From positions 64,172-117,335 of the forward strand of contig JAJDWI010000112.1 of NCBI GenBank assembly GCA_022825665.1: DNA of 53,164 bases, read 5' to 3'. The notes under the pieces are model-generated. The model was not told the origin of the DNA, ran no database searches, and was given only the letters and a program-made list of their open reading frames with translations. Position 1 is the first letter of the stretch. Each line of letters opens with the position of its first letter. The stretch comes from Candidatus Poribacteria bacterium. GTDB lineage: Bacteria; Poribacteria; WGA-4E; WGA-3G. Positions 1 to 53,164 of this stretch are shown one piece after another. A program made the position numbers and the translations under genes.

Positions 1-68
1 TAAAAAGCATTCATACCGTTGATTTGGTGCTTTGTAAGCGCGCAAAATACCCACTATTCAGCTGAAAA

Positions 69-278
69 TTGAACCATTTTGTTCATAATTATTGGATAAA
101 TCGTGGAAAATGCGTAAGTCCAAATAGAGTATTAACTCTTGATCTCAAGGAACCGTATATTTTCATCTTACCAAGTGAAAATATAAAAGCCGAAGATTTA
201 CCAAAGGTTATAACGCGGATTATCATTAAACCGCGCAAACCGGCGAACGAAACCCTTTTACCAACTGATGATCGTTAA
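69..278 (+). CDS. small unrecognised ORF or C-terminal remnant
   Basis: A 69-residue reading frame starting with TTG and lacking a Shine-Dalgarno. The same frame is open from the window edge (3-65) and is interrupted only by a TGA at 63-65, so this may be the tail of a longer gene broken by a stop, or a chance frame. It ends 22 bp before the lipoprotein gene at 301, whose ribosome site follows directly, which suits an operon. No motif is recognised. The product would be basic near its end (KPRKPANE). Confidence 0.3.
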   Translation: MNHFVHNYWINRGKCVSPNRVLTLDLKEPYIFILPSENIKAEDLPKVITRIIIKPRKPANETLLPTDDR

Positions 279-300
279 TAATTCAAAAGGAGAGATTTAC

Positions 301-801
301 GTGTTTCGCTTAAAATTGCAATTACGAGGAGTTATTCTCGTCTGCATCTGCATACTCACACTGCTTGCATGCGGAACAGGGGAAATCCAAAATTTTGAAG
401 GTATCACCATCATATCTGAATCGCGTGTTGATCGGATAAACATCACCATCTATCTTACTGATAAACATGGAATTCCACTAATATGGAACCAAAGCATCCT
501 CAGTCCAAGTGTCGGTGTTAGCACTATCTCAGACGCTGACTTTATCACAAACGCAAAAATCTATTCAATACGTAATGGTGAGAAAAACCGGTTAGTTTAC
601 GATAACAGACTTGTTGACGTGCGATGGGGCCAGGAACCGAATAGTCTTGATAGACTCCTGAAGGCAGAAATACCGCGCGCGCTAATTGATGAAGACCCAG
701 ACCGTGATACGACAATGGGAGTTATCACTGTTGAAGTAAAGACAGAAAAACAGGGACCTTTCACGGATACCATAGAAAAAACAGCAATTTATAGAAAATA
801 A
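301..801 (+). CDS. small lipoprotein
   Basis: A 166-residue predicted lipoprotein. GTG at 301 is chosen over the upstream in-frame ATG at 268 because AAAGGAGAG lies just before it and because it puts a normal signal peptide at the N-terminus: basic FRLKLQLRG, a hydrophobic stretch and the lipobox LLAC, with the lipid-modified Cys near residue 23. The rest is soluble, and no family is recognised. It ends 2 bp before the ABC-2-type permease gene, so the two are probably cotranscribed and may act together at the cell envelope. The function is unknown. Confidence 0.7.
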   Translation: MFRLKLQLRGVILVCICILTLLACGTGEIQNFEGITIISESRVDRINITIYLTDKHGIPLIWNQSILSPSVGVSTISDADFITNAKIYSIRNGEKNRLVYDNRLVDVRWGQEPNSLDRLLKAEIPRALIDEDPDRDTTMGVITVEVKTEKQGPFTDTIEKTAIYRK

Positions 802-803
802 CA

Positions 804-1661
804 ATGCCAATACACACACAAGACTATAGACATTGGGAAGGCACGCTAAACCCTCAAAAATACACACGCTGGTGGGTGATTGCAAAAGCTGAATTGAAAC
901 TACTCGCAAAACGCAAAATCGTCCGACTAATTATCGCCATCCCACCGGTTATTTACATTGTGGTACACGCAGTAATGATCTATCTATTCAACCTGTTTGA
1001 AGCAGTTGAATTTCCTTTTAAGGTAGACTCGGCGTTTTTTCAGCACTTTATTTTTAGAATTGAGTTTATATCAGGACTTTTTGTTGCGATAATTGCAATT
1101 TTTGGGGGTGCGGGGTTAATTGCCAACGATCTAAAGAACAACGCACTCTCCCTGTATCTTTCTAAACCGATTTCATGGGTAGATTACCTCATCGGAAAAT
1201 TTGCTGCAGTCGGTATATTGCTTACATGCATAACGTTGGTACCCGGGATGTTGCTATTTCTGGAACAACTGTTGCTATCCGATTTTAACTTCTTTAAAGA
1301 GAATTTCTGGATAGTTTTTTCCATCATCGGTTATTCAATAGTCGTCACCACTATCACGAGCCTACTGATGTTGGTCTTCTCATCACTAACAACAAATTCT
1401 CGATATGCGACCATCGGTTTTTGTGCAGTTTGGTTTGGATTACCTGTCCTCCACGCCATCCTAATAATAACGCTTCGAACGAGTAAAGTTGCTTTAGTCT
1501 CTATTTGGGCAAACTATGATCGTCTTGGATCAGTCCTTTTCGCTTCAGATAACAGCTACACCACACATTGGTCTATCACACTCCTGATATTAAGTGCGTT
1601 GACTGTCGGCTGTATCCTCGTTCTTAGACATCGGATACGTGCTGTAGAGATCGTCAAATAG
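804..1661 (+). CDS. ABC-2 type transporter permease
   Basis: A 285-residue integral membrane protein. After a cytoplasmic N-terminus with a WWVIAKAELKLLAKRK segment there are about six hydrophobic helices (roughly residues 45-67, 85-110, 130-155, 168-195, 200-225, 255-275). The layout, and the motif GAGLIANDLKNNALSLYLSKPISWVDYLIGKF, in pieces 'IANDLKNNALSLYLSKP' and 'YLIGK', is characteristic of ABC-2 permeases of the NosY/ABC-2 family, which form the membrane channel of exporters. The matching ATPase is not in the window and probably lies upstream. The start follows the lipoprotein stop by 2 bp, implying translational coupling. The substrate is unknown. Confidence 0.8.
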   Translation: MPIHTQDYRHWEGTLNPQKYTRWWVIAKAELKLLAKRKIVRLIIAIPPVIYIVVHAVMIYLFNLFEAVEFPFKVDSAFFQHFIFRIEFISGLFVAIIAIFGGAGLIANDLKNNALSLYLSKPISWVDYLIGKFAAVGILLTCITLVPGMLLFLEQLLLSDFNFFKENFWIVFSIIGYSIVVTTITSLLMLVFSSLTTNSRYATIGFCAVWFGLPVLHAILIITLRTSKVALVSIWANYDRLGSVLFASDNSYTTHWSITLLILSALTVGCILVLRHRIRAVEIVK

Positions 1662-1671
1662 ACTATTTATT

Positions 1672-2532
1672 TTAATTCTTTAATCTGGCACCGTTTGCAT
1701 CCCATATTTCCTGTTCTGAATATAACTGAGGTGGTGTTATGGGTGTCAACGTCGGTAGCCAATCTGGTCGGTATTGTTGAACCAGTCGCACGGCATTTTG
1801 ATAGGCAATCCGTTCCTTCGTTTCGTCGTCAAGGTTCGCTGATTCTATTTGCGATTGGACTAAGCGGAAATCGTAATACGGCAGGTCACTACCGAACATA
1901 AGTCTCTCTTTACAGAGGTTATTTACAAGATGCACTAAGTCCCAACTTTCATCTCCAGGAGGCTTTTGTGCAATATCATACCAAATATTCTCCTGTTTTG
2001 CACAATGTGCAATCGCATCAAGTTGTCCCGCTTTGTTCATAGAAACATGTCCGATGATGAATGTGATTGACGGAAATCTGTTCGCATACGCAGCGATATT
2101 TTGCGTTGAACCTGCCTGATGCAGTAGACACAATCCGTTGTGCATTCCCACAACTTCAAGGAACGCATGTAATTCACCCCCAAGCGAATGACCCGACAAC
2201 GCAGGATGACATACAAATCCAACTAAACCGTCCTCCTGCATAGCTCTATCAAGTTCGTCAACACCTGCTTGTTCCTGGCGAACTTCCACAATTCCAAGTC
2301 CGATAGGGAAACGTTCTGGATACTTTCGGCAAGCATTCGCGATTGTCTCGTTCTGAGTTCGTGTGTCTAATACACCTCGCGCTTGCGGTCCACCAGCAGT
2401 AGGACACGGAATCGCACCGATAACATCGGCAGAAGCCATCCGTGCCAAACACCTACCAACACTTTGTCCAATAACCGGGGCACGCGATACTGTCATGCCG
2501 ATATGACAATGCACATCAAAATAGGGTCGCAT
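1672..2532 (-). CDS. amidohydrolase family (TIM-barrel) protein
   Basis: A 286-residue metal-dependent hydrolase of the amidohydrolase-2 type. The N-terminal FDVHCHIG motif supplies the HxH metal ligands. IIGHVS near residue 160 and MFGSDLPY near residue 214 supply the later His and the catalytic or metal Asp. Family members hydrolyse or decarboxylate small carboxylated or lactone substrates; the substrate here cannot be read. GGAGT precedes the ATG. The gene lies 20 bp downstream of the PhyH-like gene on the same strand, so they probably form an operon. The protein is presumably cytoplasmic, as no signal peptide is visible. Confidence 0.85.
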   Translation of the reverse strand: MRPYFDVHCHIGMTVSRAPVIGQSVGRCLARMASADVIGAIPCPTAGGPQARGVLDTRTQNETIANACRKYPERFPIGLGIVEVRQEQAGVDELDRAMQEDGLVGFVCHPALSGHSLGGELHAFLEVVGMHNGLCLLHQAGSTQNIAAYANRFPSITFIIGHVSMNKAGQLDAIAHCAKQENIWYDIAQKPPGDESWDLVHLVNNLCKERLMFGSDLPYYDFRLVQSQIESANLDDETKERIAYQNAVRLVQQYRPDWLPTLTPITPPQLYSEQEIWDANGARLKN

Positions 2533-2552
2533 AAGTACTCCTCTCTAAAACG

Positions 2553-3320
2553 TTAGAATTCCGGCACAGATTCATAAGTATTATACCCATCTGTCCTATC
2601 CACACCTTGCACAAGATAAATGTTATGTGTTCGTCGCCAATTTGCACCGTGAAATCGCACATTTGCAGGCATGTAACGCATCGTATAACCACACCGACGT
2701 TTTTGTGAGACATTCGGGCTGGAATTGTGAATCGTCCATGCATCGTGAAAATGACATTCACCGACCTCAAGTTCAAGATTAACCGCTTTTGTCCCATCTA
2801 AGTCTGCCTCTACAACTTCGCTACCAAAGAGATTATTGTCCCGATCCACCTTTTCATAACGACGATCGCGCAAGTTGTGACTACCAGGAATAACGCGCAT
2901 GCACCCATTTTCAACTTTGGATTCATCAACCGCTAACCACATCGTAATGACATGCATCGGTTCCAACATTTTACCCCAGTAGACACCGTCCTGATGCCAT
3001 GGCACCTCCATACCGTCCTTTTCGCGTTTGCTGATAAAGTGGCTTGACCAAAGTATAATATCTGGTCCGATAAATCGCTCAATAACCTTCAACACATTTG
3101 GATGTGTAAGATATTTGAAAAGATATGGATGTTCAAAGTGTGGCACATCCATCTGTTCCGGACGTCTTCCTTCGGGTAAGTTTTCAATCATTACATCAAC
3201 ATAATCACGAAGTTCATCTAACTCCGATTCTGTGAATATACGACCAAATAAGATATATCCATTTTCCTTGTAAAATTGTACCTGTTTGTCAGAGACAATT
3301 GTTTGCGTTTCCCAACTCAT
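2553..3320 (-). CDS. phytanoyl-CoA dioxygenase (PhyH) family protein
   Basis: A 255-residue Fe(II)/2-oxoglutarate oxygenase. The facial triad can be read as H109-x-D111 in PWHQDGVYW and distal H198 in WTIHNSSPN. The following Arg-rich stretch (KRRCGYTMRYMP) probably holds the 2-oxoglutarate-binding Arg. Length and motif order match PhyH-family hydroxylases. These act on very varied substrates, and the annotation 'phytanoyl-CoA' should not be read as the substrate. It is the first gene of a likely operon with the amidohydrolase. A weak GGTGA precedes the ATG, and an extended -10 lies at 3365-3373. Confidence 0.88.
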   Translation of the reverse strand: MSWETQTIVSDKQVQFYKENGYILFGRIFTESELDELRDYVDVMIENLPEGRRPEQMDVPHFEHPYLFKYLTHPNVLKVIERFIGPDIILWSSHFISKREKDGMEVPWHQDGVYWGKMLEPMHVITMWLAVDESKVENGCMRVIPGSHNLRDRRYEKVDRDNNLFGSEVVEADLDGTKAVNLELEVGECHFHDAWTIHNSSPNVSQKRRCGYTMRYMPANVRFHGANWRRTHNIYLVQGVDRTDGYNTYESVPEF

Positions 3321-3364
3321 GTATCACCTGTTTCATAATATGATGCATAAATACACTTCAACAA

Positions 3365-3373
3365 AGTATATCA
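3365..3373 (-). promoter_or_regulatory. possible extended -10 promoter of the PhyH gene
   Basis: On the minus strand the sequence reads TGATATACT, an extended -10 (TGnTATACT), about 45 bp upstream of the PhyH start. No convincing -35 was found, as expected for extended -10 promoters. Confidence 0.35.
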
Positions 3374-3668
3374 CATCAATGTTTTGTTGACCACAATCAA
3401 TTCTATACTACCAGAGATATTTATTGCTTCAATTACTGATTTTGATAGAAGTTCTATTTTTTTACATCTATTATAGGTCGGAGCGAGTTTGCGAACTACG
3501 ACATGTTCTGTCAAAATCAGAAAAAACACATAACAAACCTCTTCCTTCTGTGTTTTCAGTGTCTTTCGTGCCTTTCGCGATTCAGACAATCCGCGTTTCT
3601 GACCACTGAAAAAATGAAAACTATCCCAAAACATACATGAAACTTATGGTTCCAATCCTTCCAATCTC
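3374..3668. other. intergenic stretch without a recognisable gene
   Basis: No convincing gene was found. The region contains degenerate short repeats: a GAGCGAGTTTGCGAACTACG piece near 3482 and an oligomer resembling 'cacgaaagacactgaaaaca' read on the minus strand near 3543-3572. Both look like interspersed genomic repeats. The short frames across them on either strand have no ribosome site and no protein-like composition. Confidence 0.4.
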
Positions 3669-3697
3669 TTCACATCCCTCTTAACACCTGTTATAAT
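3669..3697 (+). promoter_or_regulatory. sigma-70-type promoter of the 3.7 kb transcript
   Basis: TTCACA (3669-3674), a 17-bp spacer and a perfect TATAAT (3692-3697). The expected start is near 3704. The nearest downstream ATG is at 3707 and would be leaderless. The region downstream is G-poor and ends in a terminator-like hairpin at 3885-3929. Confidence 0.6.
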
Positions 3698-3703
3698 ACT
3701 ACC

Positions 3704-3929
3704 ACTATGAAAAATAAAAACCGCATACAATCCATATTATCAACAAAAACTACCCGTCACCCAAAAAACATCCGTCCAAAAACCGACCATAACCAAGCAG
3801 ATAAAAAACGCACAAAAATGAAAATATCAAAATTTTCGAAATACCCCATAAACCCAGTCTCAGACTGGTATAACCCCAAAAATCAAAACGCACCAATGTG
3901 CGAAAAACACCCGTTTTTAGTGCGTTTTT
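3704..3929 (+). ncRNA. candidate small RNA (or leaderless 74-codon ORF)
   Basis: A stretch of about 225 nt bounded by a good promoter (3669-3697) and a terminator-like hairpin. The strand is strikingly poor in G and rich in A and C. It holds a perfect hairpin CCAGTC-TCA-GACTGG at 3854-3868. A reading frame of 74 codons from ATG 3707 to 3931 spans almost the same interval. It encodes a very basic, Asn/Lys-rich peptide and would be leaderless, with its last codons inside the terminator. I cannot decide between a structured RNA and a small basic protein, and neither is recognised. Confidence 0.35.
3885..3929 (+). terminator. terminator-like hairpin with T-run
   Basis: Outer arms AAAACGCAC (3885-3893) and GTGCGTTTT (3920-3928) are perfect complements. 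Inside them AAAAAC and GTTTTT pair around ACCC (3903-3918). The outer arm ends in a T-run, as an intrinsic terminator would. GAAGGAG follows directly at 3931. Confidence 0.5.
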
Positions 3930-4007
3930 AGAAGGAGCAAAAACCGATGAATTTACAACAAAAACACAAACAATTCGCAGTCAACCCCTTTAACCTCATT
4001 CTAATCG

Positions 4008-4030
4008 TAGGGGCGAGGTTACCTCACCTG
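4008..4030. repeat. degenerate copy of the GGGGCGAGG palindromic repeat
   Basis: GTAGGGGCGAGGTT at 4008-4021 followed by ACCTCACC is a decayed version of the perfect palindrome at 5549-5571. It interrupts a short frame (3947-4147) that has a good ribosome site but no protein-like sequence. Confidence 0.5.
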
Positions 4031-4174
4031 TCTAATCTGTATTTTCTCTTCATTCGGAATGGGAAACTCCTCCCTATGATCGGAATGTACTGTGGGATCA
4101 ACTCCTGCTGCGTCTTACGAGATGCAGACAGAAAAATCGACAATTGAATGTCTCTGTTATAATAAAACCTAATC

Positions 4175-4203
4175 TTGACAAAACGGGTTGCGTATGATAG
4201 ACT
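4175..4203 (+). promoter_or_regulatory. promoter of glycerate kinase, giving a leaderless mRNA
   Basis: A perfect -35 TTGACA (4175-4180), a 17-bp spacer and -10 TAGACT (4198-4203). The ATG of the kinase is at 4211, exactly where transcription should start. There is no Shine-Dalgarno, so the mRNA is probably leaderless. TTG at 4175, the longest open frame start, is therefore the -35 element and not a codon. Confidence 0.6.
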
Positions 4204-4210
4204 TGCGGTC

Positions 4211-5395
4211 ATGAAAATTGTTATCGCACCAGATTCATTTAAAGGAAGCGTCACTGCCTTACAAGCCGCGAATGCCATTGAACAAGGACTCCGTCGAGTA
4301 TTTCCAGATGCCAATATAGATAAAATTCCGATGGCAGATGGCGGTGAGGGCACTGTACAATCCCTTGTGGACGCTACCGGTGGTAACATTCAGACGCAAT
4401 GCGTGCTTGGTCCGCTCGAAAACGAGGTGGATGCACAATTCGGAATCCTTGCAGATGAAGAGACAGCGGTGATTGAAATGGCATCTGCATCTGGACTTAC
4501 ACTTGTTCCACCCAATAAGCGAAACCCGATTCTGACCACAACCTACGGCACAGGGCAACTCATTCGTGCTGCATTAGAAAAAGGTTGCAGAAAGTTAATC
4601 ATCGGTATTGGTGGGAGTGCAACAAATGATGGCGGGGCAGGGATGGCAGAAGCACTTGGTGTCCAATTCCTTAAATCAGATGGAAATCCCATTGCACGAG
4701 GTGGAGGTGGACTGGGTGAGTTAGACTCAATAGATATAACGGGTATACATCCAGCAATAGCGGAAACAGCAACAATTGTCGCTTGTGATGTCAATAATCC
4801 GTTGACAGGTCCAGAGGGGGCATCACATGTTTATGGACCCCAGAAAGGTGCAACCCCTGAGTTGGTGAAAACGCTTGACGCACATCTGGAACATTATGAC
4901 AACGTTTTGACGCGAACTCTCGGACAATCCTATAACGACATTCCCGGCGCAGGTGCTGCGGGTGGATTAGGTGCTGGTCTGATGGCATTTCTCAATGCGA
5001 AATTGCGACTCGGTGTTGACATTATGATTGACGCTGTTAATCTGAAGGATCGGATGAAGGGTGCTTCTCTTGTTTTCACTGGTGAAGGTCAATTAGATTT
5101 TCAGACTGCATTTGGCAAAACTCCTGTCGGTGTTGCGAAGGTAGCAAAAGAACACAATATCCCCGTGATAGCAATTGCTGGTGGTATTGGTGATGGAGCA
5201 GAAGCGGTATATAATGCCGGTATTGATGCGATGTTAGGCATCGTCCAAGCACCGATGTCGCTCGAGGATGCAGTTGAAGACGCGCTGCAACTGATTACCG
5301 ATACAGCTGAGCAAGCCGCACGATTGATTGCAGTTGGTCAACGTGAACCCTTTAGACGAAATTTGACTAAGTTAAAAGAAAAATGGGAAAGGTAG
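4211..5395 (+). CDS. glxK: glycerate 2-kinase (GlxK/GarK family)
   Basis: A 394-residue kinase that phosphorylates D-glycerate to 2-phosphoglycerate, feeding glycolysis. Family features are visible: N-terminal MKIVIAPDSFKGS, PMADGGEGT near residue 45, IGIGGSATNDGGAGMAEALG near residue 130, GAGAAGGLGAGLMAF near 245 and LVFTGEGQLDFQTAFGKTP near 290. The length matches type I glycerate kinases (about 380). ATG 4211 is preferred because family proteins start MKIVIAPDS and the region before it is a promoter. A partial duplicate of its 3' end lies at 5614-5668. It would dispose of glycerate from sugar-acid degradation. Confidence 0.93.
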   Translation: MKIVIAPDSFKGSVTALQAANAIEQGLRRVFPDANIDKIPMADGGEGTVQSLVDATGGNIQTQCVLGPLENEVDAQFGILADEETAVIEMASASGLTLVPPNKRNPILTTTYGTGQLIRAALEKGCRKLIIGIGGSATNDGGAGMAEALGVQFLKSDGNPIARGGGGLGELDSIDITGIHPAIAETATIVACDVNNPLTGPEGASHVYGPQKGATPELVKTLDAHLEHYDNVLTRTLGQSYNDIPGAGAAGGLGAGLMAFLNAKLRLGVDIMIDAVNLKDRMKGASLVFTGEGQLDFQTAFGKTPVGVAKVAKEHNIPVIAIAGGIGDGAEAVYNAGIDAMLGIVQAPMSLEDAVEDALQLITDTAEQAARLIAVGQREPFRRNLTKLKEKWER

Positions 5396-5479
5396 AAGAC
5401 AAGCGATGCTAACCCCTCTATCTCCCATTCTTCTAACTAATAGTTATACCTAAATAACGAGATTTATCTTATTTTTCTA

Positions 5480-5501
5480 CGGTAGATGCGGTTTCCTAAC
5501 C
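5480..5501. repeat. half copy of the dispersed CGGTAGATGCGG repeat
   Basis: The sequence begins CGGTAGATGCGGTTTCCTAA, as in the perfect palindromic copy at 5833-5860, but the right arm has decayed (it runs on into AATGCAG). Confidence 0.55.
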
Positions 5502-5548
5502 AATGCAGAATGCCATAAGTGCGTTCTGCCGAGACTAAAGAACTGTCA

Positions 5549-5571
5549 GTAGGGGCGAGGTTTCCTCGCCC
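5549..5571. repeat. palindromic repeat, GGGCGAGG-TTT-CCTCGCCC
   Basis: A perfect 8-bp stem (5553-5560 with 5564-5571) around TTT. A degenerate copy lies at 4008-4030, which marks it as an interspersed REP-like element and not a dedicated terminator. Confidence 0.6.
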
Positions 5572-5613
5572 GTGCAAACAAGACGAATTAGGTTAATTTG
5601 GTATTACATTTGC

Positions 5614-5668
5614 ATGAGGGTGCGCTGCAACTGATTGCGGACACCGTTGAGCAAGTTTCGCGATTCAT
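5614..5668 (+). pseudogene. duplicated fragment of a glycerate kinase 3' end
   Basis: In frame this stretch reads EGALQLIADTVEQVSRFI, clearly related to EDALQLITDTAEQAARLI at the end of the intact kinase (about 5274-5327). At DNA level both hold GCGCTGCAACTGATT followed by diverged sequence. It has no start and no upstream coding sequence, so it is a relic of a duplicated or recombined kinase gene about 220 bp beyond the intact stop. Confidence 0.6.
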
Positions 5669-5696
5669 CTCTAACAAAGACTTTTTACAACGTTTC

Positions 5697-5801
5697 TTAT
5701 TAACGTTTAAGGGGGTAAACGTTAATAATGAAATTGCTTATTAACGTTTAAGAGGGTAAACGTTAATAACGGGATTGCTTATTAACATTTAAGAGGGTAA
5801 A
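5697..5801. repeat. 41-bp tandem repeat built of 13-bp palindromic arms
   Basis: Three units start at 5697, 5738 and 5779 (period 41). Each has arm TTATTAACGTTTA, a six-base spacer AGRGGG and arm TAAACGTTAATAA. Units 1 and 2 are perfect palindromes (5697-5709 with 5716-5728; 5738-5750 with 5757-5769). Unit 3 has one change in its left arm and loses its right arm after TAAA, where the MITE-like palindrome begins. Units 2 and 3 are preceded by ATTGC. No gene start lies close downstream. Confidence 0.8.
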
Positions 5802-5938
5802 TTATAGTGAATCCTATAAATATATACACTCCCGGTAGATGCGGTTTCCTAACCGCATCTATGAGATTGAGCAAACGCCGGTTCGGTTAGGAAACTGAAC
5901 CTATCGTAGTGTGTAAATAATTATGGATTCTACTATAA
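5802..5938. mobile_element. MITE-like imperfect palindrome
   Basis: The ends are inverted: TTATAGTGAATCC at 5802-5814 and, reversed, TTATAGTAGAATCC from 5938 to 5925 (one inserted base). Homology of the two halves continues inward through TACACT/TACACACTA. The core carries the perfect 10-bp palindrome AGATGCGGTT-TCCT-AACCGCATCT (5837-5860) and an inverted diverged copy at about 5882-5908. About 137 bp, no coding capacity. It interrupts the third 41-bp repeat unit. Related cores lie at 5480 and 52873. Confidence 0.6.
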
Positions 5939-5970
5939 AAATCTAATTCTTTGTAATTAAGGTGAAGTGA

Positions 5971-6125
5971 TCTGAAACTGCACTTTCAACAGTTCAAAAA
6001 CTTCTCACATTGAAAGATAAATACACGGAGATGGCAAAGGAACCGAAGGTGTCAAAGACTGTAGCCTAACTGGTTGAGGTATTATTTGGAAAACCTATTG
6101 TCTCAATATCAGAATTGACGGAATA
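5971..6125 (+). pseudogene. relic of a Fic-family-like C-terminus
   Basis: Translation from 5971 gives SETALSTVQKLLTLKDKYTE, continues to an in-frame TAA at 6067-6069, and then LVEVLFGKPIVSISELTEY. The pattern (helical LxLxxKYxE followed by a LLxLLFxxPxVxVxxLxE winged-helix start) resembles the segment after the Fic domain of Fic/DOC proteins. A TGA just upstream, the internal stop and no start codon mark it as a degraded gene. The family call is from memory of the pattern. Confidence 0.4.
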
Positions 6126-6128
6126 TGC

Positions 6129-7466
6129 TTACTGCAACAATACTGGCACATCTTTCATAAAATCATCGGTTTCTGTCTGCCATCTATTGAGTTCCACCGC
6201 CAACAATTTGATTCGGTCAGCGTGTTCAGGAAGTTCAGCGAGGTTGTTATTTTCCCAAGGGTCGTTCTCTAAATCAAACAATTGAAGGTAATTGGTGCCT
6301 TTACCGGTCTCTTCAGAGACATAATAGCGGATAAGTTTCCATTTGCCATCACTCACAGTGCGATGAATGTCTTTATACGCAGCAAACACCGTATCGCGAA
6401 CCTTATCAACACAACCTTCCATCAGAGGCACTAAGCTGCAGCCTTCCACTGTATCCGGAATGTCAACGTTGGTCAGGTCACACACGGTGGGAAATACGTC
6501 GTAAAGATAGGTCAATGCATCGACTGTCTGCCCTTCGGGGATTCCCGGTCCAGCAAATATTGACGGCACACGAATACTGTGATTATACAAATTCTGTTTT
6601 CCAAGCAACCCGTGTTGTCCAACAGCGAGTCCGTGGTCTGCAGTGTAAATTACGATGGTGTTATCAAGATGTCCTTTTTCCTCTAATGTCTGTAATACAC
6701 GACCCATTTCAGCATCTTGACTGGTAATCATACCGTAATAATCAGCAATATGTTGCTGGACGATCTCTGGAGTACGTGGAAAAGGTGCTAATACTTCATC
6801 CCGAATTCGCATCTCTCCGTTGTCAAATGGATGTTCGGCAACGAAGTTCTCCGGAACAGGAACATCTTCAGGTTTATACATAGTCGCATATTCACCTGGT
6901 GGTGTTCTCGGATCGTGTGGTGAAGTAAAGGAAAGATATACAAAAAATGGGTCCGTTTGGTCATAGTTTTCTATAAAATCTACAGCGGAATCTGTAAACA
7001 GTGTCGTAGAGAATTTATCTCCGATATACCTGTTATCTTTCGGATAGGCACCTGACGGATCAAAATCGAAAATAGGCACTTTATATTGATTACCCATTCC
7101 ACCAAAGAAAATAGTAGCACCATCGTCAAAACTATTGGTAAACGTCTGTCTGTCATTATGCCACTTACCGCTAAAAAATGTGCTATATCCGGCTTCGCGC
7201 ATGACCTGTGGCCAAACAGCCAAATCTCGGTTTAGTTGGTTGCCGCCGCTGCGGAATAGGTTGGCACTGGTGAGAACAGCAGCACGGCTGGGTACACAGA
7301 CAGCACCAACGAGAGACCCCATGATATGGGTTTCTCGGAACGTCGTCCCACGTGCCATGAGTGAGTCCATCGTCGGTGTTTTCACCGTCGGGTCTCCATA
7401 ACCTGCTATGGCATCCCAACGATGGTCATCGGCAATCATAAAGAGTATATTAGGTTGTGAAGGCAT
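6129..7466 (-). CDS. sulfatase, formylglycine type
   Basis: A 445-residue member of the alkaline-phosphatase/sulfatase superfamily. Metal-binding NILFMIADDHRWD (D13, D14) opens the protein. C57 in CVPSR is the residue converted to formylglycine. YTADHGLAVGQHGLLGKQNL near residue 275 gives the later metal Asp-His and the conserved Lys. Such enzymes remove sulfate esters from carbohydrates. No signal peptide is visible, so it is cytoplasmic or exported by an unseen route. GGAGA precedes the ATG. Its divergent neighbour at 7543 is a sugar-acid dehydratase, which suggests a shared pathway. Confidence 0.92.
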   Translation of the reverse strand: MPSQPNILFMIADDHRWDAIAGYGDPTVKTPTMDSLMARGTTFRETHIMGSLVGAVCVPSRAAVLTSANLFRSGGNQLNRDLAVWPQVMREAGYSTFFSGKWHNDRQTFTNSFDDGATIFFGGMGNQYKVPIFDFDPSGAYPKDNRYIGDKFSTTLFTDSAVDFIENYDQTDPFFVYLSFTSPHDPRTPPGEYATMYKPEDVPVPENFVAEHPFDNGEMRIRDEVLAPFPRTPEIVQQHIADYYGMITSQDAEMGRVLQTLEEKGHLDNTIVIYTADHGLAVGQHGLLGKQNLYNHSIRVPSIFAGPGIPEGQTVDALTYLYDVFPTVCDLTNVDIPDTVEGCSLVPLMEGCVDKVRDTVFAAYKDIHRTVSDGKWKLIRYYVSEETGKGTNYLQLFDLENDPWENNNLAELPEHADRIKLLAVELNRWQTETDDFMKDVPVLLQ

Positions 7467-7542
7467 GATGTCTCCTATAATGGTTGTAAGTTATCAGTTA
7501 AATTTGAAAAGCAATGTTATATAAACTTAAAAGGAAATTTCA

Positions 7543-8688
7543 ATGAAGATCGCAACTATTGAACAATTTTACCCACGTCGTCGGATGCGCCTCGTAAAGA
7601 TTACAACAGACACCGGCATAGTCGGATGGGGTGAAACTACACTTGAAGGAAAACCGAAAAGCACATGGGCAGCAGTTGAAGAACTTGCTGACTATTTTAT
7701 TGGTAAAGACCCGTTACGTATTGAACACCATTGGCAGCATGTCTACCGATCCGCCTTCTTCCGAGGTGGTAATATCTTGATGTCCGCCTTATCCGGAATT
7801 GATCAAGCACTCTGGGACATTGCTGGCAAATATCACGGTATACCGACCTACCAACTATTAGGTGGTGCTGTGCGGGACCGAATCCGTGTTTATGCCCATT
7901 GGGGAATCGGCAGTTTAACTGATGAAGGAAAAACCGCGGCAAAAGAACGACTTGACTTTTTACAACAAAAAGGTGGCTATACGGCGTTTAAAAGCGGTAC
8001 CGGTGGTAAATGGCGCGGACATGAACCTCCCTCGGTAATTGATGCTTTTGTTGAACGTGCATACCTGATGCGTGAATGGGTCGGTCCCGATGTTGAACTC
8101 GCCTTCGATTTTCACGGGAAAATGACACCTGCCCTCGCTATTGAAATCTGCCATGAAATTAAGGGTATGCGACCTATGTTTGTTGAGGAACCTGTACCAC
8201 AAGAGAATGTTGATGCCTTAAAATTAGTGTCCGACCATGTACCGTTTCCGATTGCAACAGGAGAACGTTTGTTGACCCGATGGGGTTTCCGCGAGGTATT
8301 TGAGAAACAGGCTGTCGCTTATCTTCAACCCGATACCTCCCATGCTGGTGGTATTACAGAACTCAAGAAAATCGCTAACATGGCAGAGGTATATTACATG
8401 CATATCACTCCACATTGTGCGATTGGACCGGTTGCTTTCTCCGCCTCCTTACATGTTGATGCTGTTGTTCCAAACTTCCTTATCCAAGAGCAAATTGATG
8501 ACGGTTTAGGGGCAGGTCTGTTCACTGAAGATTGGCAAGTTACAGATGGACACATTGAATTGCCGACGAAACCAGGACTTGGGTTTGAGATTGATGCAAA
8601 AGAAGCAGAACAGACACTTGACACCTATCCAGAAGAACTCGGTGGTGAATACTATTACGAAACCGATGGCAGTGTAGCAGATTGGTAA
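7543..8688 (+). CDS. mandelate racemase/galactonate dehydratase-like enolase-superfamily enzyme
   Basis: A 381-residue enzyme with an N-terminal capping domain (RLVKITTDTGIVGWGE) and a barrel. Metal ligands can be read as D189 (in AFDFHG), E215 or E216 (FVEEP) and E241 (ATGER). H291 (TPHCAIGP) is the usual catalytic His. H191 beside D189 and the whole N-terminal layout (IGKDPxRIE, FxRGGxIxMSAxSGIDQALWDI) resemble D-galactonate dehydratases, so dehydration of a sugar acid to a 2-keto-3-deoxy acid is likely but the substrate is not certain. AAAGGAAA precedes the ATG. It is one of the few plus-strand genes. Confidence 0.88.
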   Translation: MKIATIEQFYPRRRMRLVKITTDTGIVGWGETTLEGKPKSTWAAVEELADYFIGKDPLRIEHHWQHVYRSAFFRGGNILMSALSGIDQALWDIAGKYHGIPTYQLLGGAVRDRIRVYAHWGIGSLTDEGKTAAKERLDFLQQKGGYTAFKSGTGGKWRGHEPPSVIDAFVERAYLMREWVGPDVELAFDFHGKMTPALAIEICHEIKGMRPMFVEEPVPQENVDALKLVSDHVPFPIATGERLLTRWGFREVFEKQAVAYLQPDTSHAGGITELKKIANMAEVYYMHITPHCAIGPVAFSASLHVDAVVPNFLIQEQIDDGLGAGLFTEDWQVTDGHIELPTKPGLGFEIDAKEAEQTLDTYPEELGGEYYYETDGSVADW

Positions 8689-8726
8689 CTGGCTGTCAGT
8701 TGTCAGCACTCAGCATTCGATAATCA

Positions 8727-9473
8727 CTAAACCACCGGTTTACGATGCGCGACGTAAGGCGGTTCTAACATCAACTTCTGATCTTCTTCAGTCATCAGAT
8801 TGCGGAGTGTATCGTCATATCTACCCTGTCCCCAAGAGGCATGTCCTGGTGAGTATTTGAACAGAATAGACCTACGTTCATGTGTAGCAGTCCAGGGCAA
8901 AGTACCGTGCGTCAATGCTTCTGTAAAGATAACAGCATCACCTGCCTTCTGATGCACAGGTGTCATACAGGTTTTGTTTTCCACTACAGGTCGGAACTGC
9001 GGTGGACACGGATAGTTGCTTTTATGGCTACCTGGGATACAGCAGAACCCACCGTGTCCTGGAAGCATGTCTGTCAATGCCCATGAAACAACGGTCAAAC
9101 CGTTATACATCCGATCATTTCTAAACACATAATATTGTGATGGATCGTAAGGTGTGCCGCCACCGTGAAGTGTGCCACCCGGATTTCCTTCTATCATCAA
9201 GATACCGTAGACATGATCAAGCCGAAATTTCGGACCGACAATCTCTGCTAAACACGGCATAATACGCGGGTGATTGAGAAGTGTCCGAAAAGCATCGTCC
9301 TCCCAACTTAGGAAACCACCAAATCGTTGTGAATGGATGTTATCATCCGCGGGATCGGGGTAATCTTGTGCATCAATCAATGCATTTAGGCGTGCAAGTT
9401 CATTTGCCTCTAAGACGCCTTCTAAATTAACATATCCCCATAAGTCAAACAGATATTTTTCTTCAGCGTTCAT
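8727..9473 (-). CDS. phytanoyl-CoA dioxygenase (PhyH) family protein
   Basis: A 248-residue second PhyH-like protein, only distantly related to the one at 2553. The start MNAEEKYLFD is chosen because GGAGAT sits 7 bp before it; the open frame extends 17 codons further, into the NIPSNAP gene. TLHGGG (H103) followed by PYDP, a central GGFCCIPGSHKSNYP and ALTHGTLPW (distal His) with ERRSILFKYSPG give the oxygenase fold. The family acts with iron and 2-oxoglutarate on unknown small substrates. It lies 19 bp downstream of the NIPSNAP gene, probably in the same operon. Confidence 0.85.
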   Translation of the reverse strand: MNAEEKYLFDLWGYVNLEGVLEANELARLNALIDAQDYPDPADDNIHSQRFGGFLSWEDDAFRTLLNHPRIMPCLAEIVGPKFRLDHVYGILMIEGNPGGTLHGGGTPYDPSQYYVFRNDRMYNGLTVVSWALTDMLPGHGGFCCIPGSHKSNYPCPPQFRPVVENKTCMTPVHQKAGDAVIFTEALTHGTLPWTATHERRSILFKYSPGHASWGQGRYDDTLRNLMTEEDQKLMLEPPYVAHRKPVV

Positions 9474-9492
9474 ACAGACATCTCCGTTGCTC

Positions 9493-9816
9493 TTATTGAT
9501 GTGGTGAGCGCGAGGTCGGTTCAAGTCGTGTTACAACTATCTTAGATCTATCAATGAGTTCACCGACGCGCGCTGAAATTTCATTGACCCATCGGTCATC
9601 TTCGTAAACTGCTGCGTAGAGTTGTTCTCGTTGTTCCTCACTTTCAAACCGTCTAATCCAGACGTATAGGTCATCCTCTTCTTCACCGATAAAACTACCG
9701 ATAACGACCATTCCTTTAGAAATCTGGAACGGGATAACCGTTTCTTCCATGTATTTGACCCAGTTTTCGTGTTGTCCGGGTTGGGTTCGATATTGACGTA
9801 ATTCAAAAAATGCCAT
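9493..9816 (-). CDS. NIPSNAP family protein
   Basis: A 107-residue dimeric alpha/beta-barrel-type protein of the NIPSNAP family. It opens FFELRQYRTQPGQHENWVKY, the usual ELRxYxxxPG signature, and ends with SKIVVTRLEP. In bacteria such proteins often accompany catabolic enzymes, but their molecular role is poorly known. GGAGA precedes the ATG. It lies upstream of the second PhyH-family gene and shares its strand, and 16 bp separate it from the DUF2188 gene upstream. Confidence 0.82.
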   Translation of the reverse strand: MAFFELRQYRTQPGQHENWVKYMEETVIPFQISKGMVVIGSFIGEEEDDLYVWIRRFESEEQREQLYAAVYEDDRWVNEISARVGELIDRSKIVVTRLEPTSRSPHQ

Positions 9817-9831
9817 AAAATCTCCTTGCTA

Positions 9832-10113
9832 TTATTCTTTAATTCTACCATTTTTATGGAAGATGACAAATTCAGTATTCTGGTTTTTGCTGACTTCTCG
9901 TCCGTACTGCACTGCTTTCCCTTTAGTAGAGAAATGTCTTAATGACTTTGCAGCACCACCGCGTTTTACATCCCATCCGCCTTTGTCGCTGGGAATAACA
10001 TAATGTGTGTTTTTAGTCAATCCGTAAACAACTGCTTCCACCGCATGTTGAATCTGACTTTTTGTAAGGCTCCCTTGTTTGGGAGGATCTTTGATTATTC
10101 TTCTTCTTGCCAT
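9832..10113 (-). CDS. DUF2188 domain protein
   Basis: A 93-residue basic protein. The second half (THYVIPSDKGGWDVKRGGAAKSLRHFSTKGKAVQYGREVSKNQNTEFVIFHKNGRIKE, for example 'GGWDVKRGGAAKSLRHF' and 'TEFVIFHKNGRIKE') matches the DUF2188 pattern of a short beta-rich domain followed by a helix and a terminal strand. The N-terminal 40 residues are an added basic region, RRRIIKDPPKQGSLTKSQIQ. Its start is 1 bp after the stop of the 216-residue gene, so the two are translationally coupled. Function unknown; the pairing suggests a shared role. Confidence 0.75.
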   Translation of the reverse strand: MARRRIIKDPPKQGSLTKSQIQHAVEAVVYGLTKNTHYVIPSDKGGWDVKRGGAAKSLRHFSTKGKAVQYGREVSKNQNTEFVIFHKNGRIKE

Positions 10114-10114
10114 G

Positions 10115-10765
10115 CTAACTACCTCTATAAAGATTTTGAGATAAACGATTCTCTTTAGTCCGTAACCATTTCACAATCATCCCAGTGTAGTCATTAAAAA
10201 TCAAATTACTTGCATCTAACCCCCAGAATTGAGCCATTATTGGCAAACCTTTTATGAATTCTTGGTATCGTTGCCAAATAATACCGCCATCTGGAATCAT
10301 CTCTCGTCTTGACGTTGTGCGAAGCCAATTCCGAACGACTTTCACAGTTTGTTCAGGTGTGCTGTTATGTGTCTGTATATCTTGTCCAGCAATATCCGAG
10401 ATAAACTGTTGATATCGATATGGTTCTCTATCTAGTATGAGACATGCTTTTCTTTTTTGTTCTTCAGAACCAAATTTCTTTGCTCCGAGGAAAACACCCA
10501 ATTCAAATGGCATATTAAATCGAGGAAAGCCTGAAACTTTATCTATTTCCGTTCTTGATATGTCGTGTATTCCATATCTACAGTCTGATATAATGCCGTA
10601 TATTTTTTCTATACGAACTTGACTTGCATCATCTTCCTCAAGAGCACACCGCACAATAAAACCACAATCATACACTGCGAAAACCATAGCATCTAATAAA
10701 GGTTTGTAATCAATATCAAATGGACAATTAATAAAAACATTGTCACTATAATCAGATGTTTTCAT
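10115..10765 (-). CDS. INCPFD-type Rossmann-like protein, possible conflict-system component
   Basis: A 216-residue cytoplasmic protein. The N-terminus VFINCPFDIDYKPLLDAMVF, then RIEKIYGIISDCRYGIHDIS and FNMPFELGVFLGAK, is a known but uncharacterised bacterial family. Its pattern (nucleotide-loop-like start, D-ISRTE, then an FELG motif with a conserved Glu) recalls TIR and nucleoside 2-deoxyribosyltransferase folds, which can cleave NAD or nucleosides. This is a fold-level guess and no activity is shown. It is coupled to the downstream DUF2188 gene. A weak ribosome site precedes the ATG. Confidence 0.6.
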   Translation of the reverse strand: MKTSDYSDNVFINCPFDIDYKPLLDAMVFAVYDCGFIVRCALEEDDASQVRIEKIYGIISDCRYGIHDISRTEIDKVSGFPRFNMPFELGVFLGAKKFGSEEQKRKACLILDREPYRYQQFISDIAGQDIQTHNSTPEQTVKVVRNWLRTTSRREMIPDGGIIWQRYQEFIKGLPIMAQFWGLDASNLIFNDYTGMIVKWLRTKENRLSQNLYRGS

Positions 10766-10910
10766 GAATATCTAAACTACTCTGTTTTTACTCGCCAACA
10801 CTTATAAGATACTATACTTCATTTAGTCTACCACTTCTACTGGCATTTAAGCAATGAAATGACATCAAACTTCTATTAGGCAATACTCTCTAAACTAAAT
10901 CTACTCTATT

Positions 10911-13900
10911 CTATAACCGATCATAGCCGTAACCTTTACCAGTAATCTCAAAGAGTGCAGATGCAGCAAGGAAATGAATATCAGCATCTGTGTCTTCCAA
11001 TACTGATTCCAGAACTTGTATAGTGCTTACGTTCTTTGCATCTGCCATTGCTCTAATCAGGTCAATCTGAAACGCGCGTTCAATTTTATCAGCATATAAT
11101 GTGGTAAGTTTTTGCACAAGTGCTGACACAGCATCATTTGTAGCAATTTTCCCGAGTGCGCGTGCAGCATCTCTGCGGATTTCAATATGGTTCTCATCGT
11201 TATTCATAATTTCAATCAGAGCGTTCGTTGTAGAAGCATCAGCGAGTTCGCCTAATGCTTGTGTTGCTAACCTCCGAACATCTTTATTGTTCTCATTTTC
11301 ACCGTTTGCCACGAGCACAAGGTCTGCTATCAATGCTACTGTATTCGTTTCACCAATTTTACGCGCAGTATCCTTGCGTGTATCCACATCTGGATCGGAA
11401 AGTGCTTCTCTGAGTTGTGAGACATCAAGCGAACGCGTGCGTCCTAAAGCGACGGAAGCTGCGTTTCTGATTGGAGTCCCTTCCCATTTGTCATTCACAC
11501 GCGCCTGCATTTTTTCAGCGATGAATTCAGGTAGATTATGTTTTTTCGCAGCCACAACGATAATCCTCCAACTCCAATTCCGTTTCCTATCATTAAGAGC
11601 CAAATTGCGTCTGTTTGCAGCATCTTCAAGTGCAATAATATATTCCGTGTCATCAATGAGACGATTGGCAAGTGCGTTTGTCGCTTCTATACCACCAATT
11701 TGTCCTAAGGCAACAGCAGCTTTCATTCGAGGGGAAGCATTTGCTAATACAGCTGTGCTGGCATTTAAAGGAATCCGCTTATCCTCTAAAATTGTAATTA
11801 GTTTTGGTACGGCTTTCGTGCTTTCGAGTTTGCCAAGTGCTATGATGGCGTTGTTGGAGATATTGCCGATGCGAATATCAACTGCACGGAGTAGAAGGTC
11901 TTCAGAAATTTGATCACCGATATTGCCAAGTGCCGTAACAGCCGCAGCACGAATAGCATCAGTCTCTAAAGGATTTTCAACCATTTCGCTTAGTTGAATA
12001 ACCGATTTCGCATCTCTTATACTTCCCAAAGCAGCGACCGCCTGTAAACGGACCGCACTGTTTTCATCATTGAGTGCATTTCGGAGTTCGGGAGCTGCGC
12101 GTTCGTCGCGAAGTGCATTCAACGAGGCAACGGCTGCAGCACGGATAGCAATAGATTCATCCTGATTATTAAGCACCTCAATCAAAGGTTCCACTGTCTT
12201 TCGGTCTTTAAAACCACCCAGGCGAGTAACCGCCTCTTTCCTTATCACATAACTTGGATTTTTTAACTCAGCAAGCATTGTGTCTAATGCTGAAGCATGA
12301 TGAATTACTCCAAGCATATAAATGATTGCCCAGCGAGTCCATTCATCATCAACAGTTTTGAGTGCATCAAGTAGAAATTCTGTTGTCGTTGCATTTCCGT
12401 TTATTAGGAGTGCACCGATTACCTCGTTTTGAACAGATTGAACCTCATGACCATCCTCAAAACTACCGCGCCCCTTTTTGACGATTTCAACGAGTCCTTT
12501 GTCGGCAAGTGTTGGACTAATTTCTCTAAGTGCCTTCGTCGCTTCAAGACGGGCTGTTTCATACTTATCAGTCCTGATTATATCAAGCAATGGTTCAACG
12601 CTTTTAGTAGATTTAATTATGCCTAACGCAATGGCTGCTTCTTGACGCACAACCCCTTGTTTTTCCTTTTTTAGTCCAGTAATAAGCGCATCAACTGCTA
12701 CGTCACCACCAACCCTACCGAGTGCCCATGCAGCACTACGTCGTACTGTTGCACGTTGATCATCAACCAATGCATTCGTTAGTGGTTCAACAACAGTATC
12801 ACCTTTGAAAATACCGAGTGCACGTGCGGCTTCACTACGAACAAGACTGGGAATGGGTTTGAGTTCACCCCAAATCCGATAATATGGTCGTCTATATTCT
12901 GTTGTCCATTCAATATTCAGAGAATCAAGATGTGATCTGAGTGCATCAAGTGTCTTATACTTCCGTTTCATGTGACGCTGAAAATCGGATATTTCATCAA
13001 ATTGCATGGACAATACCCAAAATAGGACGGGAAGTGTTTCCGTGTCTTTAATACGGCTTAGAACCTTGACTGCGTTTGCTCGGATCACAGCACTTGTTTC
13101 ATCACTAAGTATGAGCAATAGCATCGGTTGTGTAGCCTCTGCCGGCTTCATTTGCCACAATGCGTTGATAGCAGCGGATCGGACTGTTTCACGGCGTAGC
13201 TTATCCATTGAAATCGCAATCAATTTTTCAACATTTTCTTCAGTAGTGACATTTATTTTACCGAGTGCTTCCGCTGCCTGTGTAACTGTCGTATCATCAA
13301 GTTGGAGTGCTACAGTAAGTGCAGTGACAGCAGTATTGTTAGGACCGCGTGCACGCATGTTACCAAGCCCTTTAGCTGCAATAGCTTTCACCTCTTTGTT
13401 GGCATCACCAGTCAAGATGTTAATGAATGGTTGTATTGCGCGTCTATCCTCAATTGTACTCAAAGCATTTGCAGATTCTAATTGAACAAGATATTCACCC
13501 GTTTGCAGCGCGTCTATAAGTGCTGGCACCGCGGCTCCTCGCATTGTAATTAGCGCGGTAAGTGCTGCACCCTTTAGGTCTTCGTCTGCCAATAGTTGAA
13601 TTATAGGAACAACTGCTTCTTCCGCCCTGATTATACCCAGAGTACTAATCGCAGCAGATTGTACTCGCAAACGGTATTTTTTCATCCAAGAATCGTCAAT
13701 AAACGCACTCGCTATATATCGGTATTGTTCTGAAAAACCGTTATCTACATCTGGAATGATATTGTTTGCGCGGGTTTCAAGCACAGCTAAAAGCGGTGTG
13801 ATCGCTGGTTCACCAATTCTATCCAGAGCAACTATAGCAGCGTCTTTGACGTAACCATTAGAATCGGCTAATAGTTTGATTAAATCCTCAACTGCTGCTT

Positions 13901-14789
13901 CTGCTTGGAGTTTTCCCAGAAGTTTCGCAGCATGCATCCGAACTTGAGCATTGTTGTTTCTTGTTGCAAGCTGTAGTATTGAAACTATTTCCGGATTAAG
14001 TTGGAATTTAGGCTTACAGAGTGCTCCTACCGCAACAATCGCGCTATAGGCGGCTTCTGGTGCTTCATCCGTTTTGGATAGAATTGATCTATAGGTTGAA
14101 ATCAGTTCACTGTTTTGCAGTGTTCCTAATTCTCTAATTGCTGCTTTTCTAATCTGAGGGTCTTGGTGTTGCGTAGCGGATTTTAGTAGGGTAATGTAAT
14201 TAGAATCCACACCAACTGTGCCATTGTTCAGTCGTTGCAACAGATGTGCAACTGCAACGTGGACACCTTGTTGATAGCATTTTTGAGCTTCTAACAGTGC
14301 AACCACGACGATAGAATCCTGCCTCTTTGCTAAATCTGTTAATAGTGCAGGCTGTTTCTCAACTGCCATTGCGAGTGAGGTGGCAAGCAAACCTGAAATC
14401 GAATTCCGTGATCTGATAAGCCATTCCTGTCGATTTAGTTCGTCAGAATCGGGGTCATCCAGTATGGTAATTGCTCGGATATCGTTATTTAACGTCTCAA
14501 GATGTGCCAACGCTTGAACCATGGCTTGGTGCCAACTGCTTGCATCTGCGCTGTTTCGTAACTGCAATAGTCGATTGAGATAAACTGCTTCCTGATTTTC
14601 TGAATCTTTATCACGGGCTTTTTGTACAGCAGATTCCGCTGCTGTATAATCCTTTTCAACAATTGCTTGTCTTGCTGAGAGGATAGTTTTGTCTTCTTTT
14701 TCTCCACACCCCACGAGAAATGAAATACACAAAATAATATGAATGCAGATTATAGAGTATCGCCTCATAACGTATTGCCTCAACAACAT
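10911..14789 (-). CDS. giant HEAT-repeat lipoprotein
   Basis: A 1292-residue protein with a lipoprotein signal (RRYSIICIHIILCISFLVGC) and then almost entirely HEAT/PBS-lyase-type repeats, recognisable by recurring motifs such as DxxxxVRxxAAxALGxI, about 25 or more copies. Such solenoids bind proteins. After lipidation it would be periplasmic or outer-membrane-bound. An insert of about 60 residues near the middle (QRHMKRKYKTLDALRSHLD) breaks the repeat. ATG 14789 follows GGGGAG and lies 5 bp after the glyQS stop; ATG 14768 is an alternative. Cotranscription with glyQS is likely, but a functional link is not evident. Confidence 0.85.
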   Translation of the reverse strand: MLLRQYVMRRYSIICIHIILCISFLVGCGEKEDKTILSARQAIVEKDYTAAESAVQKARDKDSENQEAVYLNRLLQLRNSADASSWHQAMVQALAHLETLNNDIRAITILDDPDSDELNRQEWLIRSRNSISGLLATSLAMAVEKQPALLTDLAKRQDSIVVVALLEAQKCYQQGVHVAVAHLLQRLNNGTVGVDSNYITLLKSATQHQDPQIRKAAIRELGTLQNSELISTYRSILSKTDEAPEAAYSAIVAVGALCKPKFQLNPEIVSILQLATRNNNAQVRMHAAKLLGKLQAEAAVEDLIKLLADSNGYVKDAAIVALDRIGEPAITPLLAVLETRANNIIPDVDNGFSEQYRYIASAFIDDSWMKKYRLRVQSAAISTLGIIRAEEAVVPIIQLLADEDLKGAALTALITMRGAAVPALIDALQTGEYLVQLESANALSTIEDRRAIQPFINILTGDANKEVKAIAAKGLGNMRARGPNNTAVTALTVALQLDDTTVTQAAEALGKINVTTEENVEKLIAISMDKLRRETVRSAAINALWQMKPAEATQPMLLLILSDETSAVIRANAVKVLSRIKDTETLPVLFWVLSMQFDEISDFQRHMKRKYKTLDALRSHLDSLNIEWTTEYRRPYYRIWGELKPIPSLVRSEAARALGIFKGDTVVEPLTNALVDDQRATVRRSAAWALGRVGGDVAVDALITGLKKEKQGVVRQEAAIALGIIKSTKSVEPLLDIIRTDKYETARLEATKALREISPTLADKGLVEIVKKGRGSFEDGHEVQSVQNEVIGALLINGNATTTEFLLDALKTVDDEWTRWAIIYMLGVIHHASALDTMLAELKNPSYVIRKEAVTRLGGFKDRKTVEPLIEVLNNQDESIAIRAAAVASLNALRDERAAPELRNALNDENSAVRLQAVAALGSIRDAKSVIQLSEMVENPLETDAIRAAAVTALGNIGDQISEDLLLRAVDIRIGNISNNAIIALGKLESTKAVPKLITILEDKRIPLNASTAVLANASPRMKAAVALGQIGGIEATNALANRLIDDTEYIIALEDAANRRNLALNDRKRNWSWRIIVVAAKKHNLPEFIAEKMQARVNDKWEGTPIRNAASVALGRTRSLDVSQLREALSDPDVDTRKDTARKIGETNTVALIADLVLVANGENENNKDVRRLATQALGELADASTTNALIEIMNNDENHIEIRRDAARALGKIATNDAVSALVQKLTTLYADKIERAFQIDLIRAMADAKNVSTIQVLESVLEDTDADIHFLAASALFEITGKGYGYDRL

Positions 14790-14794
14790 AGTGT

Positions 14795-17700
14795 TTACTC
14801 CCCAGCAATTACCAATTTCGTCAGGTCAGCAACCACATAGACAGGTTCTGCTATACGGTTTAACAACGCCAATCGATTTCTACGTAGGTCAGTATCTTCT
14901 GCCATAACAAGTACGTCGTCAAAAAACTTGTCTATTGCAGGTTGAAGTTCTGCCAACTTTGTCAACAGTTCTGAATATGCTCTTGCCTGAATGCTTTTAT
15001 CAAATTCAGGTTTTGCCTCGGTAATGACAGCATTTAGTTCTTTTTCAGCTTCATCTTTTAGCAGTGCAACATCTACGGTTATTGGTACATCTTCAGGCAA
15101 GATTCTAAGCACCCGATTGAGTGCATTATATACCTCTTCAAAATTGTGTGTCAAGCGAAATTCAGCAATGACACTGGCACGTTCGAGAATATCCACAATA
15201 TCAACATTACCGACTGCTAAAACAGCATCTGCAAGATCAGGGGCGTATTGATGTGTCTGTAAGATACCGCGGAGACGTTCTTTAATAAAGTTTAGGACAC
15301 TTGTTTCTGTATCGTCAACTAATTCTACTTCATACAGAGCAATTGCCTTCTGGACAATTGCATCTAAAGAGAGTGGCAACTGCCGATCTTGAAGGATACG
15401 GATTGTACCGAGTGCATGCCGACGCAACGAGTAAGGATCCTGTGAACCTGTGGGACGTTCCTCTATGCCGAAGTATCCGATAATGGTATCCAGTTTATCA
15501 GCGATAGCGAGAATCGCTCCGATTTGGGTTTCGGGCAAAGGTATATCCGCACCAAGCGGTTGGTAATGTTCGGCGATAGCAGTTGCGACCTCATCGGGTT
15601 CATCAGAGTTTTTGGCATAGTATCTGCCAGTAATTCCTTGCAGGGACGGGAATTCAATCACCATTTGGGTGGTTAAATCTGCTTTGCAGAGCCATGCTGC
15701 ACGTTCTGCGTGATGTATGGTTGCTTCTGCCAACTTCAATTCAGTACTGATGAACTTCACCAAATTCTTTAATCGTTCTGCTTTATCTAAGAGAGAACCA
15801 AGTTTGGCGTGGAAGACGACAGCACCTAAACGTTCAACTTTATCGGCAAGACTAGTTTTCTGATCTGCGCTGTAAAAGAACTCAGCATCGTTAAGCCGTG
15901 CGTGGAGCACACGTTCATTCCCGTGGCGAACACCATCAATATTGCCATCTGTACCGTTGGAAACCGTAATGAATTTTGATGCGAGTTCAGTATCACTTTT
16001 CCACATCGGAAAATAGCGTTGATGCTTTTTCATTGCTGTGATTAGCACTTCAGGTGGTATTTCCAGATGCGACTCACTGAAATTTCCAACAATCGGTTGC
16101 GGATTCTCTACGAGATAGTTGACGGTATCCAATAGTTCTTCGTCTATATTTGGAAGACACCCTTCGGTTTCAAAAACGGTTCGCACCTGTTTTTCAATTG
16201 TATCACGTCGTTGCTTTGGACACGCGATAACATCAACTTCTTGTAATTTCTGAATATAGTTGTTCACGTCTGCGGATACCAAAGTGATTGGATCGGGGTG
16301 CAAAGATCTATGTCCATAGGTAATACGACCTGCATGTGCCGCGCCGTAAGTACAGTTGACAACTTCATCTCCGAGTAATGCAACAAGCCATCGGATAGGT
16401 CGGGCAAAACGGGCAAATGCGTTTGGTTCTTCAGATTTTATTTCCCACCGCATCGTTTTCGGAAAACGGAGGGACTCAATCCATTCGGGTAGAAGGGTTT
16501 CCAATAGTTCGTAGGTAGATACTCCTTTTTCAAGTTTTGAAGCACAGATATACTCTCCACGGTCGGTCTCAACGATACGAAGCTCGGAGATTTCAACACC
16601 TTGCGTTTTTGCGAAGCCAATCGCTGCCTTTGTGGGTTCACCGTTTTCATCGTAAGCGATGCTTTTCGGCGGTCCTGTAACTTCTGTTTCCTGACTTTCC
16701 TGCATGGTTTTGACATTCTCTATAGCAAGCGTGATACGGCGCGGTGTCCCCAATGTCTGAATTTCACCAAACGGTATTCTGTGTTCAGATAGAGAATCGG
16801 TTGCAATCTTACTAAGTTGCTCAAGAACAGGCGGCATATAACTTGCGGGAATTTCTTCTGTGCCGATTTCAAAGAGGAAGTCGGCAGTATCAGGAAGGTT
16901 TGCTGTAGTGGGTTCTGTACGGTTAGAAGTTACGTCTATCGTGGTAGAGATATTTTCCGTGCCAAAACGTCCCATTAGAGGGTGTTCCATCTCTTCTCGT
17001 TGCGTTACATAGGCGCGGGCAATACGTTGTGCCAACCTACGCACACGTTCAATATAACTCACACGTTCAGTGACGCTGATAACACCACGTGCATCCAGCA
17101 TGTTGAAGGTGTGGGAGCATTTCAAAACATGGTCGGTAGCGGGAAGAACTAAACCTGTATCTAAACAGGCGTGGGTTTCTTTTTCATAAGTGCTAAACTG
17201 GTCAAAAAGCATGTCAACGTTAGCGTGTTCAAAGTTGTAGGTAGAGTATTCCACCTCACTTTGATGATGTACATCCCCATAGTTCAGGTGTTCATTCCAA
17301 CGAATATCAAAAAAGGTATCAACATCCTGTAGATAAAGAGCGATACGTTCAAGTCCGTAGGTAATCTCAGCACAAATCGGGGCAAGGTCTATGCTACCCA
17401 TCTGTTGAAAGTAGGTGAATTGTGTGACTTCTGCGCCATTCCACCAGACTTCCCAACCGAGTCCTGATGCACCGAGGGTCGGAGATTCCCAATCATCTTC
17501 TACAAAACGGATGTCATTTTTTCGTGGTGAGATGCCAAGATGATATAGACTCTCAAGATAGAGTGGAAGTACATCCTCTGGTGCTGGTTTGAGTATGACT
17601 TGATATTGGTAGTATGCGCCAAGACGGAATGGGTTTTCTGCGTATCTGCCATCGGTGGGTCTTCGGACAGGTTCTACATACGCTACCTTCCACGGTTCTG

Positions 17701-17833
17701 GTCCGAGGCAACGTAAAAATGTAGCGGGGTTAAATGTGCCTGCGCCGACTTCTATATCGCATGGTTGTTGAATAATACATCCTTGTTCTGCCCAAAATTT
17801 CTCTAATGCTAATATTATTTCTTGTAAGGTCAT
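14795..17833 (-). CDS. glyQS: fused glycyl-tRNA synthetase, alpha and beta subunits
   Basis: A 1012-residue single-chain bacterial-type glycyl-tRNA synthetase. Residues 1 to about 290 are the alpha subunit (catalytic core, with [19 protein letters not shown] and [10 protein letters not shown]). After a linker of about 35 residues the beta subunit begins at [16 protein letters not shown] and runs to the C-terminus, with the tRNA-binding HD-like and anticodon parts ([25 protein letters not shown]). In most bacteria these are two genes, glyQ and glyS. Fused forms are known, as in chlamydiae. It is essential for charging tRNA-Gly. A -35/-10 pair lies at 17884-17913. Only a weak ribosome site precedes the ATG. 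Confidence 0.95.
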
Positions 17834-17883
17834 ATCTGTTTGTTTGCTGTCTGCTCCGTTTTCGTAAGTTGTTTCGGGTAATT

Positions 17884-17913
17884 ATTGTAGCATAAGGAGG
17901 GTTTATTAAGCAA
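17884..17913 (-). promoter_or_regulatory. probable glyQS promoter
   Basis: On the minus strand TTGCTT (17913-17908), an 18-bp spacer and TACAAT (17889-17884), about 50 bp before the ATG at 17833. It sits back to back with the plus-strand promoter at 17936-17964. Confidence 0.45.
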
Positions 17914-17935
17914 TGGATTTCTGAACTTGATAAAG

Positions 17936-17964
17936 TTGAATAAATGTGAAAGGGTTGTTATACT
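17936..17964 (+). promoter_or_regulatory. promoter of the 862-residue gene
   Basis: TTGAAT (17936-17941), a 17-bp spacer and TATACT (17959-17964). The expected start near 17971 leaves a leader of about 30 nt with AAAAGG ahead of the ATG at 18001. The promoter is close to consensus, so the gene should be expressed on its own. Confidence 0.6.
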
Positions 17965-18000
17965 TTAATTATATTCTTAATAATTCTAAAAGGTAACTAA

Positions 18001-20589
18001 ATGAACAATATCCGCTTTGATATTCGACTACGACCTATAAGGTTTGGATTTTTAGTTCGTCCCGATGATTCAGAAAAGACACTTGAGATTTTTCGACTCA
18101 ATACATGTCTGTGGGGAGGTATGTTCAATCCGATTATTCCGAAATTTAAAAATGTGCCTTCTTGGTTAGAAGATGAAGGGTTTCATTATGAGGATGCCAA
18201 ACACCTCATCAACAGTTATTTGGATTTTTTTGAACCTGATTTTCTTGTGGAAGCAGAAGAAGGTTTAGCGGATGAATTGGGTTATGATCCGAAAAGAGTT
18301 GTAAAACTTGATAATATTCTTGAAGAACTTGGTGGAAACTATGCACATAGATATGGATTAGGTGTCTATGGAATCTATAGGGATTTATATGCAAATACTT
18401 TTCAGTTTGAACAACGGTATAAGCATAATATTGTATTGGTAAAACCCGCTGATACGGCTTTCACACATTTGGCTGCGGCTAATTTCGGGAGTTTTCCTGT
18501 TGAAGAAAAATTTGAATATTTTGAACACTATTATATGGATATATTTCGTCCAAAACACATAGTGTTTGATAGTGCTGCATTTTCAAGTTTGTATCACTCC
18601 AATTCCAATTATAGCACCCCTTTAACTATCGGACGCCAAGGTATCTATGTGCAATATAACGGGCCTATGTTGTCAACACTATTTATACTTAATGCAAAGG
18701 AATCAAATGACGTAGTTGATTTTTGGAATCTACGAGCAATACACAAACATGTTGTTGCGATCCCTATTCAATGGCTTGAAGAACTTGTTCCCTTCTGTAA
18801 AAGATTCATAAGTGAAAATCACCTTCGTCTACCCGAAGATCCAAGTCCGAATATAGTTGGTCCCGTTATAATGTTTTCACAATCTCTGTCTGAGACTAAT
18901 ATAGAAGAAATTATTGAAAAATATCTTCTTATTGACGAAGAAGATATTTGCTCAGTAAGAAAATGGGGTCCAATAGTCTGGTATAAGTATTCAAGGAGAC
19001 ATACTTTTCCTGATATTAAGAATTTAGGGATAGATGAAAATACCCCTGAATATCGACAATTCATGTATAGAGCATCAGCAAAGTTTCCTAGTCCTACCCG
19101 TCCGATCTTGGTGGCGGATAGGAAAATTATGAACATACAAGTTGATAATGACAAACCTGAAATTCGATTTGATACGATCATTCCAAATTTTGCTAATGTA
19201 TATTATAACCTATATCGCGTAGCAAATGTTGTCAGATTACAAGATTGGAGTAATGCTCCCCAGTATGTTAGATTGCGGTATAGAAGTGAATACGATCAAA
19301 TCGCAACAGTTTTTCCATGTAACTATAAAAATCCTTCTGTTCCGAAATTCCAACCTAATGCTGAACAGGAATGGGAATTTCTTTTGCCCACTACAGAAGG
19401 GTTCGTCATTTTTCCTTCTGATGAACAAATGTATGAACAGTGGGATTTAATGGATGGAACAACTGCATTCAACCAGTGGTTCAACGACAACCAAATTCCT
19501 GCTATCCGTTCTGATGGGGGTAGAACAACGGAACAGATAATTCAAACACTGGAAAGTTTAAAGCGAGGTGTTAGCTATTTAGCAAATCAAAATATTATTA
19601 AATTACTCAATGAAATGGCAAACAGTGCTACCAAAACTGCTCATTATAAAGAATTTGAAAATAAGATTAATAATGCGATCACTTACGAAAAACGTAAAAA
19701 GCAAACATTTGATAAATTAGTCAAGCATGGTGCAGTAGAACTTGGGTATGAACTTAAGTGTAACAAATGCAACAGTAAGAATTGGTATTCGGTAAAAGAA
19801 CTTGATTACGTACTCACTTGTGATCTGTGTCAAAAACAGTTTAACTTTCCTATTACTACTCCTTTAAGTGAACATTCCAGATGGGCATATCGCGTAGTAG
19901 GTCCTTTTGCTCTTCCCGATTACGCCATTGGTGGATATGCTGCATCACTTGCTATTCGTTTCTTTGCAGATATTATAGGTGGATATGATAAGGCGGAGGT
20001 TACTTGGTCGACAGGTCAACAACTTGATTTGCCACCAAGTGAAAAGGTTGAGAGCGATTTTATGTTATGGTATCGTCGTAAAGAAATTTGGCCCGTAGAA
20101 AGAACTTTTTTTGCGTCTGGTCTACCAAATTTTGGCATAGAAAAACAAACCGAAACATTGTTCGGTGAAGCCAAGAGTTTTGGAAAACCTGGTGAGGATG
20201 TTTTCAAACAAGACGATATTGATAAAATGAAATTATTGGCTGAGGCGTTTCCATGTTCTATATTTGTGTTTGCCACAATGAGAGATGCGACAGATCTAAC
20301 AAAAGGAGAAATTGAACACATCAGGAAATTAGCTGAATGGGGACGGGAATATGATAACGAAAGAAAACAAACACGCGCACCAATTATAATGCTTACAGGA
20401 ACAGAACTTTTCACAACAGGTTCTTTAAGGAGTTCGTGGGAAGAAAAAGGTGGACAACATAGGAAATTGAGTGACCGAACTTCGTTAGGAATCCCCGATC
20501 TGAGAATATTGGCAGATATTACACAGTTTTTATATTTGGGAATGCAGCCTCACGGTTCAAGAGTAAGAGAAATTATAGATTCAATTTGA
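18001..20589 (+). CDS. large protein with zinc ribbon and PD-(D/E)XK-like motif, candidate defence nuclease
   Basis: An 862-residue cytoplasmic protein of unknown function. The N-terminus (RLRPIRFGFLVRPDD, then NTCLWGGMFNPIIPKF) is a recurrent but unnamed start in bacterial proteins. A long middle part has no recognised motif. Near residue 587 a zinc ribbon appears: C587-x2-C590 and C607-x2-C610. A WAYRVVGPF segment follows, then LFGEAKSFG with E723-A-K725, the core of a PD-(D/E)XK-type nuclease site, followed by DIDKMKLLAEAF. The zinc ribbon followed by an E-x-K nuclease module recurs in restriction-like proteins. The gene is visibly more AT-rich than its neighbours and has its own promoter, which suits a transferred single-gene system. 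The substrate is unknown. Confidence 0.6.
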   Translation: MNNIRFDIRLRPIRFGFLVRPDDSEKTLEIFRLNTCLWGGMFNPIIPKFKNVPSWLEDEGFHYEDAKHLINSYLDFFEPDFLVEAEEGLADELGYDPKRVVKLDNILEELGGNYAHRYGLGVYGIYRDLYANTFQFEQRYKHNIVLVKPADTAFTHLAAANFGSFPVEEKFEYFEHYYMDIFRPKHIVFDSAAFSSLYHSNSNYSTPLTIGRQGIYVQYNGPMLSTLFILNAKESNDVVDFWNLRAIHKHVVAIPIQWLEELVPFCKRFISENHLRLPEDPSPNIVGPVIMFSQSLSETNIEEIIEKYLLIDEEDICSVRKWGPIVWYKYSRRHTFPDIKNLGIDENTPEYRQFMYRASAKFPSPTRPILVADRKIMNIQVDNDKPEIRFDTIIPNFANVYYNLYRVANVVRLQDWSNAPQYVRLRYRSEYDQIATVFPCNYKNPSVPKFQPNAEQEWEFLLPTTEGFVIFPSDEQMYEQWDLMDGTTAFNQWFNDNQIPAIRSDGGRTTEQIIQTLESLKRGVSYLANQNIIKLLNEMANSATKTAHYKEFENKINNAITYEKRKKQTFDKLVKHGAVELGYELKCNKCNSKNWYSVKELDYVLTCDLCQKQFNFPITTPLSEHSRWAYRVVGPFALPDYAIGGYAASLAIRFFADIIGGYDKAEVTWSTGQQLDLPPSEKVESDFMLWYRRKEIWPVERTFFASGLPNFGIEKQTETLFGEAKSFGKPGEDVFKQDDIDKMKLLAEAFPCSIFVFATMRDATDLTKGEIEHIRKLAEWGREYDNERKQTRAPIIMLTGTELFTTGSLRSSWEEKGGQHRKLSDRTSLGIPDLRILADITQFLYLGMQPHGSRVREIIDSI

Positions 20590-20634
20590 GATGAAAATTA
20601 TCAACGCAATTGAGATTAAACAAAATACACCTCA

Positions 20635-20862
20635 TTACAGTAGGTAATGCATTCCCTCTGGTAGTTCACCAGTATAATGTATCGCTGCGCCACCTTCATA
20701 ATGTCCAGAGGCTTCATAAATATCGTCCCGAGATTTGCTATGGACTGCAACAATTCCTGATAACAACTCGGTATTTTCACTGATTTCACAATCAATGATA
20801 AACAGCCACTGATCAGGGTATTTCTCAGTCATTTCTTCAAGCGTCATACGTTCCTTTTCCAT
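20635..20862 (-). CDS. small conserved hypothetical protein
   Basis: A 75-residue acidic protein beginning MEKERMTLEEMTEKYPDQWL. The start at 20862 is preferred over the longest open frame (20931) because GGAGAA lies 6 bp upstream and because MTxEExxxxYPxxW is the usual start of this small family. Such proteins occur in cyanobacteria and others, often near toxin-antitoxin-like genes. No domain is assigned, and the protein probably folds as a small alpha/beta domain ending in a YTGELPEG segment. It lies between the AT-rich gene and a sulfatase with no obvious link to either. Confidence 0.6.
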   Translation of the reverse strand: MEKERMTLEEMTEKYPDQWLFIIDCEISENTELLSGIVAVHSKSRDDIYEASGHYEGGAAIHYTGELPEGMHYLL

Positions 20863-20932
20863 TATATTTCTCCTACACGTACCGGTATCGTGAGATATGG
20901 TATTATACCTAATTATAGTGACTATTGTCAAA

Positions 20933-22333
20933 TCATTTCAATAATGACCAATCAGGTTCGTCTTCAGGATCGCCAAGAGGTCCGTGGGCGTTACGAACGA
21001 TGCGACGTTGTGCGTCATACCAATCCGTATAGCTTGTGGCAGGTTGGAGTTTGTCGTTGCGAGCATCCATCAGATTTAGGAGGGTGGTTTCCATCTCATC
21101 TGCTAAGGACTGTGCTTCAGAGTTGTCAATCAGGTTGTTCATCTGCAGCGAATCTGATCCAATGTCGTACAGCATCCGTTTACCGTTGAGCCATCGTGCG
21201 TAGCTATGGGTTTTTGTGCGAACACCTCGCCATTCGTTACCATCAACAAGGTAGTCGTAGGTTGACCCAAAGTTCATTGTCAGAACAGCATCCTGTTCAT
21301 AAGCATCCGTTTCACCACGCCAAGAGGCAGACAGATCGTAACCTTCCACTGTGCGAGGTGTCGGAATTCCGCATAAACCGCAGAGAGAAGGGAATAGGTC
21401 TACAGGTGATGTGAGGGTATCACAGGTGCGATTGCCTTCAAAAACACCGGGTAACCGCATGATAAGTGGCACTTTGATCGATTCCTCGTAAGGTTCTCTC
21501 TTTGCCCAGAAATTGAGATCTTGTGCACCACCTTGCGTACCGTGATCAGAACCAAAGACGAGCAATGTGTTATCCACACGACCCGTTTTTTCAAGATACA
21601 CCATCAACTCTCCGAGCATATCGTCTACTGCTAAAATCATAGCAAGATAGTGTCGGTAAGCATTTAACGAACGTTCTCGCTGATTATCTGACACGTTTTC
21701 AGGTAGACGGAGTTCAGCGGGTAGTCGGTCATAGTATTCTGGCGGGGCATAATCGTAAGGTGTGCCGTGTGCTTGATGTGGAGAGATAAACAGACAGAAC
21801 GGGATATCGTTATCTACATCATCCATAAACTGAAATGCGTATCGGTTGAGTGCATTTGTCTCGTATCCTTCCCATCTTTCGTTCCGCCAATTGTCAAGGT
21901 TTACAGTACCATTGAAATAGTCAGTGTGGAAGTTGTAGCCACGCCAATGTTGAAATCCGAGACGGTCACGTCCTTCAGGCACGTAATCGCGTCCACCGAT
22001 TTCTGGGAAGGAACCCGTGTGAAGATGCCATTTACCAACCCATGCGGTTCGGTATCCATTACGATTGAAAACGTCACCGAGTCCAATTTCATCGTGACGT
22101 GTCTTTACGAAATTTATGAGATGACCGGTTGTCTGCGGGTGTCGTCCCGTGAGTAGCATGGAACGGTAGGGGGTACAGACAGGTGCAGTAGCAATTGCGT
22201 TTGAGAAAACGGTGCCTTCTTGTGCGAGTCTATCTATATGTGGTGTTTCAATCTGCTTTTCACCGTATACTGGTAATGAGCAGGCACGAATTTGATCTGA
22301 TAGAAGAAATACGATGTTTGGTTTGTCTGCCAT
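20933..22333 (-). CDS. sulfatase, formylglycine type
   Basis: A 466-residue sulfatase. Metal site NIVFLLSDQIRACS (D13), C53 in VCTPYRSMLLTGR (CxPxR signature, here with Tyr before the Arg), YFNGTVNLDNW in the middle and FGSDHGTQGG near residue 265 for the second half of the metal site. It is probably a choline- or carbohydrate-sulfatase-like enzyme, as the family is broad. No signal peptide is visible. It lies 127 bp downstream of the PorV-like gene. It is not a close copy of the sulfatase at 6129. Confidence 0.9.
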   Translation of the reverse strand: MADKPNIVFLLSDQIRACSLPVYGEKQIETPHIDRLAQEGTVFSNAIATAPVCTPYRSMLLTGRHPQTTGHLINFVKTRHDEIGLGDVFNRNGYRTAWVGKWHLHTGSFPEIGGRDYVPEGRDRLGFQHWRGYNFHTDYFNGTVNLDNWRNERWEGYETNALNRYAFQFMDDVDNDIPFCLFISPHQAHGTPYDYAPPEYYDRLPAELRLPENVSDNQRERSLNAYRHYLAMILAVDDMLGELMVYLEKTGRVDNTLLVFGSDHGTQGGAQDLNFWAKREPYEESIKVPLIMRLPGVFEGNRTCDTLTSPVDLFPSLCGLCGIPTPRTVEGYDLSASWRGETDAYEQDAVLTMNFGSTYDYLVDGNEWRGVRTKTHSYARWLNGKRMLYDIGSDSLQMNNLIDNSEAQSLADEMETTLLNLMDARNDKLQPATSYTDWYDAQRRIVRNAHGPLGDPEDEPDWSLLK

Positions 22334-22370
22334 GTTCGGTGTCTTTGGATTTATTCAGATAAGAATATGT

Positions 22371-22412
22371 GTAAAACAAGCAATTCCAACGTGAGAGGCG
22401 TGATAAATTGCT
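22371..22412 (-). terminator. possible terminator after the PorV-like gene
   Basis: On the minus strand AGCAATT (22412-22406) and AATTGCT (22385-22379) pair around a loop of about 20 nt with a small inner pairing (ACG with CGT). TTGTTTT follows. It stands between the PorV-like gene and the sulfatase. Confidence 0.35.
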
Positions 22413-22460
22413 CGATTACATATGCATTTCTTCAAAAGGAAACAATCCATGAAGAATAAC

Positions 22461-23606
22461 TTAAAACTTTAGCCCCACACTAACACGGTGTGCGTCATTC
22501 AGGTGTCCAAAGTCAGCGAAGGCGTAATCAAGTGATAGCATTGTTTCACCGAACTTTAGGTGTATGCCTAAACCGAGTGTCAATCCCTCTTCATCATCGC
22601 TTTGGTCAGGACCTAATCGGAATTTATACCCCGCACGAATTGCTGCCATCTTTTTGTACCAGTATTCCATACCAATATTGAGTCTTTCACTGTTATCATT
22701 CGGATGGTTGCCATCAAGAGCGATAGTAAGCAGGTTGCTTTCATCATCAATCAAGTCATAAGCAATTCCGAGACGGAAATTAGATGGAAGCGGGTATTCA
22801 ACGGTATCCAATTCCGCTTTACGCGTTGGGTTCGTGGTATCTGGGTGGGGTGAATAATCGGCAATTTGTTCTTCTCCAGCAACTTCGTTACCCGTTTCAA
22901 GGTCAGGTCCACTGAAACTCATCTCAGGTCCGAAGTTTGAGAAGCACATTCCGATACGCAGACTTCGCCAACCTGTGTGATATAAAGTGCCGATATCAAT
23001 AGCAACACCTTTCGCACTTTCCCGATGAATTTGCTGATGAATATATTTTGCATTAATACCGAAGGAGAGGTTAGCACCTGATTCTTTCTCATAAAGTTGT
23101 CTGGAATATGCTAATGAGACCGCAGTATCCCATGCAGAATACCAAAGTCCAGTGCCATCAGGTTTATCAAGCGTTGTGATTTCCGTATCAGGAACGTTGA
23201 GAAACGTAACACTTGCACCCAACGTGCCGACCTTCTCTATCGGTGTGGCAAACGCGAGATAGTTGTAACGGACATCCGCAAGCCATATCGTGTGTGTATC
23301 TGAGAAACTGGTCTTTTTAAGTTGGCTGAGTCCCGCAGGATTCCAATAGATTGTGGTAACATCGTTAGCAATTGCCCCGAATGTACCACCTAAACTATCT
23401 ACCCGCGCCCCCGGTCCAATTTTGAGAAATTGTGCACCAGCAGTTCCAACATTTGTGGTTGCATAACTGGAAACGGTCAATGTAAATACTGAAGCGACCA
23501 TAAGCAAGAATGAGAGAAAGGGAACATAGTAGCGAGGTATATCAACCTTCTGTCCCTTTGCAACTCTATGGTCTTGTGAATCTTGATATAAAATAGTATT
23601 GTGCAT
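22461..23606 (-). CDS. PorV/PorQ-family outer-membrane protein
   Basis: A 381-residue outer-membrane beta-barrel of the PorV/PorQ (UPF0164) kind. An N-terminal segment (residues 1-25) precedes a hydrophobic signal ending near SSYA-TTNVG. The mature protein opens with GTAGAQFLKIGPGARVDSLG and IYWNPAGLSQLKKTSF, the family signature, and ends in a strand with terminal Phe (RVSVGLKF). In Bacteroidota PorV works with the type IX secretion system. Here it is 26 bp downstream of the giant secreted protein, so it probably helps to export or anchor it. GAGGAGA precedes the ATG. Confidence 0.82.
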   Translation of the reverse strand: MHNTILYQDSQDHRVAKGQKVDIPRYYVPFLSFLLMVASVFTLTVSSYATTNVGTAGAQFLKIGPGARVDSLGGTFGAIANDVTTIYWNPAGLSQLKKTSFSDTHTIWLADVRYNYLAFATPIEKVGTLGASVTFLNVPDTEITTLDKPDGTGLWYSAWDTAVSLAYSRQLYEKESGANLSFGINAKYIHQQIHRESAKGVAIDIGTLYHTGWRSLRIGMCFSNFGPEMSFSGPDLETGNEVAGEEQIADYSPHPDTTNPTRKAELDTVEYPLPSNFRLGIAYDLIDDESNLLTIALDGNHPNDNSERLNIGMEYWYKKMAAIRAGYKFRLGPDQSDDEEGLTLGLGIHLKFGETMLSLDYAFADFGHLNDAHRVSVGLKF

Positions 23607-23632
23607 GTGTTTCTCCTCAAATCGTGTTACCG

Positions 23633-26629
23633 TTATCGTATGATTGCGAACCTTCCAATCTTATTCCCGATGACGTTATTGCTTCCATCTTGTGCTTCAA
23701 CGTGGTAGATATATACACCACTTGCCAATGCTTGATTGTATCGGTTGAGCAGGTCAAATTCAGTAGTCCCCCCTTTGTCACCCTGCGCCAGACGTTCATC
23801 TTCGTTGAAGGGTGTGGCACTTTCATGTTTTAATTCTCGCACCAATTCACCAGCCAATGTATAGATTCGGATGGTACATCGCGGAGGTAGACGCATGAAA
23901 TAGATTTTATCTGTTCCTTCAGTCTGTACTGCTCTATTAGTGACGAAGTATGGATTTGGCACAACACGAATATTTGCGAGATCTTCTTCTATATCATTAG
24001 CCTCAAGTGACTCACCTTGTGTAGCGATCAGAATCTCGTCACCATCTTGTGGTGCAGCAACGCCACCCATATCAACTGTGAATACATCACCAGCGGAAAG
24101 TTCACCATTGGGATCAAAGATATAGACGTAGGCACCACGGATGAATATTCTAAAGTATCCTACCGTATCCTGTGGCACATATTCATCACTCCAACCCGCC
24201 GCTGTCAATATAGCATACCCATCAGCACGTTGGTCATTGAATTTGATTTCCTCCCCTGTATCTTCGTCCACTACCTTAACGTGTGTATCGTCTGTAAATG
24301 TGATGGAGTAGGTATGGGGGCGATAGTAGGTAGCCCAAAAGATATTGGGCCAAGTATTTTCACCTGCCCCAGGAGATTCTATCTTTACTGACCAGTCTGT
24401 GACGGTTCCTGCTGTTAGTTTAACATCATTGATTGGGTTTTCGTCTGGACTACCATAAGTTACGTCAACCCCTTTCATATTCAAGATGATGCCATCAAAC
24501 ATCGGTGTACGTGCCTCATAAGCCTCAAAGTGGTTAGCATCATACCAGTCGAACGTTGTTTTTTCTATGACCGTCTGATTCGTTGTGGTATCAATAATTT
24601 CGTAAGCTGGGGGTTGATGTCCAGGACCTGTGATATATGCCCCAGGTCCGGTCTGTTTAGCCCCATACCAAACAATCTTATATTGATTTCCCGTAACTTT
24701 GTTTGGAACTATCACCATTGGCTCTATGCTAACAGGAATAGCGTTTTGTTCCACATCAACCACCGGTTCTCTATAACCTGCGGGATGTGCCCGTGGAACA
24801 ACATGAACCATCGTTTCAATCTGGCTACTTTCCATCGCTGGCAATGCTTTTTTAGGGTTACCTGTATCGTAAGAGGTGACTGCGTAGGTATACTGAATTC
24901 CGTTGGTTAAGTCTGTATCTGTATAGAAATTCTTGATGCCGACATCTTCCCCAAGAGCCTGTGATGGTGTGGAAACGACGCGGAAAATGTCGCCTGCAAC
25001 TGGCGGACCTGAAGGACCATCGGTTATTTTTACGTAGAGTCCACCGAAATAAATCTGCTCTCCAGAACGATATGTTCCGTCTGGATAGGGTTCTCCTGAA
25101 TTCGGATCCTTTACGACAACATACCCTCCACCATTTGCGGGAAATTCGGGATTATATGCCATAACTTCCCACAATGTTGTGTTAATCACCTCAAAACTTG
25201 TGCTGGAATTGAATTTGATGGCATAGGTAGCACTCTTAAAGAAATCAGCGAAAAAGGGTTCATCTCCCATGCTTTCAATGGTGGCATCTGACTGCTTACC
25301 AACGTGTGAAACGGTGAAGAAATTACCGGTAGCACTCGGTTTGTCAAATTCCATCAACAATTCCCAGTCTTCAACAGGTTTTCCAGTGTTTTCATCATAA
25401 GCGGTATCTCGTCTATAGACTCTGTAGCCTTCAAAGATTTTTTCTGGATCGGTTACATCAACATACTCTTCAATACTTTTTTCGACACCGTTATCAACCC
25501 AACGTCCAGCACTTTCCCAAACAAGTGACACCTGTCCATCGGCGGGATAAGCGGCTACGAGAGGGGAGGGTGGCGGAGCTGGTGCAACATAAGCATCGTC
25601 ATATAACTTCTGTGCCCAGTCAGATGATGTTTGCAAACCTGCAAGTCCTTCACCGATTGCCACCGCAATGATGACGTTAAATGTTTCACCAGGGGCAAGT
25701 GTTTCAATCGGACCGTAGGATTGAATAAAACGTTGGTCGTCGTAGTTTGCGGGAAGGGGTTCAACACCGGGAGTGCTGATTAATGCATACATTTCCGCAT
25801 CAGTTGTTGGGTCCGTATCAATTGTAATTCGTTTGTGTGCAATAAAATTGATTTTGGCATCTTCATCTTCTGGATCCTCGCCCATGTATGCATCTAAGAC
25901 TCGCAGCCCGATGTAACCGGGGGCAGAGGCATTAGAGAAACCGTAAGAGAGGTACCGATTCGGGTGATCATCTGGGTTGAGACCGTCCGGTGTTTGATCC
26001 AGCGCGACGAAATCATCCGCTGAGTAACTTGCCGTGCCAGTTTCGTTACTGGATATGTCTACGTCGTAGCGGAAAGCCATAAACACATCTTCAAGTGTGT
26101 CGTCTCCAACGTTTTTGACATTATATTCAAGTATAAAGAAGTCGTACAGCGGGGCGTAACTCCATTGGAATCCGCTAACATCAAGTTCTAAACCGAGGAT
26201 CAACCCTTTATTTGCTTCAGGATTGGTATCAGAACATTTGAATCTAATTAATTGGTTCGTCGGTGTGCCTTTTGATGTCACTCCTGGTTTTTTGGAAAGA
26301 ATGTCAACTAATTGACCAGTGTCTGGATCTTCAATTGGGATTGGCCAGATTTCACTTTGTCTGCCATCTGCCTCAGCAACGCCAATCTCACCACCTTTTT
26401 TTGCGCCAATCCAGATGTCTCCTTCATAGATGTAAGAATCGTTAGTACCTGCGGGCCACCATCCTGATGGGTTTTGTGAAGGGTTCCTGGGATACCCTAC
26501 GACTGCAGTGTTGAAAATAGCAGAGGACATATTGCCGACATCAAGTGCTTTCCAATCCTCCCCTGCATTGACCAATAGTGTGCTAAATGTTAAAACCGTA
26601 AATAAAATACTATATCGCAATATTTTCAT
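23633..26629 (-). CDS. large secreted protein with type IX-like C-terminus
   Basis: A 998-residue protein with a signal peptide (KILRYSILFTVLTFSTLLVNA). The N-terminal part (GDIWIGAKKGGEIGVAEADG) and a long middle follow, with a fibronectin-type region (SQVSLVWESAGRWVDNG near residue 370 and EGYRVYRR). The last 100 residues (VVPNPYFVTNR, CTIRIYTLAGELVREL, LASGVYIYHVEAQDG) resemble the T9SS type A sorting domain or FlgD-like Ig domain. Exported and probably surface-attached; a cargo of the PorV-like protein next to it is the natural guess. GGAGG precedes the ATG. Confidence 0.78.
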   Translation of the reverse strand: MKILRYSILFTVLTFSTLLVNAGEDWKALDVGNMSSAIFNTAVVGYPRNPSQNPSGWWPAGTNDSYIYEGDIWIGAKKGGEIGVAEADGRQSEIWPIPIEDPDTGQLVDILSKKPGVTSKGTPTNQLIRFKCSDTNPEANKGLILGLELDVSGFQWSYAPLYDFFILEYNVKNVGDDTLEDVFMAFRYDVDISSNETGTASYSADDFVALDQTPDGLNPDDHPNRYLSYGFSNASAPGYIGLRVLDAYMGEDPEDEDAKINFIAHKRITIDTDPTTDAEMYALISTPGVEPLPANYDDQRFIQSYGPIETLAPGETFNVIIAVAIGEGLAGLQTSSDWAQKLYDDAYVAPAPPPSPLVAAYPADGQVSLVWESAGRWVDNGVEKSIEEYVDVTDPEKIFEGYRVYRRDTAYDENTGKPVEDWELLMEFDKPSATGNFFTVSHVGKQSDATIESMGDEPFFADFFKSATYAIKFNSSTSFEVINTTLWEVMAYNPEFPANGGGYVVVKDPNSGEPYPDGTYRSGEQIYFGGLYVKITDGPSGPPVAGDIFRVVSTPSQALGEDVGIKNFYTDTDLTNGIQYTYAVTSYDTGNPKKALPAMESSQIETMVHVVPRAHPAGYREPVVDVEQNAIPVSIEPMVIVPNKVTGNQYKIVWYGAKQTGPGAYITGPGHQPPAYEIIDTTTNQTVIEKTTFDWYDANHFEAYEARTPMFDGIILNMKGVDVTYGSPDENPINDVKLTAGTVTDWSVKIESPGAGENTWPNIFWATYYRPHTYSITFTDDTHVKVVDEDTGEEIKFNDQRADGYAILTAAGWSDEYVPQDTVGYFRIFIRGAYVYIFDPNGELSAGDVFTVDMGGVAAPQDGDEILIATQGESLEANDIEEDLANIRVVPNPYFVTNRAVQTEGTDKIYFMRLPPRCTIRIYTLAGELVRELKHESATPFNEDERLAQGDKGGTTEFDLLNRYNQALASGVYIYHVEAQDGSNNVIGNKIGRFAIIR

Positions 26630-26690
26630 ATTCCCTTACCTCCGATTAGGTAATGACAAAATGCTCCAGTAAAATGTGGTTGATACTCGT

Positions 26691-26699
26691 ATTATACCA
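26691..26699 (-). promoter_or_regulatory. extended -10 promoter of the giant secreted protein
   Basis: The minus strand reads TGGTATAAT (26699-26691), an extended -10. It leaves an untranslated leader of about 55 nt before the ATG at 26629. Confidence 0.45.
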
Positions 26700-26731
26700 T
26701 CAATTGCCGATTGACACTTCAATAAATATAA

Positions 26732-28588
26732 TCATTGTGTTTCTGTGATTGTAAAAATTCTATATCTTTGTTTCTTACCACCGCCTACATCTACCTCACC
26801 TTCAATATACAGCGGATATTTGTATTCCGTTTCTGTAACAGAGAATAGGTATGGAATAGCACCTGCCTGTCGTGCTTCCCTCGCTTTCTTTTCAAGATTA
26901 CGTAGTTCTTCCTCGTTAGTAGTTTTGACCAAATATGTTGATCTGTCAGCGTAATACATCAAATCAAAATGTGCTCCTGTACGGTTTTCATCAAGAAAAA
27001 AGCAGGCGTTTTTTGGCATTTCCTGTTGAATACGTTTACCACTGACAACATACAAAGGAATTTGCTCATTACGTTCTGTAACCTTATATGCAGCCTCAAC
27101 ATAACTCACTGTATAAAATATAGTGATGAAGAGGGCTACATAACGGACACCAACCCATACCCATTTTTGCCAATCTTTTTGTCGTATTAGATAATATATT
27201 CCTGTAAATAGTCCGAGTAAGACACCAAATCCGATGAGTTGTTCAGTTATCCAGAAGTGCCTATGCATAAATGGTGCGAAACTTTTGATCCAATCAATCG
27301 GAAGAACGTTGCGAATTTGGACACGTCCGTTAGTTCTCGTTGCTAAGGTAGTGATGAGAACAATAGACAGCATTGATGCCCCCCAGATTGACGTGTAAAA
27401 CCAATCTTTACGTTGCCATGCCAGACTGATAATCACAGCAAGACAAATGAGCAGGGGTGGCACAGCAATCATTGTCGCTGACGGAGTTTTCGTTTGAGCA
27501 AGTATGTGTGGAACAATAACACCAATTGCCCATGCTAACACGAATAATACGGGTAACTTCCATCGTTTGAACATCAACACAAGCAGGCACAACACAATAG
27601 CAAAAAGTGCTGCATAGAAAAATGGATAAAATAGCGGCATATATTCAAATAACGGTCTATCCCAACTTGCCTTCCATCCTTCAATATTTGTATTTAGATG
27701 CTCAAGAACACGTCTGTGTTCCCATATATATTCCCGAGGATATCTTATCAAACAATAGATTGCCCAAGGTGCGACAGTGCCGATTCCAACAAGAAGGAGT
27801 AACCCAACGTCTTTGAGTCGAATTCTCGCCTCTTCTTCATGTGAATTTGCGTCCTCCGGTTTTTCCGTTTCAACTTTATCCATACCATCAGCGGATTTCC
27901 TAAGTGTTAGAATTTTCTGTTTACCCCATTTTACAAACCATACGACAAACGCGATACCGAATGTTATTAGTGCCAGATAACTTTTTGAGAGATAGGCAAT
28001 ACCCATTGCCACTCCCGATAAGATGTAATTCCTCCTTTTACCTGTCCGAATTGCACGTAGCAAGAACCAACATGATACTTGAACCCAAAGCAGCAGTGCA
28101 ATGTCAATATGGTCAGAAAACCGATAACCGTGAACTGATGCGAAAAGAAACGGATTAAATGCCTGAAAAAATGCTGCGATGAGACCTGTTCGTTTATCAA
28201 ACAGATCGGAAGCGATTCTAAATGTCAACCATGCTGACAGCACCAGACTTATAGCAGATGGCAAACGTAGTGCAAAAGCGTTAATCCCAAATATGAAATG
28301 TGAGAAACAAATTTTCCACATGGCAACTGGTGGTTTATGAAGCCAGATGTGGTTATTTCCCCAATGTTTGTAATCATATTCAAGCCAAGGTTGATCGTAT
28401 AGTGTGAACTTTAGTGGATGTTTCGTTAGATTTCTCGCGACAATGGCATGAAATCCTTCATCCCAAAAGTGAATCTTGCTGTGTCCAAGGTTGCGTAATA
28501 CTAAACTAAAGGATGCAATGAGAATACAACATAGAATAATTTTTATTAATATAGATGCACTTTTTTCTTGTAAATTCTCTGATATCAT
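26732..28588 (-). CDS. glycosyltransferase family 39-like membrane protein
   Basis: A 618-residue integral membrane glycosyltransferase, PMT/ArnT type. After a short cytoplasmic start and TM1, the motif FWDEGFHAIVARNL supplies the catalytic Asp-Glu. Then follow about ten further helices and a large C-terminal domain (residues 490-618, with PLYVVSGKRIQQEM). The family transfers sugars or aminoarabinose from polyprenyl carriers to proteins or lipid A in the outer part of the cell envelope; the acceptor here is unknown. A weak ribosome site precedes the ATG. It lies downstream of the 211-residue membrane protein, from which it is separated by a palindromic element. Confidence 0.82.
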   Translation of the reverse strand: MISENLQEKSASILIKIILCCILIASFSLVLRNLGHSKIHFWDEGFHAIVARNLTKHPLKFTLYDQPWLEYDYKHWGNNHIWLHKPPVAMWKICFSHFIFGINAFALRLPSAISLVLSAWLTFRIASDLFDKRTGLIAAFFQAFNPFLFASVHGYRFSDHIDIALLLWVQVSCWFLLRAIRTGKRRNYILSGVAMGIAYLSKSYLALITFGIAFVVWFVKWGKQKILTLRKSADGMDKVETEKPEDANSHEEEARIRLKDVGLLLLVGIGTVAPWAIYCLIRYPREYIWEHRRVLEHLNTNIEGWKASWDRPLFEYMPLFYPFFYAALFAIVLCLLVLMFKRWKLPVLFVLAWAIGVIVPHILAQTKTPSATMIAVPPLLICLAVIISLAWQRKDWFYTSIWGASMLSIVLITTLATRTNGRVQIRNVLPIDWIKSFAPFMHRHFWITEQLIGFGVLLGLFTGIYYLIRQKDWQKWVWVGVRYVALFITIFYTVSYVEAAYKVTERNEQIPLYVVSGKRIQQEMPKNACFFLDENRTGAHFDLMYYADRSTYLVKTTNEEELRNLEKKAREARQAGAIPYLFSVTETEYKYPLYIEGEVDVGGGKKQRYRIFTITETQ

Positions 28589-28668
28589 CAGTTCTGCAAT
28601 ATACCTATCTAAAGTCCCTGCGTATCTTGTAATTCTATCTCAAACCATCTCTAATTTATGAATTCAAG

Positions 28669-28795
28669 ATTCAGAGTTTTCAGAGTCAGACGAAAAATGG
28701 CGGAATATTGTCATGTGCTACGAACCTTTATTATGACTGAATTAATAGGCTATTTATGACAATATAGGTCAGGAATGACTCTGAAAATTCTGAAT
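28669..28795. mobile_element. MITE-like nested palindrome
   Basis: Outer arms of 20 nt (28669-28688 and 28776-28795) match at 19 of 20 positions as inverted copies, starting ATTCAGAGTTTTCAGAGTCA. Inside lies a perfect 10-bp inverted pair ATATTGTCAT (28705-28714) and ATGACAATAT (28756-28765). No coding capacity. It could fold into a long hairpin and may be either a MITE or a strong structural terminator between two minus-strand genes. Confidence 0.6.
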
Positions 28796-28837
28796 TTTCT
28801 ACCATAGAATTCTACGGTTCTAAAGACGCGTGTTGTA

Positions 28838-29473
28838 TTACATTTTATTACCGATGTTTTGGAATAAAAATATTATTCCAACCCCACCTATGACCATTAG
28901 GACCCCCATAATAACATAGAAGACACAAGTAGTGAGTTTGATTGGACTGTCTGAAAGGTTAAAGTGCTCATTCATTTTAGTGACTATATCTTTTAGTAGT
29001 GCACGGTGTTCGCGCCGTTTAATCTTAATCATTCCTGATCCTAACCACGACTGTACGGACACTTGTAAATCGGCATCAATAGAAGTCAACCGCATAGTAG
29101 ATAGGGTTTCTTCATAAGGCAACTGCTGTTTTTCGAGGGCGGCGAGCAGTGCTTCACGGAATGATGTATCGGTAACGCCATAAGCAACATACCCCTTCAA
29201 TGCAAACCACATCATTACAAGAACAACTATAAATATCGCGGGATTTAGCCATTGCATGATATTCATATCAGGTGACGAAAAAAACAGAGGTTGCCAAATC
29301 AATGGTATAAAAATAATAAACATCATCCAAAGCAACCATTTATTTGAAACTAAGAAAGGTCGTTTGGTTATAATTCCTCTCAGCCCAATTACTAAGAAAA
29401 AAGCAGCCATTGTCCCGAACATAATTGGGAATACAATCAAATACACTTGGACAATATCGAAATCACTTCCCAT
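28838..29473 (-). CDS. unrecognised integral membrane protein
   Basis: A 211-residue protein with three hydrophobic helices in its first half (about residues 10-32, 45-65 and 73-95), a soluble domain (100-180, with basic KIKRREHRALLKDIVTKMNE) and a final helix (185-207). No family is recognised. GGAGA precedes the ATG. It is the first of the minus-strand genes before the palindrome at 28669. Its function is not known, and the layout (three helices, cytoplasmic domain, helix) would suit a small sensor or scaffold. Confidence 0.55.
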   Translation of the reverse strand: MGSDFDIVQVYLIVFPIMFGTMAAFFLVIGLRGIITKRPFLVSNKWLLWMMFIIFIPLIWQPLFFSSPDMNIMQWLNPAIFIVVLVMMWFALKGYVAYGVTDTSFREALLAALEKQQLPYEETLSTMRLTSIDADLQVSVQSWLGSGMIKIKRREHRALLKDIVTKMNEHFNLSDSPIKLTTCVFYVIMGVLMVIGGVGIIFLFQNIGNKM

Positions 29474-29520
29474 CTATCTTCTCCAAAGGTATAGTTGAAG
29501 TTCCTTTATTAGGTATAGAC

Positions 29521-30522
29521 TTAGACCCATCCATCTTCTATCATCAGTGTTAATGGGGATTCCATCTCTTCCATTGGGAGCTGAATCCGCTGTCTTTTCC
29601 GAGATGACTCGTAGATTGCCATAAGTAGTTCAAGGGTCGCGTAACCACAATGACCGCTTGAACGATGTTCTCTATCTTCCTCAATTGCATTGATTAGGTC
29701 TTGCACGGGGGTAATTCCTGGTGGTAGTTCCGGCGTTTCCCATGCCCCACCTGTCTCCTGATTTCGGTAACGGATACTCGGACCACCGGGAGCAGCAAGT
29801 TCTATTTCACCCTCTGTACCATAGCAGTAAATATGGTGATAACCTGGTGCGGTATCGTTACCCGATTCTATGATACCGCGAACATTATCCTCAAACTTGA
29901 AGTAGCCGACTGCGAAATCCTCGGAATGCAGATCGTATTTAGTGGGTGTACCGATGCGTTCAATTTGTCCGATTACCCAACTGACAGGACGGTCATCGTG
30001 GAGATATAGCATAAGGTCAACGGTATGCGTGGCATTGTCCTTGAGGTCACCGCCACCACAGATGCCGTGAATACGGAAGATGTCACCGATTGCACCGTCT
30101 AAAATCATCTGTCTTGCGTGTTGATAAGGGGTACTAAAGCGGACTTGATGGTCAATTGCTAACTTTACACCGTTTTGTGCACAGGATTCAAGCATTGCCT
30201 TTCCTTGTCCGAGATTTTCTGCCATCGGTTTTTCGGATAGTATGCCTTTGACCCCGTGTTTTGCTGTTTCAATTACGAGTGGCGCATGGTGTTTCGGACG
30301 GGTACAGACTGAAACGAGATCAATTTCTTCAGTCTTAAGCATTTCGATGTAATCGGTGTATTGTTTTTCGACTTCATACTTTTCTCCATAAGCATTAAGC
30401 CGTCCCTCATCAATATCGGAAATTGCGGTAATTTCTGTTCTCGGTTCATTCACATACCATCCTGCGTGCATGTGGGAAATTCCACCACATCCGATGATTG
30501 CGACCTTATATATTTTGTCCAT
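29521..30522 (-). CDS. Gfo/Idh/MocA family oxidoreductase
   Basis: A 333-residue NAD(P)-dependent dehydrogenase. The N-terminal Rossmann motif is KVAIIGCGGISHMHAGWY. VSVCTRPKHHAPLVIETAKHGVKGILSEKPMA (short form 'CTRPKHHAPLVIETAKHG') carries the conserved EKP, Lys being part of the active site. GGGDLKDNATHTVDLMLYL holds the family's catalytic-region His. It probably oxidises a sugar, inositol or related polyol; the substrate is not readable. GAGGT precedes the ATG. It lies 45 bp downstream of the nuclease-like gene and may be transcribed with it. Confidence 0.9.
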   Translation of the reverse strand: MDKIYKVAIIGCGGISHMHAGWYVNEPRTEITAISDIDEGRLNAYGEKYEVEKQYTDYIEMLKTEEIDLVSVCTRPKHHAPLVIETAKHGVKGILSEKPMAENLGQGKAMLESCAQNGVKLAIDHQVRFSTPYQHARQMILDGAIGDIFRIHGICGGGDLKDNATHTVDLMLYLHDDRPVSWVIGQIERIGTPTKYDLHSEDFAVGYFKFEDNVRGIIESGNDTAPGYHHIYCYGTEGEIELAAPGGPSIRYRNQETGGAWETPELPPGITPVQDLINAIEEDREHRSSGHCGYATLELLMAIYESSRKRQRIQLPMEEMESPLTLMIEDGWV

Positions 30523-30567
30523 TAAAAATACCTCTTTTTATTCGTTGATAAGTTCAAGGAATATGAA

Positions 30568-31395
30568 CTACAAACCAGATTCGTTGATTTTATTGAAGAT
30601 ATCTGTCCCTAAGTCAATTAATTCTTTTCGGATTTCATCCCAATCGTCTCTGTCATTTTTACCTTTGTCAAGAACAGGAAATATCACCGTTGTTTGTGAA
30701 GATGTATCTTTGTACTCATAATCGTATTCTGATTCTGGGAACAATTCCATGATCTTATCCCGTCGTTCAAAATGATTAGGACTTAAGAAGTACAGTCTAA
30801 TATAACATTGCTGTTTGTTAAGATATAAGCAAACTTGAACCTTACGAATTGTTTTCATAATCCAACCTTCATCCTTAACAGGTACAGGTTTTCCAACAAA
30901 GAGTTCACCGAATTTTCCCTCACGGACGGGTTCCCAAAATTCGCTGTACACAATATCCCCTTTCTTTTCAGTTTGGATATCTATTGCAGGTTGCGCAACA
31001 TGATTAAAAAAGATTTCACTGTGTGAATTTGCTTGTGCTTGAATTAAATACCAATTGACGTTACTGTCTTCATTGCGGAGATTACACGTAACGATCATCA
31101 GTTCTTCAAAGTTTTCAGCGACCAAAACTGCGACATCAGCCTCCTTTAACCGTGCGTAAGCCTCAAGTCTACCCCAATGATCCCAATCTGCTTTACCAAA
31201 TTGGTTTTCAATCACAAGTGTACCGTCCTCTCCAATTGCGACAATATCCGCTCTTTTTGTTCCAACTCTTGCTTCTGTTTCAGCGTCCTCAAATTTACCG
31301 ACGTTGAGTGCAGCCAGCGTATTGGCGAGGTCCGATGAGAATTCCTCTTCTCGTGTATATATATCTGATAGTGGTATAGTTTGTTGAAGATTCAT
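30568..31395 (-). CDS. DUF4268-type protein with N-terminal PD-(D/E)XK-like nuclease motif
   Basis: A 275-residue protein. An EARVGTKRADIVAI segment (D50) followed by LVIENQFG (E63-N-Q65) and DHWGRLEAYA is a PD-(D/E)XK-like nuclease pattern with the common ENQ variant. The C-terminal half (residues 140-275, with PDSEYDYEYKDTSSQTTVIFP-like segments) resembles DUF4268. Such proteins are widespread, often near restriction or toxin-antitoxin genes. The substrate is unknown. AGGAA precedes the ATG, and the gene is 24 bp downstream of a small conserved gene, suggesting a pair. Confidence 0.65.
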   Translation of the reverse strand: MNLQQTIPLSDIYTREEEFSSDLANTLAALNVGKFEDAETEARVGTKRADIVAIGEDGTLVIENQFGKADWDHWGRLEAYARLKEADVAVLVAENFEELMIVTCNLRNEDSNVNWYLIQAQANSHSEIFFNHVAQPAIDIQTEKKGDIVYSEFWEPVREGKFGELFVGKPVPVKDEGWIMKTIRKVQVCLYLNKQQCYIRLYFLSPNHFERRDKIMELFPESEYDYEYKDTSSQTTVIFPVLDKGKNDRDDWDEIRKELIDLGTDIFNKINESGL

Positions 31396-31419
31396 TTAAG
31401 TTCCTACTTGATATGACAA

Positions 31420-31656
31420 TTATTGATCATGATTAATATTGAGATGCTTTCCATCCTTCACTACTTTTAATACGTATCGTAAAACTTCATTTACGGCTTC
31501 TTCTGTAGGAAAGGCAGCGGCAACATCAGACTCAAGAAGGACAAGGTTTGTCCCGGCAGCGTATTGTTCTGCATATTTCCCACGGACACCGTTTTTGAGT
31601 AAAGTTTCGTCATATTCAGGACGTAGTTCGTCATTAATTTCAGTTTTGTTTGCCAT
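31420..31656 (-). CDS. small conserved protein, possible partner of the DUF4268 protein
   Basis: A 78-residue acidic protein MANKTEINDELRPEYDE, then GVRGKYAEQYAAGTNLVLLE and AFPTEEAVNEVLRYVL. This pattern (GxRGKYAxxYxxGTNLVxLxxDVxxxFPTEEAVNxALR) is a recurrent small bacterial family, often upstream of toxins or nucleases. ATG at 31656 is chosen for the shared MANK-type start; the GTG at 31668 is 1 bp after the TonB stop. A weak ribosome site precedes both. The gene is translationally close to the TonB gene, but its likely partner is downstream. Confidence 0.6.
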   Translation of the reverse strand: MANKTEINDELRPEYDETLLKNGVRGKYAEQYAAGTNLVLLESDVAAAFPTEEAVNEVLRYVLKVVKDGKHLNINHDQ

Positions 31657-31668
31657 TAACCGTACCAC

Positions 31669-34600
31669 TTAAAAATCCAAACTCACACCGACCATGACCA
31701 ACCGTGGGGAACTCCACGAAAATGGACTGGAATGCTTTTGTGCGGTCAATGGAATACCATAACGGTCATACGTAACTGCGTCAAGCAAATTGTTCAAGTT
31801 CTTTGTGTTGAAGATGTTACGTATATCAGCAAAGATGGTATATGTCATCCCGCTAACCCGACTCCGTTTGCTAATGACGGCATCAACATTGTACGTTGCA
31901 GGGTAACGTTTTGAGTTGATTGCAGGTTTAACCGGTGCTCTCGGATTCGGGGTGTAAGGTAAACCGCTGGCATATCTACCGACAAAGTTGACAGACGAAG
32001 CAAAGGGTAATTGAATGTCCAACGTTGCGGATACAATATGACGTTGATCCCACGCTAACGGATGACTTTCGGTTACTTCAGGCTGCTGTCGGTAATAGGT
32101 AAGGTATCCCAAATTTCGACTTGAGCCTTTGCCTTTCGCAACAGAATAGGTATAACTCAACATGCCAGAAACTGGACTATTTCCTGTACGCCACTTACGG
32201 ATTGAGAGTTCAAATCCTTGAACGCGCCCATAAATGTTGTTAATGAAATAACTATAATCATTGGATATATCAACGTGCACGCTATCTACAAGATTGTCAA
32301 TATCTTTGGTAAATCCTGTAATGTCAACGGTTAAGTCCTCCGTAAACTGCTGAGCAATGCCGACTTCATAGGCAATCGTTCGTTCTGGATCCATATCAGG
32401 ATTCCCTCTTCTACGGATTGCCCCACGCATATCAAAACTGAGGTTTTCGTAGAGATCATCACCGCGTGGTATCTGGTAGTAATGCCCGTAAGTAAAATGC
32501 AACTTCGCTCGTTCAGTAACCGGGAACGAGATACCGAGACGTGGTGAGACCATGTGCTTCGTAGAAGGTTTAACAGGGTCTTTGATTATCGGTAATCCAA
32601 CAGGATATTCACTTTTATCCAACTTGATAGTCCCGTCATCCTCGTTTAGTACAAGCGGATCTAACGGGTCTTTTGGTGAAACACCATCTGGATTATATAT
32701 GTCATATCGCAATCCGGCATTGACAATCATACCTTCATATTCCATCTTATCTTGGGCATATAAACTTAGGGATGTAGGTGTTACATCATAATATTCCATG
32801 TATAGGTTTGAACTTCCGTAATTTGTTGTGCCAAGATTGTAGAGGTGATTGGTTAAGAATTCAAATCCTGTTTGGATTTGATGATTTTCAGTAGCTTGAC
32901 TTGCGAAGACACCTTTAAAAATAGAGGTTGTTGAATTGCGTGTGACCCAGAAATTATTATCCCCTGCAACATCATAAGTTGAGTCGTTGTATGCTTGCTG
33001 CGCAGGATTTCTAATTCTGCCTTCTTCCTGATTCTGTTCAAAGGATTTTTCCGGATCGTAAGCGTTTTCCTCAAAGGTTTTATTCAACGGGTCCCATACT
33101 TTGCCGGGTTGATTGCTATCATAGGAACGGTAGAATTGCCCAAAGGTCAAAGTATAGAAAGTGCCTGAGTTGATGTTATGTGACAGTTGAACGGAAAGAC
33201 TTCGTCCATCTCTATTGTCAACTTCAATTGCATAAGGCACGAAACGCAAACTTCCACCAGTGTTGTTGAATTCGCGTATATCATAAAGTCCACTTGCTGT
33301 GAGTTTCAGTTCAGGTGTTATTTCAAACTTAAGTTTTCCCTGTAACGTGTGCCCACTGCTACCGCTATTGGGCAAGTAGCTTTCATCTCGTCGCAATTGA
33401 CTGGCGAAAGAGAAGGTCAAACGATTGCCAATTATCGGACCGCTGAGCGCGAATTCTCCGATGTGACTCGGAGATAACTTATAATTTTTTGTGTCGTTGA
33501 ACTGTCCGCTGAACTGTTCCAAATCTACGATGTAACCATCTATAAGTGTAACCTGTTTTTGCTCATAGTCAATTACCGTACCATCCGCATCCTTAAAAGG
33601 TTGCCGTTCCATAACAACTTCACCGGTCTCTTCGTTAACCATAGGTTCACCTGATTCGGGGTCAATCACTGGTTGTAACGGATTTTCAGTTCTATCCGCA
33701 TATACCCCAGGATAAATCTCAGTGAAAGTTACCTGATCATCACCTTCTCTTTCTGCCAATTCTCCAACTGTGACAGCGTCACCACGGTAGGGTGTTTGAT
33801 AATCGTAAGGTTCACCTATAAATATACCTCTGAAAGGTTCAAGGGCAACTGGTCGAAAGCCGTTGTCTGGGTCTAACCAAGGTCCGTAATAGGGATCACC
33901 ATGATGGTCTGTCCATTGACCGACTCGATATCTGATTCTACCTGTGAATTTATGTGTTCCCGCCTTGGTGATGAGATTAATTATGCCAGATTGTGCATCA
34001 CCGTGTTCAGCATTAAATCCGCCTGTGATAACCTCCATCTGTTCAAGGGCATTTGTGCTTATTTGCAAGCCTAAACCGCTAAAAATAGGGTCGTTAACTG
34101 GAATACCGTCAATAAGATATTTTATCTCCATTGACCTACCACCACGTATGTGAAGTGAGCCACTTGAGTTTAACACAGCTACGCCAGTTTGTGTTTGGAG
34201 GATACCGTTCACAGTATCGCGTGGCATGGAAGCAATTTCGTCCGATTCAATAATCCGAGTTGTTTGCGTGACATCCTTCTTAATCAGAGGTTTAGTTGCT
34301 ATGACTGTTACACCTTCAAGTTCAGCGACATCAGCAGCTTCCAGAACAAAGTTGATAGTTGTGGTGAGTCCTGCGAAGACTGTTGTGGCTTGAACTGTTT
34401 TAGAACGGTAGCCAGTGAGTTCAGCTTGGACATCATAACCACCAGGATCAATGTTGGTCATAACATAGTAGCCAGAATCGTTTGTTGTAGCAGTAGTGTT
34501 TGTGCCAACAATTGATACTTTTGCGTTTGCTATAGGTTGATTGGTTGCTTCATCGGTAACAATACCGGAAATTTTACCGATTGTAGAAGCATCAGTACTA

Positions 34601-34677
34601 TAAGTGCCGACTACGGCTAAACATGTGACAATGCTCAGAAAAAAGAGCGAAATTTTGAAGATATTATCTACTTTCAA
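31669..34677 (-). CDS. TonB-dependent receptor with carboxypeptidase-like N-terminal domain
   Basis: A 1002-residue outer-membrane receptor. The start is taken as TTG at 34677 because GGAG precedes it and a signal peptide (KISLFFLSIVTCLAVVGTYSTDA) follows. ATG 34734, 4 bp after recO, is possible too. Residues 30-120 form a carboxypeptidase-regulatory-like domain (GIVTDEATNQPIANAKVSI). The plug begins near RDTVNGILQTQTGVAVLNSS, with ILIDGIPVNDP-like motifs. The remainder is a 22-strand barrel ending in the terminal Phe (VSLDF). Takes up a large substrate with TonB energy; no TonB gene is in the window. Confidence 0.85.
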   Translation of the reverse strand: MKVDNIFKISLFFLSIVTCLAVVGTYSTDASTIGKISGIVTDEATNQPIANAKVSIVGTNTTATTNDSGYYVMTNIDPGGYDVQAELTGYRSKTVQATTVFAGLTTTINFVLEAADVAELEGVTVIATKPLIKKDVTQTTRIIESDEIASMPRDTVNGILQTQTGVAVLNSSGSLHIRGGRSMEIKYLIDGIPVNDPIFSGLGLQISTNALEQMEVITGGFNAEHGDAQSGIINLITKAGTHKFTGRIRYRVGQWTDHHGDPYYGPWLDPDNGFRPVALEPFRGIFIGEPYDYQTPYRGDAVTVGELAEREGDDQVTFTEIYPGVYADRTENPLQPVIDPESGEPMVNEETGEVVMERQPFKDADGTVIDYEQKQVTLIDGYIVDLEQFSGQFNDTKNYKLSPSHIGEFALSGPIIGNRLTFSFASQLRRDESYLPNSGSSGHTLQGKLKFEITPELKLTASGLYDIREFNNTGGSLRFVPYAIEVDNRDGRSLSVQLSHNINSGTFYTLTFGQFYRSYDSNQPGKVWDPLNKTFEENAYDPEKSFEQNQEEGRIRNPAQQAYNDSTYDVAGDNNFWVTRNSTTSIFKGVFASQATENHQIQTGFEFLTNHLYNLGTTNYGSSNLYMEYYDVTPTSLSLYAQDKMEYEGMIVNAGLRYDIYNPDGVSPKDPLDPLVLNEDDGTIKLDKSEYPVGLPIIKDPVKPSTKHMVSPRLGISFPVTERAKLHFTYGHYYQIPRGDDLYENLSFDMRGAIRRRGNPDMDPERTIAYEVGIAQQFTEDLTVDITGFTKDIDNLVDSVHVDISNDYSYFINNIYGRVQGFELSIRKWRTGNSPVSGMLSYTYSVAKGKGSSRNLGYLTYYRQQPEVTESHPLAWDQRHIVSATLDIQLPFASSVNFVGRYASGLPYTPNPRAPVKPAINSKRYPATYNVDAVISKRSRVSGMTYTIFADIRNIFNTKNLNNLLDAVTYDRYGIPLTAQKHSSPFSWSSPRLVMVGVSLDF

Positions 34678-34737
34678 TGGACGACTCCTTATTTTCTCTG
34701 GCACATGTTGCGAACGTGCCAAGTCATTTAACATATC

Positions 34738-35532
34738 TTAAATCTCTAACACACTCTCAATAAATTTAAGACTTTTTAAACTTCGTTCTGTGTGGTATTG
34801 GATAAAACTACTCAACATAAGTTTCATCTCAATATGATTCCGTTTGGATGCACGCATCCGATTTAATTTGCTAAGTTCTGATTTTCGAAGTGTTTTTAGT
34901 AATTCGCAACTACCAGGGGATATAGTAAATGCTGAAATATCTCTATGCTGGCATTTAGAACATAGTAATCCACCGTGTTGCACGCTAAACCGCATTGTTA
35001 ACGGGGACGTAGGTGTTACAGGTGATTTTTTTGCTGGTACGGGGGTTGGTACTGAACCACAATGTGCACACTGGGAGAGTTGCGGTGCATAACCTGCAAG
35101 GTCAAGGAACTTGATTTCAAACACCCTCGCGAGTAAAGGCACATCATCAGTGTCCACTAAAAATTGATATGTATTTCGCAGTAACTCGAAAATCTCAGGA
35201 TTCGCGTCACCTTCTAATGCCATAGCATCAACTAATTCTGCCATGTAGCATCCATAAGTAATTCGTGCGAAATCGGCGCGTATGCCATCAAATCCTTCGA
35301 TAAGATCAAAACCTGTCAGACTTTGAAGATCTCTATTTTCGCGATAACTAAAAAGTAGCATGCCATGGTTAAGCAGTTCTAACCTACCACTCAATTTGCT
35401 CTTGGGACTTTTTACACCGTACGCAACGGCTTTTATTTTTCCAAAATCGGGAGTATAGAATGTGATGATTTTGTGAGCTTCGCGTAAAGGAAAAGCACGA
35501 ATCACAATTGCATGGGTCTTTTGAGCAGGCAT
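34738..35532 (-). CDS. recO: DNA repair protein RecO
   Basis: A 264-residue RecO, which loads RecA in the RecFOR recombination pathway. The N-terminus (HAIVIRAFPLREAHKIITFYT) is the OB-fold signature. A C-x2-C pair (CAHCG near residue 158 and CSKCQ near residue 194) is the zinc-binding knuckle present in part of the family. An inserted low-complexity stretch (PVPAKKSPVTPTSPLT) lies between the pairs. The length fits the family (about 240-260). It lies between the TonB receptor and a tRNA-Pro gene on the same strand. Confidence 0.88.
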   Translation of the reverse strand: MPAQKTHAIVIRAFPLREAHKIITFYTPDFGKIKAVAYGVKSPKSKLSGRLELLNHGMLLFSYRENRDLQSLTGFDLIEGFDGIRADFARITYGCYMAELVDAMALEGDANPEIFELLRNTYQFLVDTDDVPLLARVFEIKFLDLAGYAPQLSQCAHCGSVPTPVPAKKSPVTPTSPLTMRFSVQHGGLLCSKCQHRDISAFTISPGSCELLKTLRKSELSKLNRMRASKRNHIEMKLMLSSFIQYHTERSLKSLKFIESVLEI

Positions 35533-35570
35533 TTTTTATGTGTATCAGTTTGCTATAGGGTGGGATAAAA

Positions 35571-35645
<75 letters not shown>

Positions 35646-35655
35646 TTCTTCCCTA

Positions 35656-35684
35656 ATTATACGGTATTTTTTGAACTTTGTCAA
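35656..35684 (-). promoter_or_regulatory. consensus promoter of tRNA-Pro
   Basis: Minus strand TTGACA (35684-35679), a 17-bp spacer and TATAAT (35661-35656), all perfect. It begins 12 bp after the stop of the corC-like gene, so the tRNA has its own promoter. Confidence 0.75.
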
Positions 35685-35695
35685 ATCCATTTATC

Positions 35696-36982
35696 TTATT
35701 CTGAATCTTCACCTACGTTAGTGTTTTCCGGCATCTGAATTTGTACTCGATGGATCCTTCGTTCGTCTGCCTCTAATATCGTGAAATTAATGCCCCTATA
35801 GGTGAACACTGTATCTACCTCAGGGACACGTCCAAGGTGGTCAACAATAAATCCACCGATAGTATCAATATTTTCTGCCTCAAGTTCTGTGCCAAGTTTT
35901 TCGTTCAACTCGACAAGGTTTAATCTGGCATCAACGGAATAGGTGTTTGCTTCTGTCTGAATGTATGCGTCCTGTTCATCTACTTCATCTTCATCTTGAA
36001 TTTCACCCACAATTTCTTCAATAATGTTTTCAAGAGTAATTATTCCTGCTGTGCCACCGTATTCATCAACGACAATGGAAATGTGTTGATTATGTTCCCG
36101 TAGTTCACGGAACAATTCAGATATCTTTTTACTCTCAGGTGTAAAAAAAGGTGTGCGACCAACGATAAGTTCACTAAGGTTAATTGGTTTATCTTCTGCC
36201 CAACAATCCAACATATCTTTTACATGCAAAATACCGACAATATTGTCAATTGTATCTTTATATATTGGAATGCGGGTATGTCTACATGCGATTGTAGTTT
36301 GCAAGACTTCGGCAGCAGGTGTTCCGACTTCAAGACATATCACATCAGTTCGTGCTACCATGATTTCCCTTGCTACTTTATCAGGGAGATCCAAAATACG
36401 AGAGATCATTTCACGGTTATCTGGTTCTAAAATCTCCTGGATGTCAGCAACGTTATCCAGTGTTTCTAATACTTCTGGAGACACCAAACTATCCTGTGCT
36501 GATGTGCTTTTGCCGCCAAAGATACGGACGATAAGATTTACAAGAAAATTCAAGGGGATTAATATTAGAAAACCTCCCCAATAGACGATGCGTAAGGCAC
36601 GTAAAGCATGAATGGTTGTTCCACTGGGGCTATTTTGGACATAGTTTTTTGGAAACAATTCTGTGAAAACAACAAGACACAATGCTGCGATCCCACCGCT
36701 CAATATGCGATTTTCCCAAAACGTCGCAAACAGTATCACACTGGCAACTATCAGGAGCGTTTTGACAGTGATAATGGTCAACGAGTAGCGTCGGGGGTGT
36801 CGTAAAAGGGACGTTAACACTTCATAACGTTTTCCACCTTCCTCTGCAAACTCTAAGATATCTGCCCGTGTTAACCGAGCGAGTAACGCCTCTGATGCTG
36901 AAAACAGGGCATTAAAAATTAACAGAATTCCTAAACAAACTAATCTTGTAGCTATATGTAGGTCATCCAAGTCTGAAATCAC
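35696..36982 (-). CDS. CNNM/CorC-family (hemolysin-like) membrane protein
   Basis: A 428-residue transporter-like protein. The N-terminal DUF21/CNNM domain has hydrophobic helices (about residues 10-30, 65-90, 95-115, 130-160). A CBS pair (residues 205-330, with IMVARTDVICLEVGTPAAEV and VDEYGGTAGIITLENIIEEIVGEI) and a C-terminal CorC/HlyC domain (VDHLGRVPEVDTVFTYRGINF) follow. The family is implicated in magnesium or cobalt efflux. GTG is the first in-frame start near GGAGG, but it overlaps that site, so the exact start is uncertain. The gene is downstream of ybeY and phoH, the usual order. Confidence 0.85.
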   Translation of the reverse strand: MISDLDDLHIATRLVCLGILLIFNALFSASEALLARLTRADILEFAEEGGKRYEVLTSLLRHPRRYSLTIITVKTLLIVASVILFATFWENRILSGGIAALCLVVFTELFPKNYVQNSPSGTTIHALRALRIVYWGGFLILIPLNFLVNLIVRIFGGKSTSAQDSLVSPEVLETLDNVADIQEILEPDNREMISRILDLPDKVAREIMVARTDVICLEVGTPAAEVLQTTIACRHTRIPIYKDTIDNIVGILHVKDMLDCWAEDKPINLSELIVGRTPFFTPESKKISELFRELREHNQHISIVVDEYGGTAGIITLENIIEEIVGEIQDEDEVDEQDAYIQTEANTYSVDARLNLVELNEKLGTELEAENIDTIGGFIVDHLGRVPEVDTVFTYRGINFTILEADERRIHRVQIQMPENTNVGEDSE

Positions 36983-37094
36983 ACCTCCATTATTTCTAAA
37001 GTATGTGCGTCTGTTTATCTACTACCGATGACTGATTACTCTGACAGAAAATGTTGATTTGGTATGCTAACGTTAATTCAACCTCAATTTATGG

Positions 37095-37535
37095 TTACTG
37101 CTGTACCTGTAACAATTGCATTATTGAATCCTGTTTCTTAAACATAATAGAGGCATCAATTTGTGTTTGATGGTCATATCCGAGCAGATGAAGCACACCG
37201 TGTACTGTAAGTAAGAGGACTTCCGCTTCGAAGGTATGGGTTTCATCTTTTGCTTGACGTTCTGCTGTTTCCAAAGATATAACAACATCTCCGAGTATAT
37301 TAGATTTTACTAATTCGGCATCTTCGTTATCAAGTTGTGCAAATGCTAACACATCCGTTGGGGCATCTATCCCACGGTATTCCCGATTAAGTTCCGTTAT
37401 ACGGGTATCATCCGTCAACAAAACACTCACTTCACAATCTTCAGATTGATGAGCATTTAAGGTTGCCAAAACCGCTTGACGAACTATATCCATATCAAAC
37501 GTTGTATTGCTACTGATATTGGTAACGTCAATCAA
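37095..37535 (-). CDS. ybeY: endoribonuclease YbeY
   Basis: A 146-residue YbeY, which processes 16S rRNA and takes part in ribosome quality control. Its signature VHGVLHLLGYDHQTQ (H-x3-H-x5-H) binds the metal. TRITELNREYRGIDAPTDVLAF is the family's second conserved block. The start TTG at 37535 is 2 bp after the phoH stop, with AAGG ahead of it. The order phoH-ybeY-corC is conserved in many bacteria. Confidence 0.93.
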   Translation of the reverse strand: MIDVTNISSNTTFDMDIVRQAVLATLNAHQSEDCEVSVLLTDDTRITELNREYRGIDAPTDVLAFAQLDNEDAELVKSNILGDVVISLETAERQAKDETHTFEAEVLLLTVHGVLHLLGYDHQTQIDASIMFKKQDSIMQLLQVQQ

Positions 37536-37539
37536 ACCG

Positions 37540-38547
37540 TTAGCCTTCAGATTTCTCGGTTTCCACTAATACCTGTTTAACATTTGGGGGTTTTGAGCGT
37601 TCGTAAGCTTCAATGATTCGCTGTACCAATTCATGTCGTACAACATCAACTTTTGAGAAATATATGAATTTAATCCCTTTAATCCCACTAAGTACCTCTT
37701 GAGCGTCAGCGAGACCGGAGACTTTATGTGTTGGTAGGTCAGTTTGTGTAATGTCACCCGTAATAACGGCTTTTGAGTCAAACCCGAGTCGTGTCAGGAA
37801 CATCTTCATCTGCTCAACAGTAGCATTCTGTGCTTCATCAAGTACGACAAAAGAATTGTTGAGTGTTCTGCCACGCATGAAAGCGATCGGGGCAACTTCA
37901 ATGATATTCCGTTCAATATAATTATCAAGTGTATCAGGTGGCATCATATCGTATAACGCATCATATAATGGTCGTAGATATGGATGTACCTTCGCCGCGA
38001 TATCACCCGGTAAAAAACCGAGATTTTCACCCGCTTCAACAGCAGGACGTGTTAAAATGATTCGACTTACCTGACCATTTTTTAGGGCTGAAACAGCCAT
38101 CGCCATAGCGAGGTAGGTTTTACCTGTTCCTGCTGGACCTATACCAAATACAAGGTCATTGTGTTTAATCGCTTCAACGTATCGTCTTTGTCCAGCAGTT
38201 TTCGGACGAATGACACCTCGTTTTGAGAATACGGGTATGGATTCGGCAGTACTCTGCTCTAAAGAACTTACTTCTTCTGTTTCTGATGCGCGGATAACAT
38301 AACTAACATCAGTTGCCTGAATTCGTTCTCCTTTTCGGATACGGTGTAGTAGCGACTCTAACACCTTCACAACTCTGTTTACCTCTTTTTGGTTTTCACC
38401 AAGGACAGCGATGCTATCGCTTTTCAAAACAACGCGCACATTAAAATCACGTTCAATAATTTTTAAGAAGGCATCACTTTGCCCAAAAAGGGCTTGTACC
38501 TCAGCGTTGTTCTGTATAGGAACACCCTTTAATTCTTGTTTTTCCAA
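37540..38547 (-). CDS. phoH: PhoH-like ATPase
   Basis: A 335-residue PhoH-like protein, an ATP-binding RNA helicase-like factor linked with ybeY. Residues 1-90 form the N-terminal KH-like part. The Walker A motif GIGPAGTGKTYLAMA is near residue 135 and Walker B VVLDEAQNATVEQMK near residue 235. The ORF begins with TTG (MEKQELKGVPI), 12 bp after GGAGG, a somewhat long spacing. No ATG exists nearby, so TTG is accepted. A palindrome at 38576-38591 overlaps the likely -10. Confidence 0.92.
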   Translation of the reverse strand: MEKQELKGVPIQNNAEVQALFGQSDAFLKIIERDFNVRVVLKSDSIAVLGENQKEVNRVVKVLESLLHRIRKGERIQATDVSYVIRASETEEVSSLEQSTAESIPVFSKRGVIRPKTAGQRRYVEAIKHNDLVFGIGPAGTGKTYLAMAMAVSALKNGQVSRIILTRPAVEAGENLGFLPGDIAAKVHPYLRPLYDALYDMMPPDTLDNYIERNIIEVAPIAFMRGRTLNNSFVVLDEAQNATVEQMKMFLTRLGFDSKAVITGDITQTDLPTHKVSGLADAQEVLSGIKGIKFIYFSKVDVVRHELVQRIIEAYERSKPPNVKQVLVETEKSEG

Positions 38548-38575
38548 TCGGGTTTTGATCCTCCAAGAATGTAGT

Positions 38576-38611
38576 GTGCTAAAGTTAGCACGGATTTGTA
38601 GATAGAGTCAA
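38576..38611 (-). promoter_or_regulatory. phoH promoter with overlapping palindromic operator
   Basis: A perfect 16-bp palindrome GTGCTAA-AG-TTAGCAC (38576-38591). It overlaps a weak -10 TAACTT (38587-38582, minus strand), which lies 18 bp from TTGACT (38611-38606). An almost identical palindrome, TGCTAA-GT-TTAGCA, lies upstream of the cytochrome c gene at 52584-52597. Confidence 0.45.
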
Positions 38612-38796
38612 CAAAAATACTTGATGGACGCAATGTAAAGCCAATTTCGGCAAACCTTAAGGTCTGGTTTTCCTTATGAGTAGTTTCATATTCTACAATT
38701 ATGTTAAATAAAATTCAAGCAGATTCTTATACACCCAAATATCAAGCAAAATTCGTAACGGAACTAAATGCGAAAATAGACCAGAGTTTTTATATG

Positions 38797-39033
38797 TTAT
38801 GTATCAAGCATTTGCTTAAAAGCCTCAAGATTTTGCACTTGTGCTGCAGCAAGGAGCAACTGTTCAAGTTGTTGCATATCAGTAATGCTATGTAATGTAG
38901 GTGTTAGGTCGTTGACAGCATCTACAGCGAATTTAGTTTTTAACAATGCCAAGGTATTCTTAATCGTAGTCTCTCTTGTGCCTTCAGCAATAAATTGGTC
39001 GCGAAGTAATTGATAGTATTTAGATTCTTTCAT
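38797..39033 (-). CDS. C-terminal-like fragment of an Rpn/DUF4351-type protein
   Basis: A 78-residue protein MKESKYYQLLRDQFIAEGTR ending MLDT. ATG 39033 is preferred because GGGAGGA lies just upstream; the longest frame begins at 39069. The content (ALLKTKFAVDAVNDLTPTLHSITDMQQLEQLLLAA) resembles the helical C-terminal part of recombination-promoting nuclease or transposase-like proteins, without the nuclease domain. It may be a small free-standing gene or what is left of a longer one. The function is unknown. Confidence 0.5.
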   Translation of the reverse strand: MKESKYYQLLRDQFIAEGTRETTIKNTLALLKTKFAVDAVNDLTPTLHSITDMQQLEQLLLAAAQVQNLEAFKQMLDT

Positions 39034-39258
39034 AAGTTCCTCCCGGACAATTCGTTTGAAAAGTAGCACAAATAAATCAATGTAAAACGCATACTTAAAG
39101 GCAGTAAGTAGGCTTCGCTTGGCGTAAACAGTTTAATGAGATGCGACTAATTGCGTGACTATGAATAGTCTTCTACAATGAGTTAACACATAGAAATGCG
39201 CGCATATCTATATTGCTGCACCAATTAGTTATGCACACTATTCAATTATCTGGAACTC

Positions 39259-39885
39259 TTACATCCTCTCGTAAATTTTGACCTCACGGATTTTAGCACC
39301 TTTCAAAGGCGTGACAAATTCATGAGAAAAGTTTGGGTCATTACTTGCGGAACTCTCGCTACCGCTAAGATTTCCAATGCCATCTGCAGTTATTCGCAGG
39401 TATAACACCTTTTGCCTTATATTGAACCTTGCAATCTCTCTTTCTTTTATAGTTGTGTATCGTTTATCCTTTACAGATATAAAAGAATTTGCCCATTTTG
39501 GTGATTTTTCCTCAACTGTTAAATCGAGAGTAATCTTTGGAATTTCAGAATCAGCATATATTTCCACATAAGACACGTAAGTTGGTTTATCCAATTTTAT
39601 CAGTGTTTCTGTTTTTAGAGTACCGCTATGGGTTGTCATAGAATCCCCGGGTTTAGTCAGAGCACCCGGCTTGCCTTCAATATGATACAATTGGCGAATT
39701 GTGCCGTTTGCCCAAAATTCTCCTACTGTCTGCATATCTCCATCTACCATCTCTGGATTTGCTGCACATGTTAGACGTGTAGGTGCTAATTCTACAGCAG
39801 GTGTATTTTGAAATATAGCACATCCCTGAATAGCGAATATTACTATTAGTAGTCCGATAATGGTGTTGTAATTTCTACCGCGCAT
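39259..39885 (-). CDS. lipoprotein, copy 2 of a tandem pair
   Basis: A 208-residue lipoprotein. The signal is RGRNYNTIIGLLIVIFAIQGC with Cys near residue 22. The mature part contains VDGDMQTVGEFWANG, KLDKPTYVSYVEIYADSEIP and ILYLRITADGIG-like segments, the last as VLYLRITADGIGN. It is clearly paralogous to the next gene upstream (39875-40516). The pattern of KLDKPTxVxYVEIYxxSxIPxxxLxxT, read in pieces, suggests a beta-sandwich carbohydrate-binding-like domain (discoidin-like), which is an inference. It overlaps that gene by 11 bp, so the two are coupled. Confidence 0.65.
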   Translation of the reverse strand: MRGRNYNTIIGLLIVIFAIQGCAIFQNTPAVELAPTRLTCAANPEMVDGDMQTVGEFWANGTIRQLYHIEGKPGALTKPGDSMTTHSGTLKTETLIKLDKPTYVSYVEIYADSEIPKITLDLTVEEKSPKWANSFISVKDKRYTTIKEREIARFNIRQKVLYLRITADGIGNLSGSESSASNDPNFSHEFVTPLKGAKIREVKIYERM

Positions 39886-40516
39886 AAAATTTAACCTCCC
39901 GAATTGATGCCCCTTTTAACGGAATCTGAATACGAGTATCCTTATTCTCGTCATGTTCTTTGCCTTTACCACGAAAAGGATTAAGTTCATCTTTAATACG
40001 TGTTGAATGTTGTTTGTCCTGAATCCCATCAGCAGTCAACCGCAAATAAAGGATTTTTCTATTGATTTGTATTCTAACAGGCTTTTTAGTTTCAACATTG
40101 ATATGTTGTTTATCAAGCACTACATCAAAGGATGATTCAAACTGTGGTGGGTCGTTCAGTGTGGTTGTTAAGGCTAACCTTGGAATCCGGGATTCAGGAT
40201 ATATCTCAACATAGGTTATAAAGGTCGGTTTATCTAATTTTATCACTGCTTCCGAACGGGGATTACCTTCAACTTGTGTTAAATATCTGAGTTCAGCGGT
40301 ATCGATTCTGCGATTCCTTTTTTCAAAAACCTGATAGCCTTTCTCAACATGACCTTTCACAGTAAATGTGCTTACCGTCTCTAAACTTCCATCTACGAGT
40401 TCAGGATAGGTCTGGCTTGAAAGACGGAGCGGATCAACTTCAAGAGTTGGTTGGTTCAGGACAGCACATCCTAAAACACCAATTAGTAAAATGGGTAAAA
40501 TTCCTAAGTATTTCAT
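39875..40516 (-). CDS. lipoprotein, copy 1 of a tandem pair
   Basis: A 213-residue lipoprotein with signal KYLGILPILLIGVLGC (Cys near residue 17). The start at 40516 follows GGGAGA. The mature region (LEVDPLRLSSQTYPELVDGS, KLDKPTFITYVEIYPESRIP, KILYLRLTADGIQ, PLKGASIREVKFYAR) aligns along its length with the downstream lipoprotein. A common ancestor and local duplication are likely. A possible function is a surface or periplasmic binding domain of the discoidin kind. Its stop overlaps the start of the downstream gene. Confidence 0.65.
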   Translation of the reverse strand: MKYLGILPILLIGVLGCAVLNQPTLEVDPLRLSSQTYPELVDGSLETVSTFTVKGHVEKGYQVFEKRNRRIDTAELRYLTQVEGNPRSEAVIKLDKPTFITYVEIYPESRIPRLALTTTLNDPPQFESSFDVVLDKQHINVETKKPVRIQINRKILYLRLTADGIQDKQHSTRIKDELNPFRGKGKEHDENKDTRIQIPLKGASIREVKFYAR

Positions 40517-40586
40517 CTGTTTTCTCCCGTTATTATGCAAGTATACAGATATTGACAATTAGAATCCAGAGAAATGAACAATTGCC

Positions 40587-41642
40587 TTATGGTAGAAGTG
40601 TAGTTGGTACAGCAACATCATAACGTTCGGCTGCTTCCACAAGTCGATTCCACGTTGGGTCTTCTATCGGTATTCCTTCTTTAAGACGTTTTTCACGACT
40701 ACGTTGTTCAAAGTCACCTGGTACATAAATCTCGTCTATTCCCGGCATCTTTGCGGATGACTTAACCCACTCTACAAGATATTCTATCTCTTGTTCATAA
40801 TCCACTAAGTCAATGAAATCTTCGATTTTTATTGCAAACATCACGATACCACTCGCCCCGCGTGTGGGTTGTTCACGGCTACATCCAGCCCAAGAAAGTC
40901 CGCCCGCAATGGCATCAATCATCACACCGAGTCCAAAACCTTTGTGTCCGAACTGAAACCCACCGAGTGGCATTACTGCGGTATCACTTCCTCGTTCACG
41001 AAATGCGTCTGGGTCGGTAAGAGGATTGCCCTCTGAATCTATCATCCATCCCTCTGGTATCGGTTCTCCGCGTGCCGACTGTACAAGAAACTTTCCACCA
41101 GCGACTACACTCAGTGTCATATCAAGCAGAAGCGGTTCTCCGTTTACACGTGGTACAGAAATCGCAATCGGGTTCGGTGGAAGCCTGCGGGAAGTACCAC
41201 CATGTGGGTGCATAAATCTGCCTCCACCATTTAATAAAACGATGCCGATCATCCCCGCACGTGCTGCGATTGGTGGATATTCACCCATCCTTCCAGCATG
41301 TCCACACCGATGTAAACCGACTGCACCGATGGTGCAAGTCTTCGCTTTTTCAACAGCCATCTCCATTGCTTTGCGTGCTGCAACCATTCCGAGTGCACCG
41401 TTAACGTTTATGACAGTCGCAGCCCCGCTCTCTTTGACAATCTCCATCTTGTCTACTGCTGGACCGCCTGACATGCCACCGATATAATTTGGGGCATTGA
41501 TAACACCGTGTGAATCGTGTCCCGCTAAATTTGAATCAACAACGTGGTTGCTAACGATGCGTGCATCTTCTTCGGTGCCACCTGCACCACGATATATTTC
41601 GTATACAAACTCTCTCAAAACAACATGAGATACAATCGGCAT
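40587..41642 (-). CDS. malate/L-lactate dehydrogenase (Ldh2) family protein
   Basis: A 351-residue NAD(P)-dependent oxidoreductase of the Ldh2 family, which reduces or oxidises 2-hydroxy acids (malate, ureidoglycolate, sulfolactate and others). Recognisable segments are AGHDSHGVI near residue 47, MVAARKAMEMAVEKAKT near 95, HAGRMGEYPPIAARAGMIGI near 125 and HKGFGLGVMIDAIAGGLSWAG near 245. ATG 41642 is chosen over the upstream in-frame start because GAGGAGG is just ahead. Its substrate cannot be read; the genes nearby suggest a sugar-acid or sulfonate route. Confidence 0.88.
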   Translation of the reverse strand: MPIVSHVVLREFVYEIYRGAGGTEEDARIVSNHVVDSNLAGHDSHGVINAPNYIGGMSGGPAVDKMEIVKESGAATVINVNGALGMVAARKAMEMAVEKAKTCTIGAVGLHRCGHAGRMGEYPPIAARAGMIGIVLLNGGGRFMHPHGGTSRRLPPNPIAISVPRVNGEPLLLDMTLSVVAGGKFLVQSARGEPIPEGWMIDSEGNPLTDPDAFRERGSDTAVMPLGGFQFGHKGFGLGVMIDAIAGGLSWAGCSREQPTRGASGIVMFAIKIEDFIDLVDYEQEIEYLVEWVKSSAKMPGIDEIYVPGDFEQRSREKRLKEGIPIEDPTWNRLVEAAERYDVAVPTTLLP

Positions 41643-41692
41643 AAATGCCTCCTCAAACAATACCAAGATCAGATTTCAAGATTAATCGGTAG

Positions 41693-42271
41693 TTAGTTTT
41701 CAAGAAAATCAATACGTCTATAGATGTCTTGTAGTGGTAACTTACATTCAATTGAAGTGAGTGATAGGATATTATCGAGTGAACGGAATTCGGTTGGTTT
41801 CCACAGTGTTTTTTCTCGAATATAGTGTTCAATGTGCACTTCGTCTTGTGATACAAGGATGTATTCCTGCAAGGATTCCAGTTGCTGGTAGTGTGCGAAT
41901 TTGTCTACGCGGTCATAGGTTTCCGTTGAAGGTGAAAGGACTTCTATTATGACAATCGGGTTGAGAAGCGTGTCAAAGGTGTTATCTTCAAACTGCGGTT
42001 TGTCACATACCACAACAACATCGGGGTAGAAGTAAGAATTTGTTGAAGTTGCTTTCACACGCATATCATTAGTGTGAACCGTACACGAATGTCCCTTCAA
42101 TTGTATATAAAGCTCTCCTGATATGTTCATTGTGATGAGGGTATGTCGGTAACTTGCTCCGGACATAGCGACAATCTTGCCGCCTACATATTCACTCTTT
42201 GTAATTGCTTTGCGTTCCCAAGTGAGATATTCTTCTGGAGTGAGTTGGGTCTGAATTGCAACCGATGTCAT
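41693..42271 (-). CDS. Uma2 family endonuclease-like protein
   Basis: A 192-residue Uma2-family protein (PD-(D/E)XK fold, typical of cyanobacteria and other bloom formers, function poorly known). LTPEEYLTWE opens it. KSEYVGGKIVAMSGASYRHTLI, SYFYPDVVVVCDKP (Asp in the usual metal place) and VIIEVLSPSTETYDRVDKFAHYQ (Glu-x-Leu, EVLSPST) are the family signature. ATG 42271 is preferred because GGAGAT precedes it; M1 of the longest frame is 4 codons earlier. These genes occur in many copies and look transfer-prone. Confidence 0.85.
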   Translation of the reverse strand: MTSVAIQTQLTPEEYLTWERKAITKSEYVGGKIVAMSGASYRHTLITMNISGELYIQLKGHSCTVHTNDMRVKATSTNSYFYPDVVVVCDKPQFEDNTFDTLLNPIVIIEVLSPSTETYDRVDKFAHYQQLESLQEYILVSQDEVHIEHYIREKTLWKPTEFRSLDNILSLTSIECKLPLQDIYRRIDFLEN

Positions 42272-42427
42272 TTGTATCTCCATATAGTGAATTCTAATAG
42301 AAGTAGTTTAGTAGGTTGAATTGCTTATGGTGGATAAGTGTGTCAACATCCGACCAGCGATATAAACGATAATCTCAATACAGTTCGTGCTACAACAACA
42401 CCTATGTAAATTATAGTCTTTACGATT

Positions 42428-45421
42428 TTAATTTTCAAGATTAAAATGAAGCATACCGTTGTGTAACGTGCCAACGTATATGGTATTGCCATCAACTGCC
42501 AGAGAGGTAATCCCATCCGGTATTTCTGAAACAATCTTTTTCCAACTTCCATTATCCAAATGATATATGCCTGTCTTTTTATTCACACCGTAAAGTATCG
42601 TCCCATCAACGGTCAAGTTATCCATAATGAGATTAGTGCCTTCTGAATTGGTAATAGCACCCCAATTATTTCCTTGGTCTGATGCAGCGACTCCTGCGTC
42701 TGTTGCCACATAAACTTTGGGACCGACAAACACGATATCTTTGAAAGCTTTTACGGCAAAAGGTAGAACTGGTGTGAGATCAAGCCAATTATTTCCTTTA
42801 TCAAGTGATACGAATAAGTGTCCATCCCGTTTTCCCACATAGACAGTATCCCCTGATGCAGCAATTTTGAGATCCTTCTTTGCCACGTCCAATGTCAATT
42901 CAATGGTTTCTTCCTGTTTGGTATCGTACCATTCTGTGTCACCAGGTTCCCATCGGAAGAGTTTGAAGTTATATTCCAAATAGAATGTATCGCTGCTAAC
43001 AGCAAACGCACTACGTAGACCTTCCCTTATAAGTATCTGTTGTTTCCGATTATCAATTTGTGTCATTTGTTGGAAGAATTGTGCGGCACCAACTCCTCTT
43101 TCTCGCAATTCTTCAATGGACAGTTTATCTTTTGCTTCAAAAGGGTCAATCCTTCTGTGAAATAATAGTTGTGTCAACTCTCCCGAATCAAAAACTGACT
43201 GGTCATTTATCGGCACAAACACCTTGTTATCTTCGGATAAGCGATATAACCGTAATTTTTCACCACTTTCGTAATAATCTACACTTGCATAGATAACACC
43301 ATCAGATTCTACAAGATAGTTTATACTTGGGTATTGTTCTCTGAAGGATTTATCCATCGTTATTTCAACGGGTACATCTATCCAAGATCTACCATTATCA
43401 CTTGTTTTTTCTACACCTCCAAGTATTCCATAGAGAGTTGTATGTCTGTCTTGCCCTTTATTACTTCCTTTATCCACAATAAGATTATATATACTTCCTC
43501 TTTCCTTATCTGGTGTAATATTCACTATATCCCATGATTTACCGCCATCGGAGGAACGATGTAGACCATCCCAACTACCAACATAAATAGTATCTGTATT
43601 CACCACCACAGAAGGGGTGATACCATCCATTATCGGTGATGTATCTACAGTTTGTGGAGGCAACCATGTGATACCGCCATCGTTAGAACGCACCAGCCCC
43701 CGCTCCATTAATAATAGTGTATTACCGGCAGCAATTAGTTTTCCCTCGGGGATAAAACCATTTACTGTCCATGCGTTTGTTGGAGTTATATCACGCCAAG
43801 AATTTCCAAGGTCACTTGTTCCAAACATTCCCCAACCACGCTCCAATCCATGAGATACTCTTGCGGGATTACGCCAAGCCTTACTGAGTTCTGCCAAAAC
43901 ATATATACGGTCTTGTGTCACTGCAACTGATGACACTGATTTAATAGACTCTGGGAATTTCATACGTTTCCAACTGTCATCGTCAAAACGGTAGAACCCA
44001 TTGTCCGTTCCAGCAAAGATCGTGTCTTGCACTTCAACTAAGGAATTTATTCCATTTTCCAATTTATCATTAATACCTTCCCATGTTTTACCAGTGTCTT
44101 CGGATCTAAAAATACCATTGTCAAAAGCCATATATATTGTGTGATCTGTTGGTATCAACGCTATCGGATTCTGATAGTTTTCTTGCCATGAATACAGCAA
44201 ATCCCATGTTTTGCCATCATCTGTTGAAGCATATAGTTTACTTGACTGTGTATAATACAAAGTATTGTTCAACTTCGCAATTAGAAAATTTCCCACTCCG
44301 GAATGATCTAATGTAGAAATGTCAGAGATTGCTTCCCATTTTTCCTCATTTGCAGGCAATTTATAGATCTTGCCAGAAGCAGGAATAAGCGTATAGAGAT
44401 CACCCTTAGGTGTTGCAAAAAACCCATTCACAAAGCTGCCTGACATCGGTTCAGATGGAATCCACGCCTGTTTAGGAACTGGAACGTCTTCTCCTTCCGC
44501 TCGTGCAGATGCTAATAAGACTTCGTCCGGTTTCTGACCACTATTATCACTTTGACTAAGTGTATTTATAGACCCAAATTGACTTTGCACATCCTTATCT
44601 ATATCTACATCCTGTACAATAGGTGTGTCAATGAGTTCTACGGTCAACTCAGCTTGTGCATCCAAACTATAAGGCTTCTGAAATAGTGCCAAGTATTGAC
44701 TACCTATACCGAGTAACAACACAATCAATACTGCACTTGACGCAGCAACTGCCCATGGTATTATAGGTTTGCTACTGGTGGGTGTTCCTGGTTTTATTTT
44801 TTCAATTTCTTGCATGATGTTATCGGTAAGGTTAGGTGAGATCTGAAAATAGTCAAGTGCTTCTCTAATCATCGTTTCCTCCTTTTGTAAACGGTTCCGT
44901 GCTCGCTGCAATCGACTTTTTATTGTTCCTGCAGATACTCCCAAAAATCGACTTATTTCTTCAACTGTCATTTCCCCAAGATAATGCAACGTCATCACCG
45001 TGCGTTCGCTCTCTTTCAACTTCGCAAGTAGTTTTTTCACAACATCGCGTTGTGCCTGACCTGAGGTTTTAGCGCGTTCTTCTGTGATATGTTGAGAATA
45101 AGAATCTCCGTGTAACATCGTTGTCTCGGTGTCCTCCAAAGGTTCAGTTTGAATCCGTTTTTTGCGATGCCATGTGGCACATAGACGTGTCGTAATCACA
45201 TACAGCCACCCAGAAAATAGGTTTGGATCTTTTAGGGTATGCAGTCTCTGATATACGATGAGGAAGACATCTTGGGTAATATCCTCAGCAATATGGAAAT
45301 CCCCAATTTTTCGCCAAGCCAGGGCATGAACTGGTTTTTGATACTTATCTACAAGTTCGGTGAAGGCTGTTTCATCACCAGCGAGAATTCTGTGGATGAG
45401 TTGGACATCTTCGTTTTTCAT
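42428..45421 (-). CDS. ECF sigma factor fused to a membrane helix and a beta-propeller sensor
   Basis: A 997-residue fusion. Residues about 10-85 are sigma region 2 (DITQDVFLIVYQRL, FSGWLYVITTRLCATWHRKK) and about 130-180 are region 4 (ESERTVMTLHYLGEMTVEEI and GTIKSRLQRARNRL). A hydrophobic helix (about 220-243) follows. The outer part (about 340-997) is a propeller with at least seven Asp-box repeats (S-x-D-x-G-x-x-W, e.g. STDDGKTW, SEDTGKTW, RSSDGGKSW, TSDNGRSW). The cytoplasmic sigma domain would thus be tied through the membrane to a sensor outside. MKNEDVQ is the preferred start as GGAGAT precedes it. Likely regulation at 45442-45466. Confidence 0.8.
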   Translation of the reverse strand: MKNEDVQLIHRILAGDETAFTELVDKYQKPVHALAWRKIGDFHIAEDITQDVFLIVYQRLHTLKDPNLFSGWLYVITTRLCATWHRKKRIQTEPLEDTETTMLHGDSYSQHITEERAKTSGQAQRDVVKKLLAKLKESERTVMTLHYLGEMTVEEISRFLGVSAGTIKSRLQRARNRLQKEETMIREALDYFQISPNLTDNIMQEIEKIKPGTPTSSKPIIPWAVAASSAVLIVLLLGIGSQYLALFQKPYSLDAQAELTVELIDTPIVQDVDIDKDVQSQFGSINTLSQSDNSGQKPDEVLLASARAEGEDVPVPKQAWIPSEPMSGSFVNGFFATPKGDLYTLIPASGKIYKLPANEEKWEAISDISTLDHSGVGNFLIAKLNNTLYYTQSSKLYASTDDGKTWDLLYSWQENYQNPIALIPTDHTIYMAFDNGIFRSEDTGKTWEGINDKLENGINSLVEVQDTIFAGTDNGFYRFDDDSWKRMKFPESIKSVSSVAVTQDRIYVLAELSKAWRNPARVSHGLERGWGMFGTSDLGNSWRDITPTNAWTVNGFIPEGKLIAAGNTLLLMERGLVRSNDGGITWLPPQTVDTSPIMDGITPSVVVNTDTIYVGSWDGLHRSSDGGKSWDIVNITPDKERGSIYNLIVDKGSNKGQDRHTTLYGILGGVEKTSDNGRSWIDVPVEITMDKSFREQYPSINYLVESDGVIYASVDYYESGEKLRLYRLSEDNKVFVPINDQSVFDSGELTQLLFHRRIDPFEAKDKLSIEELRERGVGAAQFFQQMTQIDNRKQQILIREGLRSAFAVSSDTFYLEYNFKLFRWEPGDTEWYDTKQEETIELTLDVAKKDLKIAASGDTVYVGKRDGHLFVSLDKGNNWLDLTPVLPFAVKAFKDIVFVGPKVYVATDAGVAASDQGNNWGAITNSEGTNLIMDNLTVDGTILYGVNKKTGIYHLDNGSWKKIVSEIPDGITSLAVDGNTIYVGTLHNGMLHFNLEN

Positions 45422-45441
45422 TGGTATCTCCAGCAAGCAAT

Positions 45442-45466
45442 AGTTTGATCAATCACATATCAAACT
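45442..45466. promoter_or_regulatory. inverted repeat upstream of the fusion sigma gene
   Basis: AGTTTGAT (45442-45449), 9 bp, and ATCAAACT (45459-45466): a perfect 8-bp inverted repeat centred about 33 bp before the start at 45421. It may be an operator of the gene, and the spacing suits a dimeric regulator. No clear -35/-10 pair is visible beside it. Confidence 0.45.
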
Positions 45467-45616
45467 GTAATGACGCAAGTTAGAAGAAAAACGGTTGCAT
45501 AATTCTGAGAATACGAAAATACTGGAAAGGAGAGAACACAGATTTAACAAAAGAAGACCTTGAAAAAAGGTGGTGATATTTCGGAATTGAATGGTTCTGA
45601 AAAACATGAAAAAAAG

Positions 45617-45645
45617 TTGACAACTTCTTGAAAATTGTGTATACT
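45617..45645 (+). promoter_or_regulatory. promoter of the tRNA-Leu/tRNA-fMet unit
   Basis: TTGACA (45617-45622), a 17-bp spacer and TATACT (45640-45645). Transcription would begin near 45652, 10 nt before tRNA-Leu. Confidence 0.75.
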
Positions 45646-45661
45646 ATTATTCTATGCATTC

Positions 45662-45748
45662 GGTCGAGTGGTGGAATCGGTAGACACAATGGACTTAAAA
45701 TCCATCGCCCCTAACACAGGCGTGAGGGTTCAAGTCCCTCCTCGACCA
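45662..45748 (+). tRNA. tRNA-Leu (TAA)
   Basis: An 87-nt cloverleaf. Acceptor GGTCGAG pairs with CTCGACC, the D-loop contains TGGTGGAATCGGTAGACAC, the anticodon loop ACTTAAAAT reads TAA, and a long variable arm (CGCCCCTAACACAGGCG) is present, as expected for Leu. The discriminator is A, and no CCA is encoded. Confidence 0.95.
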
Positions 45749-45770
45749 TACTGTTTTTAACATCTCTTGT

Positions 45771-45844
<74 letters not shown>

Positions 45845-45916
45845 TCCCTTCTTTTTCTTTACCCATTTAGATAATATAATCATGTGTGTCTTATGTTAGA
45901 TCCTAATTTGGTAGGT

Positions 45917-46981
45917 TTAGGATAAGACACTCACATCATCGGAAGGATGCACTGGATATGGACTGATGTCGTAGTCGCCATCCAACGCAATATCGTCAAC
46001 CATGACGACCTGCTCTGATAGCGCAGATTGGTGCATGGCGAAAATAGTTTGGATGATATGTAGGTTGCTGCGACCATCAGTCATCGGCTTTTTTCCTGCT
46101 TGCAAGCATTCAATAAAGTGAACCATTGCATTTCCAAAGGCATCAGGAAACCATACACCATCTATCTCAGGTTTTATATCTCGCGGTTCAGGTTGTGTGA
46201 GGTGAATGGTCATCTCTGCACTGTTTCCATAGATTGCACCTTTAGTACCTTGAATGCGTATCTCCTCATGCGGATGTTGTAGGTTGTGTCCAGTATTCGT
46301 CAGAAACGACCAATTGCATGAAAGTAGTCCCTTTACACCGTTACGACATTTGAAAAGCACTACAGACATAGTTTCCCCTTCTTCAATAGACCTATCATGA
46401 CCGTGTGCTTGGCAATAAACACTCTCAAATTCACCGAACCATTTATGGACAAGACTGATGTGATGCACTTGCATGACAGGGATAAGATGTTTGCCAGGAT
46501 AAGCGGTATAAAACCCGTTACAGGTAATTGAAACGTGATAGATTTCACCGAGTTGATCGGTATTGATGTAAGGTTCAATGGCGAGGAATCCAGGAACAAA
46601 GCATGAGTTTTGGTTCACCATGAGTTGCACGTCGTGCTTTTCACATAAGTCAACCATTTCAACGGCTTGTGACATTGTCATTGAAAAAGGTTTTTGACAA
46701 AATATGTGTTTTCCTGCTTGTGCGGCGGCATTCACAATGGGTGAGCGAATCCACGGATGGACAGCCATGTCCACTATGTTAACATCAGAATCTTCAATCA
46801 AGTCAACGATTCGGGTGTAACGTCTGTTTATACCGAATCTTTCCCCTACCTCGTGCAGTCGTGTTTCGTCTTTATCACAAATAGCGGCGACACGTAAGTC
46901 TTTGCGTTGATATCCAAGTAAATGTTGTTGTCCTATTCCTAAACCTATTAAACCGATACCGAGGTCTTGCCAATTTGTCAT
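45917..46981 (-). CDS. Gfo/Idh/MocA family oxidoreductase
   Basis: A 354-residue dehydrogenase. The N-terminal MTNWQDLGIGLIGLGIGQQHLLGYQRK is a Rossmann motif. GKHIFCQKPFSMTMSQAVEM carries the KP pair (here QKP and not EKP), and CNGFYTAYPGKHLIPVMQVHHISLVHKWFG, in pieces, is the second domain. The start at 46981 is chosen because it opens the Rossmann fold; the frame is open 26 codons upstream, beginning with TTG. It lies 86 bp downstream of another member of the family, and the two are distant. The substrate is not readable. Confidence 0.85.
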   Translation of the reverse strand: MTNWQDLGIGLIGLGIGQQHLLGYQRKDLRVAAICDKDETRLHEVGERFGINRRYTRIVDLIEDSDVNIVDMAVHPWIRSPIVNAAAQAGKHIFCQKPFSMTMSQAVEMVDLCEKHDVQLMVNQNSCFVPGFLAIEPYINTDQLGEIYHVSITCNGFYTAYPGKHLIPVMQVHHISLVHKWFGEFESVYCQAHGHDRSIEEGETMSVVLFKCRNGVKGLLSCNWSFLTNTGHNLQHPHEEIRIQGTKGAIYGNSAEMTIHLTQPEPRDIKPEIDGVWFPDAFGNAMVHFIECLQAGKKPMTDGRSNLHIIQTIFAMHQSALSEQVVMVDDIALDGDYDISPYPVHPSDDVSVLS

Positions 46982-47067
46982 GTGCGTAATTTCTTGTCTG
47001 AACCTGGGATTATAATCTATGAGTTTTACAGCACACAGAGTGTGCCAATTACTTTGCAAATGAAATC

Positions 47068-48330
47068 TTAAATGCCTAACCCATCATCAATTTCACGTTG
47101 GTAGGTATTGATGGATTCGTCTAACATCTTGTCCAAATGAACAATTTGTCCGGTTGCCCCGGACTCAAGCATTGCATAAGAGATTGCGACAGAACGCGTG
47201 CCTTGATATGCGTCAACTTCTATGGGACGGTTGCCTGCAATTGCTTCCGCAAAATCACCATATTCAATTGCGATGATTTTTGCGTCTGTATCAGAAAAAG
47301 GAAAACTATATTGCCATAGTCGTTCTCCACCGAATAGGTCTGTGGTAACGGCATCAAGACGGAAATCTGGAACAAGTTCTAATAGTCTTTCATCGTTAAT
47401 GGTTCCTTGTCCATCAATCTGTAGTGAAATGACTCCTCCGCTACGGTCACCTGGTAACGTCATTGATCCTTGTGAACCGTGAATCTGACGTGCCCAACTC
47501 CCTTGCCCCCATGCACCGTGGTCTTCAATATATTGACCAACAACACCGCTTTTGAAGGTTAAGGTTGCATAAGCTGCATCTTCTGCGGTAGCCTCAAATT
47601 CTGCAGGCATTTTGCGTTGCCATTCTGTATAAACACCCGCAGGATTTGATCCAGATTCACCTGTCACAGCTGCCGGATTGTGTCGGATCGGTTCATGAAG
47701 ACGTGTTTGTGCATAGACGGTTTCTACCTCTCCGAGCAGATACTCAATCATGTCTGCATAGTGAACACCAACATCAAGCAGGACACCACTCTGATCCTTT
47801 TGATGTCGCCAAACAGAGATAAGCATGCGGTTTGAACCACCAATAGCATGGTGGATGAGAAAGCGAGGTTTGCCAATCACTTCCGCATCAAGCAGTGCTT
47901 TTGCAAGCCGATTGATAGGATCTCTCCGATAGTTTTCTGCCACACTTAGCACAGCATTAGTTTTCTCTACAGCACGACGTATTAAATTACACGCTCGAAC
48001 TGTTAACCCCATCGGTTTTTCAACCATTGTATGCCATCCGCGTTCAAGCGTCTCAACGGCAACGGTGTGATGGTAAGGTGGTGTTGTTGTGACATCTACG
48101 GCATCAATACCAATCTTCTCCAGTTCTTCAAGGTTTCCAACAACAGCAGGTTTCTTACCGAAACGTTCTTCCGCTTGTTCAGCAAGTGATTTAGCGTTAG
48201 CAAGCACAGGGTCACACGCGCCGACGAGTTCAAACCGTTCCCATCCTGCTCGATGTAGTTCCGCTAACCCATACATGTGCCGATGTCCCATACCGCCACA
48301 TCCAACAATTGCCAATCGAATTGTATCCAT
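47068..48330 (-). CDS. Gfo/Idh/MocA family oxidoreductase
   Basis: A 420-residue dehydrogenase. Its Rossmann motif is RLAIVGCGGMGHRHMYGLAE. DAVDVTTTPPYHHTVAVETLERG and HTMVEKPMGLTVRACNL (EKP at about residue 105) are the cofactor and active-site regions. DVGVHYADMIEYLLG is the family's substrate-site segment. It is longer than most, with extra sequence near residues 215-250. AGGAA precedes the ATG. With the member at 45917 it may serve successive steps in sugar or inositol breakdown, which is an inference. Confidence 0.88.
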   Translation of the reverse strand: MDTIRLAIVGCGGMGHRHMYGLAELHRAGWERFELVGACDPVLANAKSLAEQAEERFGKKPAVVGNLEELEKIGIDAVDVTTTPPYHHTVAVETLERGWHTMVEKPMGLTVRACNLIRRAVEKTNAVLSVAENYRRDPINRLAKALLDAEVIGKPRFLIHHAIGGSNRMLISVWRHQKDQSGVLLDVGVHYADMIEYLLGEVETVYAQTRLHEPIRHNPAAVTGESGSNPAGVYTEWQRKMPAEFEATAEDAAYATLTFKSGVVGQYIEDHGAWGQGSWARQIHGSQGSMTLPGDRSGGVISLQIDGQGTINDERLLELVPDFRLDAVTTDLFGGERLWQYSFPFSDTDAKIIAIEYGDFAEAIAGNRPIEVDAYQGTRSVAISYAMLESGATGQIVHLDKMLDESINTYQREIDDGLGI

Positions 48331-48339
48331 GTATTGTTC

Positions 48340-49854
48340 CTACTTATTATTAAGTACTATTTCTAATCTCTTCAAATCAGCTTCCAATAGTGTCGCATCA
48401 CTGCGATATAAGTTCTTACGGTTCATCACCATATCAACGTATTTATGCCCTCTGCTGATAAGCGGACCTTTTATTCTGACTCTACCCGGACCGACATTGT
48501 ATGCACCGAGTGCCAGAGTCAAATTATTAAGATATTTCTCGCGAAGTTTGTTGAAATAAATTAATCCTGCAATAAGGTTTTTTTCTGCATCGAATCGTTC
48601 ATCTATTTTTCCATCAAGGTTTGGTTTAAGTTTATTTTTGTATCTCGGCACTTTCAGACCAAGTTCCCTGGCGGTACCTGGGACCATCTGCATCAAACCG
48701 CCAGCACCTGTTCTTGACACAGCAACAGGATTAAACTTTGATTCGACGTAAATCATAGCAAGCATAAGTTCTATAGAGATATTATGTTTTTTAGCAATTT
48801 GGACACTCTTTTTTTCTTTTGATTTTGGTTCAAGTTTTTCAGGGGTTTTCGGTGTCTCTCTTGAAGTAGGTTTGGTGGAAACGGATTCATCTATTTCAGT
48901 CTTATTATGATTTGATGTTTGTTTTGTTCCACCAAAAGTTAAACCAAATGCAAGTAGATGCTTATAATTTAGGTTGCCTTCATTCAAAAAAGTATAATAA
49001 GTCTGCTTACCCCATTTTTTGAAGGAGAGTCCTAAACTCCATGATTGGGTAGGTGTATTGGAGTCAAGTGAGAAATGTGAACCCACATTTGCAGAAAGGG
49101 GACCCGTAACGATTTCAAAACTTGTGCCCAAACTTGGTGAAGTGATATTAATACATGAATGCCATCGTATCAGAGGATGAGGTGTGAGAGTTGTTCCTAC
49201 AGCAAATTGTTGATTAAAGGATTGTAATACCTTACCATTTGAGTTTTGAATGGATACACCACTTATATCTCGAAACTGCATACCCACGGTGACGTGGGGT
49301 GAAAAAGACATGACTGCTCCAAAATCATAATTTGGTGCCCATAGACTGTTCGTATAAGGTGCGCGACTATATCCTGTGCTTACGCCAAGTTTCAGCGAAC
49401 CAATTTTCCTTGCATAGGAGATCAAGGCTTGGTTGTAACCATATTCAAACGTACCGAAAGGATTGGATGTATGATGAACGAGAAAACGGTCAGAAATATT
49501 GAAATCAAGGAGATTAATCCCAAAAGTTCCGATAGGATTTATAGGATACGCAACGGATAGAGCTCCTTGTGAGAAATCATATATGACGTTCCCATGTTTA
49601 AGGGCAGCGAGTCCTGCTGGGTTCCAAATCGGACTTGTTGCATCGTCAGCATTACTAACAAACGCATGGCTTAATCCGAGACCACGGGTGCCAACTGCGG
49701 GTCGAAAATCATTGGTTATAATTTCAGACTGAGGGCTGTTTGAATCTGATAATGCAAACTTTTCAAAAAGAAAAGCCGTGAACAAGATGAGAAAGATGGG
49801 GATAAGAAACCATCTTAGTTCACGGAATATCGAGGTGGCGAGCTGGGTTTTCAC
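48340..49854 (-). CDS. outer-membrane-barrel and lytic-transglycosylase fusion
   Basis: A 504-residue protein. It overlaps the LysM/M23 gene. The longest frame opens at 50010 inside that gene, but GTG at 49854 with AAAGG ahead, just before the hydrophobic stretch WFLIPIFLILFTAFLFEKF, is the more likely start. Next comes a PorV-like barrel section (GTRGLGLSHAFVSNADDATS, IWNPAGLAALKHGN, ending near residue 320). After a basic, Pro/Ser-rich linker lies an SLT lytic-transglycosylase domain (about 370-470): MLAMIYVESKFNPVAVSRTG holds catalytic Glu, and GLMQMVPGTARELG and GAYNVGPGRV are its signature. It would cut peptidoglycan near the envelope. Confidence 0.72.
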   Translation of the reverse strand: MKTQLATSIFRELRWFLIPIFLILFTAFLFEKFALSDSNSPQSEIITNDFRPAVGTRGLGLSHAFVSNADDATSPIWNPAGLAALKHGNVIYDFSQGALSVAYPINPIGTFGINLLDFNISDRFLVHHTSNPFGTFEYGYNQALISYARKIGSLKLGVSTGYSRAPYTNSLWAPNYDFGAVMSFSPHVTVGMQFRDISGVSIQNSNGKVLQSFNQQFAVGTTLTPHPLIRWHSCINITSPSLGTSFEIVTGPLSANVGSHFSLDSNTPTQSWSLGLSFKKWGKQTYYTFLNEGNLNYKHLLAFGLTFGGTKQTSNHNKTEIDESVSTKPTSRETPKTPEKLEPKSKEKKSVQIAKKHNISIELMLAMIYVESKFNPVAVSRTGAGGLMQMVPGTARELGLKVPRYKNKLKPNLDGKIDERFDAEKNLIAGLIYFNKLREKYLNNLTLALGAYNVGPGRVRIKGPLISRGHKYVDMVMNRKNLYRSDATLLEADLKRLEIVLNNK

Positions 49855-50632
49855 TTTTGCCTTTGTATCTGATTTCAAAATGGAGGTGTGGACCTGTTGA
49901 ACGTCCAGTATCTCCTGATAATCCGATAACTTGACCTCGTCGGACGAAATTACCTGCGGATACGTATATTCTGGACAAGTGTCCATAAACTGTGCTGAAA
50001 TCGTCTGCATGTTGTATTTCGATTACCTTACCATACCCGCCCTTTCTTCCCGAATACTTAACCGATCCAGTTTTTGAAGCATAAACTCGCGTACCAGTAG
50101 CCGCACGAAAATCTATACCATCATGCATACGGTAGTTCCTTGATATAGGATGGTTCCGCCAACCGAATTCTGAGGTCACAACTAACTTAATTCTTAATGG
50201 TTTTGCGAATCCGATATTCCAATTGCCTGGAATGAATATTTTTTGACCGGCTCTGATCCGCTTTGGGTTTTTAATACCGTTTATTTGTTGAAGTTTCTTC
50301 CAGTCTACAATATTATGTTTTCGGGCAATAGCGTATATCGAATCACCAGGTTTAACGGTATGCCATGTTCCTCCTGAATTATCAGCCGCATTTACTGGCT
50401 TAGTTCCTACCGGTATTACTAACCTTTCCCCAATTTGTAGGCGGTCTAAAGATGCAAGACTGTTGGTTTGTGCTATGGACTTCATCGGCACATCATACAT
50501 TCTGGCAATTCCCGATAACGTCTCCCCTTTTTTGACTTTATGTAGCATTCCAATACATGAAGATGTCCACGTTGCTGAAATAAAAACCATTATAACAATG
50601 GTCATAATTAATTGTATTTTATTCTTCTTCAT
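49820..50632 (-). CDS. LysM-M23 peptidase
   Basis: A 270-residue envelope protein. After a signal (residues 1-28, IQLIMTIVIMVFISATWTSS) come two LysM domains (about 30-74, KVKKGETLSGIARMYDVP; about 90-136, TVKPGDSIYAIARKHNI) and an M23 peptidase (about 160-265) with HDGIDFRAATGTRVYA (His-x3-Asp) and GPHLHFEI (HxH). Metallopeptidases of this type cleave peptide crosslinks; LysM holds them at the wall. AGGAA precedes the ATG. Its last codons overlap the start of the barrel-transglycosylase gene, so the two are coupled and probably work together in wall turnover. Confidence 0.88.
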   Translation of the reverse strand: MKKNKIQLIMTIVIMVFISATWTSSCIGMLHKVKKGETLSGIARMYDVPMKSIAQTNSLASLDRLQIGERLVIPVGTKPVNAADNSGGTWHTVKPGDSIYAIARKHNIVDWKKLQQINGIKNPKRIRAGQKIFIPGNWNIGFAKPLRIKLVVTSEFGWRNHPISRNYRMHDGIDFRAATGTRVYASKTGSVKYSGRKGGYGKVIEIQHADDFSTVYGHLSRIYVSAGNFVRRGQVIGLSGDTGRSTGPHLHFEIRYKGKSENPARHLDIP

Positions 50633-51001
50633 TTGATTCCTAATTTGGTTATGCTTACGAGAATATCGTATAACTTTATATATTTGTGCAAATAGCCTTT
50701 TGCCTACGTTTTATGAGACGTATATAAAATATATAATAACATAAAAAAAATGTCAACAATTTTTTTTATGTTTTTTCAAATAAAAGATAACAGTATTTGA
50801 TTGTTGTATCTTTGTTTCAATATATGACATACATATTATATATTTTGTGCGTTTTAATTTTATACCATTTCTAAATAATAACTTCTCATTAGCAAAAAAC
50901 GCGTTCGTAGTCGCGCAATTCATTGCGCCTCTTATATTTAGCTTTATTAGAGTCTCAAAATGTAGTTTTATTTATTAGAATTGGTATTATTTTATATCTT
51001 G
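50633..51001. other. AT-rich intergenic stretch with two hairpins
   Basis: No gene is seen. AACATAAAAAAAA (50738-50750) and TTTTTTTTATGTT (50760-50772) form a perfect 13-bp stem with a 9-nt loop. GCGCAAT-TC-ATTGCGC (50913-50928) is a second perfect palindrome, followed on the minus strand by a T-run about 10 nt on. The first may be a transcription stop for the 51002 gene, the second a repeat element or terminator. The remainder is extremely AT-rich. Confidence 0.5.
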
Positions 51002-51520
51002 TTATTCACGAACTACCTGCAGCAAGATCTCTTTTGTGTCAGAAAAAATTTGCGTATCAGTTTTTATTGCGGAAGCCTCTACTGAAATAACCTCACTGAT
51101 GACGGTCACGACAAGTTGGAGAACTTCAACTTTTGTATCCACTTCACCTAATGAATCAGGAGCAGTCCATGTAACTGCATTATCGTTGGTAGAGGAAAGT
51201 GTTCCATGTCCTGTAATGTTTAACCAATTAAAAACGACACTCGTGCCTCTGACTCCTTTCACTGAGGCTGTTAACTCCACCTGTTCACCCGGTTTTACAG
51301 TTTTTTTCGTGACAGTGACAGATACATCAAGCTCACCAGCTTCTTCTACGTCTCCAACTTCCGTTGTTTCTAATTCGATGATAGAATCATCTTTTTCTTC
51401 CATCGTATCAGTATCAGATACAGGGTTTTTCATGTTGCTACCACCGCAACCCGATAAACTAAAAACTGATATGATAAGGATAGCAGTAATAAAATAACTT
51501 ATATATAGAGATGTTCTCAT
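51002..51520 (-). CDS. small lipoprotein with Ig-like domain
   Basis: A 172-residue lipoprotein. The signal is MRTSLYISYFITAILIISVFSLSGCGG, with the Cys near residue 25. The following 60 residues are acidic and Ser/Asp-rich. The remainder (SVTVTKKTVKPGEQVELTAS and FNWLNITGHGTL, AVTWTAPDS) resembles a bacterial Ig-like domain (Big family), often on surface proteins. ATG 51520 is preferred because GGATGGA lies just ahead; the ORF begins 4 codons earlier with TTG. It is not obviously part of an operon. Confidence 0.7.
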   Translation of the reverse strand: MRTSLYISYFITAILIISVFSLSGCGGSNMKNPVSDTDTMEEKDDSIIELETTEVGDVEEAGELDVSVTVTKKTVKPGEQVELTASVKGVRGTSVVFNWLNITGHGTLSSTNDNAVTWTAPDSLGEVDTKVEVLQLVVTVISEVISVEASAIKTDTQIFSDTKEILLQVVRE

Positions 51521-51768
51521 TGTTCCATCCAAGTTTTAGTGTTAAGGATATCAGAAAGCCTATGTGCTATTCAGAATCCTGTTTCCACGAAAGAATATTT
51601 CCCTGATTTAATCATTTATGGCAGGATCATTGTTACGGGGAAACCTAACTTAATACAATTGTGCCTTAAACTAATACGGATGGAATAGAAAGATGGTTAC
51701 AAACAAATTGATGAGAATATAAAAAATGGTAGGAACGACTATATAGCATTCCTACCAAATAATTAGGT

Positions 51769-52551
51769 TTATCTTGCTGTGCTTTCCATTTGATCGCGGA
51801 GAAAGGCAAGAATATCTGCAATATCTTGGTCACTGAGGATGTCAGAGGCATAGAACGGCATAAGCGTTCCGCCACCTCTTATTTTTGTTGCCCAGCGGGT
51901 CATCGTACTATCAATATTACGAGGGGGTCTGCTTCTGACAAGTTGACTGCCGATACCCGCTTTGAAGGGGGTGGGGTGGCAAACAACACATGCACGTCCG
52001 AAAAGTTCCCATCCTTTTGTCATATCACCTTTCATCGCAGCAATTTTTTCACCGGCGGCTGCTTTGGCATCAGCATCTAACATCTCAATTTCAAATTCGG
52101 GACCTTTGTTGTCACCCGAAACAGCCTCAAAATATGCCATGAGTGCTTCCGCATGTTCTGCGGGGATCGCAGTAGGATTCACCTTGTCACCGGGGATATT
52201 CTGTAAGAAATGCTCATAACAGAAGCCTCCTCCACCGGCTGCACGTGTAAAATTGGCACCAGCGATCATACCGCCTTTAGCTGAACCGCGTTGCGGGACA
52301 CCGATGATACTATGTCCAGCACGGATTAGACCGTCCGGTTTTTTAGTTTCATCAAAATCGGCATGACAGTTCGCACAGGTAAGTCCTGTTGCAAAACCTT
52401 GTCCTTTGCCTGGTTCAATTGTTCCTTTAAAAGTTGGATCGTGGAATAGTTCGCGTCCAAGTTGCGCTTTGTCTGACATTTGTGCTTGTGTAAAATAAAC
52501 CACTACTGCTATCAGCAGAACGCCTATTGAAAACGAAACAAACTTACGCAT
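51769..52551 (-). CDS. dihaem c-type cytochrome
   Basis: A 260-residue exported protein. The signal is RKFVSFSIGVLLIAVVVYFTQAQM. CANCH (about residue 58) and CVVCH (about residue 188) are the two haem-binding motifs. ELFHDPTFKG at the N-terminus and LSDQDIADILAFLRDQM at the C-terminus are family-like, recalling cytochrome c oxidase subunits and peroxidase-related proteins. It would carry electrons in the periplasm. ATG 52551 is preferred; TTG precedes it in frame. GGAGAT lies upstream. The palindrome at 52584-52597 may regulate it. Confidence 0.88.
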   Translation of the reverse strand: MRKFVSFSIGVLLIAVVVYFTQAQMSDKAQLGRELFHDPTFKGTIEPGKGQGFATGLTCANCHADFDETKKPDGLIRAGHSIIGVPQRGSAKGGMIAGANFTRAAGGGGFCYEHFLQNIPGDKVNPTAIPAEHAEALMAYFEAVSGDNKGPEFEIEMLDADAKAAAGEKIAAMKGDMTKGWELFGRACVVCHPTPFKAGIGSQLVRSRPPRNIDSTMTRWATKIRGGGTLMPFYASDILSDQDIADILAFLRDQMESTAR

Positions 52552-52557
52552 CAAACA

Positions 52558-52830
52558 TCTCCTTATGTTGTAAAATCATAACATGCTAAGTTTAGCAAAG
52601 TGATAGCACCCACTACCTGAAGGTAGGGGCTTCGGTTTCTTAGACAATAGCGTTTATCTCTGAAAGATACCCGTCTCACATCGTCTCCACCAGTAGGCTA
52701 TTTTCCTTTACCCGAATATATTGGAGTCAAATATGCTTCAACGGTGAGAAAAGGTGGTATCGTGCGAAAATCTTTCACGGCTATCCCAGCCTACAAAATA
52801 AGTTGTGTAGGATAGGACTCTATCAGAATG
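52558..52830 (-). pseudogene. probable remnant of an IS200/IS605 tnpB 3' end
   Basis: On the minus strand GAAGCCCCTACCTTCAGGTA followed by GTGGG (about 52629-52603) forms the hairpin usual at IS200/IS605 right ends. Just upstream the frame reads PTGGDDVRRVSFRDK, like the end of TnpB proteins (GGDVRP-type tails). Farther upstream the same frame gives LTVEAYLTPIYSGKG between stops. No intact zinc finger, catalytic motif or tnpA is left. The identification rests on memory of TnpB ends and is tentative. Confidence 0.4.
52575..52597 (-). promoter_or_regulatory. possible -10 and operator of the cytochrome gene
   Basis: TGCTAA-GT-TTAGCA (52584-52597) is a palindrome of the same form as the one overlapping the phoH promoter. 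On the minus strand TATGAT (52580-52575) lies just downstream and could be the -10. No good -35 was found. Confidence 0.4.
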
Positions 52831-52872
52831 AAGATTAAGAAAATATTTCGGTAATTCTAATTATCCCTAAAC

Positions 52873-52901
52873 CGGTAGGTGCGGTTTCCTAACCGCACTG
52901 G
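52873..52901. repeat. dispersed palindromic repeat
   Basis: Begins CGGTAGGTGCGGTTTCCTAA; the perfect 8-bp pair GTGCGGTT (52879-52886) and AACCGCAC (52891-52898) flank TCCT. It is the same family as 5480-5501 and 5833-5860. Confidence 0.65.
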
Positions 52902-53089
52902 AGTTTTCTCCAAAAGTACCGAATTAATAAATTAATCTTCATATAGATAGAGGTAACGTTCCTATCCAGCAAACTACAAATATGATACCATGTTTCTTGA
53001 ACAAAATCAAACTTTATCTTTCAACGGGTGTGTAAAGTTTTTGTCACTTGAAGAGTTTATTGATGGAGTTGTAAAAAGCATACAAAAAT

Positions 53090-53149
53090 GGTATCCTTTC
53101 CAAATAGTTATTTCCAAATAGTTATTTTTTATCCAAAGGAGAGGATACC
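53090..53149 (+). promoter_or_regulatory. leader hairpin that covers a ribosome site
   Basis: GGTATCCTTTCC (53090-53101) and GGAGAGGATACC (53138-53149) are inverted, 11 of 12 matching. The right arm contains the Shine-Dalgarno GGAGAGG of the ATG at 53151. The loop carries a direct repeat CCAAATAGTTATTT (53100-53113, 53114-53127). When folded it would block translation. It could alternatively be the inverted end of an element. Confidence 0.45.
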
Positions 53150-53150
53150 G

Positions 53151-53164
53151 ATGTTTAGTATAAC
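53151..53164 (+). CDS. start of a gene cut by the window edge
   Basis: ATG preceded by GGAGAGG 5 bp upstream, at the end of the hairpin leader. Only the first four codons (MFSI) are visible, so no function can be given. The IS200/IS605-type remnant nearby allows, but does not show, that it is a transposase or cargo gene. Confidence 0.4.

Follow-up and report, generated by a model that had tools for sequence, protein, structure and literature searches.

The gene described here lies in a 53,164-nt stretch of DNA (the whole stretch that was analysed, referred to below as the window) from a member of the Poribacteria, a sponge-associated type of bacteria. The predicted open reading frame of 862 residues agrees exactly, start codon included, with the one given in a preliminary description of the locus, which was made from the sequence alone (Table 1). 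The AT-richness reported there was also confirmed: the GC content is 36.6% in the gene and 41.7% in the window, and a value this low is reached in only about 1% of segments of equal length. Third-position GC is 0.27, the lowest value when compared with six neighbouring genes (0.32-0.42), and GC content falls below that of the flanking DNA in 25 of 26 relatives of the gene. The near-consensus promoter previously ascribed to the gene did not stand up to comparison with shuffled sequence, because the best upstream site reaches a score of 9/12 and 19 such sites were counted versus 11.4 ± 3.3 in the shuffles. TTGAAT-N17-TATACT is therefore a conceivable promoter, but not a notable one.

Table 1. 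Features of the candidate nuclease gene and of its upstream region (positions refer to the window).
Feature	Position	Strand	Basis
Possible extended -10 promoter, TTGAAT-N17-TATACT with TG extension	17936..17964	+	9/12 matches
Candidate defence nuclease gene, whole unit, 862 aa	18001..20589	+	Open frame, ATG start
N-terminal region, residues 1-275, unnamed conserved domain	18001..18825	+	Invariant columns in two alignments
Middle-region insertion, residues 331-357, window copy only	18991..19071	+	Alignment gap pattern
Zinc ribbon, C587-x2-C590 ... C607-x2-C610	19759..19830	+	Four Cys in 31/31
PD-(D/E)XK-like nuclease core, residues ~639-799	19915..20397	+	AF2 secondary structure, pLDDT ~50-73 in core
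E684-x-D686, predicted metal-binding, second core strand	20050..20058	+	31/31
E723-x-K725 (E-x-K motif), third core strand	20167..20175	+	30/31

As previously noted, the neighbours are unrelated to the gene; they are encoded on the opposite strand, with a GlyQS fusion on one side and a small ORF and a sulfatase on the other; no defence genes adjoin the window copy. The GlyQS gene (positions 14795-17833), in which the alpha and beta chains of glycyl-tRNA synthetase are apparently fused into a 1012-aa protein, is conserved in the genus. The small ORF (98 aa, positions 20635-20931) recurs at this position in related genomes, some of which have multiple copies (L096); it was considered as a possible partner gene and rejected, because it occupies this site also in genomes devoid of the nuclease. 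The synteny of GlyQS, small ORF and sulfatase extends across related genomes; between GlyQS and the small ORF, the gene under study is missing in G016, G009, G002 and G015 and present in G014. The presence of the same syntenic site without the gene in sister genomes is most simply explained by acquisition of a single gene in the lineage of the window; no target duplication was seen at the window locus.

The deduced protein is made up of three parts: a conserved N-terminal region, a variable middle, and a zinc ribbon with a nuclease-like core. The N-terminal region has no match in Pfam, and its conserved residues (R11-P12, W38-G39-G40, N43, G163, D237, W242-N243 and R245) define the signatures RP, LWGG..NP (WGG..NPI) and D....WNLR. 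This domain is always paired with the C-terminal module, barring fragments and one copy truncated at a contig end, and our search found no fusion of it to a different effector. A sequence from G003 that was taken at first sight for the N-terminal domain on another effector was discarded, being a copy of the third subfamily (see below) broken at a contig end. As for the middle region, none of the 30 other aligned sequences has residues at columns 337-357. One relative of 706 aa (L030:8838-10958) lacks residues ~398-526, which may mean either that the middle region is dispensable or that this gene is damaged.

Conservation was assessed on an alignment of 31 full-length, divergent relatives from several phyla. 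Both the zinc ribbon C587/C590/C607/C610 and the sequence G-E723-A-K725-S were found in the protein and in the alignments at exactly the positions originally proposed. The four cysteines, E684 and D686 are present in every sequence, and the eight motif residues sit among about 25 columns that are kept in at least 30 of the 31 homologues. Lack of conservation of E723 and K725 had been set beforehand as an observation that would refute the nuclease assignment; both residues are retained in 30/31, and the assignment is not refuted. The sole exception is L076 (L076:1228-3549), a relative from another phylum, where Q-A-T replaces E-x-K. This protein, which retains the zinc ribbon and the E-x-D motif and is adjoined by a weak Mrr_cat match, is possibly an inactive or repurposed nuclease. 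The C-terminal module of a distant third subfamily could be aligned at the profile level (hhalign 97.8%, E 9e-13), and its motif, EVDIACIQDGKFIIGEVK, would in our reading represent a textbook strand 2 - strand 3 pattern.

The C-terminal 301 residues were modelled with AF2 using an alignment of four sequences, which left aside some 20 further homologues. The resulting model (pLDDT 54) shows the order helix, strand, strand, strand, helix, strand, helix, strand and, at this low confidence, assigns E684/D686 to the second strand and E723/K725 to the third. The acidic residues and the E-x-K motif are thus located on predicted core strands 2 and 3, the arrangement by which a PD-(D/E)XK core is recognized. 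A Foldseek search with the same model (pLDDT 54) gave zero matches at E <= 0.001. Of the non-significant matches, Cas4, the R2 endonuclease and Bax1 were among the top ones for the PDB, with RecU and Can2 lower, and DUF2726 and MmcB-like proteins were among the top viral ones. The full-length model, built from two sequences, reached a pLDDT of 34. The predicted C-terminal fold is consistent with PD-(D/E)XK, short of proof.

Searches of the full protein and of family members against Pfam, NCBIfam, PADLOC and PDB sequences returned only chance zinc-ribbon matches, and no PADLOC family, the HEC models included, matched the window protein (0 families at E <= 1). Matches to JetA (PADLOC; one of 22 members, E 0.007) and to SAMHD1 (E 0.24) are at chance level, and L047 was dropped as a relative because its short match is spurious. 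The type IV nuclease families Mrr, McrBC and GmrSD were unmatched in Pfam, NCBIfam and PADLOC, and no ATPase family match was obtained for any family member scanned. Judged by these family-match tests, the protein falls outside Mrr, McrBC, GmrSD and PrrC/RloC, and outside all PADLOC families. No relatives were found in PHROGs and in the INPHARED phage collection.

Relatives are nevertheless present in 23 of 85 poribacterial genomes, and full-length homologues occur at 23 poribacterial loci, on plasmids and on viral contigs. A copy on a Photobacterium damselae plasmid shows 33% identity and is in turn 90% identical to the copy of a Mu-like prophage contig; further homologues come from two P2-like phage contigs, from Bradyrhizobium, Burkholderia and Piscirickettsia plasmids, and from one genome of another phylum. 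Each of G058, G006 and G011 carries two members belonging to different subfamilies. The clade of the window copy (support 100) includes copies from another genus and another family, but not those of G002 and G006, which are of the same genus; this grouping indicates horizontal transfer, although the exact sister of the window copy within the clade is supported by values of only 12 and 47. Short fragments of the gene (L080 in G007, G037:C1:1909210-1909326 and G024:C1:3907146-3907259) are decayed copies, as expected if the gene is gained and lost often. The 862-aa protein therefore belongs to an undescribed, patchily distributed and mobile family, which defence catalogues other than those searched may list.

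The genomic neighbourhoods of the homologues were surveyed for enrichment in defence genes, as had been suggested. With a background of 228 N6_Mtase genes in the 20 genomes searched (about 106 Mb), an N6_Mtase gene lies within 5 kb of the family gene at no fewer than 8 of 23 loci, versus 0.66 expected (binomial p ~1.5e-7; p ~1e-6 after merging related loci). Location of the homologues in conserved housekeeping operons, another observation named as contrary to a defence role, was not found; the contexts are type I restriction-modification (R-M) operons, type IIG or Hma neighbours, and phage or plasmid cargo. At four loci (L024, L025, L026 and L028) the gene is part of a type I R-M operon with the order hsdM, family gene, hsdS, hsdR, and in L024 and L026 it is preceded by HEC-03 genes. 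A copy of the third subfamily likewise has hsdM on one side and hsdS on the other, but in a different type I system (L079). Copies of the distant clade adjoin type IIG enzymes (L031, L032, L034 and L039) or HmaB/HmaC (L038), with TIR, HNH, Schlafen AlbA and FRG genes nearby. The earlier characterization of the gene as stand-alone is thus valid for the window, phage and plasmid copies, but not for the several close relatives embedded between hsdM and hsdS.

This embedding raises the possibility that the protein is a guardian of restriction like PrrC, that is, a latent nuclease toxin silenced by the type I R-M complex and freed by a phage anti-restriction protein, with abortive infection as the outcome. 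Such an arrangement is well established for PrrC/EcoprrI, and type I loci carry the rlo genes as inserts (PMC2610378). In the present family, the position between hsdM and hsdS is taken by five copies, which belong to two subfamilies; the gene and hsdS are separated by short gaps in the operons of clade I, and the few hsd genes present elsewhere in the window genome could act in trans. However, an invariable linkage to type I systems, the hallmark of such a guardian, is not what was observed: five loci of those examined are of this kind, and the others are alone or beside other systems, with the phage, plasmid and window copies standing alone and the distant-clade copies adjoining type IIG or Hma systems instead. 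The many copies free of R-M genes argue against the PrrC logic as a general rule. In addition, among nine operons of one poribacterial type I lineage (including L119, which is truncated by the end of its contig) the content of the hsdM-hsdS slot differs, with the family gene in 4/9 and different cargo in others. Since the same type I operons exist without it, the gene is cargo rather than an R-M subunit. PrrC and RloC, which are restriction-linked anticodon nucleases (PMC2610378), are similar in being nuclease effectors carried by type I loci, and RloC sometimes occurs alone, but they are ABC-ATPases with an Arg-Glu-His ACNase triad, whereas no scanned member of the present family has an ATPase match. 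On the whole, we consider a guardian role, the main rival reading, unlikely.

Further information came from the copies on mobile elements. In the P2-like phage contig L082, the family gene and a SIR2-STAND gene are flanked by a gpA-like gene for replication (phrog_91) and by gpQ, the portal gene (phrog_68), and the gpA-gpQ interval is the anti-phage hotspot of P2-like phages described by Rousset et al. (2022; PMC9122126). The adjoining gene (L082:4748-7243) encodes an 831-aa protein with SIR2_2 and nSTAND NTPase domains. In L083, also P2-like, the family gene is found between lysis genes and a baseplate gene, and in L043 inside a Mu-like prophage (MuA, MuB). The Bradyrhizobium copy has an AbiJ-like abortive-infection protein and a PrlF/YhaV pair nearby. 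In the stretches read, the Mu-like prophage and plasmid copies have no R-M neighbours, and no methylase gene adjoins the window, phage or plasmid copies, an absence that applies in cis only.

These neighbours bring to mind an abortive-infection effector, whose N-terminus would sense a phage protein or an infection-specific ligand and whose nuclease would degrade the nucleic acids of host and phage, possibly including RNA. A single large multi-domain protein would suit such a role, a SIR2-STAND gene adjoins the family gene in L082 and an AbiJ-like protein does so in L086, and nucleic-acid binding is conceivable for the zinc ribbon. On the other hand, the sequence gives no pointer to a particular ligand, and PD-(D/E)XK enzymes mostly cleave DNA. 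We regard this role, too, as rather doubtful. A DNA-repair or recombination nuclease, or a selfish-element gene hitchhiking with defence genes, is very improbable considering the patchy presence (23/85 genomes), the decay fragments, the defence context in three subfamilies and the lack of any link to repair genes, even if repair nucleases also combine zinc ribbons with PD-(D/E)XK-type cores and the weak Foldseek matches include Cas4, RecU and Bax1.

The candidate anti-phage or anti-plasmid nuclease of the preliminary description is supported by the conservation of E723 and K725 (30/31) and by the defence-type, non-housekeeping contexts. A defence function, presumably directed against phages, is highly probable, although the neighbourhood evidence for it is guilt by association; an active PD-(D/E)XK nuclease is quite probable as well, and it seems likely that the enzyme is autonomous rather than dependent on an R-M system. 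Taken together, the reading we prefer, and consider on balance probable, is a mobile, autonomous zinc-ribbon/PD-(D/E)XK defence nuclease predicted to work somewhat like a type IV enzyme. The N-terminal region and the variable middle probably serve recognition; as a guess, their target would be a phage product or some property of the invading phage or plasmid DNA, perhaps base modification. Recognition would then license cleavage of DNA, the presumable substrate, by the C-terminal core, where E684, D686, E723 and K725 would be the catalytic set of a PD-(D/E)XK core fused to a zinc ribbon. The enzyme would act alone, without a cognate methylase, much as the modification-dependent restriction enzymes of type IV do; that its trigger is modified DNA we suggest only tentatively. 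We propose that the gene is frequently retained beside R-M systems because the nuclease covers phages that those systems miss.

Mrr and similar type IV enzymes are single polypeptides composed of a recognition part and a PD-(D/E)XK-type core, with no cognate methylase. The present protein resembles them in being a single polypeptide with a proposed recognition part and a predicted core, and in the absence of a methylase in cis, but differs in its N-terminal region, in the zinc ribbon and in the absence of a sequence match to Mrr_cat. As no type IV family is matched, we liken it to these enzymes and do not file it as a member. In Vibrio cholerae VPI-2, TgvAB is an experimentally proven, GmrSD-like type IV system inside a type I R-M operon, for which a partnership of complementary restriction activities has been postulated (PMC11411939). 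The embedding in a type I operon is shared with our family; however, TgvAB consists of two GmrSD-family proteins, as opposed to one polypeptide, from a different family, with a zinc ribbon and a predicted PD-(D/E)XK-type core. The HEC-03A/B genes of PADLOC-DB, too, are found in the hsdM-hsdS slot and lie embedded within larger defence loci, but HEC-03B is an AAA ATPase and HEC-03A is PIN-like (weak Pfam match). More speculatively, the family could represent a new class of single-protein immune nucleases, with a new recognition domain (RP..., WGG..NPI, D....WNLR), found as cargo of bacterial type I R-M slots and as a phage hotspot gene, in which the N-terminus may detect some feature of DNA or of nucleotides through undescribed chemistry.

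If the preferred reading is correct, the gene defines an anti-phage (or anti-plasmid) nuclease family unlisted in Pfam, NCBIfam and PADLOC, which spans Poribacteria, Pseudomonadota plasmids and phages. The hsdM-hsdS slot of the poribacterial type I lineage is a hidden defence hotspot, and such a variable cargo slot offers a simple hunting ground for unknown defence genes, comparable to that of the HEC genes in Hma loci. In this lineage (L115-L119, L024-L026 and L028), HsdM is ~74-80% identical to the L026 copy, and the slot holds the family gene, HEC-03, DUF3800-like or (in our reading) DUF2971-like genes, small toxin-like genes, or little at all.
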